From Myxococcus hansupus (GTDB lineage Bacteria; Myxococcota; Myxococcia; Myxococcales; Myxococcaceae): 64,000 nucleotides of DNA. Location: positions 3,740,501 to 3,804,500 of the forward strand of contig NZ_CP012109.1 in NCBI RefSeq assembly GCF_000280925.3, in the 5' to 3' direction. Positions 1 through 64,000 of this stretch are shown here, piece after piece. Both the position numbers and the translations under genes were made by a program. The notes beneath the pieces are model-generated. The model made no database searches, was not told the DNA's origin, and saw nothing but the letters and a program-made list of their open reading frames with translations. How positions within the stretch are numbered: position 1 is the first letter of the stretch; every line of letters starts with the position of its first letter.

Positions 1-261
1 CAGGAGTGTTTTGGATTTCAGGCTGGGCATGGGTCCTTGGAGGGGCCGGGCGGTAGTGACGCGCGGTTGGAGGAAGTGGACGGGCAGAAGTACCCCCACG
101 AGCGTGCCCATGGAGGTGCTTCGCGACGCGCCCTGGCAATCAGTGCCACGCCTGGACGTACGTCACCCGAAACTCGGGTGGTTCGCGCTGCGAGCACCTG
201 TTCCGAGGTACATCACATTCTTCGCGCCGGGCTCGCCTCCCGGTCCTTGGGGTTGAGCGCC

Positions 262-1398
262 ATGTTCCAACGTTCCCCGCGTCGCCGTAGCACGCAGACC
301 CACAACTCCTTTTTCGGAGCCCTGGGGGCGTGTGTCCTCGGAGCCTCGCTCCTGACAGGTGGCTGTGCCACGTCGAAGCAAGTTCCCACGGAGGTTCCTG
401 CCTCCTCCGCTCCGGCTCCCTACGGCGTGGACGCCACACACTCGGTGGGATTCACGCGGCTGACCTTCGAGGACCCGGCGCGTCAGCGCACGTTGAAGAC
501 GGTGCTCTGGTATCCCAGCGCGCAGGGCACGCCGATGGTGGAGCACGTGGCCTCTCCCATCTTCGTCCCGTTCCATGCCGCGAAGGACGCACCCGCTGCC
601 AGCACTCAGGCGCGCTGGCCCTTGGTCGTGCTGTCACACGGCAACGGTGGCGAGGCCATCAACATGTCGTGGTTCGGCGCGCACCTGGCGGCCCATGGCT
701 TCATGGTCGTGTCGGTGAACCACCCGGGGAACTCGTACGGCGACACGAGCCCGGAGGGCTACGTGCGGGGCTGGGAGCGGCCTCGGGACTTCACGGCGCT
801 CCTGGACGGCTTGCTGGCGCACCCGAGTTGGGGGCCTCGCGTGGATGTGGAGCGCATCGGTTCCGCGGGCCATTCCATGGGCGGCTACACGGCGCTGGCC
901 CTCGTCGGAGCGCGGTTGAACCTGAAGTTCCTCGCGGACGTCTGCACGTCGCCGGCCACCCGGGCGCACCTGGGATGCGAGGAGCTGCGCGACGTGGACT
1001 ACAGCCGCATCGACTTCGCGGAGGCGCGCGCGTCGTACCAGGACTCGCGAGTCCGCGCGGCCTTCGCCATGGCGCCGGGGATGGCCGGCACCTATGAGGC
1101 CCGCGACGTGGCGGACATCACCGCGCCGGTCGCCCTGGTGCTCGCGAAAGGGGACGAGCTGATGCCTCACGAGGAGAACGGCGTCCACCTCGCGAAGCTG
1201 CTGCCCGCCGCGAAGACGGTGGTCCTGGAGGACGCGGCTCACTTCACGTTCCTGCCCCAGTGCGCGGAGCTGGGGTTCAAGGTGGCGCCCATGCTGTGCC
1301 GGGACGCGAAGCCTGGAACGAGGGCGGACTCGCAGACGCGGACGAACGCCGAGGCCGTGGCGTTCTTCCGGCGGGCCTTGGACGTTCAGGCCCGGTGA
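262..1398 (+). CDS. Alpha/beta hydrolase lipoprotein (dienelactone-hydrolase/PAF-acetylhydrolase-like)
   Basis: Predicted secreted esterase or lipase-like hydrolase of 378 residues. The open frame reaches further upstream, but ATG 262 is chosen because it gives a lipoprotein signal: basic start, hydrophobic stretch, then a lipobox LLTGGC. The serine-hydrolase triad is visible: nucleophile elbow GHSMGG with Ser205, an acidic residue in KGDE (Asp298) and a late His in DAAH (His327). An HGNGG oxyanion-type motif lies before the elbow. Residues before the catalytic domain read as strand-rich sequence ending in LWYPS, usual in this family. It stands alone, with nothing operonic on either side. The substrate is unknown; the family includes chlorophyllase-like, PAF-acetylhydrolase-like and dienelactone-hydrolase-like enzymes, and the sequence does not separate them. 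Confidence 0.85.
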   Translation: MFQRSPRRRSTQTHNSFFGALGACVLGASLLTGGCATSKQVPTEVPASSAPAPYGVDATHSVGFTRLTFEDPARQRTLKTVLWYPSAQGTPMVEHVASPIFVPFHAAKDAPAASTQARWPLVVLSHGNGGEAINMSWFGAHLAAHGFMVVSVNHPGNSYGDTSPEGYVRGWERPRDFTALLDGLLAHPSWGPRVDVERIGSAGHSMGGYTALALVGARLNLKFLADVCTSPATRAHLGCEELRDVDYSRIDFAEARASYQDSRVRAAFAMAPGMAGTYEARDVADITAPVALVLAKGDELMPHEENGVHLAKLLPAAKTVVLEDAAHFTFLPQCAELGFKVAPMLCRDAKPGTRADSQTRTNAEAVAFFRRALDVQAR

Positions 1399-1563
1399 CG
1401 TCTTCCCGGTGCGGCACGGCGCCGACGAGGGCGGCGCCAGGAGCGCGGTCTCGCGTGCTGGGCTTCATGCGTTGGTGAACGTCCTCCGGGCGTGGTTCCA
1501 TGCGCGCCGCGTCCCGGGTCCACTTGAGCGGCACCGAGACACGGGGCGCGGAAACCAGAGTCC

Positions 1564-1938
1564 ATGCCCGTCACCTTCAACCACACCATCATCGCGGCGA
1601 AGAACCGCCAGGCGTCCGCACAGTTCTACCTGGACCTCCTCGAAGCCAACGAAGCGCCCTCCTGGGGCCCTTTCACCAACATCCAGCTCGACGCAGGCGT
1701 CCTGCTCCAATTCGCAGAGCCGCCCTTCGACATCCAGATGCAGCACTACGCCTTCCTCGTCGACGACGAGCGCTTCGACCGGGCGCTCGCTCGACTTCAG
1801 GAGCGCGGCATCACGTACTGGGCCGACCCGCATCGGCAGCGCCCTGGGGATATCAACCATGACCATGGAGGCCGGGGCCTCTATGTGATGGACCCCGCGG
1901 GGCACGGCCTCGAGCTGATCACGCGACCGTATCTGTGA
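1564..1938 (+). CDS. VOC (glyoxalase/bleomycin-resistance) superfamily protein
   Basis: Small 124-residue cytosolic protein with the vicinal-oxygen-chelate pattern: it opens with FNHTIIAAKNRQASAQFY and ends with YVMDPAGHGLELIT. The His near the start (HTII) and the Glu near the end (LELI) are the usual metal-ligand positions. A middle segment, HYAFLVDDERFDRALARL, matches the second repeat. A single VOC module of this length normally acts as a homodimer. The substrate cannot be told: relatives are glyoxalases, dioxygenases, isomerases and drug-binding proteins. It converges with the SecY-like gene on the other strand, and the two coding ends overlap by about 20 bp. Confidence 0.85.
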   Translation: MPVTFNHTIIAAKNRQASAQFYLDLLEANEAPSWGPFTNIQLDAGVLLQFAEPPFDIQMQHYAFLVDDERFDRALARLQERGITYWADPHRQRPGDINHDHGGRGLYVMDPAGHGLELITRPYL

Positions 1939-3307
1939 CAGGCGGAGGCCACCCTCCGTTGCCCCGTCCCAGGACCCTCCGGGCCGCTTCCACGTGGCCC
2001 GGAGGGACGAGCACGTCGAGCGGATGATATGGGCCAAAGATGTGGAACAAGCCCCGGACGCTGGCGCCACGTGCCATCGCCGGAATGTCCGCGGCGGTGA
2101 GTGCGCCGAGTGCCGGCTCCACGTCCAACACGCTGTGCAGTGGCCACGCCGGCGTCCAGGTGCGGTGCCGGAGGCCACGCGCCTCGTGCGAAACGTCCAA
2201 GACCCAAGCCACCGCGAGCACGAGGCCAGGCAGTGTCATCAGTGGCAGGTCGAGTTCCTTGGGAATGAGCAGTGTCGGGAGGACCACCACGAGCCCGAAG
2301 AGCACGCTCCAGGCCGTGGCAGTGGGGAGCATCGCCTTGGCTCGCACGGTCATGTGGGTTCGAACCTGTGAGGAGCAACCACCGTTCGGATCGGCGTACG
2401 CCGCCCAGCGAGAACCCACGACCCCCGGCCAGAAGAAGCACGCGGACAATACCCCCGTGGCGACGGCGAGCAGCGCGACGGCGCAGGCGGGTTGAAGCCA
2501 CAGGGAGTCACTCCGCCCGAACAGGAGGGTCAGTGGGAGAAGGCCAATGAACCCGGTCGCGAGATACGCGGGGATGAGGCCACCCGTGGGAATCCGCGGC
2601 GCCACGGGAGCGTCATCGTGGGAGAAGAGTTCGCACGCGGTGCCAGTCATCATCCAGGTCACGCACACGAGTACGGCGCCCAGCACCAGGACCAGCGGCA
2701 CCACCGTGCCGAGCGGAATCCCGGTTCGGGCCCAGGGCAGGCTCCACCGCATCAAGGCCTCGACGACCTCGGGAACGGCGAGGCCGAGCAGGACGGCCGC
2801 GTAGCCACTGCCCAATCCATACCGATCGACGGCGACGGTGAGCGCGTGCAGGAAGAAGGGTGCGGCGGCCAGCACGAACCAGACTTCGAGGAACGGAAAG
2901 GACCCGGGAGTCACCGGAGCCGGGTCTTCGCCGAAGTCCAGGAAGAGGGGACCATCACTCACGAACGCCACCCCGAGCGCCGCGAACACGGCGAACACCC
3001 CTCCGAGGACCCGCGCCAACGTGCGCAGGCCTCCTCGTTCGATGGGACCGCTCCTGCGGAGGATTCGCCAGGAGGGAACCAGCGCGGTAACCACCTCAAC
3101 CACCACGAACGAACACAGAAACGGGACCAGCCCGAGCTTGAACAGGTTCAGCCCCTCGGGCTCGGGGAAGTGGACCGCGTCCCCCCAGAGCGCGTGAAAG
3201 AGGCCGGGCAGCGTCACCCCATGGCCGAGCACGGGTATCAGGAACACCGCCAGGGTCACTCCCAGCCGGAACGGAACCTGCGATAGCAGGGGCCTCTTGT
3301 CATCCAT
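1919..3307 (-). CDS. Highly divergent SecY-like membrane protein with C-terminal DUF2007-like tail
   Basis: 462-residue polytopic membrane protein. Start ATG 3307 gives MDDKRPLLSQ just before the first membrane helix; the frame stays open further upstream but that stretch has no protein character. Several segments line up with SecY: LFKLGLVPFLCSFVVVEVVT with the TM2 region, DRYGLGSGYAAVLLGLAVPE with the conserved ERGIGNG helix, and PRIPTGGLIPAYLA with the NxxGVIPxIFA segment. The basic cytosolic loop after TM8, which binds ribosomes and SecA, is hardly recognisable. The last 60 residues (about 400-450), ending in PLDVLVPPGHVEAARRVL, resemble the DUF2007 signal-transducer domain. It is not near ribosomal-protein genes, so it is probably not the housekeeping translocase. 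Function unknown; could be a specialised translocon or a degenerating paralogue. Confidence 0.7.
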   Translation of the reverse strand: MDDKRPLLSQVPFRLGVTLAVFLIPVLGHGVTLPGLFHALWGDAVHFPEPEGLNLFKLGLVPFLCSFVVVEVVTALVPSWRILRRSGPIERGGLRTLARVLGGVFAVFAALGVAFVSDGPLFLDFGEDPAPVTPGSFPFLEVWFVLAAAPFFLHALTVAVDRYGLGSGYAAVLLGLAVPEVVEALMRWSLPWARTGIPLGTVVPLVLVLGAVLVCVTWMMTGTACELFSHDDAPVAPRIPTGGLIPAYLATGFIGLLPLTLLFGRSDSLWLQPACAVALLAVATGVLSACFFWPGVVGSRWAAYADPNGGCSSQVRTHMTVRAKAMLPTATAWSVLFGLVVVLPTLLIPKELDLPLMTLPGLVLAVAWVLDVSHEARGLRHRTWTPAWPLHSVLDVEPALGALTAADIPAMARGASVRGLFHIFGPYHPLDVLVPPGHVEAARRVLGRGNGGWPPPVTDTVA

Positions 3308-3509
3308 GGGCCGCCCGGCAGTGCAAGGCAGGTGCCTTGCGCCCATGTGCGCGCTCGACGCTGGGGCCAGGCGCTCCGCCGGGCACTTGGCCCGGGGGAT
3401 GTGGCCCGAGGTACACGGCGTCCCTGGGTGAAGCGCACGGGGGGCGTGGGCACCATGACACAGGCGGTGGTTCCACACGGCCGCGCTGGCATCCTCAGGA
3501 GGCAACCCC

Positions 3510-3974
3510 ATGGCGGAGTACACCGAACCCCCCATCAACAACGCCACGCCGGTGAAGGAGCGCGACGAGCCCTTGGACTTGCAGGGCTTCCTGGACGAGC
3601 TGGGCAACAGCCGCGAGTTCCAGGTGAACGGCGTGGAAGCCCGGCAGGGCGCGGAGGCGGTGTTCTGCACGCTCGCGCGCCGCCTGTCCGACGGCGAGGA
3701 CGTGAAGCTGTTCCGCATCCTGGGCAAGGATGGCATCGGCGCCATCCTGGGCACCTGCGCCATCCACCGGGGCCCGTCCCACGCCCGGCGCATGGACCGC
3801 GCGGAGTTCATCACCGACGTGGCGGACCACCTGCGCATCCCCGGCGACCAGGCGCTGCGTGTGCTGACCACCGTCTTCACGGCGGTCCGGGACCGGCTCC
3901 CCGAGGACGAGGTGGCGGCCGTGGCCTCGCAGCTCCCCGCGGACCTCGCGGACCTGTTCCGCAGGCCCGTCTAG
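3510..3974 (+). CDS. DUF2267-family protein
   Basis: 154-residue soluble acidic protein. It has the two helical halves of the DUF2267 family: a first half with EAVFCTLARRLSDGEDVKLF and a second with ITDVADHLRIPGDQALRVLTTVFTAV, ending in ASQLPADLADLF. The leucine- and acid-rich pattern VLTTVFTAVRDRLPEDE...QLP is the family signature. The molecular role of DUF2267 proteins is not established. An AGGA-type ribosome site lies in the AGGAGGCAACCCC stretch just before ATG 3510. The gene is divergent from the SecY-like gene and convergent with the UbiB-like kinase, with only 7 bp between the two stops. Confidence 0.8.
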   Translation: MAEYTEPPINNATPVKERDEPLDLQGFLDELGNSREFQVNGVEARQGAEAVFCTLARRLSDGEDVKLFRILGKDGIGAILGTCAIHRGPSHARRMDRAEFITDVADHLRIPGDQALRVLTTVFTAVRDRLPEDEVAAVASQLPADLADLFRRPV

Positions 3975-3981
3975 GCCGCGC

Positions 3982-5673
3982 CTACTTGCGCTTGGGCTTC
4001 TTGAGGAAGCGGCTCAAGCGCACCTTGCCAATGCCGCGCCCACCGAAGAGGTACCAGGTGATGGCCGCGCCAAAGAACGCCGCCGCCACGGCGATGCCAA
4101 TGGCCCCGAGCACCGGCACGTTGCCGTACATCCACGGCTTGGGCGCGAAGGAGATGAACGCGCCCACGATGAACCCACACGCGCACAGGCCCATGAAGGC
4201 AATCACGGCGGCGCTGCGCAGGTTCTCATTCAGCTTGTCGAACTGGTCGGCGCGCACCGTGACGGTGAACTTGCCGGACTCCATGTCCAGGAGGATCTGC
4301 GAAAGCTGCGTGGGCAGGTCCTGCGCCATGGACTGGAAGCGCAGCAGCGTGCGCATCAGCCCGCCCTGGAGCTGCGTGGGATCGTAGCGCCCGGCGAGCA
4401 GCTCCTTCGCGTAGGGCAGGGCGACCTCAATGATGTTCATCTCCGGGTACAGGCTGCGCAGCATGCCCTCCGTGGACACGGAGGCGCGGCTGAGCAGCGC
4501 GTACTCCTTGGGGATGCGGATGCGGTACTTCACGGCCAGATCCAACAAGTCGCGCAGCAGCGAGCGCGTGTCCACCTGGCCCAGCGTGGTGGCCAGGTGC
4601 TGGCCGAGCAGCGCCTCGATGTCGTTGCGGAATCCCACCAGGTTGGCGCGCGCGTCCGGCACGCCCACGCGGTAGAGGATGCGCGCCACGGACTCGCTGT
4701 CCTTCAGCGCCACCGCGAGGCATAGCATGACCAGCGTCTCCTGCATGGGCCGCGACAGCCGGCCCACCACGCCGAAGTCCAGCAGCGCCAGCCGGTGGTC
4801 CTCCATCAGCAGGAGGTTGCCGGGGTGCGGGTCTCCGTGGAACAGCCCGTCCTCGAAGAGCTGGCGGAAGGACGCATCCAGGATGTTCTGGGCAATCGCC
4901 TTGCGCTCGGACTCGTTCAGCTCTGCGGGGTTGAGCTTCACGCCGCGGATGAACTCCAGCGTCAGCACCGTGCGGCTGGACAGGCTGGAGTAGACGCGCG
5001 GAATCTTGAGGTACGGCCGCTCGCGGTGGTTCTCCAGGAAGGCCCGGATGTTGGTGGCCTCGTTGATGAAGTCGAGCTCCTCGTGGATGGCGCGGTCGAA
5101 CTCGTCCACGATGCCGGTGGGCGTGTACACGCCCGTCTCCTCGACCACGGCTTCCAGCAGCCGCGCCAGGCTGCGCAGCACGCCCAGGTCGGAGTCGATG
5201 CGCTCGGCGATGCCGGGGCGCTGCACCTTCACCACCACCTCTTCGCCCTCCAGCGTCACCGCGCGGTGCACCTGCGCGATGGACGCGGCGGCCAGCGGCG
5301 TGGGGTCGATGGTGGCGAACAGGCTCTCCACGCTGGCGCCCAGCGACTCTCGAATCTGCGCGTGGACGTCCTCCAGCGCGATGGGCTCCACGTGGTCCTG
5401 GAGCATGGCCAGCTCGTCGATGTACTCGGCGGGCAGCAGGTCCGCGCGGGTGGACAGCACCTGGCCCAGCTTGACGAAGGTGGGGCCCAGGTCGTTGAGC
5501 AGCATCCGGAAGCGCCGGGCCGTGGAGGCGCGCTGGGCTTCCGGAGAGACTTCCACCTTCTCCTTGCGGCCGACGATGCGCCACAGCCCCGCGCGCTCCG
5601 CCAGCTCGCCAAAGCCGTGGCGCGCCGCGATGACGGTGATTTGCCGCACGCGGTTGAGGTCCTGGAGAATCAC
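3982..5673 (-). CDS. AarF/UbiB/ABC1 atypical protein kinase-like membrane protein
   Basis: 563-residue member of the UbiB (ABC1/ADCK) family, which supports ubiquinone or other lipid metabolism at the inner membrane. The KxGQ family motif is at residues 68-71 (VKLGQ), followed by the Ala-rich nucleotide loop AAASIAQVH (128-136) and the lysine strand VKVQRPGI (148-155). The catalytic region GDPHPGN...LLDFG is near 275-305, and two transmembrane helices close the protein near 495-545. All usual motifs are intact, so it should be active. It is monocistronic, ending 7 bp from the DUF2267 gene. A specific role in quinone synthesis here is inference from the family. Confidence 0.9.
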   Translation of the reverse strand: MILQDLNRVRQITVIAARHGFGELAERAGLWRIVGRKEKVEVSPEAQRASTARRFRMLLNDLGPTFVKLGQVLSTRADLLPAEYIDELAMLQDHVEPIALEDVHAQIRESLGASVESLFATIDPTPLAAASIAQVHRAVTLEGEEVVVKVQRPGIAERIDSDLGVLRSLARLLEAVVEETGVYTPTGIVDEFDRAIHEELDFINEATNIRAFLENHRERPYLKIPRVYSSLSSRTVLTLEFIRGVKLNPAELNESERKAIAQNILDASFRQLFEDGLFHGDPHPGNLLLMEDHRLALLDFGVVGRLSRPMQETLVMLCLAVALKDSESVARILYRVGVPDARANLVGFRNDIEALLGQHLATTLGQVDTRSLLRDLLDLAVKYRIRIPKEYALLSRASVSTEGMLRSLYPEMNIIEVALPYAKELLAGRYDPTQLQGGLMRTLLRFQSMAQDLPTQLSQILLDMESGKFTVTVRADQFDKLNENLRSAAVIAFMGLCACGFIVGAFISFAPKPWMYGNVPVLGAIGIAVAAAFFGAAITWYLFGGRGIGKVRLSRFLKKPKRK

Positions 5674-5828
5674 GGGCGTTCCTGGCCGCTACGTTACGCT
5701 GTGACGGCCGGCTTGGCCACGACGCTCGAGCGTCCGCGACTCACCCGCGAGCAAAATGTCCGCTGGGCGAGGGAAGGGCGCGCCCCGTGCTGGGAGGACG
5801 CCCCCGTGGCCGCTTTGAAGCGGGGACT

Positions 5829-6617
5829 TCAGGGCACGGCCTGGTGGGTCTGAAAGATGCTCCCGTAGTTGTAGAGGTTGTTGTCGTACGGGGTGATGGC
5901 GTCATCGGCCTTCTTGGTACACGCCGCGGCGGTGGGGTCGAAGGCCTGGTACTTGCCCTTGTCGTCCTTGAACTCCACCCACGCGTGGTCACCCCGGCCC
6001 GTCTTTCCGAAGACGACGCGCGCGTCCACGCCGGCCTTCTCGAAGCGCTGCTCGGCCTCGATGGCCATGTCCACGCAGACGCCCGCCCGCGTCTTGTCGA
6101 AGGTGCCGGCGTTCTTCATGGCGGCGTCCCACGACTTGCCGCCCGTGTAGTCATAGGTCCACTCGGTGGCCTGCTTCGCGATGTCCTGGGCCACTGCATC
6201 CGCGCTCTTGCCCGACGGAGGGCCCTTCTCTCCCTGCGCCTGGGCGGGGGCTGGCGCCGATTGCTCCTTGGCGGGCGGCGGCGTGGGCCGCGGCTTCTGG
6301 CCCTGGGTCTTGGACGGCTCGAAGCTGTCGGTGCGCCAGTTCTGCTGGAAGCGCGACTCGGCGGGCTTCGGGCATGCGCCCTTGGTGCCCTCGGTCTTCG
6401 CGCCCTCGCCCTTCAGGAGGGCCTCCTTCGTCAAGCCCATCTTCTTCAACAGGTCGGCGAACTCCTGGGGCTGCTTCGCGGAGTCCACCGTCTTCACCGT
6501 CGTGCCATCCGGGTTGACGACCTTCACCACGACATTCTGTGACGCCTGCGCGGCATCGGGAGCGCGCTTCGCGCAAGCGCTGCTGGAGGACGTGCGCGAC
6601 AGGGAGGAGATCGCCAT
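5829..6617 (-). CDS. Transglutaminase-like cysteine-protease-fold protein
   Basis: 262-residue protein with a Ser- and Ala-rich start, a Pro/Ala/Gln-rich linker (residues 105-135) and a C-terminal transglutaminase-like core. The putative triad is Cys181 (GVCVDMA), His211 (GDHAWVEF) and Asp227 (FDPTAA), in the order and spacing of that fold. A start at ATG 6617 is used; the upstream extension to 6719 is Pro/Arg-rich and unconvincing. There is no clear signal peptide from this start. It may act as a peptidase or cross-linking enzyme; the substrate is unknown. It stands alone between the UbiB-like gene and nhaA, all on the minus strand with 150-200 bp gaps. Confidence 0.7.
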   Translation of the reverse strand: MAISSLSRTSSSSACAKRAPDAAQASQNVVVKVVNPDGTTVKTVDSAKQPQEFADLLKKMGLTKEALLKGEGAKTEGTKGACPKPAESRFQQNWRTDSFEPSKTQGQKPRPTPPPAKEQSAPAPAQAQGEKGPPSGKSADAVAQDIAKQATEWTYDYTGGKSWDAAMKNAGTFDKTRAGVCVDMAIEAEQRFEKAGVDARVVFGKTGRGDHAWVEFKDDKGKYQAFDPTAAACTKKADDAITPYDNNLYNYGSIFQTHQAVP

Positions 6618-6819
6618 GGGATTGGTCCTTGAAGGAAGCGTGGGATGCCTGGCCCATGAGCATGGCGTGTGCCAGCGCGGAGGTGGTCGGGCGTGAGTGC
6701 CAACCACCTGGATTGACAAGGACTCCGGGCCCGCCGTCCTGGGCGGAGGCCCGCGCGGCTGATGACCATCGTTGGCGACGTGGTGTCCGGCGTCATCACC
6801 CCGCCCGCGGTCCCCGGCG

Positions 6820-8169
6820 TCACACCGGGACGGCCGGCCTGGCCATGAAGCGCAAGAGCCCGTAACCCACCACCGCGGACAAGAGCGAGCCCACCAGGAT
6901 GCCCAGCTTGGCCTCCGTCAGCAGCTCCGGCTGCCCGGGGAAGGCCAGGCCGGCGACGAAGAGCGCCACCGTGAATCCGATGCCCGCGACCACCGCCACG
7001 CCATGAAGCTGCGGCAGGCGCGCGCCGCCGGGCCGCTCCGCCGCGCCCAGCTTCACCGCGCCCCAGGTGAAGACGAAGATGCCCACCTGCTTGCCCACGA
7101 AGAGGCCCGCGATGATGCCCAGGGGCAGCGGGCGCAGCAAATCCCCCAAGCCCATGCCCGCCAGCGAGATGCCCGAGTTGGCCAGGGCGAAGAGCGGCAC
7201 GATGCCGTACGCCACCGGGACATGCCACAGGTGGACGAAGCGGTTGAGCGGCGGCTCCAGCTCCTCCAGGCGCTCCTCGATGTAGAGAATCTGCGCGCCG
7301 CGGGCCGCCTCGTCCACGGGCGTCTGGAGCGTCCGGTCCACGTAGCGGCCCAGCTCCTCCAGCACCTGCCGGCCGGGGCGTGGGGGCCGCGCGGGGATGA
7401 ACATGCCCAGCACCACGCCGGCCAGCGTGGCGTGGATGCCGCCGTGGTGCATGGCATACCAGAGCGCCACGCCCGCCAGCGCATAGGCCACACCGCTGCG
7501 CACCTGGAAGTGATTGAGGCACGCCAGCACGGCGAGCACCCCCACGGCGGCGAGCAGCCCGCTCGCATGGAGACCCGCGCCATAGAAGAGCGCGATGACC
7601 AGGATGCCGCCGATGTCGTCGAAGATGGCCAACGCGGTGAGGAACACCACGAGCCCATGGCCCACCCGCGCCTTGACCAGCGTGAGGCAGCCAATGGCGA
7701 AGGCGATGTCGGTGGCCATGGGGATGGCCCAGCCGGCCTGGGCGGGCGTGCCGTAATTGAAGGCGGAGTAGACCAGGGCGGGGACCAGCATGCCGCCCAT
7801 CGCGGCGATGAGCGGCAGCACCGCGCGGGAGAAGGTGCGCAGCTCGCCCGAGCTCAGCTCGCGTTTGATCTCCATGCCGACGACGAAGAAGAACAACGTC
7901 ATCAGCCCGTCGTTGATGAACTCGCGGAAGGTGAAGTGGCCCTGGGTGCCCGCCACCCCCACCACCATCCGGGCGTCGAAGAGCGCGGCGTAGGCGGCGG
8001 CCCACGGCGAGTTCGCCCACGCGAGCGCGGCCACGGCGCACAACGCCAGCAGGATGCCGCTGGCCGCCTCCAGGCGGAAGAAGGCCTGGAAGGGCGCCAC
8101 GGCCACGCGGAAGAGCGCGGGGATGGGAGGCCGCGGCCGGGCCTCTGAAGTCGGGGGCGTCTGCGGCAT
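6820..8169 (-). CDS. nhaA: Na+/H+ antiporter NhaA
   Basis: 449-residue inner-membrane sodium/proton antiporter. NhaA hallmarks are present: FINDGLMTLFFFVVGMEIKREL near the start, IPMATDIAFAIG, and the paired aspartates in ALAIFDDIGGILVIALFY that bind Na+/H+. A longer-than-usual soluble stretch (PARPPRPGRQ to EELEPPLNRFVH) sits between the two membrane halves, as in many non-enteric NhaA proteins, and lies before the conserved segment PLFALANSGI. Start ATG 8169 (MPQTPP) leaves about 25 polar residues before the first helix. It is divergent from mutS with about 130 bp between. It extrudes sodium and helps alkaline pH homeostasis; the Mrp operon in this window has an overlapping job. Confidence 0.95.
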   Translation of the reverse strand: MPQTPPTSEARPRPPIPALFRVAVAPFQAFFRLEAASGILLALCAVAALAWANSPWAAAYAALFDARMVVGVAGTQGHFTFREFINDGLMTLFFFVVGMEIKRELSSGELRTFSRAVLPLIAAMGGMLVPALVYSAFNYGTPAQAGWAIPMATDIAFAIGCLTLVKARVGHGLVVFLTALAIFDDIGGILVIALFYGAGLHASGLLAAVGVLAVLACLNHFQVRSGVAYALAGVALWYAMHHGGIHATLAGVVLGMFIPARPPRPGRQVLEELGRYVDRTLQTPVDEAARGAQILYIEERLEELEPPLNRFVHLWHVPVAYGIVPLFALANSGISLAGMGLGDLLRPLPLGIIAGLFVGKQVGIFVFTWGAVKLGAAERPGGARLPQLHGVAVVAGIGFTVALFVAGLAFPGQPELLTEAKLGILVGSLLSAVVGYGLLRFMARPAVPV

Positions 8170-8301
8170 GCGCCGCGCACGATGCACCGCGAGGATGAGG
8201 GCCGCATCCGTTTTCAGCGGCGGGTCGAACGGAATGTCGGCCGTGGGTGGTAAGGGAACTTGGCGGGTAGGAAACCGGTTCGTTGATCCGGGGGTGGGGC
8301 C

Positions 8302-11088
8302 ATGAGAGAAGGGCAGGCAATGGCCGTGACGCAGCAGGCGAAGGCAGGCAAGACCGCAGCGGTGGAACTCCCCGGGGACATGACGCCGGAGGTGGGGACG
8401 GTGAGCGAGGGTGCGGGCACCCGCGAGATCGCCTCCCTGACCCCCATGATGCGCCAGTACCTGGAGGTGAAGGCGCTCAACCCGGACGCGCTGCTGTTCT
8501 TCCGGCTGGGTGACTTCTACGAGATGTTCTACGAGGACGCGATCAAGGCCTCGGAGATCCTCCAGATCACCCTCACCGCGCGGGCCAAGGGCGCGGACAA
8601 GGTGCCCATGTGCGGCGTCCCGTACCACGCGGCGCGGCGCTACATCGGCCGGCTCGTGTCGGAGGGCCTCAAGGTCGCCATCTGCGAGCAGGTGGAGGAG
8701 GCGGGCAACGGGCCGGGCATCGTCCGCCGTGAAGTCACGCGCATCATCACGCCGGGCATGGTGCTGGATGAAGAAGTGCTGGAGCCGCAGGCCAGCAACT
8801 TCCTGGCGGCCGTGTGCTGGAATGACAAGGGTTGGGGCGCGGCGCTGCTGGAGGCGTCCACCGGCGAGTTCATGGCCCTGGAGGCCCCTGGCATCGCGGA
8901 GCTGGCGGAGGCGCTGTCGCGCGTGGAGCCGCGCGAGCTGCTGGTCGCGGATGGCAAGCGGGACGCGCCCGAGGTGACGCAGCTCTGCGCCCGGCTGGCG
9001 CGCACGCCGGCGATTGCGGAGGGTGAGGGCGCCTCCTTCGAACCCACGCGGGCCGCGGCCTACCTGCGGAGTCACTTCGCGGTGCAGTCGCTGTCCGCCT
9101 TCGGGCTGGATGACGCGCCGCTGGCGGCGGGCGCGGCGGGCGCGGCGCTGCGCTACCTGAAGGACACGCAGAAGACGCCGGCGGCGCACGTGGACCGGCT
9201 GAGCCGGCAGGAGCGCGGCGGCCACCTGCTGATGGACGAGTCCTCGCGGGCGAACCTGGAGGTGCTGCGTTCGCTGCGGGACGGTGGGCGCAAGGGTTCG
9301 CTGCTCGGCGTGCTGGACAAGACGGTGACCAGCCTGGGCGCGCGCAAGCTGGCGCGGTGGCTGGCGTCGCCGCTGGGCTCGCTCCCGGAGATCCACGCGC
9401 GGCTGGACGCGGTGGAGGAGCTGTCCGGGCGCAGCGTGTGGCGCGAGGAGCTGGCCAGCATCCTCAAGGAAGTGGGCGACCTGGAGCGGCTGTGTGGCCG
9501 GCTGTCGCTGGGCGCTGGCAACGCGAGGGATTTGCGGGCGCTGGGTGTGTCGCTGGCGCAGTTGCCTCGGGTCGCGGCGGTGTTGGGGCGGTGTGAGTCC
9601 GCGCTGCTCAAGTCGCTGACGGGGCCGCTGTCCGCGCTGCCGGAGCTGGCGGAGCTGCTGTCTCGCGCCGTGGCGGACGAGCCGCCGGTGACGCTGAAGG
9701 ACGGCGGCATGATTCGCGCCGGCTACAACGCGGAGCTGGACAAGCTGGTGGCGCTGTCCACGCACGGCAAGGACCTGCTGCTCCAGATTGAACAGCGAGA
9801 GAAGGAGCGCACGGGCATCTCCTCGCTGAAGGTCCGCTACAACAAGGTCTTCGGCTACTACCTGGAAGTGACGAAGTCGAACCTGGACCGGGTGCCCAAG
9901 GATTACATCCGCAAGCAGACCACGGTGAACTCGGAGCGCTTCGTCACGCCGGAGTTGAAGGAGTACGAGGAGCAGGTGCTCACGGCCGAGGAGCGGCGGT
10001 GCACGCTGGAGCTCCAGCTCTTCGAGGAGCTGCGGGCGAAGGTGGTGGCGGCGGCGCCGCGCATCCGGTCCGCCGCGGAGGCGGTGGCCGCGGGAGACTC
10101 GCTGCTGTCGTTCGCGCGCTGCGCGGCGGAGTACGGCTACACGCGGCCCGAGGTGGACGCCTCGGAGGCGCTGAGCATCACCGCCGGGCGGCACCCCGTG
10201 GTGGAGCGCATGCTGGGGGCGGGGGATTCGTTCGTTCCCAACGACGTGCGCCTGGACCCGGCGGAGGACGCGCAGCTCCTGGTGATTACCGGGCCGAACA
10301 TGGCCGGCAAGAGCACGGTGATGCGGCAGGTGGCGCTGACGGCGCTGATGGCGCAGGCGGGCTCGTTCGTTCCGGCGAAGGCGGCGCGCATTGGCCTGTG
10401 CGACCGCATCTTCACGCGCGTGGGCGCGGCGGACAACCTGGCGCGCGGTCAGTCCACGTTCATGGTGGAGATGACGGAGACCAGCCACATCCTCCATCAC
10501 GCCACGAACAAGAGCCTCATCATCCTGGATGAGATTGGCCGTGGCACGTCCACGTTCGACGGTCTCTCCATCGCCTGGGCGGTGGCGGAGCACCTGCACG
10601 ACACGGTGGGCGCGCGGGCGCTGTTCGCCACGCACTACCACGAGCTGGTGGACCTGGCCCGTGAGCGGACGCGGGTGAAGAACCTGTGCATCGCCGTGAA
10701 GGAGCAGAACGGCAAGGTCATCTTCCTGCGCAAGCTGGTGCCGGGTGGGGCCAGCCGCTCGTACGGCATCGAGGTCGCGAAGCTCGCAGGCCTGCCACCG
10801 GAGGTCGTCGGACGCGCCCGGGAACTGCTGCAGAACCTGGAGTCCGGTGAGTTGGATGACGCGGGCCGGCCTCGGGTCGCCGTCCGGCAGCCGCAGGGCG
10901 GACGGCGCGCGGCCTCGGCTTCCTCGGGCCAGCTCGGCCTGTTTGGCGCGGAGCCCGTGGCCGCTCCCGCCGGACCGTCTCCGGCGCAGCAGAAGGCGCT
11001 GGATGCGCTGAAAGGCGCGACCATCGACCGGATGACGCCGCTGGACGCGCTCAACCTGCTGGCGAAGATTCAGCGCGAGCTGGAGTAG
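8302..11088 (+). CDS. mutS: DNA mismatch repair protein MutS
   Basis: 928-residue mismatch-recognition ATPase. The mismatch-reading loop is GDFYEMFYEDA near residues 70-80 (the Phe-x-Glu wedge). The Walker A loop is GPNMAGKST near 664-672, followed by DEIGRGTSTFDG and the TxATHYHEL segment. The domain order is complete: mismatch-binding, connector, core/lever, clamp and ATPase. The C-terminal tail (about 860-928) carries a Gly/Ala-rich linker and ends in a helical dimerisation-like segment. Start ATG 8302 follows a GGGGGTGGGG stretch; ATG 8320 is an alternative. The last codons and stop lie inside the first copy of a 106-bp tandem repeat, which is odd and described separately. Confidence 0.97.
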   Translation: MREGQAMAVTQQAKAGKTAAVELPGDMTPEVGTVSEGAGTREIASLTPMMRQYLEVKALNPDALLFFRLGDFYEMFYEDAIKASEILQITLTARAKGADKVPMCGVPYHAARRYIGRLVSEGLKVAICEQVEEAGNGPGIVRREVTRIITPGMVLDEEVLEPQASNFLAAVCWNDKGWGAALLEASTGEFMALEAPGIAELAEALSRVEPRELLVADGKRDAPEVTQLCARLARTPAIAEGEGASFEPTRAAAYLRSHFAVQSLSAFGLDDAPLAAGAAGAALRYLKDTQKTPAAHVDRLSRQERGGHLLMDESSRANLEVLRSLRDGGRKGSLLGVLDKTVTSLGARKLARWLASPLGSLPEIHARLDAVEELSGRSVWREELASILKEVGDLERLCGRLSLGAGNARDLRALGVSLAQLPRVAAVLGRCESALLKSLTGPLSALPELAELLSRAVADEPPVTLKDGGMIRAGYNAELDKLVALSTHGKDLLLQIEQREKERTGISSLKVRYNKVFGYYLEVTKSNLDRVPKDYIRKQTTVNSERFVTPELKEYEEQVLTAEERRCTLELQLFEELRAKVVAAAPRIRSAAEAVAAGDSLLSFARCAAEYGYTRPEVDASEALSITAGRHPVVERMLGAGDSFVPNDVRLDPAEDAQLLVITGPNMAGKSTVMRQVALTALMAQAGSFVPAKAARIGLCDRIFTRVGAADNLARGQSTFMVEMTETSHILHHATNKSLIILDEIGRGTSTFDGLSIAWAVAEHLHDTVGARALFATHYHELVDLARERTRVKNLCIAVKEQNGKVIFLRKLVPGGASRSYGIEVAKLAGLPPEVVGRARELLQNLESGELDDAGRPRVAVRQPQGGRRAASASSGQLGLFGAEPVAAPAGPSPAQQKALDALKGATIDRMTPLDALNLLAKIQRELE

Positions 11089-11333
11089 GGCGGCGGGCCA
11101 GGAGCCCTGTGGGCCCCTGAGTGGGCTCCGGACTCCAGGTCGAAGCTCGCCTCGCTGGGCAGACGCTCGCCCTCGGTCGCGCGAGCTGGAGTAGGGCGGC
11201 CGGGCAGGAGTCCTGTGGGGCCCCTCGGTGGGCCCCGGACTCCAGGTCGAAGCTCGCCTCGCTGGGCAGACGCTCGCCCTCGGTCGCGCGAGCTGGCGTC
11301 GGGCGGTTGGGCCGGAGTCCCTCGGGGCTCCGG
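11073..11333 (+). repeat. 106-107 bp tandem repeat starting in the end of mutS
   Basis: Two full copies (from 11073 and 11179) and a partial third (from 11286) of a 106-107 bp unit. Each begins with GCGCGAGCTGG; the first copy contains the final mutS codons and TAG stop, and the second copy repeats CGAGCTGGAGTAGGGCGG outside the gene. Within each full unit lies CTCCAGGTCGAAGCTCGCC and an AGCTCGC/GCGAGCT inverted repeat. The second copy adds a perfect 7-bp stem, GGGGCCC/GGGCCCC (11218-11224 and 11231-11237), with a 6-nt loop. Copies differ by a few substitutions. It may act as a terminator region or be a dispersed intergenic repeat. Confidence 0.9.
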
Positions 11334-11351
11334 TTGCTTCGCGCCCGATGC

Positions 11352-12122
11352 CTAGAGGTACATGCGCACCGGATGGACGCGGTGGGCCGCTTCCAACGCG
11401 GCCCTGGGACCCGAGCCTCCGTGGACCACCGCCTCGATGCGGTTGTTCGTGGGGCCATGCGGGCTCGCCGGGACGCAGACGGCGTGGGCTTCCTCCAGCG
11501 CCATGGCAGGACGGGCCTGCTGAATGAGATAGGGGATGGGCGGCACGTAGCCGACATCTTCCTGGAAGGCGTATCGCGTCAGGGCATGCTCCACGCGCGT
11601 GTATGCGCAGGAGTTGCCGGAGCGGGAGGGCCTCGACGCCGCGGCCTGCGTTTCCTGGGCGGGAGGCACGCTGCTGGGCAGGGACCGGCGCTGCCGGATG
11701 AGCCGACTCGACGCGACGGCGTCACAGCCGAACTCCAAGGCGCTGAAGGTGAAGCCCTTCAGGGCGGTGGGTGCCTTCGGGTCCACCTCCTGCTCCGAGG
11801 GCACCTCCTGGGTCTCTATGAACTCCGACTCGGGGACCAGCCGCGTCGTGCATTCCAGCGGTTGACCGTCCTGCTTCGTCATGAAGACCACCTGTACGTC
11901 ACTGACGTACCGGGCGCCGGAGGCCTCGGCCCGGTCGAGCAGGGCCAGCACCAGCTCGGTTCCATCCTGCCCCTGTTCGAAGGGCATGGAGATGGACCAG
12001 GCCTCCATGGCGGCGCGCTGCGCCAGGTCCGCCGGAGCCAGCTCCACCGGCTCGACGCGCCGCGCGCTGTGTGTGCATCCCACGAAGACCGACAGAGACA
12101 CCGCGAGGAGTGCGTATCGCAT
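11352..12122 (-). CDS. Predicted lipoprotein of unknown function
   Basis: 256-residue protein with a classical lipoprotein signal: MRYALLAVSLSVFVGC, lipid-attached Cys16. Start ATG 12122 is supported by a GGGAGGT ribosome site 7 nt upstream. The mature part has no domain I recognise; it contains paired cysteines (CTTRL, FGCDAV, NSCAYT, HAVCVP) that could form disulfides outside the cytoplasm, and a run PSEQEVDPKAPTALKG. It is separated from the next minus-strand gene by about 170 bp holding a strong hairpin, so it is probably transcribed alone. Function unknown. Confidence 0.75.
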   Translation of the reverse strand: MRYALLAVSLSVFVGCTHSARRVEPVELAPADLAQRAAMEAWSISMPFEQGQDGTELVLALLDRAEASGARYVSDVQVVFMTKQDGQPLECTTRLVPESEFIETQEVPSEQEVDPKAPTALKGFTFSALEFGCDAVASSRLIRQRRSLPSSVPPAQETQAAASRPSRSGNSCAYTRVEHALTRYAFQEDVGYVPPIPYLIQQARPAMALEEAHAVCVPASPHGPTNNRIEAVVHGGSGPRAALEAAHRVHPVRMYL

Positions 12123-12256
12123 CGGATGACCTCCCAGAATCGTTGTCACGCATAACGTGGCACCGTGGGAGGCATATTGCCTGGGGGCGCGCCTCCGCCG
12201 CGCGCGAACCCGGGGCTCCAGGAATGACCGGGTCCTGAAGCCCCGCAAGCGCGAGC

Positions 12257-12280
12257 ACGTCCCCCTGCTTCAGGGGACGT
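12257..12280 (-). terminator. Strong hairpin, candidate terminator
   Basis: Inverted repeat ACGTCCCC/GGGGACGT (12257-12264 and 12273-12280). Allowing one bulged C, the stem closes further to CTG-CTT-CAG. It lies 12 nt past the stop of the small exported protein on the minus strand. No T-run follows in either direction, so it is terminator-like in position and stem strength only; it could also be an operator for the lipoprotein gene downstream. Confidence 0.45.
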
Positions 12281-12292
12281 CTTCGTGCTGAA

Positions 12293-12619
12293 TTACCGAC
12301 AGGTGATGCTGCTGAAGAGCGGGTAGCAGCCATTCCGACTGCCGCTGGAGCGGGGAATCCAGGTGGTGGTGCCGAAGACGTGGTCGAGGTACGCGGACTC
12401 GTCCTCACCACAGACTCCCGTAAAGGCAACCATCACGCGATAGCCCCGCGCTTCGCAATAGGCGAAGCCATTCGCGGCGGTGAGCCAGATCTCCCTTTCG
12501 TAGCCTTGGTAGTTCGCGGTGACATTGTAGAACGTCGCGTCAGCCTGGGCGACTCCCGCGGTTCCCAGCAGCGCGAGCAGCGCGGTGGACTTCGCCATCT
12601 TGCGGACAAGCGTCTTCAT
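12293..12619 (-). CDS. Small exported Cys-containing protein, unknown
   Basis: 108-residue protein. From ATG 12619 it has a clear signal peptide, MKTLVRKMAKSTALLALLGTAGVAQA, with likely cleavage after AQA. The mature part is about 82 residues with four cysteines (AYCEARG, GVCGED, NGCYPL, ITCR), suggesting two disulfide bonds, and several aromatic residues. I do not recognise the family. The ribosome site reads GGGAGATGGCACC before the ATG. It is followed by a strong hairpin and then the lipoprotein gene. It could be a small envelope or secreted protein. Confidence 0.7.
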   Translation of the reverse strand: MKTLVRKMAKSTALLALLGTAGVAQADATFYNVTANYQGYEREIWLTAANGFAYCEARGYRVMVAFTGVCGEDESAYLDHVFGTTTWIPRSSGSRNGCYPLFSSITCR

Positions 12620-12779
12620 GGTGCCATCTCCCTGGTCGGTTTCCCGGAAGTCCGGGACCGCCAAGCTAAGTCAGACGCCATGGATAGCGATTGCGGGTGG
12701 GTGACAAGCGAGTCACATCCGCGTGGCTGTGATTGTCTGGAATTGTGCCGTGTCACGGATGGCGCGCACCACCCTGGGC

Positions 12780-13475
12780 TCAGTCAATGGCGCGCCACGC
12801 CGCCTCGTCGAGGTCGGGGAACTCAATCCGGCATGGGGTGGCGCCGAGTCCGTCGATGCGGACGAGGCCCTCCTTGCCGAGGACGCCCTCGAACGTCCGC
12901 CCATCATCCAGGACCACCCGGTAGCGCTCGCCGACGTAAGGAGCGTCATCCTCGCCGACCAGCTCGAGCTCAATCCAGTGCTGGCCTGCCTCCGGAGGTG
13001 GTGGCGTGTCCCTCCTGCACGGCGTCACGGTGCCGCCGACCTCGGCGTCGCCGAAGCGCTTGGCGACGGAGGCCGTCTCCGCGAGCTCACCCGTGGGCGC
13101 GCGCTGCTGCGCCGCTTCGAAGAGATAGTCACCCTTGGACAGGGTCGCGTGGCGCTGCTGGGCGGACAGGATGTCACCCGCCCAGGGTTGCGCGGGGTCC
13201 CGGTCGAAGTCAGGGCCGAACTGGCGCATGACGCCGATGAACTTGAACACCTCACGCTCGTTCACGACGCCATGGGTTCGCGCGCGGTCGACACCGTCGC
13301 TCACCAGCGAACTCAGGTCCGCTTCACCCAAAGGGTCCTTCGCGGGGGCCGAATCGGCGAGTCCCTGAAGGGCGCGTTGCTCGAACACCCGCCTCTCGCC
13401 CGTGCCGAGCGTTGTCTGCTGCTCCGCCCGAATCTTCAGGCCGCCAGGCGTCGCGGGTCTACGTGGGGTCGACAT
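12780..13475 (-). CDS. Accessory-operon protein with GPDFD motif and C-terminal beta-domain
   Basis: 231-residue soluble protein, last gene of the four-gene minus-strand operon. The N-terminal half is helical and contains VVNEREVFKFIGVMRQFGPDFD followed by PAQPWAGDIL; from memory, a GPDFD...PWA pattern recurs in small proteins coded beside type VI secretion spike or effector genes, but I cannot search to confirm. The C-terminal 70 residues (WIELELVGEDDAPYVGERYR, then DDGRTFEGVLGKEGLVRIDGL) form a small predicted beta-domain, similar in pattern to the middle domain of the LysM protein that opens the operon. It starts 9 nt after the preceding stop. Function unknown; an adaptor or chaperone for the large neighbour is a guess. 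Confidence 0.6.
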   Translation of the reverse strand: MSTPRRPATPGGLKIRAEQQTTLGTGERRVFEQRALQGLADSAPAKDPLGEADLSSLVSDGVDRARTHGVVNEREVFKFIGVMRQFGPDFDRDPAQPWAGDILSAQQRHATLSKGDYLFEAAQQRAPTGELAETASVAKRFGDAEVGGTVTPCRRDTPPPPEAGQHWIELELVGEDDAPYVGERYRVVLDDGRTFEGVLGKEGLVRIDGLGATPCRIEFPDLDEAAWRAID

Positions 13476-13484
13476 CGCCGCGCC

Positions 13485-16142
13485 TCATCCCTGCAAGCGG
13501 TAGGACTTGCCGCACGTCTTGCATTTGAAATCGCTCACGTCGCGGGATGGCGCCGCGTCGCGGACGGAGTCCCACGCCAGTCGTACGTGTCCGAAGGGAT
13601 GACTGCGATCCGGGTCGCCCTGTGCCCCCTTGTGGCGGGAGCGGGTGCTGGTGTTGTAGCGCCAGACCCAGCCGCGTGCCTCGTACTTGTAGATGGCAAG
13701 CGGGTGGGCATGGCCGCAGTAGCCGGCGGAGACGGTCTGCTTGGCATAGCCGTGAGAGAAGCCGTCGGCGTCAATGCCATAGGAATAGGCAATCTGCCCC
13801 CCACTGCCATTGGCTCGAAGAAACCGCGAGCCGAAGGCGTGGTAGGCATCATGGCGCAGGGCCGGCGTGCGCGCGGATTCAATCACGGTGCGCACCGCCT
13901 CCACCGTCGAGCCCACCAGATAGGCCGCGGCCCGCTCGGCGGCGAGCTTGGCCGCGGCGTGGGCGATGGCGTCGAGGACGAGCCCGGGCGCGGCCCAGTA
14001 GGACGCGGACACCGCCCCTTGCACCTGGCCCGCGAGCGCCACGAACTGCCCCGCGCCGACCGTCAACGCGGTGCCGGCCGCGTTGCTGGCCTTGGCGACG
14101 CGGTGCCGGTTGCTGCGTCCGTTCGCCGAGGCCTGGATCGCCGCTGTCGCCGCCGTCGCGAGGTCGTTGAGGACGTTCTCGTCGGCGTTGTCGAGGTCCA
14201 TGCGCTGCTTGAAGTCCTTGGCCTTCCCCGGCGCGAGCCCGTGCTTGTAGGAGGCCCACAACTCCCCAAGCGCGGAGGCGGCCTCCGCGCCGGCGTTGTC
14301 GGGCGTGAGGAGCTGTTGGCCTGTTCCGACCAAGGCGTTCGCGAGGTGGTCGACGTGGGGAATGAGGTCTCCGTCGAGCGCGCCCGCGGAGATGTTGGTG
14401 AGCTGCGCGTCGGTCAGCGCCGGGCCCACCCGACGCCCGCGAATGGCCCGGGCCGCGACTTCGACCACGGACTCGATGGGGGAGGTCCCCGTCTTCGTCG
14501 AGACGCTCTGGGTGGTGCTGGCGAGGCAGGCCGCGAGCCCGACGATGGTGGCATCCGGGTAGCGCCAGGCCGCGATGGTGACCGCCGCCGCGACGGCGGC
14601 GAACTTGCCGGGACTGGCCGTGACTTCGTTGGGGTGCGCGCGGTTCAGCGCGTACACGGCGGTCGCCGCGGCCCGTGCGACCCGTGAGATGTTGACCCGC
14701 AGCTCTCGGCGGCGATTCGACTTGCGTCGCCGTTGGAGGGAGAGCGCGGCCTCGGTGACGGCGGAGACCACGCTGTTGGTCAGCCCGCCCGCGGCGTTGA
14801 CCCGTCGGGTCCTGAAGCGGAGCACGGCCTGGGCCGCACGCGAGCCGGGCGCGAAGGGGATGCTGCGCCCCTGCAAGTGGGTGGTGCATTCGTAGATGGC
14901 ACCGTGATGCATCGCGGTCATCGCGACCACCCGCGGCCGCTTCGGCTGCTGCATGGACGGTACGTATTGGTACTCCGCGTCACCGTTGAGCAGGATGAAG
15001 CGTTCATCGGTGTGATGCGGCGCATGCCCCGTGTTGAGCTGCGGTGGAGGCGCGCCAGGCGCCGCCGCGGCACGCACGCCAAGCCAGGTCCACGCGCCCG
15101 GCTCGATGGTCCCGTCACGAGTCAGCGCCCCACAGGCCGCTCGGACCCGGCCCGGGTAGCTGTGCAGCGCGGGCGCGGCCGCGGCGACCGTCGCACTCGC
15201 GAGTTCCTGAGCCACGGTGTTGGCCCACCCCGCGTTGTGGAGGCGCAGGGTGGGGAAGGTGTTGTGGCCATTGAGCCAACCGGCCGCGGTCACGGCGTTC
15301 TCCGCGTGGACCACCACGCGCTCCGCGGCGCGCACGGCCGCCAGGACGCACTCCGCCACCGGCAGGTGGGGCTGCCGCCCGGCGGCGGTCTGCGACGCCG
15401 CGAGCACCGTCGCCACCGGCAACGCCACGCGCTGCACAGCGGGGCGATGGAGCAACCCGATGTTGGCATTGACCGACCCGGTGACCAGGCCATGCGCGGC
15501 TCTCGCGCGGACGAGGAACGGCGAGAGCGCGGAAGACGCGACGCCATTGACGGCCGCGACACCCACCGCGGGCGCCGGATGCTGCGGGCTCTGTCGCACG
15601 CATATGAACGCCGCCATGCCGGAGCCGTTGGGATCGGTTTGCGCTCCGGAGCAGCGTTCGACGTAGCCCCACGGAAAGACCTGGTGCTGGACCTGGTTCG
15701 AGTAGGGCACGGTATGAAGCCGCCCGCCGGCCTGCTTGATGCGTTTCTGGAGCTTGGTGGCGAACGTGCTGTGGCCCTGTTCGGGGACGAGCCATTCCGC
15801 GGACAGGCAGCGCGTCACGTGCTTGCTGAGGTTGATGTGATCCTGGTCCCAATGCGACAGGATGATGAGCGGATCATCGCAAAAGCACGGTTTCGTCGGG
15901 GGCGTGGGGAACTTGCCCTTCTCCGTGCTGTAGCCGAAGTCGTAATAGGCGACGATCTTGCCGCCGCCATCCACGATGGCGTTGAGGTTGCCCTGGCCCA
16001 CGTCGAAAACAATCACATAGGGTGACTGCGACCGTTGCCCGCAGTTGCCACACCGCTGTCCCTGGACGTTGGGCTGCCCGCACGACCAGCAGTCGGCGCG
16101 CTGCATGGGATTGGGACCTGCGTGACCGCTCCAGCCCGCCAT
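13485..16142 (-). CDS. Large protein with interrupted metallo-beta-lactamase (ComEC-like) fold and zinc ribbons
   Basis: 885-residue protein, not matched to any named family. Residues 18-34 form a zinc ribbon (Cys18, 21, 31, 34). Residues 42-125 begin a metallo-beta-lactamase fold: VIVFDVGQGNLNAIVDGGG, then the metal motif SHWDQDH with His97, Asp99, Asp101 and His102. The second half appears only at 381-415 (RFILLNGDAEYQYVP, then MHHGA), as in ComEC-type domains (GDAE...HHG). About 190 Ala-rich residues lie between. Residues 430-760 are helical and Ala-rich; the C-terminus is Cys/His/aromatic-rich and ends with a CKTC half-ribbon (874-877). No signal peptide or membrane helix is evident. ATG 16142 sits 1 nt past the previous stop, so translation is likely coupled. 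A nuclease or phosphodiesterase activity is possible, perhaps as a secreted toxin. Confidence 0.65.
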   Translation of the reverse strand: MAGWSGHAGPNPMQRADCWSCGQPNVQGQRCGNCGQRSQSPYVIVFDVGQGNLNAIVDGGGKIVAYYDFGYSTEKGKFPTPPTKPCFCDDPLIILSHWDQDHINLSKHVTRCLSAEWLVPEQGHSTFATKLQKRIKQAGGRLHTVPYSNQVQHQVFPWGYVERCSGAQTDPNGSGMAAFICVRQSPQHPAPAVGVAAVNGVASSALSPFLVRARAAHGLVTGSVNANIGLLHRPAVQRVALPVATVLAASQTAAGRQPHLPVAECVLAAVRAAERVVVHAENAVTAAGWLNGHNTFPTLRLHNAGWANTVAQELASATVAAAAPALHSYPGRVRAACGALTRDGTIEPGAWTWLGVRAAAAPGAPPPQLNTGHAPHHTDERFILLNGDAEYQYVPSMQQPKRPRVVAMTAMHHGAIYECTTHLQGRSIPFAPGSRAAQAVLRFRTRRVNAAGGLTNSVVSAVTEAALSLQRRRKSNRRRELRVNISRVARAAATAVYALNRAHPNEVTASPGKFAAVAAAVTIAAWRYPDATIVGLAACLASTTQSVSTKTGTSPIESVVEVAARAIRGRRVGPALTDAQLTNISAGALDGDLIPHVDHLANALVGTGQQLLTPDNAGAEAASALGELWASYKHGLAPGKAKDFKQRMDLDNADENVLNDLATAATAAIQASANGRSNRHRVAKASNAAGTALTVGAGQFVALAGQVQGAVSASYWAAPGLVLDAIAHAAAKLAAERAAAYLVGSTVEAVRTVIESARTPALRHDAYHAFGSRFLRANGSGGQIAYSYGIDADGFSHGYAKQTVSAGYCGHAHPLAIYKYEARGWVWRYNTSTRSRHKGAQGDPDRSHPFGHVRLAWDSVRDAAPSRDVSDFKCKTCGKSYRLQG

Positions 16143-16143
16143 G

Positions 16144-16889
16144 TCAATCGCCTCGAGTGAAGTGCAGCGCCTGCAGCACGGCTTGGGATCGGAACAGGCC
16201 CCGGAACTGGAAGTGGCCCTGCACGGGAGGCGGCGGGGGCCTCGCGGCGAGGTGTGAGATGGAAATCAACCTGTAGGCTCTGGGATCGTCCAGCTCGTCG
16301 GTTTGGGGATCCGCGATGGAGAGCATGCCTGTCTCGGGGGTCGGCGAGACAGGGTTCCGGTAGCGGCTGAGCGTGAGCCCGTACCAGTAGCCTTCCTGGA
16401 TGGCTCCCGGCTGGCCCTGCGGGGGCGCTCGATCCGGGTCGACACGTCGCTGGAGTCGAGTTGTATGTGATAGAGCGCGAGCGGAGCAGGGTTGTTGTTC
16501 GAGCCCGCGATGTTGCGGTAATGCTCGTAGAAGTGGCGCAGCACCACGCGCTGCGCCACGGAATTCTCCCAGGCCGTCCAGTAGTCCCGGTTGCCAATGA
16601 TCTGCTCGAGTCGAGCGAGCCGATAGTTGCCGGGCATCTGGTTCTCGACGACGTCGTTGAACCACCGCGTGTCGGTGCATTCGAAGTCGAGCAGCCACGG
16701 CCCCTTCTCGTCGCCTTCGAGCGAGGTCAGGAAGCCGTAATAGTAGACCTGTTGCATGAACACGCTGGGCGCGCGGCGAACCGTGCCCGAACGGCGCACC
16801 ATGCCTCGGGGGACACTCAGTCCCGGGCTGAAGAGCGGGGGAGGCTCGTCAAGGAGCGGACGGCGGCTGGTACGGACGTTTCGTGCCAT
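16144..16889 (-). pseudogene. Uncharacterised accessory-operon protein with apparent frameshift
   Basis: Reading from ATG 16889 gives MARNVRTSRRPLLDEPPP and a convincing soluble protein up to about SSDVSTRIERP. The frame then decays to Arg/Ser-rich nonsense, while a sibling frame takes over with IQEGYWYGLTLSRYRNP and runs to TGA at 16144, next to the next gene's ATG. The switch is at a run of five G on the plus strand (16421-16425; C on the coding strand). One extra base there would restore one 248-residue protein reading ERPPQGQPGAIQEGYWYG. This may be a sequencing error, a recent mutation or slippage. I see no known domain; aromatic-rich segments such as QQVYYYGFLTSLEGDEKGPW stand out. Confidence 0.65.
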
Positions 16890-16902
16890 GTCGTGTCGGC
16901 GC

Positions 16903-17619
16903 CTAGGAGCCCGCCGCCTCCCGCAGCTTCGCCCGGGTCGGAGCGTCGAGGCTCCCACTGGGGTCGAGCTGATGTTCTCTCTGGAAGTCAGCGATGGCGG
17001 CGTGAAGGTCGCCCCCGGGCGACAGCAGCCCGAGATTGGCGAGCCGCGCCGCGATGCCTTCGCCGCTGTCGATGGGTGGCAGGTGACCGATATCGAGTTC
17101 GTAGTAGTCGATGGTCTGCTCGGTCTCCGGATGCAGGAACGCCAGTCGGGCGCGCACTTCCTGCGGGGGAATCCAGACCTCCAGATAGCCATCGTCGTCG
17201 AGCGCGCCGTCCTGCACCTTGCCCGCGAGGTCGAGCTTGTACACGAGCCCGGCGCGTGGCTGCTGGTCCGCATCCAGGAACCGGAGCCTCAGCTTTTCGG
17301 GCACGCCGCGTCGCCGGAAGCGATGTCTGCGATCGACGGGAGCGTCTGCTGACTTGGCGCGCGGTGGCGGCACCATGACGCGGTCTCCCGGCAGGAGCAT
17401 GTTGGGATCCTCGCGCTCGCGCCGGAGCTCCTCGTTCTCTGGCAGGTCCCACAGCGTCTCCCAGAAGAAGCCATGGGCATGCGCGATGGAGGCCAGGCAC
17501 TCACCGGCCTCGACGATGTGGTTCCCCTTGCCCACCGGTGCAACCGTCAACTTGGGATCGCGAGCCACGCCGACGTGCGCGGCATCCTGGTTGAATCCAG
17601 TTCGAACGGTCTCAGTCAT
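16903..17619 (-). CDS. LysM and peptidoglycan-binding-domain protein
   Basis: 238-residue protein, first gene of the accessory operon. A LysM-like domain spans about 33-85 (GNHIVEAGECLASIAHAHG to LLPGDRVMVP). A small beta-domain spans about 108-165 (KLRLRFLDADQQPRAGLVYK). A peptidoglycan_binding_1-type three-helix domain closes it (187-236: IAARLANLGLLSPGG to LDAPTRAKLREAA). It has no signal peptide, so any cell-wall contact would need another export route. Proteins of this LysM-plus-beta-domain build are often coded beside type VI or phage-like injection effectors, which fits its neighbours but no tail or spike gene is in the window. It is followed at 13 nt by the frameshifted gene. Confidence 0.8.
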   Translation of the reverse strand: MTETVRTGFNQDAAHVGVARDPKLTVAPVGKGNHIVEAGECLASIAHAHGFFWETLWDLPENEELRREREDPNMLLPGDRVMVPPPRAKSADAPVDRRHRFRRRGVPEKLRLRFLDADQQPRAGLVYKLDLAGKVQDGALDDDGYLEVWIPPQEVRARLAFLHPETEQTIDYYELDIGHLPPIDSGEGIAARLANLGLLSPGGDLHAAIADFQREHQLDPSGSLDAPTRAKLREAAGS

Positions 17620-18083
17620 TGGGAAAAATGGGGGGAAGCCCCGCTTGACAAGCTCTCGCTACAGGTGGCCACTTTTAAGAGCTTTGTGTGCCACCCGAGG
17701 GCAGCCACTCCGCAATCATTGTGGTTCACCAACAACGTGTGCCGAAACGCTTGAGCTCGAGGCCCGTGCCACCTGGCAAGAAACCAAGAGCCTTCTATTC
17801 GTCAAGTTGCAGCTCCGAGGCGTCCCTTTCGGGACACGACTTCCACCCCGAGATGAAATTAGCAAAGCCAGTGAATGTGATCAAGCCAACGGAGCGCGCC
17901 GCCGACGTGGGGAGCGCACCAGGTTGATGTGACACGGGATTGCACCGGACTTGATACGTCGTGAATCACAGCCCCGGGCACCACCCGTGGGTGGTGGCTC
18001 ACGGGCTCCGGAACTCGCGCGCGCCCTTCCGTGAAGTCCGGAATGCAGCGGCGGCGCACGCATGCGGTAGGCTGCGGCCTCCT
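17620..18083. other. 464-bp divergent intergenic region
   Basis: Gap between the accessory operon (minus) and the DUF3592 gene (plus); it should hold both promoters. It is less GC-rich than its surroundings. Visible structures: a perfect 8-bp inverted repeat CACCACCC-GT-GGGTGGTG (17979-17996), and a short hairpin GTCCC/GGGAC (17822-17835) that on the minus strand has a GAAA tetraloop. A TTGACA hexamer occurs on the plus strand at 17645, but it points away from the divergent minus gene and lies far from the plus gene. No promoter call is secure. Confidence 0.5.
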
Positions 18084-18848
18084 ATGCAGCTCGCGATTCC
18101 GCATGCCCCCCGGAAGGTGAAACTGAGGCAGGTCCCCGGCGCCGTGGGGCGCCTGATTCGGGGCGCGTTGCTGGGCCTGCTGGCCGTGGCCGTCCTGGGC
18201 GCTGGCGCCGGGTGGGCCGGGCGCTACTTCGTGGAGGAGCAGGGCTTCGCGTCCCGAGCGGAGGAGGTGGAAGGTGTCGTCGTCGCGTCCCGGCTGCCGC
18301 CCGAGGACGAGCGGGACGGCGGGGAGGGGCGGCTCGAGGTCCTCTACACGTTCAGCGAGATGGAGCACTCGGTCTCCAATGTTCGGACCTTCGCGGAGTA
18401 CGCCGAGGGCCTGGGACGGGGCGCCCGGGTGATGCTGCTGGTGGACCCCGCCTCGCCGGGCCGGCCTCGCGAGGCCCGCTTCGCCCGCTCCCAGGCGCTG
18501 CGCGTCGGACTGATGCCCTGGGGCATTGGCCTGGGCGTCCTCGTGGCCCTCGGGGGCTTCGCCTGGGAGGTGCGGCGGCTGTGGCGCTCGGAGGTGGAGC
18601 CCCTGCGGCTCGGGGCGCTGGTGTGGCTGACGCCAGATGGACCGCTGCCGGAGTCCCGGGGCGAGGTGGCGTTCCCCGCGCACTATTTCCGGCAAGACGT
18701 GAAACACGCGGTCCGGGCCCGGGTCCGTCCGGGCCGTGCGCCGGTTCGCCACGGGGAGAAGGTGCTGGCGGCCGTCGTTCCCAGTCAGCCCGGGTGGGCA
18801 CGCGTCATCGACCAGGACCTCGCGAGTGTCTTGGGGTGGCTCCGCTAA
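18084..18848 (+). CDS. DUF3592-type membrane protein
   Basis: 254-residue inner-membrane protein. Start ATG 18084 (MQLAIPHAPRK) gives a basic N-terminus before the first helix, IRGALLGLLAVAVLGAGAG; the upstream open stretch lacks protein character. A DUF3592-like extracytoplasmic domain follows (ASRAEEVEGVVVASRLPPED, YTFSEMEHSVSNVR, VMLLVDPASPGRPREARF), then a second helix near 150-170 (LMPWGIGLGVLVALGGFAW) and a cytosolic tail. DUF3592 proteins have no assigned function. It precedes the amidase gene by 86 bp on the same strand, so co-transcription is possible but not obvious. Confidence 0.75.
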   Translation: MQLAIPHAPRKVKLRQVPGAVGRLIRGALLGLLAVAVLGAGAGWAGRYFVEEQGFASRAEEVEGVVVASRLPPEDERDGGEGRLEVLYTFSEMEHSVSNVRTFAEYAEGLGRGARVMLLVDPASPGRPREARFARSQALRVGLMPWGIGLGVLVALGGFAWEVRRLWRSEVEPLRLGALVWLTPDGPLPESRGEVAFPAHYFRQDVKHAVRARVRPGRAPVRHGEKVLAAVVPSQPGWARVIDQDLASVLGWLR

Positions 18849-18934
18849 GACGGCTGGTGGGGGCCGAAAATTTGCGGGGGGGGTGGGGCTGTGTGACACA
18901 CGCCTGTAGCTCGCACCTACCCGGAGGAAACCCC

Positions 18935-20953
18935 ATGCACTCGCGCCTCGTCACTGTGCTGCCCGTGCTGCTGCTGCTCGTTCCGAGCGCGGTAGGGGCC
19001 GCCAAGCGGGACGAGGCGGAAGAGGCCTACCAGGGTGCCCGCAAGGTCTACTACTCGCTCAAGGACGACGCCGCCCGGCGCAAGCTGCGCCACCACTGGC
19101 TGAACGTGGCCGCGCGCTTCGAGGGCGTGGCGGCGCGCTTCCCGAAGTCCGACCGCGCGCCGGACGCGCTCTACACCGCCGCCGAGCTGCTCCAGGAGCT
19201 GAGCCGCATCTCCTTCGTGGAGGACGACCTCAAGGCGTCCATCGCGGACTACACCAAGCTCATCGAGGGCTATCCGAAGCACCGCCTGTCGGATGACGGG
19301 GCCCTCGCGCTCGCGAAGATTCACGTTCACCGGCTGGACCAGCCGGAGGCCGCGCGCCGCGTCCTCACCGAGACGCTCGCCGTCAACGGGAAGGGTGACC
19401 GGGCCCGCGAGATGAAGGAACTGCTGGCCTCGCTGCCGGCTCCGCCGAAGCCGGCCCCCGCGCCGCGCAAGGCCGCTCCCGCCGTGGCGAAGGCGCCCGC
19501 GCAGAGCAGTGGCTCCGGCAAGTCCGCATCACAGGATGCGGCGCCGGCGAAGGCGGACAAGGCCTCCGAGGCCAGCACCGCCGTTGCGGCGAACGACAAG
19601 GACTCCTCCGGAAAGGGCGCTGGGGCGGGCAAGGCCACGTCGCCGGCCGATGACAACAAGGCCGCCGCCTCGAACGACTCGGCCACCGCGTCGAACGACA
19701 CCCGCGGTACCTCGTCCGGCAGTGCCACCGCGTCGAACGACACCCGCGGTGCGTCGTCCGGCAGTGCCACCGCGTCGAACGACACCCGCGGTACCTCGTC
19801 CGGTAGCGCCACCACCTCGAACGACACCCGCAGCACCGCGTCCGGCAAGGCCACCACCTCGAACGGTGCTCGCACCGCGTCCGGCAAGGCCGACACCACG
19901 CTCGCTTCCAACGACACGGCCAACAGCGCCCCCGCGCAGGACGGCGAGGACGCCGCCGAGGTCCAGGCCTCCGCGCCCGCCGAGCGCCCCGCGTCCTCGC
20001 TGGTCGCGGCCATCGAGAAGATTGCCCGGGAGCCCGCGCCCAAGGTCGCCGAGAAGGCGGCGGGCACGGACACGCGTGAGAAGAGCCTGGACGCCGCGGT
20101 GGCCGCGGCCATGGCCTCCAAGGCGACCGCGCCTCAGCCGAAGCCGGCCGAGCCGCCGCGCCCCATCACCCGGCCCGTGGATGACCAGGTGGCCCAGGCG
20201 CGGCTGAAGGCGGTCGCCAAGCACTCGCGCCGCATGGAGCTGACGCTGGCCGAACAGCTCGGGCTCAAGGTCCGTCGCGTCATCATCGACCCGGGCCACG
20301 GCGGCCACGACACGGGCGCCATTGGCAAGGGCGGCACGCGCGAGAAGGACGTGGCGCTGGCCATCTCCATCAAGCTCGCGGACGAGCTGCGCGAGAAGGG
20401 CCTGGAGGTCATCCTCACCCGCGACGACGACAAGTTCATCCGGCTGGAGGACCGCGCGAAGTTCGCCAACGCCGAGCACGGTGACCTGTTCATCTCCGTC
20501 CACTGCAACGCCGCGGAGAAGCGGACGATGCGCGGCATCGAGACGTACACGCTCAACACCTCGGCGGACCGCTACTCCATCCGTCTGGCGGCGCGGGAGA
20601 ACGCGTCGTCGGAGAAGGGCATCAGCGACCTCCAGTTCATCCTGGCGGACCTGGCGACCAAGGCGAACACCGAGGAGTCCTCGCGGCTCGCCAGCCACGT
20701 GCAGCGCAGCCTCGTGTCGGACCTGTCCAGCAAGTACAAGAACATCCGCGACCGGGGCAGCAAGGAAGCGCTGTTCTATGTGTTGCTGGGTGTGAAGATG
20801 CCGGCCATCCTGGTGGAGACGGCGTTCCTCTCAAACCCAGACGAAGAGTCCCGCCTCAAGTCCAATGCCTACCAGACCGAGGTCGCCAAGGCGATTGCCC
20901 ATGGCGTGGAGGAGTTCCTCGGAGACCGCCGCCGGGTCGCGAAAGTGGACTGA
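18935..20953 (+). CDS. N-acetylmuramoyl-L-alanine amidase (Amidase_3) with TPR-like N-terminus and repeat linker
   Basis: 672-residue exported cell-wall amidase. Start ATG 18935 follows a strong GGAGGAAA ribosome site and opens a signal peptide (VLPVLLLLVPSAVGA). Residues 25-165 are helical with TPR-like spacing (EAEEAYQGARKVYYSL, APDALYTAAELLQEL). A long Ala/Lys/Ser/Thr linker follows and contains five near-identical 14-residue repeats, consensus SATASNDTRGTSSG, about residues 249-320. The zinc amidase domain occupies about 445-672: DPGHGGHDTGA (first ligand His), TRDDDKFI, LFISVHCNA, and the catalytic Glu in ILVETAFLSNPDEE. It cleaves the amide bond between MurNAc and the peptide, usually in septal peptidoglycan splitting. 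The TPR part may recruit a partner. Confidence 0.92.
   Translation: MHSRLVTVLPVLLLLVPSAVGAAKRDEAEEAYQGARKVYYSLKDDAARRKLRHHWLNVAARFEGVAARFPKSDRAPDALYTAAELLQELSRISFVEDDLKASIADYTKLIEGYPKHRLSDDGALALAKIHVHRLDQPEAARRVLTETLAVNGKGDRAREMKELLASLPAPPKPAPAPRKAAPAVAKAPAQSSGSGKSASQDAAPAKADKASEASTAVAANDKDSSGKGAGAGKATSPADDNKAAASNDSATASNDTRGTSSGSATASNDTRGASSGSATASNDTRGTSSGSATTSNDTRSTASGKATTSNGARTASGKADTTLASNDTANSAPAQDGEDAAEVQASAPAERPASSLVAAIEKIAREPAPKVAEKAAGTDTREKSLDAAVAAAMASKATAPQPKPAEPPRPITRPVDDQVAQARLKAVAKHSRRMELTLAEQLGLKVRRVIIDPGHGGHDTGAIGKGGTREKDVALAISIKLADELREKGLEVILTRDDDKFIRLEDRAKFANAEHGDLFISVHCNAAEKRTMRGIETYTLNTSADRYSIRLAARENASSEKGISDLQFILADLATKANTEESSRLASHVQRSLVSDLSSKYKNIRDRGSKEALFYVLLGVKMPAILVETAFLSNPDEESRLKSNAYQTEVAKAIAHGVEEFLGDRRRVAKVD
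19682..19888 (+). repeat. In-frame 42-bp tandem repeat in the amidase linker
   Basis: Five units beginning at 19682, 19724, 19766, 19808 and 19850; the last is 39 bp. Each starts GCCACCGCGTCGAACGAC or a close variant and codes for a Ser/Thr/Asn-rich 14-residue unit. The first three copies are nearly identical, and the last two carry TASGK endings, so the array looks like recent slippage or unequal crossing-over in a flexible linker. Confidence 0.9.
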
Positions 20954-21398
20954 GCGCGCCCCGCGCGTGCGCGTCCGCGGGTGCCGCAAGACGGCACTTG
21001 CTGGGCGGTTCAGTTCCGTTCGGCGATGACGTCCCGGTGTCACCCGGAGGACGCCGCCGGACACACTCACGACAGACCTTCCTGGCGTGGGAACTTTTCT
21101 TCCCACCCTGGGCAGACGCATTCCTCGGCCTGGGCACATCCCGTCACCATCCGCCACGGTGCGGGGCGCCGCCGCGCCTGTCCGTCCCTCCCTGAAGGGC
21201 TCCCTTCAAGGACATGTGTGCGTTTCGCCTTAAAAACAAACAAGCAGTCAAATTCAGGGTTCGCATGGAAACGCATGCCAGCCATTGGTGTGACATGCGC
21301 TGAAGGGAGGGGTGGGCGGGACCGCTGAAGGTTCGGCCAACGGGTTGCAATGCCCCGCCGCAGCCGGAATCAACCGGCTGCTCGTTGGAGCATTGTCA
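20954..21398. other. 445-bp intergenic region before the spore-coat/usher operon
   Basis: It follows the amidase gene and precedes the chaperone-usher operon on the same strand. A hairpin GTGCCG-caaga-CGGCAC (20981-20997) about 30 bp past the amidase stop could end that transcript, though no T-run follows. A second inverted repeat TGGGAA-cttttc-TTCCCA lies at 21088-21105. Around 21225-21260 there is an A-rich stretch (CTTAAAAACAAACAAGCAG) unusual for this DNA and a reasonable place for a regulated promoter of the operon. I cannot assign a sigma factor. Confidence 0.5.
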
Positions 21399-21938
21399 AT
21401 GAACGCAATCAAGACTGCCGTTGCTGCCGTCACCGCCGCTGCTTCCCTCGCCGCCTTCTCGCCCGCCGAGGCCGCCACCGCCACCGCCAACCTGAACGTC
21501 ACCGCCAACGTCGGTGGCTCTTGCAGCATCGGCGCCGGCACGGGCGGCGGCACGCTGAACTTCGGTACGTACGATCCCATCATCGTGAACTCCGCGCTGG
21601 GCATCGACCTGTTCGGCACGGGCACGCTGAGCGTGCAGTGCACCCTGCTCGGCACGGCGGTCATCACCCTGGGCCAGGGCCTGCACGCGGGCGCGGGCTC
21701 GACGGACGCGGCGCCGCTGCGCCGGATGCGCAACACGGCGTCGGCGGACTACCTCGCCTACAACCTGTACCAGGACGTGACCCGCCTCATCGTGTGGGGC
21801 AACACCGCGGGCACGGGCCTCCCGTTCCTCGGCACGGGTCTTCCCGTCCCCGTGCTGGTCTACGGCACGGTTCCGCGCGGCCAGAACGTTCCCTCTGGCA
21901 CGTACAACGACACCGTCGTCGCCACCATCACGTTCTGA
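21399..21938 (+). CDS. Spore coat protein U domain (SCPU) pilin-like subunit
   Basis: 179-residue exported subunit with an SCPU domain, as in Myxococcus xanthus Protein U and Csu-type pili. Start ATG 21399 gives a signal peptide (MNAIKTAVAAVTAAASLAAF...AEAA). The mature part opens with a donor-strand-like NLNVTANVGGSCSIGAG and has a disulfide-type Cys pair (SCSI, VQCTL). It ends ALVYGTVPRG...GTYNDTVVATITF, the usual C-terminal beta strand. It is the first gene of a four-gene set with chaperone, usher and a second SCPU gene. In M. xanthus the equivalent cluster is reported to assemble Protein U on the spore surface; the same role here is inferred. Confidence 0.9.
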   Translation: MNAIKTAVAAVTAAASLAAFSPAEAATATANLNVTANVGGSCSIGAGTGGGTLNFGTYDPIIVNSALGIDLFGTGTLSVQCTLLGTAVITLGQGLHAGAGSTDAAPLRRMRNTASADYLAYNLYQDVTRLIVWGNTAGTGLPFLGTGLPVPVLVYGTVPRGQNVPSGTYNDTVVATITF

Positions 21939-21956
21939 TTCGCGAGGCGATGACCC

Positions 21957-22724
21957 ATGCGTAACCGTCTTCTTTCCTGGACGGGCGGCCTGATGTTCGC
22001 GGCTGCCTTGGAATGGACCTCCATGGGGCGTGCGAGCGCGGCTGAGCTCGACGTCAGCCCGGTCCGGCTCGAGTTGGATTCTGGCGCTCGTGGCGTGGTG
22101 ATGAACGTGAGGAACAAGGGTAACGAGACCACACGCTTCCAAGCCTCTGTCTATTCCTGGGTCCAGGATGAAGAAGGCCGCATGTCGCTCGCGCCGACTC
22201 AGGACCTGTTCTTCTTCCCGTCCATGTTGACGTTGGAGCCCGGGGAGTCCCGCCCCATTCGGGTGGGCAGCTCCTCGGCTCCACAGGATACGGAGCGCTC
22301 CTTCCGCATCGTCGTGGAGGAGCTTCCGCCGCTGCAACCCTCGACCCAGGCGACTGGGTTGAACGTCCTGACCCGGGTGTCGATCCCCGTCTTCCTCGCG
22401 CCGAAGAAGAAGACGCTCCACGGTCAGATTGATGAAGCAGTCTTGCGCGAGTCCAAGTTCCACGTCCGGGTGAAGAACCCGGGCACGGTGAACTTCTTCA
22501 TCCGGAACCTCCGGGTGCGCGGGCTCGACGCCAAAGGCAAGCGGCTGGTCGAACAAGAGGAGCCCGGCTGGTACGTGCTGGCGGGCGACTCGCAGGTGTA
22601 CGCCATGGAGGTCGCTGGCAAGGCCTGCCGCAAGGTTCGCACGCTGGAGGTGGAGATGGAGACCGACCAGGGCGTGCTCCGTCAGACGTCCCCCGTGAAT
22701 TCTTCCGCGCCCTGCGCTCGCTGA
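21957..22724 (+). CDS. Periplasmic chaperone of a chaperone-usher system (PapD-like)
   Basis: 255-residue PapD-family chaperone. After the signal peptide the first Ig-like domain opens with ELDVSPVRLELDSGARGVVM, continues with NKGNETTRFQASVYSW, and shows the G1-type strand ERSFRIVVEELPP. The second domain includes KFHVRVKNPGTVNFFIRNL and ends VLRQTSPVNSSAPC. Its job is to hold SCPU subunits in the periplasm until the usher takes them. It sits 18 bp after the first SCPU gene and 13 bp before the usher, so it is clearly co-transcribed. Confidence 0.92.
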   Translation: MRNRLLSWTGGLMFAAALEWTSMGRASAAELDVSPVRLELDSGARGVVMNVRNKGNETTRFQASVYSWVQDEEGRMSLAPTQDLFFFPSMLTLEPGESRPIRVGSSSAPQDTERSFRIVVEELPPLQPSTQATGLNVLTRVSIPVFLAPKKKTLHGQIDEAVLRESKFHVRVKNPGTVNFFIRNLRVRGLDAKGKRLVEQEEPGWYVLAGDSQVYAMEVAGKACRKVRTLEVEMETDQGVLRQTSPVNSSAPCAR

Positions 22725-22737
22725 AACAAAACCTGTC

Positions 22738-25086
22738 ATGGCCCCCACCAGACGAGTAGTGACCCGTGCGCCCGCGCGCGCGGTGTTGGCCTTGTCGCTG
22801 TCGCTGGGACCCCTCCCAGCGGCGGCGCAGGAGTCGGCGGGAAACCCCTCCGCGCCGCCCATGCCCATCGTCGCGGACTTCACCCTCAACGGTGTTCCCC
22901 GTGGCGCCACCTTTCCCATGCTCCGGGACGGAGACGTGCTGCTCCCGGCGGACTCGCTCGAGGCCTATGGGGTGGACCTGGTGGCGCTGGGAGGTCGCCA
23001 GGAAGTCTTCGAGGGAAAGACATACATCTCCGCCCGCTCCCTGGAGCCCCGCGGGCGTTGTGACATGGACGAGCGGACCGTCAGCCTCGTGTGCGAACTG
23101 CCGGCCTCCGTCTTCTCCGCGACCCGCATCAACCTGGGCCCACAAGTGCCCGGGGACTATCAGGTGCGCGGCAGCCCCAGCGGCTTCGTCAACTACGCCG
23201 CGCACGCCCGCAACACCGCGCTGACCTTCTTCGGTGAGGCGGGGGCGTCCGTGGGCCGGGGATTGTTGACGACGCAGGCGCGGTGGCGGCCCGGCACGGT
23301 GCCCCTGCGCGGCCTTTCGCAGCTCTCCCTGGACTTCCCCAAGCACATGGTGCGCGCCATCGCCGGCGAGGCCACGGCGTTTGGCGGGGTGCTGGGCGGC
23401 GGCGCGGTGGTGGCGGGCTTCCACCTGGTGCGCTCGTTCGAGCTGAATCCCTACTTCATCCGCAATCCCATGCAGGACTACGCGGGTGACGTGGACACGC
23501 CTTCCACGTTGGAGGTCTACGTCAACAACCACCTGGTGCGGCGCACCGAGCTGCCACCGGGCCCGTTCCGCCTGGAGAACCTCACGGTGCCTCGGGGCGA
23601 GGGCAACACGCGCTACGTCATCCGGGACGCCTTCGGCCGCACCCGCGAGGTGAATGATTCGTACTACCTCAGCGGCCAGCAGCTCTCCCCGGGCGTGGCG
23701 GACTTCCGCTTCTCCGCGGGCGTCGAGCGAGAGTCGCTCCACCTCCACAACTTCGACTACGGCCGTCCGATGTTGCTGGGAAATGCCCGCCTGGGCCTCA
23801 CGTCCTGGCTGACGCCGGGGGTCCGCCTGGAGATGGCCCCCAACATGGTCAGCACCGGCGCCTTGCAGCTCATCCAGCTTCCCTTCGGTGAGCTGGAGCT
23901 GTCGCAGGCCATCAGCCGCAGCGAGAGCCGCACGGGCCTGGCGGCGGGCATCGTCTACTCATTGCAGCGCCGCTGGGTGGGTGGCTCGTTGTTTGGCCGG
24001 GGCATGAACGAGTCGTACACCCACACCAGCCTCAAGCTGGATGACGACCACCCCATCGTGGAGACGGGCGGCTCGCTCTTCGTCGCGCTGGGGCAGGACG
24101 TCAACGTGGGGGGGCAGGCCATGTTGTCGCGCTACCAGCAGGCGGGGTGGACGACGTGGCTGGGGGCCACCACCTCGGCGCGCCTGACGGACCGGACGAC
24201 GCTGTCCTTCGCCGCGAACCGCAGCAAGTCCATGAGTGGCGACTCCGCGGTGGAGGGCATGGTGTACCTGAACGCCATCTTCGATGCCCGGACCACGGCC
24301 ACGTTGGGCCACTCCCAGGGCCTGCGCGGGGAGGGCACCACGTCGGCGGACCTCGCGCGCTCGGTGCCCATGGAAGGGGGCCTGGGCTACCAGGTGCAGG
24401 GCCAGGTGGGGCGGGCGGACCGGGCCATGGGGCGGGCCGACTACGACAGCAACGTGGGACGTGTGTCGGCCGGCGCGGAGTGGTTCGAAGGGCGCGTCTC
24501 CGGCATGGGCGAGGTCGCCGGCGGCCTGGTCTTCATTGGCGGACGCGTGCGTCCCACCCGCGCGGTGGACCAGGGCTTCGCGCTGGTGCGCGTGAAGGGG
24601 GTTCAAGGCGTGGGCGTGCGGTTGAACCACCACGAAATCGGCCAGACGGACGCGGACGGTGAGCTGGTGGTGACGCGGCTGCAGTCCTACAACGCCAACC
24701 ACCTCTCGCTGGCGGACAACCAGGTGCCCTTGGACGTCTACATCCCGTCCACGGAGCAGACGGTGGCCACGTACCAGCGCGGCGGCGTCGTGCTCGACTT
24801 CAAGACGCAGACGGTGCGCGCGTACCGGGGCAAGGTGACCATCGACTCGCAGGAGGACACGCGCTGGTTGTCCTATGGCGAGATTCGCGTGGAGAAGGAT
24901 GGAGAGAAGTGGGCTTCGCCCATTGGATGGAATGGTGAGTTCGAATTGGTGGGGCTGCCCGAAGGCCGCCTTCCGGCGACAGTCGTCTACCCCAAGGGCC
25001 GCTGCGCGACCTCGCTGGAGGTCCCGTCCCTCGAGGGCAAGGTCATCGACCTGGGAACCGTGAGGTGCGTCCATGATGCGAAATAG
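22738..25086 (+). CDS. Fimbrial-type outer-membrane usher protein (FimD/PapC family)
   Basis: 782-residue usher, the outer-membrane pore that secretes and assembles SCPU subunits. The signal peptide ends near LPAAAQES. The N-terminal domain (VADFTLNGVPRG, then SLEAYGVDL) receives chaperone-subunit complexes. A large beta-barrel follows, including FRLENLTVPRGEGNTRYVIRDAFGR with the conserved plug-loop region, then GVGVRLNHHEIGQTDADGEL and LPLDVYIPS-type C-terminal domains. The length is normal for the archaic/sigma ushers that handle spore-coat-U-like subunits. The following SCPU gene starts inside its last codons, 14 bp before the stop. Confidence 0.93.
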   Translation: MAPTRRVVTRAPARAVLALSLSLGPLPAAAQESAGNPSAPPMPIVADFTLNGVPRGATFPMLRDGDVLLPADSLEAYGVDLVALGGRQEVFEGKTYISARSLEPRGRCDMDERTVSLVCELPASVFSATRINLGPQVPGDYQVRGSPSGFVNYAAHARNTALTFFGEAGASVGRGLLTTQARWRPGTVPLRGLSQLSLDFPKHMVRAIAGEATAFGGVLGGGAVVAGFHLVRSFELNPYFIRNPMQDYAGDVDTPSTLEVYVNNHLVRRTELPPGPFRLENLTVPRGEGNTRYVIRDAFGRTREVNDSYYLSGQQLSPGVADFRFSAGVERESLHLHNFDYGRPMLLGNARLGLTSWLTPGVRLEMAPNMVSTGALQLIQLPFGELELSQAISRSESRTGLAAGIVYSLQRRWVGGSLFGRGMNESYTHTSLKLDDDHPIVETGGSLFVALGQDVNVGGQAMLSRYQQAGWTTWLGATTSARLTDRTTLSFAANRSKSMSGDSAVEGMVYLNAIFDARTTATLGHSQGLRGEGTTSADLARSVPMEGGLGYQVQGQVGRADRAMGRADYDSNVGRVSAGAEWFEGRVSGMGEVAGGLVFIGGRVRPTRAVDQGFALVRVKGVQGVGVRLNHHEIGQTDADGELVVTRLQSYNANHLSLADNQVPLDVYIPSTEQTVATYQRGGVVLDFKTQTVRAYRGKVTIDSQEDTRWLSYGEIRVEKDGEKWASPIGWNGEFELVGLPEGRLPATVVYPKGRCATSLEVPSLEGKVIDLGTVRCVHDAK

Positions 25087-25543
25087 CGCGACGCGAGCGG
25101 CGGCGCTCGCGGTGGTGGGGGCCTGTGGCTTGCTCCCGGGGCTGGCGGGCGCGGTCTGCCAGATTCGCACCACGCAGGCGGTGGCCTTCGGGACCTATCT
25201 CTCCACGGATGTGCTTCCCCGGGACTCGGTGGGGAACATCATCTTCCGGTGCGAGGGGCAGATCACCCCCATCTACATCGACATCAGCACCGGTGGCGGC
25301 GGCGCCTTCGCGGCGCGCAGCATGGCGGGGCCGGGGTCGCCCCGGCTGCGGTACAACCTCTACCGGGACGCGACGCGGCTGCTCGTCTGGGGCAACGGTT
25401 CGTCGGGGACGGTGCGCTACGGGCCGTTCCTCCCCGTCTTCGGAGAGGACACGACCATCCCCATCTACGGCCGCATCTTCTCGCAGCAGTCGGTGCCCGC
25501 GGGGGCCTACTCCGACACGCTGGTGATGACGGTGACCTTCTGA
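25073..25543 (+). CDS. Second SCPU-domain subunit, probable tip or minor pilin
   Basis: 156-residue exported protein with a spore-coat-protein-U domain. It has a signal peptide (AALAVVGACGLLPGLAGA), a Cys pair (AVCQIRT, FRCEGQ), and shared segments with the first SCPU protein: RYNLYRDATRLLVWGN against YNLYQDVTRLIVWGN, and a final YSDTLVMTVTF. Start ATG 25073 overlaps the usher by 14 bp. Being last in the operon and shorter, it may be a tip or minor subunit; that is inferred from the layout of Csu-like operons. Confidence 0.88.
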   Translation: MMRNSATRAAALAVVGACGLLPGLAGAVCQIRTTQAVAFGTYLSTDVLPRDSVGNIIFRCEGQITPIYIDISTGGGGAFAARSMAGPGSPRLRYNLYRDATRLLVWGNGSSGTVRYGPFLPVFGEDTTIPIYGRIFSQQSVPAGAYSDTLVMTVTF

Positions 25544-25567
25544 AGGCCACCGCCACCCACCGCGCGG

Positions 25568-28500
25568 CTACTTCAGCACCACCAGCAGGTCGCCCCCCTG
25601 GACGGCGGCCTTGAGCGCCGGGATGACCTCCTCCACGGTGCCCGTCCTGGGCGCGCGCACCACCGTCTCCATCTTCATCGCCTCCAGGGTGACGAGCGGT
25701 GCGCCCGTCTCCACCGCGTCGCCCACCTTGACGTGCACGGTGATGACGGTGCCCGGCATGCTGGCGGCCACGTGGTTCGGGTTGGCGCGGTCCGCCTGAC
25801 GGCGCGCCTCCACGGTGGTGGCCCGGCCGCGGTCCCTCACCTGGACGGTGCGGTTGTGGCCGTTGAGGGCGAAGTAGACGGTGCGCACGCCTTCCTCGTC
25901 CGGCTCGCCCACCGCGGACAGGCTGATGACCAACGTCTTGCCGGGCTCCAGCTCCACCCAGATCTCCTGGCCCACCTCCATGCCGTAGAAGTAGTTGGGC
26001 GTGTCGAGGATGGAGACGTCCTCGTAGCGGGCGAGGTCCTCCAGGTAGCCCGACATGACGCGCGGGTAGAGCGCGCTGGAGATGGCGTCCACGCGGGTGA
26101 GGGCATGGCCTGTCTTGTTGGACAGCTCGCGCTGGAGCGCGTCCAGGTCCAGCGGAGGCATGCTGGCGGAAGGGCGGCCCTCCACGCGCGGCAGGCCCTT
26201 GAGCACGGCGGCGCGCAGGTCCTCGGGGAAGCCGTTGGGCGGCTGGCCCAGCTCGCCGCGGAAGTAGCCCACCACGCTGGTGGGGAAGTCCAGGCGCGGC
26301 GCCTGTTCAATCAACTTCTGGCGGGTGAGCGCCGCAGCCTCCGCCAGCGTGGTGGCCCGCACCAGGAGGTCGTTCTTGAGCAGGAAGATGGCGAAGTCAC
26401 CCACCATCTTCGAGGACGGCGTCACCTTGGGAATGTCTCCCACCAGCACGTTGACCAGCGCGAAGGCGTCCTTCACGTCGTTCCAGCGCCCCAGCAGTCC
26501 CATCTCCGCCACCTGCGGGCGGAGGTTGGAGTACTGACCGCCGGGAATCTCGTGGTAGTACACCTCGCTGGTCGTGCTCTTGAGGCCGCTCTCGAAGGGG
26601 GCGTAGTACTCGCGCACGTCCTCCCAGTAGTTCGCCAGCGGCTGGAGCCTCGCGTTGGCCAGGCCCGTCTCGCGGGGGTGACCGCGCAGGGCGCTCACCA
26701 GCGCGTTGAAGCTGGGCTGGCTCGTCAGGCCGGCCATGCTGCCCAGCGCCACGTCCACCACGTGCACGCCGTGCTCGATGGCCTCCAGGTAGGCGGCGAC
26801 GCCATTGCCGGACGTGTCGTGCATGTGCAGGTGGATGGGCAGCCGCGTCACCTCGCGCAGCCGCTGCACCAGCATGGCGGCGGCGCGGGGACGCAGCAGG
26901 CCCGCCATGTCCTTGATGCACAGGAAGTGCGCGCCGGAGTCTTCAATGCGCCGCGCCAGGTCCGCGTAGTAGTCCAGCGTGTACCGGGTGCGCTTGGGGT
27001 TGGCGACGTCGCCCGTGTAGCAGATGGCCACCTCCGCCACCTTGCCCGTCGTCAGCACGCGGCGGATGGAGACCTCCATGCTGCCCAAATCGTTGAGGCT
27101 GTCGAAGATGCGGAACACATCCACGCCGGCCTCGGCCGCCTCGTCGATGAAGGCCTCCACCACGTTGTCCGGGTAGCTGGTGTAGCCCACCGCGTTCGCG
27201 CCGCGCAGGAGCATCTGCTGGAGCAGGTTGGGCGCGGCGGCCTTGAGCGCGCGCAGGCGGGCCCACGGGTCTTCATTGAGGAAGCGGTACGCGGTGTCGA
27301 AGGTGGCGCCGCCCCAGCTCTCCAGGCTGAACAGCTCCGAGGCGAGGTGCGCGGTGGCGGGCGCCACGCGGAGGATGTCGCGGGTGCGCATGCGCGTGGC
27401 CAGGTGGGACTGGTGCGCGTCCCGCATGGTGGTGTCCGTCAGCAGCACGCGCTTCTGGGCCAGCACCCAGTCCGCCAGCCCGCGCGGGCCCTTCTCCGCC
27501 AGAATCTGCGCGGTGCCCCGGGGCACGGGCCCGGGCGGCGTCACCGGCAGTCGGGGCTCCAGGAACTGCGTGGGCTTGAGCCGCTGCGGCTTCTTGATGG
27601 TGGGGTGGCCGTTGACGGTGACGTCGCCCAGGTACTGGAGCAGCTTGGTGGCGCGGTCGCGGCGGGGCTCCAGGTGGAACAGCTCCGGCGTCTCGTCGAT
27701 GAAGCGCGTGTACGTCTCACCCTGCTGGAAGGCGGGGTGGGACAGGACGTTCTCCAGGAAGGGCAGGTTCGTCTTCACGCCGCGGATGCGGAACTCGCGC
27801 AGCGCGCGCTGGCCCTTCATCACCGCGCCCTGGAACGTGGGCGCGTAGGCGATGACCTTCACCAGCATGGAGTCGTAGTAGGGCGAGATGACGGCGTTCG
27901 TGTAGCCGTTGGAGCCATCCAGCCGGATGCCGAAGCCGGTGGCCGCGCGCCAGGCGGTGATGATGCCCGCGTCTGGCATGAACTGATTGGCCGGGTCCTC
28001 GGTGGTGACGCGGAGCTGCACCGCGTAGCCGCGGGGCACCACGTCCTCCTGGCGGGAGATGCCCACCTCGGGCGCGTCCAGCCGGGAGCCTTCCGCGATG
28101 CGAATCTGGCTCTGCACCAGGTCCACGCCCGTCACCTGCTCGGTGACGGTGTGCTCCACCTGGAGCCGGGCGTTGCACTCGATGAAGTAGAAGGCGTCGT
28201 TCGCCACCAGGAACTCGGCGGTGCCCGCGCTGGTGTAGCCGGCCTTCCGGGCCAGCCGCACCGCCGCCTCGCAGATGGCCTCCTTCACCGCCGGCGCCAG
28301 GTTGGGGGCGGGGGCGATCTCGATGACCTTCTGGTGGCGCCGCTGCACGGAGCAGTCGCGCTCGTGCAGGTGGACGATGTTGCCGTGCAGGTCGCCCAGC
28401 AACTGCACCTCGATGTGCCGCACCCGCTCCAGGAAGCGCTCCAGGAACACCGCCGCCGAGCCGAAGGCGCTCTTCGCCTCCGAGCGCGCGGAGGCCAGCG

Positions 28501-29071
28501 CGTCCTCCAGGTCCTTGGCCTCGCGCACCACGCGCATGCCGCGCCCGCCGCCGCCGTGGGCCGCCTTCACCAGGATGGGGCCGCCATGCTTCGTGAAGAA
28601 GTCGCGGGCCTGGGCCAGGACGTGGGCGTCGTCGCCCTCCAGCGTCACGCCGGGGACGACGGGGACCCCCACGGCTTCGGCCAGGTGCTTCGCGGCGACC
28701 TTGTCGCCCATGGTGCGGACCACGTCCGAGCGCGGCCCGATGAAGCGGATGCCGCGCCGCTCACAGGCCTCGGCGAAGGCGGCGTTCTCCGACAGGAAGC
28801 CGTAGCCGGGGTGGATGGCGTCCACGCCGGCCTTCTGGGCCACGTCGAGGATTTCGTCGATGCCCAGGTACGCTTCCACGGGCCGCTTGCCCCGGCCCAC
28901 GAGGTACGCCTCGTCGGCCTTGTGGCGGTGCTCGTGGGTGCGGTCCTCGTCGCTGTAGATGGCGACGGTGCGGATGCCCAGTTCGTTGCAGGCGCGGAAG
29001 ACGCGGATGGCAATCTCACCGCGGTTGGCGCAAAGGACCTTCTGGATGGGACGGTGCGTCATCTGTTCCAT
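25568..29071 (-). CDS. pyc: Pyruvate carboxylase
   Basis: 1167-residue biotin enzyme making oxaloacetate from pyruvate, bicarbonate and ATP (anaplerosis, gluconeogenesis). Domains in order: biotin carboxylase (from VLCANRGEIAIRVFRACNELG, with HGGGGRGM ATP loop and the LQVEHTVTE segment), the carboxyltransferase TIM barrel (TTMRDAHQSHLATRMRT, with the KDMAGLL and HMHDTSGNG metal-binding motifs), the tetramer domain, and the biotinyl domain with the lysine-bearing EAMKMETV near the C-terminus. All domains are on one chain, so this is the alpha4 type. ATG 29071 or 29062 is the likely start. It converges with the usher operon, with only 24 bp between. Confidence 0.97.
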   Translation of the reverse strand: MEQMTHRPIQKVLCANRGEIAIRVFRACNELGIRTVAIYSDEDRTHEHRHKADEAYLVGRGKRPVEAYLGIDEILDVAQKAGVDAIHPGYGFLSENAAFAEACERRGIRFIGPRSDVVRTMGDKVAAKHLAEAVGVPVVPGVTLEGDDAHVLAQARDFFTKHGGPILVKAAHGGGGRGMRVVREAKDLEDALASARSEAKSAFGSAAVFLERFLERVRHIEVQLLGDLHGNIVHLHERDCSVQRRHQKVIEIAPAPNLAPAVKEAICEAAVRLARKAGYTSAGTAEFLVANDAFYFIECNARLQVEHTVTEQVTGVDLVQSQIRIAEGSRLDAPEVGISRQEDVVPRGYAVQLRVTTEDPANQFMPDAGIITAWRAATGFGIRLDGSNGYTNAVISPYYDSMLVKVIAYAPTFQGAVMKGQRALREFRIRGVKTNLPFLENVLSHPAFQQGETYTRFIDETPELFHLEPRRDRATKLLQYLGDVTVNGHPTIKKPQRLKPTQFLEPRLPVTPPGPVPRGTAQILAEKGPRGLADWVLAQKRVLLTDTTMRDAHQSHLATRMRTRDILRVAPATAHLASELFSLESWGGATFDTAYRFLNEDPWARLRALKAAAPNLLQQMLLRGANAVGYTSYPDNVVEAFIDEAAEAGVDVFRIFDSLNDLGSMEVSIRRVLTTGKVAEVAICYTGDVANPKRTRYTLDYYADLARRIEDSGAHFLCIKDMAGLLRPRAAAMLVQRLREVTRLPIHLHMHDTSGNGVAAYLEAIEHGVHVVDVALGSMAGLTSQPSFNALVSALRGHPRETGLANARLQPLANYWEDVREYYAPFESGLKSTTSEVYYHEIPGGQYSNLRPQVAEMGLLGRWNDVKDAFALVNVLVGDIPKVTPSSKMVGDFAIFLLKNDLLVRATTLAEAAALTRQKLIEQAPRLDFPTSVVGYFRGELGQPPNGFPEDLRAAVLKGLPRVEGRPSASMPPLDLDALQRELSNKTGHALTRVDAISSALYPRVMSGYLEDLARYEDVSILDTPNYFYGMEVGQEIWVELEPGKTLVISLSAVGEPDEEGVRTVYFALNGHNRTVQVRDRGRATTVEARRQADRANPNHVAASMPGTVITVHVKVGDAVETGAPLVTLEAMKMETVVRAPRTGTVEEVIPALKAAVQGGDLLVVLK

Positions 29072-29167
29072 GATCGCGCTGTAGGCCTCCCACGGGCCCT
29101 GGGGCAATGGCCCGCGGGAGGAACGTCCACTTCAGTGCGCGGCGCGGCGTGCGCGGCGCACGGGGCG

Positions 29168-30433
29168 TCAGGTGCTGGACTGCGAGGTCTGCGGGGCCGT
29201 CTCCGGGCCGGTGGCCGTCTCCTCGAAATCCAGGTCGCGGTGGAACGTCTCCTCCAGGCGGGTGAGGGCGATGAGCGCCAGGCCGAAGCAGACGCTGCCG
29301 ACGACGATGGCCGCGGTGGCCACGGACATCTCGCCCTTGAGGTAGGCGAAGCCGCTGGCCGCGAGCGCCGCCGAGCCGCGCACGAAGTTGGGGACGGTGG
29401 TGGCCACGGTGCCGCGGATGTTGGTGCCGAACTGCTCGGCGGCCATGGTGACGAGCACGGCCCAGTAGCCCACGGTGATGCCAATGAGGAAGCTGAGGAC
29501 GTACACCATGGTGCTGGTGAGCCCCGGCGTCAGGCCGTAGACGAGCATCAGCGAGAAGCCCGCGATGAGGTTGATGGCCACGGCGCGCTTGCGGCTCTTG
29601 AGCCACTGGCTGAAGACGCCGGCCAGCAGGTCGCCCAGCGTCAGGCCAATGGAGCCGTAGAGGATGGCGTTGCCGGCCGTCACCGTGCCCTGGACGTTGA
29701 GGCCGGCGGTGAGCTCGGGCGCGAAGGTGAAGAGGATGCCCGTGGTGAAGTAGATGGGCACGCCAATCAGGATGCAGCAGATGTATTTGAGGAACCGGCC
29801 GCCGGTGAGCAGCAGCAGCGGGTTGGCGCGTGACGGGTCCGTCTTCTTCTGGAACAGCTCCGACTCGGACACCTTGAAGCGCGCGAAGAGCAGCGCGATG
29901 CCCATGAAGCCGCCGGTGAGGTAGGCCGTCTTCCAGTACAGGTGCTGACCGACGAAGGCCGCGGCGACGATGCCGAGCATGCCCAGCGTGGCGACGATGG
30001 TGGTGCCCAGGCCGCGCTTCTCCTTGGGCAGGGACTCCGCGACCAGGGTGATGGCCGCGCCCAGCTCGCCCGCCAGGCCCACGCCGCCCAGGAACCGGAA
30101 GACGGCGTAGCTGGTGACGTCCCAGGCGAAGGCGTTGGCCAGATTCGCGAACGAGTAGAGCAGGATGGAGCCGAACATCACCGAGAGACGCCCGCGCTTG
30201 TCGGCGAGCACGCCCCACAGCAGGCCGCCCACCATCATGCCCACCATCTGCGCGTTGTAGATGAGCAGGCCGCTCTGGAGGATTTCGGCCGGGTCCGTGA
30301 TGCCAATGTCCTTCAGCGAGGCGACACGCACCACGCCGAACAGCGTGATGTCGAAGAGGTCGACGAAGTAGCCGAGCCCGGCCACCAGCACGGTCAGGTT
30401 GAGGACCGAGCGGAGCTCTCTCAGGAATTTCAT
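29168..30433 (-). CDS. MFS transporter (metabolite:H+ symporter type)
   Basis: 421-residue major-facilitator protein with about 12 helices. It opens LNLTVLVAGLGYFVDLFDITLFG, followed by the family loop GVLADKRGRLSVMFGSILL between TM2 and TM3 and FRFLGGVGLAGELGAAITLV in TM4, as in sialate, shikimate or dicarboxylate symporters. A second copy of the loop motif lies in the C-terminal half (SQWLKSRKRAVAIN). The substrate cannot be told. It lies about 100 bp after the pyruvate carboxylase start, transcribed in the same direction and upstream of it, so the two might share a transcript. Confidence 0.88.
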   Translation of the reverse strand: MKFLRELRSVLNLTVLVAGLGYFVDLFDITLFGVVRVASLKDIGITDPAEILQSGLLIYNAQMVGMMVGGLLWGVLADKRGRLSVMFGSILLYSFANLANAFAWDVTSYAVFRFLGGVGLAGELGAAITLVAESLPKEKRGLGTTIVATLGMLGIVAAAFVGQHLYWKTAYLTGGFMGIALLFARFKVSESELFQKKTDPSRANPLLLLTGGRFLKYICCILIGVPIYFTTGILFTFAPELTAGLNVQGTVTAGNAILYGSIGLTLGDLLAGVFSQWLKSRKRAVAINLIAGFSLMLVYGLTPGLTSTMVYVLSFLIGITVGYWAVLVTMAAEQFGTNIRGTVATTVPNFVRGSAALAASGFAYLKGEMSVATAAIVVGSVCFGLALIALTRLEETFHRDLDFEETATGPETAPQTSQSST

Positions 30434-30520
30434 GCGCTGATTAACGGCGTTTGTCGCGCGCGGAGCAAGCGCCCCTTGCGCCTTGTCCGCATGACGCAGT
30501 GCATGAACCTGAATTCACCT

Positions 30521-33115
30521 TCATACGGTGGCCTGGGCCAGCGCCTGCTCGAGCTGGGTGATGCCGTAGGGCTTGGGCAGCAGGATGGCGCCCGCGAGCG
30601 CGCTGGTGTCGTCCTTGTCCAGGTTGTTGCCGTGCCCCGACGCGATGATGACGCGCAGCGAGGGGGCGTCCTGGAGCGCCTGGCGGGCCAGCTCGATGCC
30701 GGACTGGCCAGGCAGGCTCACGTCGGTGAAGAGCAGGTCGTACGTGCGCGAGGCCAGCAGGGGCGTGGCCTGCTCCGCGCTGGTGACGGCCGTCACGGTA
30801 TGGCCCAAGGTCTCCAGCAGCTCGCACGCGGGCAACAGGATGTTCTCGTCGTCCTCCACGAGGAGGATTCGCAGTGACACCCGCTCCACGGCGGGTGTCG
30901 ACACCGGCGGTGGCGTCAGGCGGGGCGGGTTCATGGCCTCGCGTTCGGTGATGCGCTGCTGCCGCGCGGCGAGCAACTGGCGGATCTTCCGCGCCAGGTC
31001 CTCGCGCCGGTAGGGCTTGCTCAGCAGTTGAACGCCGGGGTCCAACCGGCCGCCATGGACGATGGCGTTCTCCGTGTAGCCGGAGGTGAAGAGCACCTCC
31101 AGGTCCGGGGAGAGCGCCTTGGCCTGCCGCGCCAGCTCGGGGCTTCGCACCGGGCCGGGCATCACCACGTCGGTGAAGAGCAGGTCAATGGGGATGCCGC
31201 TCTGGATGACGGCGAGCGCGCTCTGGCCGTCGGACGCCTTGAGCACGCGGTAGCCCAGCTCCGTGAGCATCTCCACGGCGGTGGCGCGCACCTCCGCGTC
31301 GTCCTCGACCACGAGCAGCGTCTCGGAGCCGCCCTCGACGGGTTCGTTGATGACCTCGGCGCGGGGCATCTCCACCTGGAGCGAGCGGGGGAGGTAGATC
31401 TTGATGGTCGTCCCGTGGCCGACCTCGCTGTAGATCTTCACGTGGCCGCCGGTCTGCTTGACGAAGCCATACACCATGCTCAGGCCCAGGCCCGTGCCCC
31501 GGCCCTCGGGCTTGGTGGTGAAGAACGGTTCGAAGGCCCGCTCCAGCACTTCTGCCGACATGCCGCAGCCGGTGTCGGAGATGGCCAGCAACACATACTG
31601 GCCGGCGGTCACGTCCGCGTGGAGCTGGCTGTAGTGGTCATCCAGCATGGCGTTGCCGGCCTCGAGCGTCAGCTTGCCCTGGCCCTCCATGGCGTCGCGC
31701 GCGTTGATGGCCAGGTTGAGGATGACGTTCTCGAGCTGGTTCGGGTCGACGAAGGTGTTCCAGAGCCCGCCGCCGATGATGGTCTCCAGCTCCACGTCCT
31801 CGCCGAGCGCTCGGCGGAGCAGGTCGTCCATGCCACGCACCAGCCGCCCCAGGCTGATGACCGTCGGGTTGAGCGGCTGTCGCCGGGCGAACGCGAGGAG
31901 CTGCGAGGAGAGCCGTGCCCCGCGCTCCACCGCGCCAATGGCGGTGGTCAACCGGCGCTGGGCCTGGGTGTTGTCCCCCACGTCGCGCAGCAGGAGCTGG
32001 AGGTTGCCGCCAATGACCTGGAGCAGGTTGTTGAAGTCGTGCGCCACGCCGCCGGTGAGCTTGCCCACCGCTTCCATCTTCTGCGCCTGTCGCAGCGCCG
32101 CTTCCGTCTGCCGCCGCTCGGTCTCGCTCTCCTCGAGCGCGCGGGTCCGTTCGCGGACGAGGTCCTCCAGGTGGTCCTTGTACTGGCGCAGCTCGTCCTG
32201 GGCGCGCTTCTGCTCGGTGATGTCGTGGCCCTGGACGAAGATGCCGGTGATGGCGCCGTCCGGCTCGATGATGGGTTGATACACGAGGTCGACGTGGCTC
32301 TCCGCGAGCGTGTCGTCCGGCGTCCGCTGCAGGAACACCCGCATGCCGCGGCCCACGAAGGCCTCACCGGTGGTGAAGACGCGGTCGAGCAGCTCGAAGT
32401 AGCCCTGGCCGTCCACCTCCGGCAGGGCGTCCCGGATGGCCTTGCCCAGGATGGGGCGGTGGCCGACGAGCTGCTGGTAGGCCGTGTTGGCCAGCTCGAA
32501 GACGTGCTCCTTGCCGCGCAGGAAGCACATGAAGCTGGGCGCCTGTTCGAACAGGCGGCGGAGGTGGCGCCGCTCCAGGTCCAGGCTCCGGTTGGCCTCC
32601 TGCACCTGCTGGGCCCGCTGGAACACGCCGGCTTCCATCTGCGCGGGCTGCGACGCGCCGGGCTCGGGCGCCGTCGTCCCGGTGGCCGCGCGGACGGCCT
32701 CCTGGAGCCGCTGCAGTTCGGTGACGTCGACGGTGTGCTGGAGGATGTAGGCCACGTCGCCCTTGGCATCCAAGAGGGGGATGTGGGTGGCGCTCCAGTA
32801 CCGGTGCTCGGTGACGACGCCCGCGTCGGTGTTCCGGGGGACCCGGTAGGGAATCAGCGCGAGGATGTCCGGGCTCCGCTGCGCCAGCACCCGGAGGAAG
32901 GACTCGCGGAGTTGCAGCGTGTTGGCGTTGTCGGGGTTCTCCGGGTCGTTCGGGAACACCTCGAAGACGTATCGCCCCAGGAGCGAGTCCAACGTACTGG
33001 CGGTGATGCGGAGGTACGCATCGTTGGCCGCGACGTACCGCAGGTCGCGGTCGAGCAGCATGTACGGGTTGGGGGAGGCGTCGAAGAGCGTCTTGAAGTC
33101 GATGGTGTTGTTCAT
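30521..33115 (-). CDS. Hybrid sensor histidine kinase with two PAS and two receiver domains
   Basis: 864-residue cytosolic sensor kinase. Two PAS-type domains (about 8-135 and 185-310; FDASPNPYMLLDRDLRYVAAN, then FEQAPSFMCFLRGKEHVFE) lead through a coiled coil to a HisKA domain with the phospho-His in GGVAHDFNNLLQVIG (about 360). The ATPase domain has NLAINARDAM, DTGCGMS and GRGTGLGLSMVYG. Two receiver domains follow, with phospho-Asp in LLFTDVVMPG and LLFTDVSLPG. There is no membrane helix. No response-regulator output gene is next to it, so its target is unknown. The gap upstream carries a motif repeated three times. Confidence 0.93.
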   Translation of the reverse strand: MNNTIDFKTLFDASPNPYMLLDRDLRYVAANDAYLRITASTLDSLLGRYVFEVFPNDPENPDNANTLQLRESFLRVLAQRSPDILALIPYRVPRNTDAGVVTEHRYWSATHIPLLDAKGDVAYILQHTVDVTELQRLQEAVRAATGTTAPEPGASQPAQMEAGVFQRAQQVQEANRSLDLERRHLRRLFEQAPSFMCFLRGKEHVFELANTAYQQLVGHRPILGKAIRDALPEVDGQGYFELLDRVFTTGEAFVGRGMRVFLQRTPDDTLAESHVDLVYQPIIEPDGAITGIFVQGHDITEQKRAQDELRQYKDHLEDLVRERTRALEESETERRQTEAALRQAQKMEAVGKLTGGVAHDFNNLLQVIGGNLQLLLRDVGDNTQAQRRLTTAIGAVERGARLSSQLLAFARRQPLNPTVISLGRLVRGMDDLLRRALGEDVELETIIGGGLWNTFVDPNQLENVILNLAINARDAMEGQGKLTLEAGNAMLDDHYSQLHADVTAGQYVLLAISDTGCGMSAEVLERAFEPFFTTKPEGRGTGLGLSMVYGFVKQTGGHVKIYSEVGHGTTIKIYLPRSLQVEMPRAEVINEPVEGGSETLLVVEDDAEVRATAVEMLTELGYRVLKASDGQSALAVIQSGIPIDLLFTDVVMPGPVRSPELARQAKALSPDLEVLFTSGYTENAIVHGGRLDPGVQLLSKPYRREDLARKIRQLLAARQQRITEREAMNPPRLTPPPVSTPAVERVSLRILLVEDDENILLPACELLETLGHTVTAVTSAEQATPLLASRTYDLLFTDVSLPGQSGIELARQALQDAPSLRVIIASGHGNNLDKDDTSALAGAILLPKPYGITQLEQALAQATV

Positions 33116-33325
33116 CGTGCGGCGAAGCTCCTCACCTCGGTGCGCGGGTCACGCAGGCGGGCAGGCAGGCCGGGCTACCCTTGACGGGTCTACCGGCTGT
33201 TCGCCATTGGCTCGGACGCGCGGCCAGTACGGCTGTCGCACAGGCGACATATCCCACCGCAGGGCAGGACAGCGTCAACCTGCGACACCTGTCGCGATGT
33301 TCCAAGCGCTAGAAATGAAGTGTCG

Positions 33326-33538
33326 TGCCTACATGAACGAACCTTCAGTCATTTTTTGCTGAGGTTTTGGCCAGGCGGTCGGCAGGTCGCTTGCCAGGCA
33401 GATGGGCGAGCATGTGCGCCGGAGGTGTCATGCCTACATGAACACGTCATCAGTGGTTTTTGGGGCCCCCATGGCTTCGTCTTGGGACCCGAAACGGTCG
33501 CCTGGACCCTCCCATGCCTACATGAAATCATTTTCAGT
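33326..33538 (+). repeat. Three spaced copies of TGCCTACATGAA-N7-TCAGT
   Basis: Copies start at 33326, 33431 and 33515 (spacing 105 and 84 bp). In all three the 12-bp core TGCCTACATGAA is followed after exactly 7 nt by TCAGT and then a T-rich stretch. The last copy also forms a hairpin, GAAATCA-ttttcag-TGATTTC. The fixed inner spacing points to a two-part binding site or a small structured RNA element rather than chance. Confidence 0.8.
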
Positions 33539-33566
33539 GATTTCAGGCGCCGCAATGACAGGACTC

Positions 33567-33609
33567 TGCCTTTGATATGTGAAATCAATGACTGACAGGC
33601 AAAGGCAGA
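33567..33609. repeat. 9-bp inverted repeat CTGCCTTTG / CAAAGGCAG
   Basis: Perfect arms at 33567-33575 and 33601-33609 with a 25-nt AT-rich spacer that itself holds TGAAATCAATGACTGA, similar to the arms of the third motif copy. It lies about 85 bp past the oxygenase stop on the minus strand; it may be that gene's transcript end or an operator. Confidence 0.6.
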
Positions 33610-33694
33610 CGTTTGTATGTGTTTTATTGTCTGTCTTTGCGCCGCGGACACGCGAGGCCCCCGTGTCGCTGGGGCCTCGGATCACGACGGCGAA

Positions 33695-34801
33695 CTACGC
33701 GCCAGCGCGCTGACGGTTCAGCCGGTCGTAGTGGCGGTACCCGAGCTTGTCGAGCGCGCTCGCGGGCGCCAGCCCGATGTCCACCAGCGTCTTGATGTCA
33801 TACGTCCCCGCGAGCACGGGCGGGGCGTAGTTCCGGATGGCCTCGGGGCCGCGGAACTTCTCCAGCGGGAACAGCACCGTGTTGGTGTGCACGTGCATGA
33901 AGTGCGCGGCCGACTGACGCTGCCATCCCGACACGCCCGGGGCGGTGATGACGTGGGGGGTGGCGAGGAAGGTGCCGCCCGTGAGGATTTCGAGCTGCTG
34001 GCCCACCTGCGCGACGATGCATCCCGCGGGCGCGGTCCCACGGACCTGGAGGCCGTTGGGCGCCTCGGGCGTCGCGCGCGTGCGCAGGTACAGGCCGCTC
34101 TTGTTGTCGGGGCCCGGCGCCGCGCCGCCGTTGGGGTCCAGGAAGCGTCCCCCGGGGAGCAGGGTGAGCAGGTTGAAGTCCGTGTGCTCCTCGCCCCAGA
34201 CGATGGAGGTGTTCACCTGCGCATCGGTGAGGGGCAGGTACTGGAGCGCGCGGGTGACGTGGGCGCCGCGCTCGCACAGCTCGGAGAAGAGGTTGCCCGG
34301 CAGACCCAGCGCGATGGCGGAGCCCCGGAGCAGCTTCAGGCCGGCTTCGTGGAGCGAGCGGCCCAGCGTCATCAGGCCGTCCTCGAAGTAGGCCGGCGCG
34401 TTCTGGGGCCACACGTTCTCCGGGTACAGCTCCGGGAACTCGAGCGCGGACTGCGGGTCATTGGGGTAGGGCGCGGCGAAGTAGCACTCCTTGAAGTCCG
34501 GCTGGCCGTTGCCGGCGACCGCGACCTCGGTGTTCGGAGGCGTCCAACCCCGCTGGTACCAGATGTCGGCACGGCCGTAGGGCTTCTTCTCCTCGGCGGG
34601 CTTCGCGATGAACGCGCCAAAGGCGTCGTAGAACCGGTTCAGCGCCTGGGTGTCGACGCCGTGGTTCTTCACGTACACGAGACCAAAAACGCCAAAGGCC
34701 TCGCGGATCGCCGCGGCAGCGCGCTCGACGCGAGCGGAGTCATCCGACGCGAGGTCGGCGAGGTCGACAGTGGGGATGTTGAGCGAAGAGGTCTCGGCCA
34801 T
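33695..34801 (-). CDS. Isopenicillin-N-synthase-family 2-oxoglutarate/Fe(II) oxygenase
   Basis: 368-residue soluble non-heme iron oxygenase. The N-terminal DIOX_N region (LNIPTVDLADLASDD, then GVFGLVYVKNHGVD) and the C-terminal jelly-roll are present. Iron ligands are the HxD in EEHTDFNLLTLL and the distal His in FLATPHVI; a 2-oxoglutarate-type RxS occurs just after (WQRQSAAHF). Start ATG 34801 gives MAETSSLN. The product cannot be named: this family includes ethylene-forming, flavonoid-type and beta-lactam enzymes, and bacterial members are mostly untested. It is divergent from the symporter gene, with about 200 bp between. Confidence 0.88.
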   Translation of the reverse strand: MAETSSLNIPTVDLADLASDDSARVERAAAAIREAFGVFGLVYVKNHGVDTQALNRFYDAFGAFIAKPAEEKKPYGRADIWYQRGWTPPNTEVAVAGNGQPDFKECYFAAPYPNDPQSALEFPELYPENVWPQNAPAYFEDGLMTLGRSLHEAGLKLLRGSAIALGLPGNLFSELCERGAHVTRALQYLPLTDAQVNTSIVWGEEHTDFNLLTLLPGGRFLDPNGGAAPGPDNKSGLYLRTRATPEAPNGLQVRGTAPAGCIVAQVGQQLEILTGGTFLATPHVITAPGVSGWQRQSAAHFMHVHTNTVLFPLEKFRGPEAIRNYAPPVLAGTYDIKTLVDIGLAPASALDKLGYRHYDRLNRQRAGA

Positions 34802-34997
34802 GGTGGGCCCTGGTGTACCGCTCCCCGGGAATAAATGGGAGGCCCTGATGTGCTTGGGGGCCCCTTCCGGGCGCTCCGGGACGAGGCAAAACGGGGATCC
34901 CGGGTGCCGTTCACACCCAGCGCAAAATCTGCGCTTCCCCCTGCGCGCCCCGGGGAGGGGAGTTATCGTCCGCCGCCCGACGCCACGAGGTCCCCCC

Positions 34998-36278
34998 GTG
35001 AAGAAGCTGGTCTCCGCCTGGTTCCGCATCCCCTTCTGGCAGCGCGTCCTGGGGGCTTTCGTGCTCGGCGCCGTGGCGGGCTGGCTCGTGGGCGAGCCGG
35101 CGGGCCCTTGGTTCCAGCCGCTGGGGACGCTCTACGTCAACCTCATCAAGATGATCGCCACGCCGCTGGTGTTCTTCGCGGTGATGAACGCGGTGGCGGC
35201 GCTCCACGGGCAGAAGAGCGTGGCGGCGCTGGGCGGAAAGACATTCCTCTGGTTCGCCATCACCGCCGCGCTGGCCGTGGGGGTGGGGCTGGCTGTCGCG
35301 ACGTTCCTGCAGCCCGGCGTGGGCGTGGGGCAGCTCGTGGCCATGGAGTCCTTCAAGCCGAAGGACGTGCCCGGCCCCATCCAGGTGCTGCTGGATGTGG
35401 TCCCCACCAACCCGTTCGCCGCGCTGGCGGGTGGGAAGATCCTCCAGGTCATCTTCTTCGCCGCGCTGCTGGGCTTCGCGCTGGTGAAGCTGGGCGAGAA
35501 GACGGCCCGGTTGCGCGAGCTGGTCCGCGAGGCCAGTGACGCGATGATTCAAGTCACGCGCTTCGTGCTGGAGCTCACGCCGCTGGGGACCTTCGGGCTC
35601 ATCGCGGCGCTGGTGGGGACCTATGGCTTCGAGCGCCTGCTGCCCTTGGGCAAGCTCGTGTTCGCGCTGTACCTGGCGTGCGCGCTGCACATCGTCTTCG
35701 TCTACGGCGGGCTGCTGCTGACGCACGGACTCAACCCGCTGCGCTTCTTCCGAGGCGCAGCGCCGGGCATGCAGGTGGCGTTCGTCAGCGCGTCCAGCTT
35801 CGCGTCCATGCCGGTGGCCATCCGCGCGGTGACGCACAACCTGGGCGTCAACAAGGACTACGCGTCCTTCGCGGTGCCGCTGGGCGCGAGCATCAAGATG
35901 GACGGCTGTGGTGCCATCTATCCGGCCATCGCGTCGCTCTTCGTGGCGCAGTACTTCGGCTTGGAGCTGTCCGCGTCGCAGTACTTCATCATCCTGTTGG
36001 CGTCGGTGCTGGGCAGCTTCGGCACCGCGGGCGTGCCCGGGACGGCGGTGGTGATGGCCACGGTGGTGCTCAGCTCCGCGGGGTTGCCGCTGGAGGGCCT
36101 GGGCTACCTGCTGGCCATCGACCGCATCCTCGACATGATGCGCACCATGACGAACGTCACGGGGCAGATGCTGGTGCCGGTGCTGGTGGCGCGCGAGGAG
36201 GGGCTGCTCGATATCGCCGTGTACGACCGGGCCTCCACCAACGTCGCCTTGGACGAGGACGTGGCCAAGGCTGAATAG
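34998..36278 (+). CDS. Dicarboxylate/amino-acid:cation symporter (DAACS family)
   Basis: 426-residue inner-membrane symporter of the GltP/DctA/Glt family. The start is taken as GTG 34998 (VKKLVSAWFRIPFWQRV) behind a GAGG ribosome site, because the upstream frame is not protein-like. Motifs: YVNLIKMIATPLVFFAVMNAV in TM2-3, the serine-rich hairpin loop VSASSFASMPVA in place of the SSSSATLP-type HP1 tip, NMDG-type binding segment IKMDGCGAIYPAI in TM7, and the HP2 tip FGTAGVPGTAVVM. Na+ or H+ driven uptake of C4-dicarboxylates or acidic amino acids is expected; the exact substrate is open. Confidence 0.9.
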   Translation: MKKLVSAWFRIPFWQRVLGAFVLGAVAGWLVGEPAGPWFQPLGTLYVNLIKMIATPLVFFAVMNAVAALHGQKSVAALGGKTFLWFAITAALAVGVGLAVATFLQPGVGVGQLVAMESFKPKDVPGPIQVLLDVVPTNPFAALAGGKILQVIFFAALLGFALVKLGEKTARLRELVREASDAMIQVTRFVLELTPLGTFGLIAALVGTYGFERLLPLGKLVFALYLACALHIVFVYGGLLLTHGLNPLRFFRGAAPGMQVAFVSASSFASMPVAIRAVTHNLGVNKDYASFAVPLGASIKMDGCGAIYPAIASLFVAQYFGLELSASQYFIILLASVLGSFGTAGVPGTAVVMATVVLSSAGLPLEGLGYLLAIDRILDMMRTMTNVTGQMLVPVLVAREEGLLDIAVYDRASTNVALDEDVAKAE

Positions 36279-36425
36279 TCCGGCTGCGCCTCCAGGGCAT
36301 TCGCCTGTGGAGTCGCGGACGTGGGTGCCGCGGGGCTTGGAGTAACGGACGCTCCGCGAGCCGCGTGCTTCCCCCGGGAGATGTCCCTCCGCTAGGTGCG
36401 GGCCGCGAGCCTGCCTGGGCGGTGT

Positions 36426-37073
36426 ATGGGCCTCTTTCCTCCAGCGACCGATGGAATCCTGCGCGCCGTGCTCGGCCTGATGGCCGTGCTGCCGGTGGCG
36501 CTGCCCGTCGCGCTGTTGCTGCTGGCACGGAACCCCCTGGGCACCGGCGCCTTCGAGCCCGTGCCGCAACCCGTCCCGTTCGACCATCGGCACCACGTCG
36601 CGGACGAAGGCATCGGCTGTCGCTACTGCCATGAAGGCGCCTGGAAAGGGCCGTTCGCCGGCATTCCGCCCACCAGCCGGTGCATGGGCTGCCATGCGCA
36701 AATCTGGAACGAGAGCGAGCCCCTGTCGCTGGTGCGCCAAAGCTACTTCGAGGACCGGCCCATTCCCTGGAACCGCGTCCACCGGCTGCCGAACTACGTG
36801 TTCTTCAACCACGCCATCCATGTGCACAAGGGCGTGGGGTGCGTGAGCTGTCACGGCCGCGTGGACCAGATGGCGCGGGTGGAGCAGGTGGCGCCGCTCA
36901 CCATGGGCTGGTGCCTGGAGTGCCACCGCGACCCCGTGCCGCACCTGCGCCCGCCGGAGCGCGTGGCGGACATGACGTGGCGTCCTCCGGGGGCGGCCCG
37001 CGACACGGGGCTCCTGGTGATGCGGACCCTGGATGTCTCTCCCCGGACCGAGTGCTCGACATGCCACCGCTGA
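36426..37073 (+). CDS. actA: Alternative complex III subunit ActA, pentaheme cytochrome c
   Basis: 215-residue membrane-anchored multiheme cytochrome, first gene of the act-cta operon. One N-terminal helix (AVLGLMAVLPVALPVALLLLA) anchors it. Five CxxCH heme sites are present: CRYCH, CMGCH, CVSCH, CLECH and CSTCH. Additional His residues (HHVADE, NHAIHVHKG) can serve as sixth ligands. It passes electrons from the quinol-oxidising part of ACIII to ActE or the oxidase. The stop lies 13 bp inside the next gene. Start ATG 36426 (MGLFPPATDG) is preferred to the longer frame. Confidence 0.93.
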   Translation: MGLFPPATDGILRAVLGLMAVLPVALPVALLLLARNPLGTGAFEPVPQPVPFDHRHHVADEGIGCRYCHEGAWKGPFAGIPPTSRCMGCHAQIWNESEPLSLVRQSYFEDRPIPWNRVHRLPNYVFFNHAIHVHKGVGCVSCHGRVDQMARVEQVAPLTMGWCLECHRDPVPHLRPPERVADMTWRPPGAARDTGLLVMRTLDVSPRTECSTCHR

Positions 37074-40012
37074 CGGACCGATATCCGCTCCCCGTGCTCG
37101 GAGGCCCCGCGCCGTGGCGGAGCCTGGAGGGGAGGGCGATGGAGGAGGGGCCACCGGAGGAGTTCCCTCCCGAGGCGGACGCGCCGCCCAAGGGGCTGTC
37201 TCGGCGCGTGCTGCTGGAGTTGGCCGCGTTCGGCACCGCGGCGTCCGGGCTCGCGGGCTGCTTCCGCTCACCGCCGGAGAAGGTGCTGCCCTACTCGAGG
37301 CCGCCCCCTGAATTCACGCCGGGCGTTCCGCTCCATTTCGCCACGGGCTTCACGTGGGAAGGCCATGTGCGCGGCGTGCTGGCGCGCAGCCAGGAGGGGC
37401 GGCCCACCCTGGTGTCGGGCAACCCTTCCCATCCGGAGAGTCTGGGCGCCGCGGGTGCGCATGAGCAGGCCTCGCTGCTGGGGCTCTACGACCCGCACCG
37501 CGCGCGCGCCGTGCGTCACCGGGGCGCGCCCACGTCGCTGGCCCGCGTCTTCGAGATGCTTCGCCGTCGCGCGGCCCGGACGGACGCGGGCGCGGGACTG
37601 CGGTTGCTGGTGGAGCCCAGCGCGTCACCGCTGTGGGCGCGGACGTATGCGCGCATCCTCGAACGTTTCCCGAAGGCCCGGGTGGTGCCCTTCACGTCGA
37701 CGGACACGGGGCATGCGGACGCGGGCGCCCGGCTGGCCCTGGGGCGTGAACTGCGCGCGGTGCCGGACTGGGGCGCCGCGCGGGCCGTCGTGTCGTTGGA
37801 CGATGACTTCCTGTCCACGTCGACGGGCGGGCTCCGGGCGTCACGCGAGTTCATCGCCGCGCGCATGCCGCCCGACCTCAACCGGCTCTGGGTGGTGGAG
37901 AGCCGGCTGAGCCTCACGGGGGCGTTCGCGGACGAGCGGCTCCGGGCACGGCCGTCCCGGGTGCCGCTTGTCGCACGCGGGCTCGCGGCGGAGCTCGGGC
38001 GGCTGCTGAACCGAGGGGACCTCGCGGCGCTCGCGGAGGGCTCCGCGGCCTTGGACGCCACGGAGCAGCGCTGGGTGGCGGGCGCCGCGCGGGATTTGAT
38101 GGAGCAGGGGGCCCGCTCATGGGTTTCGGTGGGGGAAGCGCAGCCCCCCGCCGTGCACGCCCTGGCGCACCTGCTCAACGCGACGTTGGGCGACGGGACG
38201 GTGCGGTGCGTGGAGCAGGTCCTCGCGCCAGCGCCGGACTGGGGGGCCTTGTCCGAGCTGGTGACGGACATCCGGGCGGGTGGGGTGGACACGCTGCTCA
38301 TCACCGCCTGGAACCCCGTGTTCCGCGCGCCCACGGACGTGCCGTTGGGGGACGCGCTGCAGCAGATCGAGGACGCGGTGTATTGCGCGCTTCACGACGA
38401 TGAGACCGCCGCGAGGGTGTCCTGGTCCGTCCCCACGACGCACCCCTACGAGGCCTGGGAGGATGGACGTGCGGTGGACGGCACCGCCACGGTCCTGCAA
38501 CCGCTCATCGCGCCCCTGCTGGAGAGCGCCGTCCCGCCGCTGGAGCTGGTGGCGGCCTTCACCGGCGCGTTGTCCACCACGCCCTACGAGCGCCTGCGGG
38601 CCCTGTGGCGTGAGCAGGCGCGGCCCCCGGAGCGATTCGAAGATGCGTGGGAGCGCTGGCTCGCGGAGGGCGTCATCGCGGATACGCGGCTGCCCGAGCA
38701 GCGAGGCGCAGTGGATGCCCCCGCGGTGCTCGCGGCGGTGCGGCGATTGCCTCCGCCTGGAGACGGGCTGGAGCTGCACTTCGTCCCGGACACCAAGGTC
38801 CACGACGGCCGCTTTGGGGCGAACCCCTGGCTCCAGGAGCTGCCGGACCCGGTGACGCAGCTCACCTGGGACAACGCGGTGGGGGTGAGCCCGGTGACCG
38901 CGGCCCGGCTGTCGCTGACCCGGGGCTCGCGGGTCCGGCTGGAGCTGCGGGGGCGCTCCGTGGAAGCGCCGGTGCTGGTGGCGCCCGGGCAGGCGGATGA
39001 CACGCTCACGGTGCCGCTGGGATACGGCCAGCGCCTGGGCAGTCCCGTGGCCCGAGGCGTGGGCTTCGACGCGCAGGTGCTGCGCTTCCAGGATGCGCCG
39101 TGGTTCGCGCCGGGGGTGCGGCTCTCGCGCCTGGAGGGGCACCACGACTTCGCGCTGACGCAGGAACACTGGCGGATGGAGGGCCGGCCGGTGGCGCTCC
39201 AGACGACGGCCTCCCGCTTCGCCGCGCGGGAAGACACCGGGCTCGAAGCGCTCCAGGCGCCCCAAGCGCATCTCTATCCCCCCACGCCCGTCCCGACCGA
39301 GGCCCACCATCGTTGGGGCATGGCCATCGACCTGCACCGCTGCACGGGTTGCAGTGCGTGTGTCGTCGCGTGCCAGGCGGAGAACAACATCCCCGCGGTG
39401 GGGAAGGACCAGGTGCGACGCGGCCGGGAGATGCACTGGCTTCGCATCGACCGCTACTTCCAGGGCGACGCGAGCGACCCTTCCGTCATCACCCAGCCGC
39501 TGATGTGCGTGCACTGCGAGTACGCGCCTTGCGAGTACGTGTGCCCCGTGGCCGCGACCGTCCACTCGGACGAGGGCCTCAACCAGATGGTCTACAACCG
39601 CTGCGTCGGCACGCGGTACTGCTCCAACAACTGTCCCTACAAGGTCCGCCGCTTCAACTACCTGGAATACAACCGGGGCGGCCCGCTGGACCGGATGTAC
39701 CGCAACCCGCAGGTGACGGTGCGCTCGCGCGGGGTGATGGAGAAGTGCACGTACTGCGTGCAGCGCATCGAGGGGGCCCGCATCACCGCGCGGGTGGAGG
39801 GCCGCCACATCCGCCAGGGTGAGGTGCGCACCGCCTGTCAGCAGGCGTGTCCCACGGGCGCCATCGTCTTCGGTGACCTCGACCGGCCGGAGGACCCCGT
39901 CAGCCAACTGCATCGGGATCCTCGCCACTACGCGCTGTTGAACCACCTGGGGACGCAGCCGCGCACCGTGCACCTCATCCGCCTGAAGAATCCGTGGGAG
40001 GTCGCCGGATGA
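37061..40012 (+). CDS. actB: Alternative complex III subunit ActB, molybdopterin-like/iron-sulfur fusion
   Basis: 983-residue peripheral subunit joining a molybdopterin-oxidoreductase-like part (no cofactor expected in ACIII) to a four-cluster ferredoxin part. The N-terminus has a Tat-like twin Arg with hydrophobic stretch and Cys (LSRRVLLELAAFGTAASGLAGC; RR at 48-49, Cys67). The C-terminal 230 residues hold CTGCSACVVACQ, CVHCEYAPCEYVCP, CVGTRYCSNNCPYKV, CTYC and ACQQACP. Start ATG 37061 overlaps actA by 13 bp; ATG 37139 is an alternative. The 4-bp ATGA overlap with actC shows tight coupling. Confidence 0.94.
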   Translation: MPPLTDRYPLPVLGGPAPWRSLEGRAMEEGPPEEFPPEADAPPKGLSRRVLLELAAFGTAASGLAGCFRSPPEKVLPYSRPPPEFTPGVPLHFATGFTWEGHVRGVLARSQEGRPTLVSGNPSHPESLGAAGAHEQASLLGLYDPHRARAVRHRGAPTSLARVFEMLRRRAARTDAGAGLRLLVEPSASPLWARTYARILERFPKARVVPFTSTDTGHADAGARLALGRELRAVPDWGAARAVVSLDDDFLSTSTGGLRASREFIAARMPPDLNRLWVVESRLSLTGAFADERLRARPSRVPLVARGLAAELGRLLNRGDLAALAEGSAALDATEQRWVAGAARDLMEQGARSWVSVGEAQPPAVHALAHLLNATLGDGTVRCVEQVLAPAPDWGALSELVTDIRAGGVDTLLITAWNPVFRAPTDVPLGDALQQIEDAVYCALHDDETAARVSWSVPTTHPYEAWEDGRAVDGTATVLQPLIAPLLESAVPPLELVAAFTGALSTTPYERLRALWREQARPPERFEDAWERWLAEGVIADTRLPEQRGAVDAPAVLAAVRRLPPPGDGLELHFVPDTKVHDGRFGANPWLQELPDPVTQLTWDNAVGVSPVTAARLSLTRGSRVRLELRGRSVEAPVLVAPGQADDTLTVPLGYGQRLGSPVARGVGFDAQVLRFQDAPWFAPGVRLSRLEGHHDFALTQEHWRMEGRPVALQTTASRFAAREDTGLEALQAPQAHLYPPTPVPTEAHHRWGMAIDLHRCTGCSACVVACQAENNIPAVGKDQVRRGREMHWLRIDRYFQGDASDPSVITQPLMCVHCEYAPCEYVCPVAATVHSDEGLNQMVYNRCVGTRYCSNNCPYKVRRFNYLEYNRGGPLDRMYRNPQVTVRSRGVMEKCTYCVQRIEGARITARVEGRHIRQGEVRTACQQACPTGAIVFGDLDRPEDPVSQLHRDPRHYALLNHLGTQPRTVHLIRLKNPWEVAG

Positions 40013-41433
40013 GCGAGCCCTTGCCACTGGCCCCCGTGCCCGAGGACCCGCTGGTCGTCCACCCGCTGCTCGAGGAGCGGCGCACGGATGCCCGGCTGGG
40101 TGAAGCGTTGCTGCGCCCCGTGCTCACGACGCCGGGGCCGGGGTGGTGGGCGCTGGTGGGGCTGTGCGCGGCGCTCACGGTGCTGTTGATCGTGGCCATC
40201 ACCGTCACGCTGGTGACGGGCGTGGGCACCTGGGGCAACAACATCCCCGTCGCGTGGGCGTTCGGCATCATCAACTTCGTCTGGTGGATTGGTATCGGCC
40301 ACGCCGGCACGCTCATCTCCGCCATCCTGCTGCTGTTCGGGATGAAGTGGCGCAGCTCCGTCAACCGCATGGCGGAGGCGATGACCCTGTTCGCCCTGAC
40401 GTGCGCGGCGCTGTTCCCGCTGCTGCACCTGGGGCGCCCCTGGAAGTTCTACTACCTGTTCCCGTACCCCAGCTCGCTGCGGATGTGGCCGCAGTTCCGC
40501 TCACCGCTCACGTGGGACGTGGTGGCCGTCACCACCTACCTCACCGTGTCGGTGTTGTTCTGGTACCTGGGGATGCTCCCGGACCTGGCCACCGCGCGCG
40601 ACACCGCGCGGCAGTCCTGGCGTCGCCGCGTCTGGGGGCTGCTGTCCCTGGGATGGCGGGGGAGTGCCCGGCACTGGCGGCACTGGCGCACGGGCTACCT
40701 GCTGCTCGCGGGACTGGCCACGCCGCTGGTCGTGTCGGTGCACACCATCGTCTCGTTCGACTTCGCGGTGTCGCAGCTCCCCGGTTGGCACAGCACCGTC
40801 TTCCCGCCGTACTTCGTGGCGGGCGCCATTTTCTCCGGGCTGGCCATGGTGCTCTCGCTGTTGGTTCCCGCCCGGCGCGCGCTCCAACTGCACGCGGTGG
40901 TGACGGACGCGCACCTGGATGCCCTGGCGCGCCTGCTGCTCGTGTCCGGCCTGTTCGTCGCCTACGGCTATGTCCAGGAGCACTTCTTCGGCTGGTACAG
41001 CGGAGACCCCTACGAGATGCACGCGATGTCCATCCTGCGCACCGGTCCCTATGCACCGGCGTTCTGGCTCGTCTTCACCTGCAACGTCCTGGTGCCGCAG
41101 CTCTTCTGGTCCGCGCGGCTGCGCACCATGCCCGTCGTGCTGTGGTGCGCGGCGCTGCTCGTCAACGTGGGCATGTGGATGGAGCGCTTCATCATCATCG
41201 TGTCGCCGCTCAGCGAGGACTTCCTCCCCTCGAGCTGGCGGCACTACGCGCCCACCTGGGTGGACCTGAGCCTGCTGTCCGGGACGCTGGGGCTCTTCGG
41301 GCTCGGCTTCCTGCTGTTCCTCCGGTTCCTGCCGCCCGTGCCCATCAGCGAGGTGAAGGCGCTCCAACATGAGCTGGCGGCCTCCGAGGCCTTCGCCCGC
41401 GCCGTCTCCGCGCGGGAAGGCGGTGGGCGATGA
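40009..41433 (+). CDS. actC: Alternative complex III subunit ActC (NrfD-like quinol-oxidising membrane subunit)
   Basis: 474-residue polytopic subunit of the NrfD/PsrC family with about ten helices. A marked segment is [25 protein letters not shown], then [15 protein letters not shown], and later [31 protein letters not shown]. These carry the His and Asp residues thought to line the quinol site. ActC and ActF together bind quinol and may translocate protons. It overlaps actB and actD by 4 bp (ATGA) at each end. Confidence 0.93.
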
Positions 41434-41954
41434 GCCGGTGGGTCCTGGGCGAGTTCGGCGCTCCCGACCGGTTGGTCGCGGCGGCGCGTGCGCTGCGCAC
41501 CCGGGGTTTCCGCCGCATGGACGCGCACAGCCCGTTTCCCGTGGAGGAGGTGGACGCGGTGTTGGACCTGCCTCCGTCGAGACTGCCGCTGATCGCGCTC
41601 ATCGCCGGCGTGGGCGGCGCGGTGGGCGCGTATGTCGTGCAGTGGTTCACCCAGGCCGTGGACTGGCCGCTGAACGTGGGCGGGCGGCCCCTGCACAGCG
41701 GTCCGGCGTTCATCCCCATCACCTTCGAGTCCGGCGTCCTGGCCGCCGCGAGCGCCATCTTCATGGGCGTCATCGGCGCGTGTGGCCTGCCCCGGGTGAC
41801 GCACCCCTTCCTGCGTCTGGAGGCTTTCCGCAGCGCCAGCATCGACGGGTTCTGGATCGCGATCGAAGTGGAAGAGGCGCGTCGGGACGAAGTGGAAGGC
41901 GCGCTGCGCGAGCTGGGCGCGAACGTGGTGCTCGCGGTGGAGGAGGTGCCATGA
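41430..41954 (+). CDS. actD: Alternative complex III subunit ActD (DUF3341)
   Basis: 174-residue subunit of the DUF3341 family with two central helices (LPLIALIAGVGGAVGAYVVQWF and SGVLAAASAIFMGVIGACGLP) forming a hairpin in the membrane. The soluble ends are ferredoxin-like folds without metal ligands: FGAPDRLVAAARALRTRGFR and WIAIEVEEARRDEVEGALRELGA. It is a structural part of ACIII. The start ATG 41430 and stop both overlap the neighbours by 4 bp. Confidence 0.92.
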   Translation: MSRWVLGEFGAPDRLVAAARALRTRGFRRMDAHSPFPVEEVDAVLDLPPSRLPLIALIAGVGGAVGAYVVQWFTQAVDWPLNVGGRPLHSGPAFIPITFESGVLAAASAIFMGVIGACGLPRVTHPFLRLEAFRSASIDGFWIAIEVEEARRDEVEGALRELGANVVLAVEEVP

Positions 41955-42634
41955 GGCGAGGAGGGCACGGCGCCGCGGGAGCGCTCCTGGTGGTCTCCGG
42001 CTGCGTCGACCTGGACCCCATGCGGGTGCAGGCGCGAGACGGGGCGTTCGTCGCCAATCCCTACTTCGCGGACGCGCGCTCCATGCGTCCTCGGGTGCCT
42101 GGGACGGTGGTCCGGGAGTGGTACTTCCAGGAGGCGGCCTTCGCGCCCCGGGGCTCGCCGGACGGTGGCTGGGTGGACGTGGACCGGCTGCCGGTGCCGT
42201 TCACGCGCGACGTCCTGCTGGAAGGGCGCGCCCACTTCGAGACCTGGTGCGCGCCGTGCCACGGGCTGCTGGGAGACGGGCAGAGCATCGTCGGGCAGAA
42301 CATGCGGGAGCGTCCGCCGCCGACGCTCTATGGCGAGGCGCACATGCATCCGATGCACGCCGAGGGCGGGGCACCTCCGGACGCGGGGGCGGCCGTGCTC
42401 CCGGTGTCGCCCGGCTGGGACGCGCTGCCGCATCCGCCTGGGTTCTATTACTCGGTCATCACCGGGGGCTACGGGTTGATGCCGTCCTACGCGGACGCGC
42501 TCACGCCCGAAGCCCGCTGGAAGGTCGTGGCCTGGCTGCGAGTCCTGGCGTACAGCCAGCGCGCTCCACTGTCCGCCGCGCCCGATGACGTGCGCGCGGC
42601 GCTCCAGCAGACAGCACCGGGAGGCACGCCATGA
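41951..42634 (+). CDS. actE: Alternative complex III subunit ActE, monoheme cytochrome c lipoprotein
   Basis: 227-residue lipoprotein (lipobox VVSGC, Cys18) with one heme site CAPCH near residues 99-103 and a likely Met ligand in YGLMPSYAD near the C-terminus, the typical cytochrome c order. It is the electron exit of ACIII on the periplasmic face and probably hands electrons to the caa3 oxidase coded just downstream. The segment before the heme, DMR...VPFTRDVLLEGRAHFETW, matches the usual ActE pattern. It overlaps actD and actF by 4 bp. Confidence 0.92.
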   Translation: MRRGGHGAAGALLVVSGCVDLDPMRVQARDGAFVANPYFADARSMRPRVPGTVVREWYFQEAAFAPRGSPDGGWVDVDRLPVPFTRDVLLEGRAHFETWCAPCHGLLGDGQSIVGQNMRERPPPTLYGEAHMHPMHAEGGAPPDAGAAVLPVSPGWDALPHPPGFYYSVITGGYGLMPSYADALTPEARWKVVAWLRVLAYSQRAPLSAAPDDVRAALQQTAPGGTP

Positions 42635-43836
42635 CGGCCACGGTGTTGACGCGCTTCACGCGGGGACGTCGCGGCGTCGTGGGCGCGGCCGGGGTGGGCG
42701 CGGGTGGGCTCGTCGCCACGTTGTTGGGCGGATTCCTGTCGCCTCGCGAGGCGGCCCACGGCTACCTGTTCGCGTTCGCCTGGTGGTGGTCGCTCTGCCT
42801 GGGCGCGCTCCTCATCCTGGCGACCTTCCACGCGTCCCGAGCCCGCTGGCCCACGGTGCTGCGCCGGCCACTGGAGGTCATGGCCGCGTGCTGTCCGGTG
42901 TTCGCGCTGCTCTTCATCCCCGTGGTCGTGGCGATGCCGCACCTGTTCCCCTGGGTGGCCATTCCGCAGGGGCTGGACGCGCACGCCCTCCACCTGCTGG
43001 AACACAAGAGCACCTACCTGAACGTGCCCTTCTTCGTGGTGCGAGCCATCTTCTACTTCGCCGTCTGGGGCGCGGTGGGGGGGCTGCTTTATCGCTGGTC
43101 CGTGCGCCAGGACGCGGAGCCGGCCATCACCGAGCAGGCCGTGCGCATCACGGCGCGCCAGCGCCGTCTGTCCGCCGGCGCGTTGCCCCTGCTGGTGCTG
43201 TGCCTGTCCTTCGCCAGCCTGGACTGGCTGATGTCACTGGAGCCGTGGTGGCAGTCCACCGTCTATGCCCTGTACGTGGGCTGCGGCGCGGTGGTGGGCG
43301 CGCTGGCCACCGTGGCGATTGCGGCGGCGGCGGCGCGGGGCGGCGGCGAGTTCGGCGCGCTGATGGGCCCGCCGCACTTCCTCCGGTTGGGAACGCTGTT
43401 GCTCGCCTTCGTCTGCCTGTGGGCCTACTGCGGCTTCTCGCAGTTCCTGCTCGCGTGGATTGCCTCCTTGCCAGAGGAGGTGACGTGGTACCGCGCCCGG
43501 CTCGATGGCGGCTGGCGGGCGGTGGCCGTGTTGATCGCGGTGGGGCACTTCGGCGTCCCGTTCTTCCTGTTGCTGCTCCGCCGCGTGAAGCAGCGCCCGG
43601 TCGCGCTCGCCACGGTCAGCGCATGGCTGCTGCTCATGCACGCGGTGGACGTGTACTGGCTGATCTTCCCCGCGCTCCATCCCCGCGAAGGCTCCTTCCA
43701 CTGGACGAGCGTCACGGCCCTGGCGGGCGTCGGTGGGGTGACCGTGGCTGCGTGGTTGTGGCTGGTGCGCGGTGGCTTCACCGTCCCGGTGCGTGACCCG
43801 TTCCTGCCGCACTCCCTGCGGGTGCCAGGCGCATGA
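42631..43836 (+). CDS. actF: Alternative complex III subunit ActF (membrane subunit)
   Basis: 401-residue membrane protein related to ActC but more divergent, with about ten helices. Typical segments: GYLFAFAWWWSLCLGALLILATFHASR, CLSFASLDWLMSLEPWWQSTVYALYVGCGA, LWAYCGFSQFLLAWIASLPEEV, and AVDVYWLIFPALHP. It pairs with ActC in the ACIII membrane arm. Its first ATG overlaps actE by 4 bp, and its stop overlaps the small gene downstream by 4 bp. Confidence 0.92.
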   Translation: MTATVLTRFTRGRRGVVGAAGVGAGGLVATLLGGFLSPREAAHGYLFAFAWWWSLCLGALLILATFHASRARWPTVLRRPLEVMAACCPVFALLFIPVVVAMPHLFPWVAIPQGLDAHALHLLEHKSTYLNVPFFVVRAIFYFAVWGAVGGLLYRWSVRQDAEPAITEQAVRITARQRRLSAGALPLLVLCLSFASLDWLMSLEPWWQSTVYALYVGCGAVVGALATVAIAAAAARGGGEFGALMGPPHFLRLGTLLLAFVCLWAYCGFSQFLLAWIASLPEEVTWYRARLDGGWRAVAVLIAVGHFGVPFFLLLLRRVKQRPVALATVSAWLLLMHAVDVYWLIFPALHPREGSFHWTSVTALAGVGGVTVAAWLWLVRGGFTVPVRDPFLPHSLRVPGA

Positions 43837-44195
43837 GCCCGGGATTCACACCGCCTCCGCCGGAGCAGCGGAGCCTTCCGGGCCGGCGCATCGTCGCGGT
43901 GGGCGGCGCGTGGCTGATGCTCGTGGGGGCGGCGCTGCTGGTGGTTCGTTGGAGCGAACGCCGGTTCGAGTCCTCGGAGCGGGCGGCGTTTCCTCCGGGC
44001 CTGGGGCGCGCCGAAGTGGCGGACGTGAATCAGAAACCCTTCGCGTTGGACGACAGCGCGCCCAGGCTGCGCGAGGCCCAGCAAGCGCGGCTGCGCGGCT
44101 ATGGCTGGGTGGACCGGGACGCGGGTGTCATCCATGTCCCCGTCGAGCGCGCCATGGAGCAGGTCCTCGCGGATGAAGGAGGGCGGCGGCCATGA
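43833..44195 (+). CDS. Small membrane-anchored protein between act and cta genes
   Basis: 120-residue protein with one N-terminal helix (RIVAVGGAWLMLVGAALLVV) and a short outside domain containing LREAQQARLRGYGWVDRDAGVIHVPVERAMEQVL. The GYGWVDR...VHVPVERAM pattern is recurrent in small proteins coded between ACIII and cytochrome oxidase genes, so it is probably an assembly or accessory part; I know no tested function. It overlaps both neighbours by 4 bp. Confidence 0.85.
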   Translation: MSPGFTPPPPEQRSLPGRRIVAVGGAWLMLVGAALLVVRWSERRFESSERAAFPPGLGRAEVADVNQKPFALDDSAPRLREAQQARLRGYGWVDRDAGVIHVPVERAMEQVLADEGGRRP

Positions 44196-45232
44196 GCGAC
44201 CTGCTGCGGCGCATCCTCTTCCTTCCCGAAGCGGCGTCGTCCCTGGCGCCGCGCGTGGACCGGCTGCACTTCTTCATCATCATCACCACGTTCATCGTCG
44301 GGGCGGGCATCGGACTGACCGGACTCACCTTCCTGGTGCGTTACCGGCGTGGGCGCGTCGATGGGCCCGCGCCCGCGATGTCGGCCCCGCGGTGGATGGA
44401 GGCGGCGTTCGCCGGAGTCCCGCTGTCCTTCTTCCTGCTCTGGGGCGCGCTGGGCTTCGAGGACTACGTGTGGGCCCGCACGCCCCCTCGCGAGGCGATG
44501 GACGTCTACGTCACTGGCAAGCAGTGGATGTGGAAGTTCGCCTATCCGGACGGGCCCGGCATGGTGGGCGTGCTGCATGTCCCCACCGGGACGCCGGTGC
44601 GCCTGCTGCTCACGTCGCGAGACGTCATCCACTCCTTCTACGTGCCCGCCTTCCGCGTGAAGATGGACGCACTTCCCGGCCGCTACACGGAGGTGTGGTT
44701 CGAGGCCGTGCGGCCCGGGCGCTACCGGGTGCTGTGCGCGGAGTACTGCGGCCTGGACCACTCGCGCATGCGCGCCGAGGTGGTGGTGCTGGAGCCCGAG
44801 GCCTTCGAGACCTGGCGCGCCCGGCAGCTCTCGGAGCCCACGTGGGTGACCTCCGAGGGCGCGGCGGAGGAGGAGGTGTTGGGACCGCTCGCGCGCGAGG
44901 GGCGTGTCGTGGCCGCGCGGCAAGGGTGCCTCCAATGCCACACGCTCGACGGCACGCCGCACATCGGCCCCACGTGGCTGGGGCTCTATGGGCGCGAGGA
45001 GCCGCTGGCCTCCGGCGGCAGCGTGCGCGCGGACGTGGCGTACCTCACCGAGTCCATGATGGACCCGTTGGCGAAGGTGGTCGCCGGCTACGCGCCGGTG
45101 ATGCCGTCCTACCATGGCCGGCTGAGCGCAGCGGACGTGGGCGCGCTCATCGAGTTCATCAAGTCCCTCCATCCGGAACGTCCGGAGCCCCCGCCGGTCC
45201 AGGAGCCTGACTATGGCCCCCTCCCACGATGA
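44192..45232 (+). CDS. ctaC: Cytochrome c oxidase subunit II with fused cytochrome c (caa3 type)
   Basis: 346-residue subunit with two helices, the CuA domain and a C-terminal cytochrome c. The CuA ligands are His in DVIHSFYVPAF and the set C-x3-C-x3-H-x2-M in CAEYCGLDHSRM. A heme site CLQCH is at about 246-250, with a Met ligand candidate in GYAPVMPSYHG. The fused heme makes it a caa3-type oxidase that can take electrons directly from ActE. No signal peptide is obvious; the first helix FFIIITTFIVGAGIGLTGLTF anchors it. The stop overlaps the next gene by 20 bp. Confidence 0.95.
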   Translation: MSDLLRRILFLPEAASSLAPRVDRLHFFIIITTFIVGAGIGLTGLTFLVRYRRGRVDGPAPAMSAPRWMEAAFAGVPLSFFLLWGALGFEDYVWARTPPREAMDVYVTGKQWMWKFAYPDGPGMVGVLHVPTGTPVRLLLTSRDVIHSFYVPAFRVKMDALPGRYTEVWFEAVRPGRYRVLCAEYCGLDHSRMRAEVVVLEPEAFETWRARQLSEPTWVTSEGAAEEEVLGPLAREGRVVAARQGCLQCHTLDGTPHIGPTWLGLYGREEPLASGGSVRADVAYLTESMMDPLAKVVAGYAPVMPSYHGRLSAADVGALIEFIKSLHPERPEPPPVQEPDYGPLPR

Positions 45233-46850
45233 GGGCGCCCCGCTGGGGCCCAGCTACCTGGACGCGGAGCGTGGACTCTGGTCCTGGCTCACCACGCACG
45301 ACCACAAGCGCATCGGGGTGATGTTCCTGGCCGTGCTGCTGCTGATGTTCCTGCTCGGCGGCGTGTTCGCCCTGGCCCTCCGAGTGGAGCTGCTCACGCC
45401 CGGCGAGACGGTGATGGGACGGCTGGCCTACAACCGCGCCTTCACCGTGCACGGCGTCGTCATGGTGTGGCTGTTCCTCATCCCGTCCATCCCCGCGTCC
45501 TTCGGCAACTTCCTGTTGCCGTTGATGCTGGGGGCCCGGGACGTGGCCTTCCCCCGGCTCAACCTGGCCAGCTTCTACCTCTACGTGTTGGGCGCGGTGA
45601 TGACGCTGTGGGGCATCTTCCAGGGGGGCGTGGACACGGGGTGGACGTTCTACACGCCCTACAGCACGGCCACGGGCCGGGATTTGCTGCCCGTGCTCGT
45701 GGGCGTCTTCGTGGTGGGCTTCTCCACCATCCTCACGGGCATCAACTTCATCACCACCGTGCACACGATGCGGGCCCCTGGCATCACCTGGATGAAGGTG
45801 CCGCTCTTCGTGTGGGCGCTGTACGGCACGTCCATCATCCAGGTGCTGGCCACGCCCGTGCTGGGCATGGTGCTGGTGTTGGTGGCGTTGGAGCGCGTGG
45901 CGGGCGCGGGCTTGTTCGACCCGGCCAGGGGCGGCGACCCGCTGCTCTACCAGCACCTCTTCTGGTTCTACAGCCACCCGGCCGTCTACATCATGGTCCT
46001 CCCGGGCATGGGCGTCATCAGCGAGACGGTGTGCGCCTTCAGCCGCAAGCGTCCCTTCAGCTACCGGGTGATTGTCTGGAGCACGGTGGGCATCGCGTTC
46101 GTGGGGTTCCTCACCTGGGGACACCACATGTTCGTCTCCGGCCAGTCCACCTTCGGCGCGGGCGCGTTCAGCCTGCTGTCCATGCTGGTGGCCATCTTCA
46201 CCGCGATGAAGATCTTCACCTGGCTGGGGACGCTGTACCGGGGCAGCTTGTGGGTGTCGACGCCGTTCGCCTACGTGCTCGGCTTCATCTTCCTGCTCTT
46301 CTTCGGAGGCATGAGCGGCGTCGCCGTGGCCGTCACCTCCGCGGACCTGCACTGGCACGACACCTACTTCGTGGTGGCGCACTTCCACTTCATCATGGTG
46401 GGCGCGTCATTGATGGCCTTCCTCGCGGCGCTGCACTACTGGTTCCCGAAGATGTGGGGGCGCCGCTACCCGGAGGGCATGGGCATTGGCACCGCGGTGC
46501 TCATCATCTTCGGATTCATCGCCACGTTCCTGCCTCAGTTCCTCCTAGGCAACCAAGGCATGCCGCGCAGGTACGCGGACTATCCCGAATCGTTCCAGCC
46601 GCTCCACGTGGCATCCACGGCGGGAGCGTCCTTGCTGGGCTTCGGGTTCGTCATCGTCGCCATCTATCTGGGGTGGTCCCTGCGGTACGGCAGCGTGGCG
46701 GGGCGCAACCCGTGGGGGAGCGAGGGGTACGAATGGCTGAGTGATTCGCCGCCCCCGGAGTTCAACTTCCATGCGCCGCCGATCTTCCCCCGGCCCCCGC
46801 ATGAATACGGTCCGCCGCGCGCGGACGGGGAGGTGGACCATGCCGCATGA
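45213..46850 (+). CDS. ctaD: Cytochrome c oxidase subunit I (caa3-type)
   Basis: 545-residue catalytic subunit with about 12 helices. Heme a ligand His is in FTVHGVVMVWLF; CuB and the cross-linked Tyr region is HLFWFYSHPAVYIMVLPGMG (His-Glu-Val replaced by YSHPAVY), with the second CuB His pair in TWGHHMFVSGQ. The D-channel region NFLLPLMLGARDVAFPRLN and the K-channel region FTAMKIFTWLGTL are present, so it is an A-type proton pump. The heme a3 and heme a ligands are HDTYFVVAHFHFIMVG. It overlaps subunit II by 20 bp and subunit III by 11 bp. Confidence 0.96.
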   Translation: MAPSHDEGAPLGPSYLDAERGLWSWLTTHDHKRIGVMFLAVLLLMFLLGGVFALALRVELLTPGETVMGRLAYNRAFTVHGVVMVWLFLIPSIPASFGNFLLPLMLGARDVAFPRLNLASFYLYVLGAVMTLWGIFQGGVDTGWTFYTPYSTATGRDLLPVLVGVFVVGFSTILTGINFITTVHTMRAPGITWMKVPLFVWALYGTSIIQVLATPVLGMVLVLVALERVAGAGLFDPARGGDPLLYQHLFWFYSHPAVYIMVLPGMGVISETVCAFSRKRPFSYRVIVWSTVGIAFVGFLTWGHHMFVSGQSTFGAGAFSLLSMLVAIFTAMKIFTWLGTLYRGSLWVSTPFAYVLGFIFLLFFGGMSGVAVAVTSADLHWHDTYFVVAHFHFIMVGASLMAFLAALHYWFPKMWGRRYPEGMGIGTAVLIIFGFIATFLPQFLLGNQGMPRRYADYPESFQPLHVASTAGASLLGFGFVIVAIYLGWSLRYGSVAGRNPWGSEGYEWLSDSPPPEFNFHAPPIFPRPPHEYGPPRADGEVDHAA

Positions 46851-47490
46851 AGGAGGCGCGCGGCCGGTGGCGCCCGGCGCCAGCCACTTCGGGGACGAGT
46901 CCTCCCGGCAGGATGCCGCGCACCTGGGCATGTGGATCTTCATCGCCACCGAGGTGCTGCTGTTCGCGGTGCTCTTCACGGCCTATGCGTTCTACCGGCT
47001 GACGTATCCGGAGGTGTTCCAGCAGGGCCCGGCGCACATGGACGTGTTCCTGGGCACGCTGAACACCTTCGTCCTGGTGTCGAGCAGCATCCTGGTCGCG
47101 CTGGCCGTGGACGCCGTTCGCGGCGGAAAGGAGTTCGTCAGCGCGGCGCTGCTCGCGCTGACGGTGGTGATGGGCATCGCCTTCCTGTCCATCAAGGCGG
47201 CGGAGTACGCGAAGCACGTTCGCGACGGCGCGCTTCCGGGCGCCTGGTACGCGTATGAGGCCTTCGCCGCGCCCGGCGCGAACCTCTACTTCACGCTGTA
47301 TTGGGTGATGACCGGCGTCCACGCCGTGCATGTGCTGGTGGGGGTGGGCGTGCTCGTCACATTGATGCTGCGGACGCTGTCGGGAGAGCTCGGGGCCCGG
47401 TTCCATACGCCCCTGGAGCTGGGCGGCATGTACTGGCACCTGGTGGACGTCGTCTGGCTGTTCCTCTGGCCCCTGCTGTACCTGGCGTGA
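46840..47490 (+). CDS. ctaE: Cytochrome c oxidase subunit III
   Basis: 216-residue membrane subunit with about five helices. Typical segments: AHLGMWIFIATEVLLFAVLFTAYAFYR, TLNTFVLVSSSILVALAVDAV, TLYWVMTGVHAVHVLVGVGVLVTLML and YWHLVDVVWLFLWPLLYLA. The conserved Glu of the first segment (TEVLLF) is present. Start ATG 46840 lies 11 bp before the ctaD stop behind a GGGGAGGTGG ribosome site. The size is that of the short, two-helix-less type usual in caa3 enzymes. Confidence 0.95.
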   Translation: MPHEGGARPVAPGASHFGDESSRQDAAHLGMWIFIATEVLLFAVLFTAYAFYRLTYPEVFQQGPAHMDVFLGTLNTFVLVSSSILVALAVDAVRGGKEFVSAALLALTVVMGIAFLSIKAAEYAKHVRDGALPGAWYAYEAFAAPGANLYFTLYWVMTGVHAVHVLVGVGVLVTLMLRTLSGELGARFHTPLELGGMYWHLVDVVWLFLWPLLYLA

Positions 47491-47500
47491 GGGCTTGAGC

Positions 47501-47881
47501 ATGCGCGACGGAGGCCGTCACGGTGTGGGCCAGGTGTTGGGGGTGGGCGTGGCCTTGCTGGGGCTCGCCGCGCTGTCCTTCCTGCTGTCCCGGGCGCACC
47601 TGGGCGCGTGGGCCGTGCCGGTGGCCCTGAGCATCGCGCTGGGGAAGGCGGCGCTGATTGCCTGCTTCTACATGCACCTGACGGAGCGGCCCGGCGGCCC
47701 CCGGCTCGTCGTGGGCACCGCGGGGGTGTTCGTCGTCATCTTGATAGGGCTGGTGCTGGCGGAGGCCGCGGCGCGAGTCTGGCCAACGTTGCCACCGGGG
47801 CCGTTCCCCGTGTCCCGGCTGCCGGGGCAGGAGCGGGAGGGGCCTCCTCGCGTGGCTCCGCCTTGGCAACGGCTGCCCTGA
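47501..47881 (+). CDS. ctaF: Cytochrome c oxidase subunit IV (prokaryotic type)
   Basis: 126-residue protein with three predicted helices, including LSIALGKAALIACFYMHL with the family signature CFYMHL. A TTG at 47495 is possible, but ATG 47501 is preferred. The soluble tail is Pro-rich and of no clear fold. It ends the act-cta operon, 10 bp after ctaE and 4 bp before the stop of the opposite-strand gene. Confidence 0.88.
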   Translation: MRDGGRHGVGQVLGVGVALLGLAALSFLLSRAHLGAWAVPVALSIALGKAALIACFYMHLTERPGGPRLVVGTAGVFVVILIGLVLAEAAARVWPTLPPGPFPVSRLPGQEREGPPRVAPPWQRLP

Positions 47882-47885
47882 GGGT

Positions 47886-48410
47886 TCAGCGTGGCGCCCT
47901 CGCGGACGCGGCGGCGCGATGACGGAGCCGCGTCAGTCTCAGCAAGGCCCTCCGGGCGGCGGGCAGCGCACCCAGGCAGGCGCCAAAGGACAGGTGCAGC
48001 AGGAACAGCGCCGCCGGGGAGGGCTCCGCGCGCGCCAGGGGCGGTGATGCCCAGGGGACCACGAGCGAGGGCATGACGGCCTGGAGCGCCAGCGCGAACA
48101 GGAAGCCCAGCATCAGGGGCGCCAGCGCCGTACCGCCGCGAGGCACCATCGAGGCGAAGGCGGTGGCGAGTCCCCCCGCCGTCGCGAAGTGGACCGCGAA
48201 GCCCAGCAGCACGGCGACATCGCCGGTGGGCGCGTGACGGAAGAAGACGCCCCCCACCAGCCGGGGCGCGTACCACGGGTCTCCATGCGCCACGGTTCCG
48301 AGCAACATGGCCAGCACGGCCATCACGCCCGCGCCCAACGTGCCCGCGAGTCCCCCCGCGAGGAGCACGTCCCGTTCCAGGCTGCCATCGGTCGTGACGT
48401 CGTCGGACAA
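47886..48410 (-). CDS. Predicted four-helix membrane protein of unknown function
   Basis: About 174 residues from a TTG at 48410; the frame is open back to an ATG at 48656, but that extra 82 residues is Arg/His-rich and looks like noise, so the start is uncertain (a GTG at 48479 is a third choice). The recognisable part has four helices: DVLLAGGLAGTLGAGVMAVLAMLLG, AVLLGFAVHFATAGGLATAFASM, LAPLMLGFLFALALQAVMPSLV and LFLLHLSFGACLGALPA. The arrangement resembles small membrane proteins coded near cytochrome oxidases, which this follows (convergent, 4 bp). No function is known. Confidence 0.6.
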   Translation of the reverse strand: MSDDVTTDGSLERDVLLAGGLAGTLGAGVMAVLAMLLGTVAHGDPWYAPRLVGGVFFRHAPTGDVAVLLGFAVHFATAGGLATAFASMVPRGGTALAPLMLGFLFALALQAVMPSLVVPWASPPLARAEPSPAALFLLHLSFGACLGALPAARRALLRLTRLRHRAAASARAPR

Positions 48411-48636
48411 GCCTCGGGGGGATGCTCCATGTCGTCCACCTTCCGCGTGTCGGCCGACCGCATGGCGGTGCGCCTTCACCGTGGTGGCGTGCCTGACGGA
48501 AGGCCACCCGGACACGCGGCGGCGAAGGCGCGGTGGCGGTTGTTCGACACCCCGGGGGTGGAGGTGTTCTCGAACCGCCGCGAGGAACGCTCTTCCGTAC
48601 GAGGGCGGCTGTCCGCGCGGTGCCTCGGCGGAGCCC

Positions 48637-49014
48637 TTACTCCCAGTCTTCGCCATCCGGCCCGAGGCTCGGCTCGTACGGGCCTCCGGCGGGGTGGTGT
48701 TCCTCCAGGTCGTTCTGGTGCGTCTTCTCCCAGAGCGGGATGCCCGCGCGGAACGCCGCCTGGGCGATGAGCAGCGTGGCCACCGGGGTCATCACGAAGA
48801 CGAAGGCGACGCCCAGCGCGGCGCGCGCCACCACGCTGACGTCGCCCAGGCCCAGCGCCGCCGCGCCCATGAGGAGTCCCACGCCCAGCGACGACGCCTT
48901 CGCCGCCGCTTGCAGGCGCAGGAACAGGTCGGGCATCCGGAACAAGCCCAGCCCCGCGAGGAGCATCAGCAGCGCGCCGGTGACGAGCAGTATCGCGGTG
49001 AGAATCTCCTTCAT
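48637..49014 (-). CDS. mrpG: Mrp Na+/H+ antiporter subunit G
   Basis: 125-residue membrane subunit with three helices: ILTAILLVTGALLMLLAGLGLFRM, SLGVGLLMGAAALGL and ALGVAFVFVMTPVATLLIAQAAF, the family's usual set with FRMPDLFLRLQAAAKA between. Start ATG 49014 overlaps mrpF by 4 bp. The hydrophilic C-terminal tail is a little longer than usual. It is the last gene of the mrp operon. Confidence 0.9.
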   Translation of the reverse strand: MKEILTAILLVTGALLMLLAGLGLFRMPDLFLRLQAAAKASSLGVGLLMGAAALGLGDVSVVARAALGVAFVFVMTPVATLLIAQAAFRAGIPLWEKTHQNDLEEHHPAGGPYEPSLGPDGEDWE

Positions 49015-49292
49015 CGCTGCCCCCTTCGTGCGCTGTACAGATACCGAGCGATGACGATGGTGCCCATCGAGCCGATGACGGCCAGCACCAGCGCCACGTC
49101 CACCAGCTCGGGCTGGCCCACCCACAGGGCGTAGACGGTGATGACCGCCGCCGTCTGGAGCGAGAACAAATCCAGGGCCACCACCCGGTCCGTCAACGAG
49201 GGGCCGCGGACCAGCCGGTGCAACGAGAACAGCATCGCGATGGAGATCGCGCCCAGGGCCCCCTGGGTGATGACTTGAAGCCAGGTGCTCAT
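49011..49292 (-). CDS. mrpF: Mrp Na+/H+ antiporter subunit F
   Basis: 93-residue three-helix subunit with the MnhF/PhaF pattern: AISIAMLFSLHRLVRGPSLTDRVVALDLFSLQTAAVITVYAL, then LVDVALVLAVIGSMGTIVIARYL. The GPSLTDRVVALD motif is highly typical. Overlaps of 4 bp at both ends show translation coupling with mrpE and mrpG. Confidence 0.92.
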   Translation of the reverse strand: MSTWLQVITQGALGAISIAMLFSLHRLVRGPSLTDRVVALDLFSLQTAAVITVYALWVGQPELVDVALVLAVIGSMGTIVIARYLYSARRGQR

Positions 49293-49762
49293 CGCAGGGC
49301 CCTCAGCAGGGGAATCTCGACACGCTCGCGCAGCTCCCGGCAGAAGGCCTCGCGGGTGGTGGCGAACATCACGTGGACGTAGATGGATTTGCGGTCCTCC
49401 GACACCTCCAGCCCCAGCGTGCCCGGCGCGAAGGTGACGATGAGCGTCAGCAGGGTGATCTCCGCGTCCGTCTCCGCCTCCATGTCGTAGCGATAGATGG
49501 CGGGGCGGGTGCGGAGCTTCGGCGTGGCGATTTCGAACGACACCCGCGCGTTGGCGACCAGCACGTCCCAGCCCACCCGGGCCACCAGCCGCACCACGTT
49601 CCAGGTCCGAGTCGCGTAGCGGGACGGCAGGTGCTCGGTATCGACCAGGGCCAGCACCAGGAAACCAATCACGAAGCCGGTGATGAGGTTCTCCGCTGTG
49701 ACGGCGCCCAGCATCGCCGCCCAGAGGAGCGCCAGCATCAGGTTCCAGAGAAAGGCCGTCAT
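49289..49762 (-). CDS. mrpE: Mrp Na+/H+ antiporter subunit E
   Basis: 157-residue subunit with two N-terminal helices (LWNLMLALLWAAMLGAVTAENLITGFVIGFLVLAL) and a soluble domain of the MnhE family: VGWDVLVANARVSFEIATPK, TLLTLIVTFAPGTLGLEVSEDRKSIYVHVMFA. Start ATG 49762 gives MTAFLWNL; the upstream part of the frame is Arg/Gly-rich noise. It overlaps mrpD and mrpF by 4 bp. Confidence 0.92.
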   Translation of the reverse strand: MTAFLWNLMLALLWAAMLGAVTAENLITGFVIGFLVLALVDTEHLPSRYATRTWNVVRLVARVGWDVLVANARVSFEIATPKLRTRPAIYRYDMEAETDAEITLLTLIVTFAPGTLGLEVSEDRKSIYVHVMFATTREAFCRELRERVEIPLLRALR

Positions 49763-51264
49763 GGGCGTCCTCCCATCACCGCCTGTACGTACTCGCCGGG
49801 GTCGAGGAGCTGGCCCGCCGCGGCGTCCGCCAGCTCCATCAGCGGCTCGGCGCCCACCCCCAGGACGACCATGAACGTCGTCATGGCCATGCACGGTCCC
49901 AGCACGCCGTCACCCAGGCTCAACGGACGGCTGGGCTCCTGCGGCTGGTTCTCCGGCGGCGCCTTCCAGAAGGCCTCGCGCCAGATCTTCATCATCGAGA
50001 ACAGGGTCAGCAGGCCCACGACGACCGCCGTGCCGGCGATGGCCCAGTTCTCCGCTCGCAGCGCGGCCTGGATGACGGCCAGCTTGGCGAAGAACCCGGA
50101 GAAGGGCGGCACGCCCGCGAGCGACAAGGCGGGGACGAAGAAGAGCGCCGCCAGCAGGGGCTGTGTCCGGTACAGGTTGCCCATCTGGTGCAGGTCGTAG
50201 GTGCGCGTGACGCGCGCGGTGGCCCCGCTCACCAGGAAGAGCGCCGACTTCGCGAAGATGTAATGGAGGAGGAAGGCGATGAGCGCCGTCAGCGCGCCGC
50301 GCGTGAGCAGCCCCAGCGCCGCGATGAGGTAGCCAATCTGGCTGATGATGTGGAACGACAGCAGCCGTCGCATGTCGTACTGCGCCACGGCGCCCAGCAC
50401 GCCCGTCACCATGGTGAGCCCGCCGATGACCAGCAGCAGGGTGCTGGTGAGCTGCGTGTCCCGGGTGAAGACCAGGGTGAAGATGCGCGCCAGGGCGTAG
50501 ACGCCCACCTTGGTCAGCAGCGCGGAGAAGAGCGTCGTCACCGCCGCGGGGGGCGTGTGGTACGAGGCCGGCAGCCAGAAGAAGAGCGGAAAGGCCCCGG
50601 CCTTCAGCGCGAAGGCCACCAGGAAGAACATGGACACGGCGGTCAGCAGCCTGGGCTGGTCCGAATCCGGAATCACCACGGACAGGTCCGCCAGGTTCAG
50701 CGTCCCCGCGACGCCGTAGAGCAGGCCCACCGCGCACAGCAGCACCACCGAGCCCATCAGGCTCAGGGACATGTACTTGATGGACGCCTCGAGCTGCTCC
50801 TGACGCGCCTCCAGCGCGAGCAGCACGAACGAGGCGCCGAGCATGACCTCGATCCACACGAAGAGGTTGAAGAGGTCCCCGGTGAGGAACGCGCCACACA
50901 CACCGCCCACCAGCACCAGGACCAGCGGATAGTAGGCCCCGGCCTCCCGGGAGGCGGGCAGCGTGGCCGCCGAATAGGAGACCACCGTCAGGCCCATCAC
51001 GCCGGAGACCAGCACCAACAGCGCGCTGAGCAGGTCGGCCACCAGGGTGATGCCGAAGGGCGCCGCCCAGCCGCCCATCTGCGCCGCCTGCACACCGTCT
51101 CGGCGGACGGTGACCAGCAGCATCGCCCCCACGACGGTGACGGCCATCATGGTCATCAGCGCCAGCCACCGCCGGGGCCACGCGCGTGACGGGATGAGCT
51201 GCCCCGCCGCGGCGGCGCCCAGGCACAGGATGATGGGCAGGCTGAGCAGCGTGGCCGAGGTCAT
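49759..51264 (-). CDS. mrpD: Mrp Na+/H+ antiporter subunit D (NuoN-like)
   Basis: 501-residue proton-channel subunit of the complex I ND2/4/5 family with about 14 helices. Typical segments: DLFNLFVWIEVMLGASFVLLALEA with the conserved Glu, FPLFFWLPASYHTPPAAVTTLFSALLTKVGVYAL (the Lys and HTPP loop), and GLLTRGALTALIAFLLHYIFAKSALFLVSG. It pairs with MrpA to move protons. It overlaps mrpC and mrpE by 4 bp. Confidence 0.94.
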   Translation of the reverse strand: MTSATLLSLPIILCLGAAAAGQLIPSRAWPRRWLALMTMMAVTVVGAMLLVTVRRDGVQAAQMGGWAAPFGITLVADLLSALLVLVSGVMGLTVVSYSAATLPASREAGAYYPLVLVLVGGVCGAFLTGDLFNLFVWIEVMLGASFVLLALEARQEQLEASIKYMSLSLMGSVVLLCAVGLLYGVAGTLNLADLSVVIPDSDQPRLLTAVSMFFLVAFALKAGAFPLFFWLPASYHTPPAAVTTLFSALLTKVGVYALARIFTLVFTRDTQLTSTLLLVIGGLTMVTGVLGAVAQYDMRRLLSFHIISQIGYLIAALGLLTRGALTALIAFLLHYIFAKSALFLVSGATARVTRTYDLHQMGNLYRTQPLLAALFFVPALSLAGVPPFSGFFAKLAVIQAALRAENWAIAGTAVVVGLLTLFSMMKIWREAFWKAPPENQPQEPSRPLSLGDGVLGPCMAMTTFMVVLGVGAEPLMELADAAAGQLLDPGEYVQAVMGGRP

Positions 51265-51620
51265 TGTTCAGAGTCCTTCAGCTCGGTGCGCAGCGCGCGC
51301 GTGTCGTCGGTCCCGGTCTCCTGGGCCGCCCGGTGCACCAGCACGAGGAGCAGGGCGAGCAGACCGAAGTTGATGACGATGGCGGTGAGGATGAACGCCT
51401 GCGGGACGGGGTCCGCGAAGGGCGCGGAGAGCGCCTGCTCCCCCTCGGGCACCAGGGGCGCGAAGCCTCGCTGAAGCCCGTTGACGGTGAACAGCAGCAG
51501 GTTGGTGGCGCTGCCCAGCAGCACGAGCCCCAGCGCCAGCCGCACCACGCTGTGGAGCATCAGGCAGTAGAGCCCCGCCGCGAAGAGCACGCCCACGGTG
51601 ATCGAGAGGAACATCTCCAT
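51261..51620 (-). CDS. mrpC: Mrp Na+/H+ antiporter subunit C (NuoK-like)
   Basis: 119-residue three-helix subunit, homologous to NuoK: ITVGVLFAAGLYCLMLHSVVRLALGLVLLGSATNLLLF and DPVPQAFILTAIVINFGLLALLLVLVHRA. The DPVPQAFILTAIVI motif is the family signature. The overlap with mrpD is 4 bp, and a 3-bp gap separates it from mrpB. Confidence 0.93.
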   Translation of the reverse strand: MEMFLSITVGVLFAAGLYCLMLHSVVRLALGLVLLGSATNLLLFTVNGLQRGFAPLVPEGEQALSAPFADPVPQAFILTAIVINFGLLALLLVLVHRAAQETGTDDTRALRTELKDSEQ

Positions 51621-51623
51621 GCG

Positions 51624-52067
51624 CTAGGCCCTCGAGTCCGGAGCGGTCGTGTCCTCACCCCGGCCCATGCCCAGGATGAACGCCATCGCCGTGCCCAACA
51701 CCGCCAGGTACACGCCCACGTCGAAGAGCTGCGGCGTGCCCAGCTTCAAGCTGTCCGACCAGGGCAGGGGAAGCTGGCCCCAGAGGCCCGACAGGAACTC
51801 GCGGCCCCCCAGCATCGCGGGGATGCCACTGGCCAGCGCCACCAGGAGCCCCGCCGCCGCGAGCCGCGTGGGATGCACTCGCAACTGCTTGCGCGCGGCG
51901 GGACGGCCGAACGCCACCATCTGCAAGGCGAACGCGGTGGCCGCCATGAGGCCTCCGACGAAGCCCCCGCCGGGGATGTCGTGGCCGCGCACGGCCAGCA
52001 CCAGGGAGACGAGCAGCAGCACCGGCGCCATCATCCGCGCCACGGTGTGCATCACCACGGGACTCAT
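51624..52067 (-). CDS. mrpB: Mrp Na+/H+ antiporter subunit B
   Basis: 147-residue MnhB-domain membrane protein, separate from subunit A here rather than fused to it. Segments: APVLLLVSLVLAVRGHDIPGGGFVGGLMAATAFALQMVAF (with the conserved GHxxPGGGFxGG loop) and PQLFDVGVYLAVLGTAMAFILGMG. Start ATG 52067 overlaps mrpA by 4 bp. Confidence 0.92.
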   Translation of the reverse strand: MSPVVMHTVARMMAPVLLLVSLVLAVRGHDIPGGGFVGGLMAATAFALQMVAFGRPAARKQLRVHPTRLAAAGLLVALASGIPAMLGGREFLSGLWGQLPLPWSDSLKLGTPQLFDVGVYLAVLGTAMAFILGMGRGEDTTAPDSRA

Positions 52068-54373
52068 ACCTGCCTCTTCTTTCGCTGCGAGCGCGTGCGG
52101 AACAGGAGATAGACACCCAGTCCGGACGTCGCCAGCACGGCGGTCTCTCCCAGGGTGTCGAGCGCCCGGAAGTCCACCAGGATGACGTTGACGATGTTCA
52201 GCCCCTTGCCGCCGGGCACGCTCTGCGACGCATAGAAGTCCGCCAGCTTCCGGTGCGTCGGCACCGACGCCACGTGCAGGAGCGTCCAGGTGATGAGCCC
52301 GCCCACCGTCAGGGGCAGGACCGCCGTCCACCAGCGGAAGCGATGCTCATGGGGCTGCACCGGGAAGCGCGAGAACACCAACGCGAACAGGATGACGGTG
52401 AGCGTCTGCACCACCACCTGCGTCATCGCCAGGTCCGGCGCGGCGAAGAACACGTACAGCAGCGCCTCCGCCAGGCCCAACGCTCCCAGCGCGAGGATGG
52501 ACGTGAGCGCCGACTTCGACACCACCGCCAGCACCGCCGCCACGAGGATGCCCACCAGCACCACCACCTCGTGCGGCAGGATGGCGCGCGAGACGCCCTG
52601 GGGCCACGTCCCCAACCGCAGCACCACCGCCAGCCCCAGCAGCCCGCCGAAGGTGGCCATGGTGACGACGATGTACTGGTGCAGCGAGCCGTTCTGGATC
52701 AGCCGCGTCACGTTGGAGGACAGCTTGATGAGCGCGCTCAGCGTCTCCTGGTAGAACTGCTCCGGCCCGTGCCGGCTCAGGTTCAGCGACTGCAAGCCGC
52801 GAAGCAGGGGCTTCTGCAGCGCGAAGAGCCCGCCGCCCAGCGCGAGGCTCGCCGCGCTCAGCCCCAGCGCCGGTGTCACGCCGTGCCACAGCGTCAGCTC
52901 GAGGTCCGCGGCCTGGCTCCCGCCGATGTCCACGGCGGCCGTGGCCAACAGCGGCTGGAGGACCCACGGCACCAGGCCCAGCACGAGCCCGAGGCCGGCG
53001 AGCACCGCGGGCCCCAGCCACATCGACGGCGGCGCTTCGTGGACCTCGGCTTCGGGCTTGTCCGCGCGGAAGGTCCGGCCCGTGAAGGGTTGCACGCCGA
53101 CCCGCATCGCCGCGGCCACCATGCCGCCGAAGCCCACCATGGCCGCGAGCGCCAGCGGCCATCCGCCAGGGCCCTTCAAGCAGGCTTCATAGATGAGTTC
53201 CTTGCCCACGAAGCCGAAGAGCGGCGGCACGCCCATCATCGACAGCGCGGCGGCGGCACCGGCGGCGGCCGTCAACGGCAGGTGCTTGCGCAGCCCGCTC
53301 AGGTGCGTCAGGTCGCGCGTTCCCGTCTCGTGGTCGACGGAGCCCGCGACCAGGAAGAGGGTGCCTTTGTAGAGCGCATGGGCGGTGAGGAACGCGACCA
53401 TGGCCTGGATGGCCTCCGCCGTGCCCTGGCCCAGCAGCATCACCAGCGCGCCCAGGACGCTCACCGTCGCGTAGGCGAGCACCAGCTTGAGGTCGGTGTG
53501 GCCCAGCGCCAGGAGCGCGCCCAGCACCATGGTCACCGTGCCCACCACGGTCAGGACGGTTTCCCAGGGCGGCGTGCCGCCCAGCACCGGTGCCATGCGG
53601 GCCAGCAGGAACACGCCGGCCTTCACCATCGTCGCGGAGTGGAGGTACGCGCTCACCGGTGTCGGCGCCGTCATCGCACCCGGCAGCCAGGTGTGGAACG
53701 GCATCTGCGCGGACTTGGTGAAGGCCCCACCCAGCACCAACAGCAGGATGGCCAGGTAGCGCGGGCTGGCGCGCACCGTCTCCGAGGAGGCGATGGTCTG
53801 GGAAATCGACAGCGTCCCCGCCACGTCCCCCATCAACAGCAGGCCCACCAGCAGGGACTGTCCCCCCAGCGCGGTTATCAGCAGGGCGCGCTGTGCGGAT
53901 TCGCGGGCCGCGTCCTCCTTGTGCTCGAACCCGATGAGGATGAACGAGCTGAACGTCGTCACCTCCCAGCAGATGAAGAGCAGGATCGAGTTGTCCGACA
54001 GGACGATGCCCAGCATCCCGCCCATGAACAGGAGCAGCCAGCCGTAGAAGCGGCCCAGCACCTCGTGATGCACCAGATAACGGCCCGCGTAGATGACCAC
54101 GAGCGTGCCCAGGCCGGTGATGAGCAACGCCATCAACAGGGCCAGGCCGTCCAGCCGAAGCGCGAAGTCGATGCCCAGGTAGGGGATCCACTTCACGCTG
54201 ACCGCGCGCACCTCTCCACTGACCACCGCTGGGACCTGCGCGCTGAACCACACAGCCAGCCCCGCGGGAAACAGGGCAAGCACCCAGCCGGCCCCTGCAC
54301 GGCCCAGCCGCGTGAGCAGCACGGCCAACGCGGCGGCGATGAAGGGAACGGAGAAGACAATGCTCAGAGCCAT
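52064..54373 (-). CDS. mrpA: Mrp Na+/H+ antiporter subunit A (NuoL-like)
   Basis: 769-residue large subunit, first in the mrp operon. The N-terminal two thirds resemble NuoL: FICWEVTTFSSFILIGFEHKEDAARESAQRALLITALGGQS, the LPGAMTAPTPVSAYLHSATMVKAGVFLLARM segment with Lys, and FVGKELIYEACL. The C-terminal part contains MnhB-like helices (LTSILALGALGLAEALLYVFFAAPDLAMTQVVVQTLTVILFAL). The complete A-G set marks a multi-subunit sodium/proton antiporter driven by the proton gradient. It starts 329 bp before the divergent alcohol dehydrogenase gene. Confidence 0.94.
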   Translation of the reverse strand: MALSIVFSVPFIAAALAVLLTRLGRAGAGWVLALFPAGLAVWFSAQVPAVVSGEVRAVSVKWIPYLGIDFALRLDGLALLMALLITGLGTLVVIYAGRYLVHHEVLGRFYGWLLLFMGGMLGIVLSDNSILLFICWEVTTFSSFILIGFEHKEDAARESAQRALLITALGGQSLLVGLLLMGDVAGTLSISQTIASSETVRASPRYLAILLLVLGGAFTKSAQMPFHTWLPGAMTAPTPVSAYLHSATMVKAGVFLLARMAPVLGGTPPWETVLTVVGTVTMVLGALLALGHTDLKLVLAYATVSVLGALVMLLGQGTAEAIQAMVAFLTAHALYKGTLFLVAGSVDHETGTRDLTHLSGLRKHLPLTAAAGAAAALSMMGVPPLFGFVGKELIYEACLKGPGGWPLALAAMVGFGGMVAAAMRVGVQPFTGRTFRADKPEAEVHEAPPSMWLGPAVLAGLGLVLGLVPWVLQPLLATAAVDIGGSQAADLELTLWHGVTPALGLSAASLALGGGLFALQKPLLRGLQSLNLSRHGPEQFYQETLSALIKLSSNVTRLIQNGSLHQYIVVTMATFGGLLGLAVVLRLGTWPQGVSRAILPHEVVVLVGILVAAVLAVVSKSALTSILALGALGLAEALLYVFFAAPDLAMTQVVVQTLTVILFALVFSRFPVQPHEHRFRWWTAVLPLTVGGLITWTLLHVASVPTHRKLADFYASQSVPGGKGLNIVNVILVDFRALDTLGETAVLATSGLGVYLLFRTRSQRKKRQV

Positions 54374-54701
54374 GGGCGGCGCCAGCAGGCCATTGCGGGA
54401 CGCGGGCTCCTAGGCTTCTTCCTTGCACGCTCGGCGTTGGGGCCAATGGTGGACATTCCCCGTGATTCCCAGGGCGGGAACTGTCCAACAGTGCCCGGGG
54501 GCCGCCCCGGCCGCTGGACGGGCGGATGATGGGTCGACTCGAACGTGCCGCTGCCGCCGCCGCACATCACCTGCGACGAGGCGCCGGATTCCATTGTTCA
54601 GAATGGCTTAACGACCTTTCGACCCCGGGGCGCCTAGTCCACCGAGGAGCCGGCGCGTATCTCTGGTCGAGACGACTCAATTCTGGACCAGGAATCGACG
54701 A
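54374..54701. other. 328-bp divergent intergenic region
   Basis: Between mrpA (minus) and the zinc alcohol dehydrogenase (plus), so it should hold the promoters of both. It contains an inverted repeat GGG-A-ACTGT-CCA-ACAGT-G-CCC (54476-54496), a plausible operator or hairpin, about 100 bp upstream of mrpA. Nearer the dehydrogenase lies CCATTGTTCAGAATGGCTTAA with an AT-rich feel. I see no gene and no confident promoter. Confidence 0.5.
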
Positions 54702-55739
54702 ATGCGAGCGACAGTGATGTACGGCGCTGGCGACGTGCGCGTGGAGCACGTCCCCGACGCGAAGTTGCAGCTTCCCACGGACGCCGTCGTGCGCGTACTT
54801 CGGGCATGCATCTGCGGAAGTGACCTCCACCCGTACCACCAGATGGCACCCTCGCGGGAGGGGACGCCCATGGGGCATGAGTTCCTCGGCGTGGTCGAGG
54901 AGCTGGGGGCCTCGGTGTCGGGCCTTCGGAAGGGGGATGTCGTCATCGCGCCGTTCGCCTACTCGGACAACACCTGCGAGTTCTGCCGCGAGGGGCTGCA
55001 CACGTCATGTCGGAATGGCGGCTTCTGGGCCTCGGGCGGGGTTGGCGGAGCGCAGGCCGAGGCGGTGCGCGTGCCACAGGCGCAAGGCACGCTCGTCAAG
55101 GTGGCCGTGGGGGAGGACTCGGCGCTGCTGCCGTCGCTCCTGACGCTGTCCGATGTCTACGGCACCGGTTACCACGCCGCGTTCAAGGCCGGCGTGACTC
55201 CGCGAACGACGGTCACCGTGATTGGTGATGGCGCGGTGGGCCTCATGGCCGTGTTGTCGGCGCGGCAGTTCGGCGCGGAGCGAATCATCCTGATGGGGCG
55301 CCATCAGCGGCGCACGGACCTGGGGCGTGAGTACGGGGCCACCGACGTGGTCGCCGAGCGCGGACCGGAAGGCATCGCCCGGGTGCTGGACCTGACTCGC
55401 GGCGATGGGACCCACGTGGTCATCGAAGCCGTCGGCTACCCGGACGCCTATGACATGGCCGTGGGCGTCGTCCGGCCGGGGGGCGTCATCAGCCGCGTTG
55501 GGGTGCCTCAGTACGACAATGCCCCCGTGGGGTTCGGCAGCTTGTTCGGCCCCAACATCACACTCACGGGAGGCCCGGCGCCCGCCCGCGCGTACATCGA
55601 GCGGCTGCTCCCCGGCGTGCTGGAGGGGAAGGTCCATCCCGGCAAGGTCTTCGACCGGACGGTCAGCCTCGACGAGGTTCCCGCCGGGTATCGGGCCATG
55701 GACAAGCGCGAGGCGCTCAAGGTGCTCGTCCGTCCTTGA
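54702..55739 (+). CDS. Zinc-dependent alcohol dehydrogenase family protein
   Basis: 345-residue MDR-type NAD(P)-dependent dehydrogenase. Catalytic zinc ligands are Cys38 (CICGSDLH), His59 and Glu60 (MGHEFLG). The nucleotide loop is VTVIGDGAVGLMAVLSARQFGA (about residues 167-190). The structural zinc site is incomplete: of the usual C-x2-C-x2-C-x7-C, the last three are seen (Cys92, Cys95, Cys103 in TCEFCREGLHTSC) and the first is Asp89. It is of the type often called alcohol dehydrogenase or glutathione-independent formaldehyde dehydrogenase-like; the substrate is unknown. It is not obviously linked to the formate dehydrogenase operon, with which it converges. Confidence 0.88.
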   Translation: MRATVMYGAGDVRVEHVPDAKLQLPTDAVVRVLRACICGSDLHPYHQMAPSREGTPMGHEFLGVVEELGASVSGLRKGDVVIAPFAYSDNTCEFCREGLHTSCRNGGFWASGGVGGAQAEAVRVPQAQGTLVKVAVGEDSALLPSLLTLSDVYGTGYHAAFKAGVTPRTTVTVIGDGAVGLMAVLSARQFGAERIILMGRHQRRTDLGREYGATDVVAERGPEGIARVLDLTRGDGTHVVIEAVGYPDAYDMAVGVVRPGGVISRVGVPQYDNAPVGFGSLFGPNITLTGGPAPARAYIERLLPGVLEGKVHPGKVFDRTVSLDEVPAGYRAMDKREALKVLVRP

Positions 55740-55796
55740 GCGACGCCTGCCGCCTCACTGCTTTGCCCGAGGTGGCGCCAACCGCGCGCTTCAGGC

Positions 55797-56936
55797 TCAT
55801 CGCACCACGGGCAGCGGGAACTTCAACGGCTTGCCGTCCGACGCCGCCGTGTGGCCGGTGACCTCCGCCGCGCCGAGGCCCTGGCGCTGGGCCTGGAAGG
55901 TCGCCTGCGGATTGCGGGAGGAGACCTTGCCCGCATGGAAGATGGCGAAGCGTGCCGCCACCGCGCCCACCGTCGTCAGGACGTTCGCCGCCGTGGCCAT
56001 CCCGCGGGTGCGCCGGGGCAACACATCCAGCAGCAGCCCCGCGCCCGCGCAGAGCTTCGACGCCTTCCACAGCGCGGCTGGGAGTCCTTCCCGCAGCGGT
56101 CTGATGACCTCGGGGACGCGCGCGGCATCACGTTCCACCGCCACCCGCGTCGCCAGCTCCGCCACCTTGCCCGCGACCCGGAAGGCGCGGAGCACCGGCG
56201 CTTCGTGGCGTGCGTGCGGTAGCAGCGACATCAGCGCGCCAGAGGCCGCCGTCGCCGAAGCCATGAAGAAGAGGGGCAGCGAGCGGTGCATGGACTGCCA
56301 CAGCGGCACGGCTGTATTCGTGAGCAGCACCGCCGTGTAGCCGGACAGCGGCAGCCCCAGCAGCGCGGCGCTCGCGCCAGCGGCACGGCCCAGCGTCCCT
56401 GTCAGACCCCGGCGGTGGCCCAGCACCAGCGCCAGGGTGTTGAAGGCCCCCGATGCGGCCAATACCCAAGAGCCGATGCTCATCGGCGACGTGGGCCGGA
56501 AGACGCGCAGCATGTTGAGGAAGCGCTCCGGCCGACCCAGGTCATGGATGAGCAGCCCCGCGCTCACCAGGTCGCCCGCCGTGCCCAACCACACGCAGCG
56601 GCGCCCGAGCCCTCGCAGCCGGCGTCCTCCCACCAGGTCCGCCGCGAGGCCCAGCACGCTCGTGGCACCCGCGACGCCGCCCACGTAGAGGTACATGGGC
56701 ACCGACGCAATCCACACAGGCTCCTTGAGGACGGGGAGCCCGTAGTAGCTCGGGGCCTCGGAAGAAGCGTCCCCGTCACTGGAAGGGCGGAGGCCCGGCG
56801 CGCGCTCCAGCGTCTTCACCCGTTGCTGGGCACCCTCGCCGCTGAGCACTCCCATGGCGGGGTCCACGTTGCGTCCGTCGCGCTTGCGCTGGAGCGTGTC
56901 CAGCAGCGTCTCCGTGGGCTCTCCAGGCCGAGTCAT
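55797..56936 (-). CDS. NrfD-family membrane subunit of formate dehydrogenase operon
   Basis: 379-residue polytopic subunit with an N-terminal soluble stretch and about eight helices. Segments: WIASVPMYLYVGGVAGATSVLGLAADLVGG, GLLIHDLGRPERFLNMLRVFRPTSPMSIGSWVLAA and LPLSGYTAVLLTNTAVPLWQ match NrfD/PsrC quinone-reactive subunits. It replaces the cytochrome b (FdnI) type of E. coli. It probably passes electrons from the iron-sulfur subunit to quinone. Start ATG 56936 overlaps the preceding gene by 4 bp. It is the last gene of the operon. Confidence 0.88.
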   Translation of the reverse strand: MTRPGEPTETLLDTLQRKRDGRNVDPAMGVLSGEGAQQRVKTLERAPGLRPSSDGDASSEAPSYYGLPVLKEPVWIASVPMYLYVGGVAGATSVLGLAADLVGGRRLRGLGRRCVWLGTAGDLVSAGLLIHDLGRPERFLNMLRVFRPTSPMSIGSWVLAASGAFNTLALVLGHRRGLTGTLGRAAGASAALLGLPLSGYTAVLLTNTAVPLWQSMHRSLPLFFMASATAASGALMSLLPHARHEAPVLRAFRVAGKVAELATRVAVERDAARVPEVIRPLREGLPAALWKASKLCAGAGLLLDVLPRRTRGMATAANVLTTVGAVAARFAIFHAGKVSSRNPQATFQAQRQGLGAAEVTGHTAASDGKPLKFPLPVVR

Positions 56937-57730
56937 CCGCGCCGCTCCTTGCCGAGCCACACCGCGCCCAGCGCCGCCGCCGCCATGCCCAGCGCGCCCA
57001 CGGCCACGGCGGTCCAGGACTCGCGGGCCTTCATCGTGGGCACCACGGGGTCGGGCGGTAGGTTGTAGACCTCGGGCCGGTCCACCAGCAGGAAGAAGGC
57101 GTTGAGTCCTCCCGTGCCGGGCTGGTTCACCGCGTCCTTGCCGTACAGGTACGCGTCCGTCAGGCCACGCGCGTGCAGGCTCTCCACGCGAGCCTCCGCG
57201 CGCGCGTGCAGGACCTCCAGGTCCCCGAACACGATGGACTCGGTGGGACACGCCTTCGCGCAAGCGGGCGTCATGCCTTCGCCGAGCCGGTCGTAACAGA
57301 GCGTGCATTTCCAGGCCCGGCCGTCGTCCTCCCGGCGCGACACGACGCCGAAAGGGCAGGCCGCCACGCAGTATCCGCAGCCGTTGCACACGTCGGGTTG
57401 CACGTAGACGGTGTCGAACTCGGTGCGGATGATGGCGCCCGTGGGGCAGGCCTCCAGGCAGCCCGCGCGCTGGCAGTGCTTGCACACGTCCGACATCATC
57501 AGCCACGAGAAGTCCGCGATGGCCGTGGACACGCCGGGCATCGGCACCGGCCGCTCGACGAAGGCCACGTGCCGCCAGGTGGACGCGCCCAGCGCGCCCG
57601 TCTGGTCGTAGGACATGCCCGTGAAGTGGAAGCCGTCGTCGGGCAGTTGGTTCCACTGTTTGCACGCGACCTCGCAGGCCTTGCAGCCGATGCAGACGGT
57701 CGTGTCGGTGAAGAAGCCCTTCTGTCCCAT
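56933..57730 (-). CDS. fdnH: Formate dehydrogenase iron-sulfur subunit
   Basis: 265-residue ferredoxin-type subunit with four cluster motifs: CIGCKACEVACKQWN, CKHCQRAGCLEACP, CNGCGYCVAACPFGV and CTLCYDRLGEGMTPACAKACP. The C-terminus carries a single helix (AVAVGALGMAAAALGAVWLG), like FdnH of E. coli. It carries electrons from the molybdenum/tungsten subunit to the membrane subunit. It starts 3 bp after the fdnG stop and overlaps the NrfD-like gene by 4 bp. Confidence 0.93.
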   Translation of the reverse strand: MGQKGFFTDTTVCIGCKACEVACKQWNQLPDDGFHFTGMSYDQTGALGASTWRHVAFVERPVPMPGVSTAIADFSWLMMSDVCKHCQRAGCLEACPTGAIIRTEFDTVYVQPDVCNGCGYCVAACPFGVVSRREDDGRAWKCTLCYDRLGEGMTPACAKACPTESIVFGDLEVLHARAEARVESLHARGLTDAYLYGKDAVNQPGTGGLNAFFLLVDRPEVYNLPPDPVVPTMKARESWTAVAVGALGMAAAALGAVWLGKERRG

Positions 57731-57733
57731 GGC

Positions 57734-60700
57734 CTATGACTCCTCTGTGTCCGGCTCCTGCGTCGTCGCGTGCGAGACGTCGCCCAGGAAAGGGCTGTCT
57801 CGGTGGAGTCGAGGCAGGCCCGGCGGGAGCGCGGGCTGCGTGGCACCCGTCGCCGCGCGAGCACCCGTGGCCTGCCGTCCCGCGACGATGTCGCAGGTGA
57901 GGGCCTTGGACTCCTGGATGTCCACGTTGGGGTCCGCCAACAGGGCGGTGAGCTCGTTGGCGCCGTCTCCCCGGATGCGGCCCGTCACGCCCCAGTGGTA
58001 GGGGATGCCCACCTGGTGAACCCACGTCCCGTTGAGCTTCAGCGTGGGGATTCTCGGGGTGACGAGCACCCGGCACTCCAGGTCTCCGCGCGCCGTGCGG
58101 AGCGTGGCCCAGCCGCCATGCGTCAGGCCTCGCTCGTGGGCGAGTTCAGGAGAGACCTCGCAGAACTGCTCGGGTTGCAGCTCACTGAGCCACGACAGCC
58201 AACGGCTCATGCCGCCCGCCGTGTGGTGCTCGGTGAGACGGTAGGTGGTGAGCACGAACGGATAACGCGGGTCGCTCCAGGCGCGGTGGTACGGGTTGCC
58301 GCGCCGGCGCCACTCCTTCCGGGCCGGGTTGCACTGCTGCCCGTAGAGCGCGTTTTGCACCGGGGACTCCACGGGCTCGTAATGCGTGGGCAGGGGGCCA
58401 TCCACCAGTCCGCTGGGTGCGAAGAGCCAGGCCCGGCCGTCCGCCAGCATCAGGAACGGGTCCGTCCCTGAATGCGCCTCCATGCCCCGGGCATCCGGCG
58501 TGGGCCGGTAGTCCGGCGGCCGGTCCACGATGAAGTCCGGCACGTCCTCGCCGGTCCACCGCGCCTTCGCCGCGTCCCACCAGACGTACTTCTTGCGCTC
58601 ACTCCACGGGCGGCCCGACGGGTCAGCCGAGGCGCGGTTGTAGAGGATGCGGCGGTTGGCCGGCCACGCCCAGCCCCACTCGGGGGCAACCCAGGTCTGC
58701 TCGCGCCCCGGCTTGCGGCGCGCGGTTTGATTGACGCCGTTGGCCCGGCATCCCGCGTAGATCCAACAGCCACACGCGGTGGATCCGTCGTCCTTCAGTT
58801 CCGTGAAGGCACTCACGGGCGCGTTGTCCGCGACGCGGTAGCCGTTGATTTCGTGGAGCACGGCCTCCGCGTCGGGATCCGCGTCGCGGCCCACGGTGGG
58901 GTAGTCCCACGTGAGGTCCTGGAGGGGCCGGTCCTTGGCCTCGCGCGAAGTGGCGTAGCGGGCCTTCAGCCGCAGGCCGAGGTGGTACATGAAATGGAGC
59001 TCGCTGCGCGCGTCACCCGGCGGCTCCACCGCCTTGTGGTGCCACTGGAGCATCCGCTGGGTGTTGGTGAACGAGCCGTCCTTCTCCGTGTGCGCGGCGG
59101 CGGGGAAGAAGAAGACCTCCGTGCGGATGTCCTCCGTCTTCACGTCGCCGCGTTGGATTTCCGGGGCGGTGCGCCAGAACTCGGCGGTCTCGATGAGCGT
59201 GAGGTCGCGGACCACCAACCAGTCGAGCTGCCGCAGTCCCTGGCGTTGAAGCGCGCCGTTCATGGAGCCCACGGCGGGGTTCTCGCCCATGACGAAGTAG
59301 CCCTGGAGCCGGCCGTCCGCCATGTCCGCCACGGTCTGCATGTGCGAATGGTTTCCGGTGAGCCGGGGCAGGTGGCTGAAGAGGTAGTGGTTCTCCGCCG
59401 TGGCCGCGTCGCCGAACCACGCCTTGAGCAGGGAGACGATGTACTTCGGGAAGTGGTGCCACCAACCGGTCTTGGATTGGTGGTCCTCGATGTACTCGTC
59501 GAGCACGCTCGAGTGCTCGCAGTACGGCATGGGGATGTAGCCGGGCAGCAGGTTGTAGAGGGTGGGGATGTCCGTGGAGCCCTGGATGGAAGCATGGCCT
59601 CGCAGCGCGAGGATGCCGCCCCCGGGACGCCCGATGTTGCCCAGCAGCAGTTGGAGGATGGTCGCGGTGCGGATGTACTGCACGCCCACCGAGTGCTGCG
59701 TCCAGCCCACCGCGTAGCAGAAGGCGCTGGTGCGCTCCCGGCCCGAGTTGGCGCAGAGCGCCTCCGCCACTTTCAGGAACTGCGCCTCGGACACGCCACA
59801 CACCTTGGAGACGATGGCTGGCGTGTAGCGCTGGAAGTGGCGCCGCAGCACCTGGAAGACACATCGGGGATGCTGGAGCGTGAGGTCCTTGGGGGCCTCG
59901 AAGGGGGGCAGGTGGCCGGTTTCCCCGCGCGCACCGGCGCCGGGCTCCGCGAAGACCTCTTTGTGTCCCGCCGCGGGAATCGCGCCCTCGACGCCTTCGT
60001 ACTGCCAGGTGGCGGAGTCGTATTGGTTCTGCTCGCGCTCGTAGCCGCTGAAGAGGCCGTCCAGGTCCTCCGTGTCCTGGTAGTCCTCGCGCAGGATGTT
60101 CGCGGCGTTGGTGTAGTGGACGACGTACTCGCGGAAGTACCGCTCGTTCTCCAGCACGTAGCGGATGAGGCCGCCGAGGAACGCGATGTCCGAACCCACG
60201 CGCAGCGGCACGTGGAGATCCGCCATCGCGCTGGTGCGCGTGAACCGAGGGTCCACATGGATGATGGTGGCACCCCGTTCCTTCGCTTCCATGACCCACT
60301 GGAAGCCCACGGGATGGCACTCGGCCATGTTGGACCCTTGGATGACGATGCAGTCAGCGTTCGCCAGGTCCTGCTGGAAGGTCGTGGCTCCGCCACGTCC
60401 AAGCGTGATGCCCAGACCGGGCACCGTGGAGGAATGTCATATTCGGGCCTGGTTCTCGATCTGGACGATGCCCAGCGCGGTGAAGAGCTTCTTGATGAGG
60501 TAGTTCTCCTCGTTGTCCAGCGTGGCGCCGCCCAGGTGGGCGATGCCCAGCGTGCGCCGGACGTCGTGGCCGTGGGCGTCCGTGGCCTCCCACGTGGCGT
60601 CGCGGGTGCGCTTCACGCGGTCGGCCACCATGTCCATGGCCTGCTCCAACGGGATGCGTTCCCACTCCCGTCCGCCGGGCCGACGGTAGAGCACGTCCTT

Positions 60701-61006
60701 CACCCGGTGCGTCCCGGTGACGAGCTGGAAGGTGGCGGAGCCCTTGGGGCACAGCCGTCCCCGTGACACGGGCGAGTCCGCGTCGCCTTCGATGTCGAGG
60801 ATGCGGCCGTCCTGGACATGGACGTCCTGCCCGCAGCCCACCGCGCAGTAGGGGCAGACGGACTTCACGACGCGGTCCGCGCGGGCGGTGCGGGGTTCCA
60901 GCGAGCGGCTGCGCTCCGACATCGCCGTCTCGCCCAGCGCGGTGGCGTCTCCCGTCTTCACCTGCCGCAGCAGGGGCCAGCGGGCCAGCAGATCGAAGAG
61001 TCCCAT
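57734..61006 (-). CDS. fdnG: Formate dehydrogenase catalytic subunit, predicted selenoprotein (in-frame TGA at 60437-60439)
   Basis: 1090-residue molybdopterin (or tungstopterin) formate dehydrogenase, oxidising formate to CO2. A naive reading stops at TGA 60437-60439, but the two halves are in the same frame and join as IENQARI-U-HSSTVPGLG, matching E. coli FdnG at its selenocysteine followed by the catalytic His. Sec would be residue 190. Starting 11 nt after the TGA is a hairpin GGUGCCC-GGUCU-GGGCAUC, a bacterial SECIS element. The N-terminus MGLFDLLARWPLLRQ has no Tat signal, unlike E. coli FdnG, so the enzyme should sit on the cytosolic side. The iron-sulfur motif is CPYCAVGCGQ with a later CPKG. 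ATG 61006 follows a GGAAGGTGG ribosome site. Confidence 0.93.
60407..60439 (-). promoter_or_regulatory. Sec UGA codon and SECIS-like hairpin in fdnG
   Basis: On the coding strand: UGA (60439-60437), an 11-nt spacer, then a 7-bp stem GGUGCCC/GGGCAUC (one G-U pair) closed by GGUCU. From memory, the E. coli fdhF SECIS has the same 11-nt spacing and the same GGUCU in its apical loop, the part bound by SelB. This is the signal that recodes UGA as selenocysteine. Confidence 0.9.
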
Positions 61007-61102
61007 CAGCCACCTTCCGCGTGATGAACGGTCGCGGGTGATGATGGTGCCGCACGGGTTTGGATGCAGGGTGCGGGACGTGGCTCGCTGTTGCACCAGC
61101 GA

Positions 61103-61152
61103 CGCTCGCGGAGCTGGGATGTTCGCCGGCGTGCGTGCATGTGCCTTCGAAT
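61103..61152 (+). repeat. Upstream arm of an imperfect direct repeat flanking the toxin pair
   Basis: Sequence around CGCTCGCGG...ATGTTCGCCGGCGTGCG...GTGCCTTCGA. A similar stretch with one 6-bp gap and several substitutions is found after the immunity gene (62621-62662), suggesting that the AHH/imm11 pair lies between repeats. Confidence 0.55.
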
Positions 61153-61230
61153 CCACCGCGCGTGGGGCGTGCTCAGTATCCCCCCCAGGGAGTATTCAGC
61201 TCTGAGCCGCTAGCGTGTGTGCTTCCGGGC

Positions 61231-61971
61231 ATGTCCGTCATCATCCGTGGAGCCCGTGTCCGATTCCTGCAATCGAAACCCGGAGACGGCCCGAAGCCGC
61301 CCCCTCGGCCGCCCTGTGAGTACTGCGGGAAGGCGTGGCACAAGCTCGCCGCCGCATGGGGCTGGCACGTGGGGAACTCCACGGAGTTGCGCGAAAACAT
61401 CCTGGCGGGGCGCGAGTCCAAAGAACACCCCTGGTACACGGGGCACCGCTCCATCGCCGCCCATCACCTCATCTGCTCGGAAGCCATGGCAGACGACGAG
61501 GACTGGGCCCAGTTTTGTCGGGACTTCGGCTACGACATCAACCGGAGGGAGAACGGGGTCATGCTGCCCATGGTGCTGGCCGTGGCGTGCGAGCTTCACG
61601 TCCCAGTCCATGTCGGGCCTCACTCGGGTGGCTGGGCCTTCGACATGGACCTGGCGTACCCCGGCGCCGTGGCACGTCTCCTGGAGGGCATTGCGCAAGC
61701 CGTCGCTGACGGGTTGTTTTGTGCAGACGTTTCGAAGCTGACGGGTGAGTTGGACCAGTTGAGCCGCACGATCCTCGAACGGCTTGCGAAAGGTCGTTGG
61801 ACGCTCACCTCGGATGGGCAGGACTACCTGCCTGGCGGAAGGGGCTGCTCCGGCGTCTCCAGCATCGAGGGGAAGCCCCGCGTCCCATGTCCCCGCTCTC
61901 GGCGCCACGGTGTCCGCCACCCGAGCACCCACCAGCCGCTGGCACGGCGAGCGCTCCAGGTGGGGGAGTAG
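61231..61971 (+). CDS. AHH-family HNH-type nuclease, probable toxin
   Basis: 246-residue protein. A short Cys motif (PCEYCGKAWH, about residues 28-37) comes first, then the AHH nuclease core: HRSIAAHHLICSEAM, followed by FCRDFGYDINRRENGVMLP and a later HVGPHSGGWAFDMDLAYPGA. AHH is the conserved signature of this branch of the HNH/EndoVII superfamily, known mostly as toxin domains. It lacks a secretion signal and any long N-terminal delivery region. Start ATG 61231 (MSVIIRGARV) is chosen over the longer frame. Its stop is 3 bp before an immunity-like gene, the usual toxin-immunity order. Confidence 0.82.
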   Translation: MSVIIRGARVRFLQSKPGDGPKPPPRPPCEYCGKAWHKLAAAWGWHVGNSTELRENILAGRESKEHPWYTGHRSIAAHHLICSEAMADDEDWAQFCRDFGYDINRRENGVMLPMVLAVACELHVPVHVGPHSGGWAFDMDLAYPGAVARLLEGIAQAVADGLFCADVSKLTGELDQLSRTILERLAKGRWTLTSDGQDYLPGGRGCSGVSSIEGKPRVPCPRSRRHGVRHPSTHQPLARRALQVGE

Positions 61972-61974
61972 GGC

Positions 61975-62553
61975 ATGCAGACCGAGTACTTCGTTCTCAC
62001 GCGCACCCATTCGCAGGAGCACCCGCTTCTCGCATGGGACCAGTCCGGTATGGCCTTCCGCAAAAGGAAGCCGGTGGACGTACACGCGCCCGTGAAGTTG
62101 AAGCTGGCTGAACCGGTGCCACCCCATCCCGTGATGGCGGACCACCACGCTTTGCCGGCGCCCGTGGTGTCCACCCGCCTCATGGAGGTGTTCGCCAACG
62201 CCAACCTGCATGGGGTCCAACTCGTTCCAGCGGACGTCCACGCGGGCAACTACGTCCTGCGGTACTGGCTGCTCCACGTCTGGCGGGCGATTGACTGCCT
62301 CGACAGGGAGCGCTCGGTGTTTCAGGAGACAGCGACCGGACGGGTACTGATCGCGGTGGACCGCCTCGAGCTGGATACGGGGGTACTCGACGCCGTTCCG
62401 CTCGAGGAGCGTTTGGCGTTTCGCCTGGAGGGGGCCGCCATTTTCCTCTTCCACCTCAGCGTGGTGAACCGAGCCCTTTCGCTGACGCCGCCTCCCGTAG
62501 GCCTGCGCTTCATCCCCGTGGCGGAGTGGGGCGACGCGTCGGCGTTCCGCTGA
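61975..62553 (+). CDS. Imm11-type (DUF1629-like) immunity protein
   Basis: 192-residue protein with the pattern of DUF1629/imm11 proteins that are abundant in myxobacteria: VVSTRLMEVFANANLHGVQLVPADV, then YWLLHVWRAIDCLDRERSVF and RLELDTGVLDAVPLEERLAFRLEG. By position it should neutralise the AHH nuclease. It starts 3 bp after the toxin stop, so the two are certainly co-transcribed. The pairing is inferred from layout and family; direct proof is lacking. Confidence 0.8.
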   Translation: MQTEYFVLTRTHSQEHPLLAWDQSGMAFRKRKPVDVHAPVKLKLAEPVPPHPVMADHHALPAPVVSTRLMEVFANANLHGVQLVPADVHAGNYVLRYWLLHVWRAIDCLDRERSVFQETATGRVLIAVDRLELDTGVLDAVPLEERLAFRLEGAAIFLFHLSVVNRALSLTPPPVGLRFIPVAEWGDASAFR

Positions 62554-62620
62554 CGAACGCAGCCGTTTGGACCGCAGTGCCTTGGAGATGGCTGCCCTGA
62601 AGCGAGCCCGATGCCGGACG

Positions 62621-62662
62621 GCGCTCGCGGATGTTCGCCAGCATGTGCGCTCGTGCCTTCGA
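62621..62662 (+). repeat. Downstream arm of the imperfect direct repeat
   Basis: Matches the upstream arm: GCGCTCGCGG, then ATGTTCGCCAGCATG and CGTGCCTTCGA. Translated in one frame the two copies read MFASMCARAFE and MFAGVRACAFE, so they may be remnants of the same small coding segment. Confidence 0.55.
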
Positions 62663-62734
62663 GGAGGACCCGGAGGGCCCGGCGCCTCGGCATACCGATG
62701 GCCAGGGGAGGGGACGGTCCGTTAGGGTCTCGAC

Positions 62735-63700
62735 ATGGTGGTGAGGATCGCCTCGTGGGCGGAACCGGTGCGGCATCCCGAGTTGGGACGGCTCAGGGCG
62801 TGGCACCTCGTATGTCCCTCGCAAGCGCTTCGTCCCGGGCAGGTGATGCGCTGGAGCCTGGGGGCACGCGAGTTGGTGCTCTTCCGGGGACAGAGCGGCG
62901 CGGTGCATGCGTTGTCAGCGCATTGCGCGCACATGGGAGCGCATCTGGGGGGCGGCACCGTCGTGGGCGACCAACTGCGCTGCCCCCTGCATCATTGGCG
63001 CTTCGAAGGGAGCGGCGCCTGCGCGCGCAGCGGGCGTCCCGGGCAGCGGGCGTTTCCGGTGGTGGAGCGGCACGGCGCCATCCTCGTCTTCAACGGGCCG
63101 GTGGTCCTCTTCCCGCCGCCACGCGTGGGCGGAGATGACTGGCGATGGGGGCTCGCGCCCGCGTTCCGTGTGCGCTGCGACTGGCTCCCGGTGGTGGCGA
63201 ACGCATTCGACCTCGAGCACCTGCGCACAGTGCATCACCGCGCGTTGCGAGACGAGCCCATCGTTGAGCGCGAGGACCCCTTCACGCTGCGCGTCCGCTA
63301 CACGTCCCGCGTCACGGGGACGGGGATGAGCGACCGGGTGATGAAGTTCCTGTCGGGCGACCACATCCGCGTCACCTTGACGCTGCATGGCGGCACGCTC
63401 CTGTCCGTGGAGAGCGACCTGGGCCGCACGCGCAGCGCGTTGATGGCGGGACTCCAGCAGACCCCCGAGGGCCTCTTCGTCCGGCTCGCCTTCGCCACGC
63501 GGCGCTGCCGTATTCCCGGCGTGGAGGTGTTGAAGCTCGCGGTGGCGCGGTGGCTCTTCACGTCGTTCCTTCGGAGGGACCTCTCCGTGCTGGACGGCAT
63601 GCGCTTCAACCGGGCGGGGGCGGCGGAGGACCCGTTGTTGTTGCATGTGCTCGACTTCACCTCCAACCTTCCGGAGGCCGTTGATGACGAGCGCGCGTGA
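62735..63700 (+). CDS. Rieske [2Fe-2S] non-heme iron oxygenase
   Basis: 321-residue oxygenase. The Rieske cluster ligands are Cys64/His66 (HCAHMGAH) and Cys83/His86 (CPLHHW). The mononuclear iron motif is D159-x2-H162-x4-H167 in NAFDLEHLRTVHH. Both metal sites are intact, so it should be active with a reductase coded elsewhere. The substrate is unknown; bacterial relatives hydroxylate sterols, aromatic rings or betaine-like compounds. The gene overlaps the desaturase gene by 17 bp, so the two probably act in one lipid-related pathway. Confidence 0.88.
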   Translation: MVVRIASWAEPVRHPELGRLRAWHLVCPSQALRPGQVMRWSLGARELVLFRGQSGAVHALSAHCAHMGAHLGGGTVVGDQLRCPLHHWRFEGSGACARSGRPGQRAFPVVERHGAILVFNGPVVLFPPPRVGGDDWRWGLAPAFRVRCDWLPVVANAFDLEHLRTVHHRALRDEPIVEREDPFTLRVRYTSRVTGTGMSDRVMKFLSGDHIRVTLTLHGGTLLSVESDLGRTRSALMAGLQQTPEGLFVRLAFATRRCRIPGVEVLKLAVARWLFTSFLRRDLSVLDGMRFNRAGAAEDPLLLHVLDFTSNLPEAVDDERA

Positions 63701-64000
63701 GGGCGCGGAGACGCCCATCCCCGCCACGCTCAATGTCGCGCTCCTCGCCTGCGCGATGTCCGCCGGTGCCGGCGCCCTGTGGCTGGCGTCGCGCGCGGAG
63801 ACGTGGCCGGTCCGGCTGCTCGCGGCCGGAGTGTTCTCGTTCGTCAACAACACCGTCTTCTCCCTGCTGCACGAGGCGACGCACGGGGTGCTGCATCCCC
63901 AGCGAAAGGTGAACGACTGGCTCGGGCGCGTGGCAGCGACGTTCTTTCCCACGTCCTTCACCATGCAGCGGGCCTTCCACCTCAATCACCACCGCAACAA
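63684..64000 (+). CDS. Fatty-acid desaturase-family protein, cut by the window end
   Basis: Partial: 105 residues are visible. It opens MTSAREGAETPIPATLNV, followed by two hydrophobic stretches. The first histidine box is HEATH and the second HLNHHRN, as in membrane di-iron desaturases and hydroxylases. ATG 63684 lies inside the last codons of the Rieske gene (17-bp overlap) behind a GGAGG ribosome site at about 63672. The remaining His box and C-terminus lie beyond position 64000, so the precise type (fatty-acid, carotenoid or sterol) cannot be told. Confidence 0.85.
   Translation, partial: MTSAREGAETPIPATLNVALLACAMSAGAGALWLASRAETWPVRLLAAGVFSFVNNTVFSLLHEATHGVLHPQRKVNDWLGRVAATFFPTSFTMQRAFHLNHHRN

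Follow-up and report, generated by a model that had tools for sequence, protein, structure and literature searches.

Within the window, meaning the whole 64,000 nt stretch of Myxococcus hansupus DNA that was analysed, the minus strand carries a gene that very probably encodes the alpha subunit of a selenocysteine (Sec)-containing, molybdenum- or tungsten-dependent formate dehydrogenase, in which a UGA would be read by means of a hairpin with the loop GGUCU, and which has an Fe-S and an NrfD-like subunit as partners. On the sequence comparisons set out below, the UGA is almost certainly read as Sec in this bacterium. The gene is of a well-known kind and belongs to the selenoprotein family that is most widespread in bacteria. 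The features of the locus are listed in Table 1.

Table 1. Features of the predicted selenoprotein locus, in positions of the window
Feature	Position	Strand	Basis or detail
fdh alpha subunit (formate dehydrogenase), predicted Sec at residue 190	57734..61006	-	TGA read through, 1090 aa
TGA predicted to be read as selenocysteine	60437..60439	-	Aligned with modified residue X of 1kqf_A and 1h0h_A
Spacer from TGA to hairpin, 11 nt	60426..60436	-	Sequence
Bacterial SECIS hairpin, 7 bp stem, loop GGUCU	60407..60425	-	Sequence, conservation, covariation
Three codons before the TGA (GCC CGA ATA here)	60440..60448	-	Comparison with 30 family relatives
Fe-S (beta) subunit, 265 aa	56933..57730	-	Fer4_11 over cut-off
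NrfD-like membrane (gamma) subunit, 379 aa	55797..56936	-	NrfD_2 and NrfD Pfam matches

In translation, the alpha subunit gene is one frame with a single interruption, the TGA, which is preceded by 189 residues and followed by 900 with no other stop. The predicted start, an ATG at 61006, is our choice, and the match to the NCBIfam model NF041513 (see below) starts at residue 7. The minus strand reads AAC CAG GCC CGA ATA TGA CAT at this point, which bears out the NQAR-x-Sec-His context and the run of about 900 intact codons after the TGA that were reported in the initial annotation of this DNA. It had also predicted that simple gene callers would split the gene, and the mechanical ORF list does break it in two, giving 239 aa (61156..60437) and 896 aa (60424..57734). 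The correct reading of the gene is now given.

The TGA was aligned to the modified residue (X) in two solved formate dehydrogenases, 1kqf (E. coli formate dehydrogenase-N) and 1h0h, and both alignments are free of gaps around this position. We take the modified residue of both structures to be Sec. As expected of FdhA, the UGA is in frame at the position of the catalytic Sec, and His comes next. The FdhA motif given in Table 1 of PMC13188914 is UHxP, and the P of this short form is not in place in the U-H-S-S-T-V-P found here.

The read-through protein matched NF041513 (formate_DH_Act) with 1875.8 bits, over a cut-off of 1400, across model positions 3-1058 of 1067. The cut-off for TIGR01553 (formate dehydrogenase-N alpha) was also passed, with 985.9 bits, and the score for TIGR01591 (Fdh-alpha) was below cut-off (351.1 vs 666.25 bits). 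The Pfam families PF04879, PF00384 and PF01568 were all above cut-off, and the protein has the full length of a molybdopterin oxidoreductase, with a 4Fe-4S domain at the N-terminus and a dinucleotide-binding domain at the C-terminus, again as expected of FdhA. The alpha gene comes first in a row of three on one strand, with the Fe-S and then the NrfD-like gene behind it. The best NCBIfam match for the Fe-S subunit was FDH-beta (TIGR01582), below its cut-off (186.8 vs 334.7 bits), and for the third gene no Pfam family besides NrfD_2 and NrfD was found at E 0.001.

According to the initial annotation, a 7 bp stem with a GGUCU loop begins 11 nt after the TGA, and exactly this arrangement is present at 60425..60407. 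The stem-loop, GGUGCCC/GGUCU/GGGCAUC, has seven pairs, one of them G-U, and 18 nt lie between the UGA and the loop. It agrees with the published bacterial SECIS model as worded in section 5 of PMC13188914. In the form common to 38 of 106 relatives with a stop codon at this site (the named ones, described below, being the best 80 of 582), the energy of the 19 nt hairpin is -10.8 kcal/mol. The folding check that had been proposed gave no energy better than that of shuffled sequences (z of -0.49, -1.41 and -1.02 for three stretches). With z between -0.5 and -1.4, hairpin energy was rejected as proof, and it is therefore comparison, not folding energy, that decides that the hairpin is more than chance.

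Models of such elements were also applied. Rfam SECIS_3 (RF01989) matched with the TGA in register, at E 1.8e-4 in a search of 261 bases, but the score of 28 bits is less than the gathering score of 63 and membership was rejected. An Rfam scan of the whole window at gathering thresholds listed nothing. A covariance model of the hairpin (R1) was used to search the genome, with 150 of 12367 first-look candidates scored. It returned the element of the formate dehydrogenase gene at E 9.1e-9 and, among the candidates scored, no further element below E 1.9, not even that of the SelW-like gene described below.

Of 96 genomes of the family Myxococcaceae that were searched, 41 contained a match to the enzyme at E <= 1e-100. 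The match was at least 68 % identical in 39 of the 96, each time with an internal TGA; G046 and G082 had only matches that were 41-42 % identical and lacked the TGA. Among the 39, the G081 gene includes a further TAG, the G080 gene is partial and the G052 gene is in two pieces. The source genome has a single match at E <= 1e-100, the TGA form, and no close intact Cys copy was found in it. Relatives with Cys, along with a stop-free gene in this strain on resequencing, would have counted against the initial annotation, and all 39 family matches of at least 68 % identity carry the TGA, which speaks strongly against a sequencing error or a recent pseudogene.

For codon comparison, loci L021-L050 were used, which are the best 30 of 44 listed rows. 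All 30 of these relatives have the same DNA sequence at codons +4 to +10 counted from the TGA, and the hairpin is the only codon-identical run of seven, the next longest being three. Over the gene as a whole, 103 of the 497 columns with an invariant degenerate amino acid are codon-invariant. The loop codon is GGT in all 30, and GGT makes up 188 of 2677 Gly codons in this set, those 30 included. Third-position entropy over seven codons had a median of 0.666 and was lowest at the hairpin (0.00); a second quiet stretch, at -27 (0.03), consists of residues that mostly have two codons.

A scan of genome contigs yielded the named loci, of which the best 80 of 582 were used. These are mostly from Actinomycetota, with Acidobacteriota MAGs and Myxococcota, and are 61-95 % identical. 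One of them, L081, is from a record titled Comamonas sp. KCTC 72670; its formate dehydrogenase is 95 % identical and the name looks wrong for a Myxococcus-like sequence. Together with the 30 family loci, 110 loci were read, and the codon at the Sec site is TGA in 100, TAG in six and TGC in four (named loci, best 80 of 582). The 106 stop-codon forms are not independent, as the two sets share eight distinct 90-base rows and the 106 comprise 88 distinct ones. In these 106, the loop is GGTCT (78), AGTCT (16) or AGTTT (12), stem pairs 2 to 7 are standard in every one and the outermost pair (pair 1) forms in 65. Pair 4, which joins the third positions of Val and Gly (or equivalent) codons, both synonymous, is GC in 39, CG in 31, UA in 28, UG in seven and GU in one.

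For the covariation count, we aligned the 69 of the 106 that differ from one another over 48 bases, which left 64 distinct rows. Paired cells made up 94.2 % compared with 86.6 % (sd 0.8) in shuffles, and there were 32 two-sided changes compared with 9.5 (sd 2.5). Neither value was reached in any of 500 shuffles, and the covariation score also exceeded all 500. Neither the count of pairs that change on both sides (one) nor that of pair types exceeded all 500 shuffles of the 64 rows; three of the seven pairs never vary and the formal covariation rests on one pair. When the structure was slid by 1-3 columns as a control, 33-59 % of cells paired; the -3 slide kept 18 two-sided cells and the +3 slide had two pairs with two-sided changes.

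In the Cys forms, which are L125, L127, L148 and L151 (all with TGC and all from Actinomycetota), 3-5 of the seven pairs remain and the loop is GGGCU or GGCCU. In all four, the Pro of TVPGLG is replaced by Ala or Thr, so that one stem pair is lost along with a residue change, and the loop letters are lost synonymously. These genes are possibly Sec-to-Cys conversions. The TAG forms (L118, L142, L154, L155, L159 and L160) are from Geodermatophilus, Blastococcus and Modestobacter and have the same hairpin; UAG-coded Sec in the formate dehydrogenase of Geodermatophilaceae, with a tRNA-Sec that has a CUA anticodon, is described in PMC5330540. The 106 stop-codon and four Cys forms, from several phyla, serve as a neat natural experiment on the requirements of a bacterial SECIS.

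A search for the selenocysteine machinery had been suggested in the initial annotation. In the genome, a single contig of 9,490,432 bases, only matches over curated cut-offs were counted, and selA (548.5 bits), selB (279.8 bits, or 304.8 when a C-terminal part in that frame is added), selD (386.8 bits, no internal stop) and tRNA-Sec (66.7 bits, anticodon UCA according to ARAGORN) were all present, as was fdhD (210.2 bits). All five are far from the window and from one another. The genome thus has the four genes that define the Sec-decoding trait (selA, selB, selD and tRNA-Sec), in four separate places. Among 14 control genomes, the cut-offs were passed for tRNA-Sec in five, selA in one, selB in two, selD in two and fdhD in eight. 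Every one of the 14 control genomes also has weaker matches (E 0.001) to the tRNA-Sec, selB and selD models, which were left out of the count.

Other explanations for the interrupted frame can be weighed against these data. If the TGA were a real stop or a miscalled base, the gene would be dead or split, as the 239 and 896 aa entries in the ORF list would have it, and translation might in principle resume at a GTG 12 nt past the TGA. However, the same TGA is found in every one of the 39 family genomes whose match reaches 68 % identity, as well as in 100 of the 110 relatives, with TAG in six more (named loci, best 80 of 582), the frame is otherwise intact and the hairpin is codon-invariant, all of which make a pseudogene or sequencing error extremely unlikely. 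That the UGA is instead filled with a standard amino acid (Trp, Cys or Arg) through plain read-through or suppression is also very unlikely, given that the genome has the Sec machinery, that solved relatives have a modified residue at the same place and that the SECIS has the classical spacing, with no such hairpin in the four Cys forms.

The DNA after the TGA might also be conserved only for the protein it encodes (TVPGLG) and not as RNA. In favour of this, the residues are conserved, three of the stem pairs are invariant and one residue of the stretch is different in the Cys forms. A protein-only explanation is nevertheless scarcely credible in view of the synonymous third positions, which are frozen within the family (GGT in 30/30 of the best 30 of 44), and of the compensating changes between groups that leave pair 4 standard in 106/106 (named loci, best 80 of 582). 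The observation in the initial annotation is correct, and its selenoprotein reading is well supported by the clean frame, the conserved and co-varying hairpin, the Cys forms that lack it and the machinery.

By analogy with the known family, SelB carrying GTP and Sec-tRNA(UCA) would bind the GGUCU hairpin 11 nt downstream of the UGA, and Sec would be delivered there, where release factor 2 would otherwise end translation. The selenium would then bind the active-site metal, molybdenum or tungsten. Formate, the presumed substrate in this family, would be oxidised to CO2, and electrons would probably pass from the Fe-S subunit to the NrfD-like subunit and on to the quinone pool. The three genes probably form one operon. 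Both partner genes were matched in 61 of the named loci (best 80 of 582; tblastn at E 1e-10, anywhere in the locus). One of the 80 has a match to the first partner only, and its contig ends there, and in 18 neither partner was matched, some of these being at contig ends and others having full flanks. L101, L103, L105, L108 and other Actinomadura loci have the alpha subunit with no Fe-S or NrfD-like match despite full flanks.

Across the 96 family genomes, selA was over cut-off in 88, tRNA-Sec was found in 87 and both were found in 86. Both are present in all 39 genomes with the Sec enzyme vs 47 of the 57 others (Fisher p 0.005, kinship ignored). As these 47 have selA and tRNA-Sec and no enzyme, a strict link between enzyme and machinery across the family was rejected. 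G036 (two contigs) lacks tRNA-Sec, selA over cut-off, the Sec formate dehydrogenase and the SelW-like gene; it has a short selA-like remnant below cut-off, and there is an apparent loss of the Sec trait in this genome.

A SelW-like (Rdx, PF10262) gene with a CxxU motif, the U being an in-frame TGA, is located at C1:58939-59145 (locus L176:1489-1725). The motif is C-T-A-Sec and a similar sequence follows the TGA in 30 further loci. Judged from its sequence, this candidate is likely to be a second selenoprotein of the genome. Peroxiredoxins were also considered, and none of 18 AhpC-TSA matches in the genome has a stop inside the match. A SelW-like match with one TGA is present in 74 of the 96 family genomes, and a second match in G046 is without the TGA. 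The enzyme or the SelW-like gene was found in 81 of the 96, and 78 of these have both selA and tRNA-Sec. G009, G049 and G083, each of at least 680 contigs, have the SelW-like gene and lack selA, tRNA-Sec or both. The remaining 15 have neither gene, and eight of these have selA and tRNA-Sec (Fisher p 5e-5, kinship ignored). In those eight (G014, G015, G024, G037, G038, G039, G044 and G050), a different selenoprotein is expected. Most of the enzyme-free genomes with machinery are explained by a SelW-like gene with TGA, and the candidate helps explain why the machinery is commoner than formate dehydrogenase in the family. Taken with the distribution of the Sec trait, the SelW-like gene indicates that the enzyme alone is not what keeps the trait in the family.

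The codons that precede the recoded stop are unusual for this gene. In the best 30 of 44 family relatives, the three codons before the TGA are GCT in 24, CGA in 27 and ATA in 29 (ATT in one). Elsewhere in the gene in the same relatives, ATA is 7 of 1047 Ile codons, CGA accounts for 4.3 % and GCT for 1.1 %, and at any other Ile, Arg or Ala column ATA, CGA and GCT are found in at most 1, 8 and 5 of about 30, respectively. Among the 76 named stop-codon forms (from the best 80 of 582), the codon before the stop is ATT in 37, ATA in 20, GTT in 15 and ATC in four, and the codon before Cys in the four Cys forms ends in C or G (GTC in two, GTG in two). Overall, the base before the UGA or UAG is A or U in 102 of the 106 stop-codon forms and in 84 of the 88 distinct rows (named loci, best 80 of 582). 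Other Ile and Val codons end in A or U in only 2.7 % of cases in Myxococcaceae (84/3115) and in 6.8 % in the named relatives (537/7955; best 80 of 582).

We take this preference as real, and it would reflect selection on the mRNA in this enzyme family. The codon counts slightly favour the view that, in this formate dehydrogenase branch, the signal for recoding extends to sequence before the stop codon. In the SelW-like genes, A or U precedes the stop in 7 of 31, so A/U before a recoded stop is not a general rule. ATT and GTT are read by the same tRNAs as ATC and GTC, and as they are often used here, the mRNA base itself (through termination context or an open UGA) is more likely to be the cause than slow tRNAs.

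Predicted folds were compared with this preference. The Myxococcaceae consensus fold has an outer helix of four pairs that uses the UCGA before the stop, and all four pairs can form in 26 of 30 Myxococcaceae (best 30 of 44) and in 14 of the 76 named forms (best 80 of 582). This helix could explain the CGA in Myxococcaceae. The -1 base is outside it, and the helix is therefore no explanation for A/U. When the -1 base was read as C, the hairpin became less probable in 30 Myxococcaceae (0.789 before, 0.740 after) and more probable in 72 named forms (0.706 before, 0.750 after); with opposite shifts in the two sets, the idea that A/U protects the hairpin was not consistently supported. The probability that the stop codon is unpaired fell from 0.58 to 0.41 (Myxococcaceae) and from 0.48 to 0.36 (named), an effect that C may have at many places. 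A literature search for an upstream context effect on Sec recoding, which is a weak test, found no paper. The passages in PMC4513850 and PMC8659212 that contain 'upstream' concern ribosomes piling up, not base context, and the word is absent from PMC10778597. The A/U preference is a specific and cheap hypothesis for a reporter test.

A literature search for selenocysteine or selenoprotein with Myxococcus or myxobacteria found no relevant title. Words beginning with Myxococc- are absent from the main text of PMC1794560, PMC5029168 and PMC13188914, and PMC1794560 lists Anaeromyxobacter. What this gene adds is the comparative set, along with the A/U preference upstream of the stop.

Compared with known systems, E. 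coli FdnG (1kqf) could be aligned almost end to end and the NQAR-x-Sec-His context is common to both, and to this extent the likeness to FdnG drawn in the initial annotation holds. It does not extend to the best-scoring family, as NF041513 outscores TIGR01553, or to the third gene. FdnI is a cytochrome b type gamma subunit. Here, in place of a cytochrome b of the FdnI type, there is an NrfD-like partner, the beta subunit falls below the TIGR01582 cut-off and no twin-arginine signal was seen by eye in the alpha subunit. Its NrfD partner, together with the absence of an obvious twin-arginine signal, distinguishes the enzyme from E. coli FdnGHI and suggests that the active site is cytoplasmic. 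The 11 nt spacer and GGUCU loop are as in E. coli fdhF, and in this hairpin an A is available to pair with the U that bulges out of the E. coli SECIS. The codon before the UGA is ATA here, whereas the Rfam SECIS_3 consensus has GUC.

The match to NF041513 is close to whole length, and nothing was found that sets the protein apart from this family. Most of the relatives (best 80 of 582, known by identity and not by NF041513 score) have the same TGA and hairpin. The UAG-coded Sec formate dehydrogenase of Geodermatophilaceae belongs to the same enzyme family and has the same hairpin, with TAG there and TGA here. Members of the Myxococcus group are soil bacteria with an aerobic predatory lifestyle. 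The myxobacterial relative Anaeromyxobacter dehalogenans, in contrast, is an anaerobe with 11 selenoproteins, including three Sec FdhA (PMC1794560, Table 3), whereas the formate dehydrogenase and the SelW-like candidate are those found here among the families searched.
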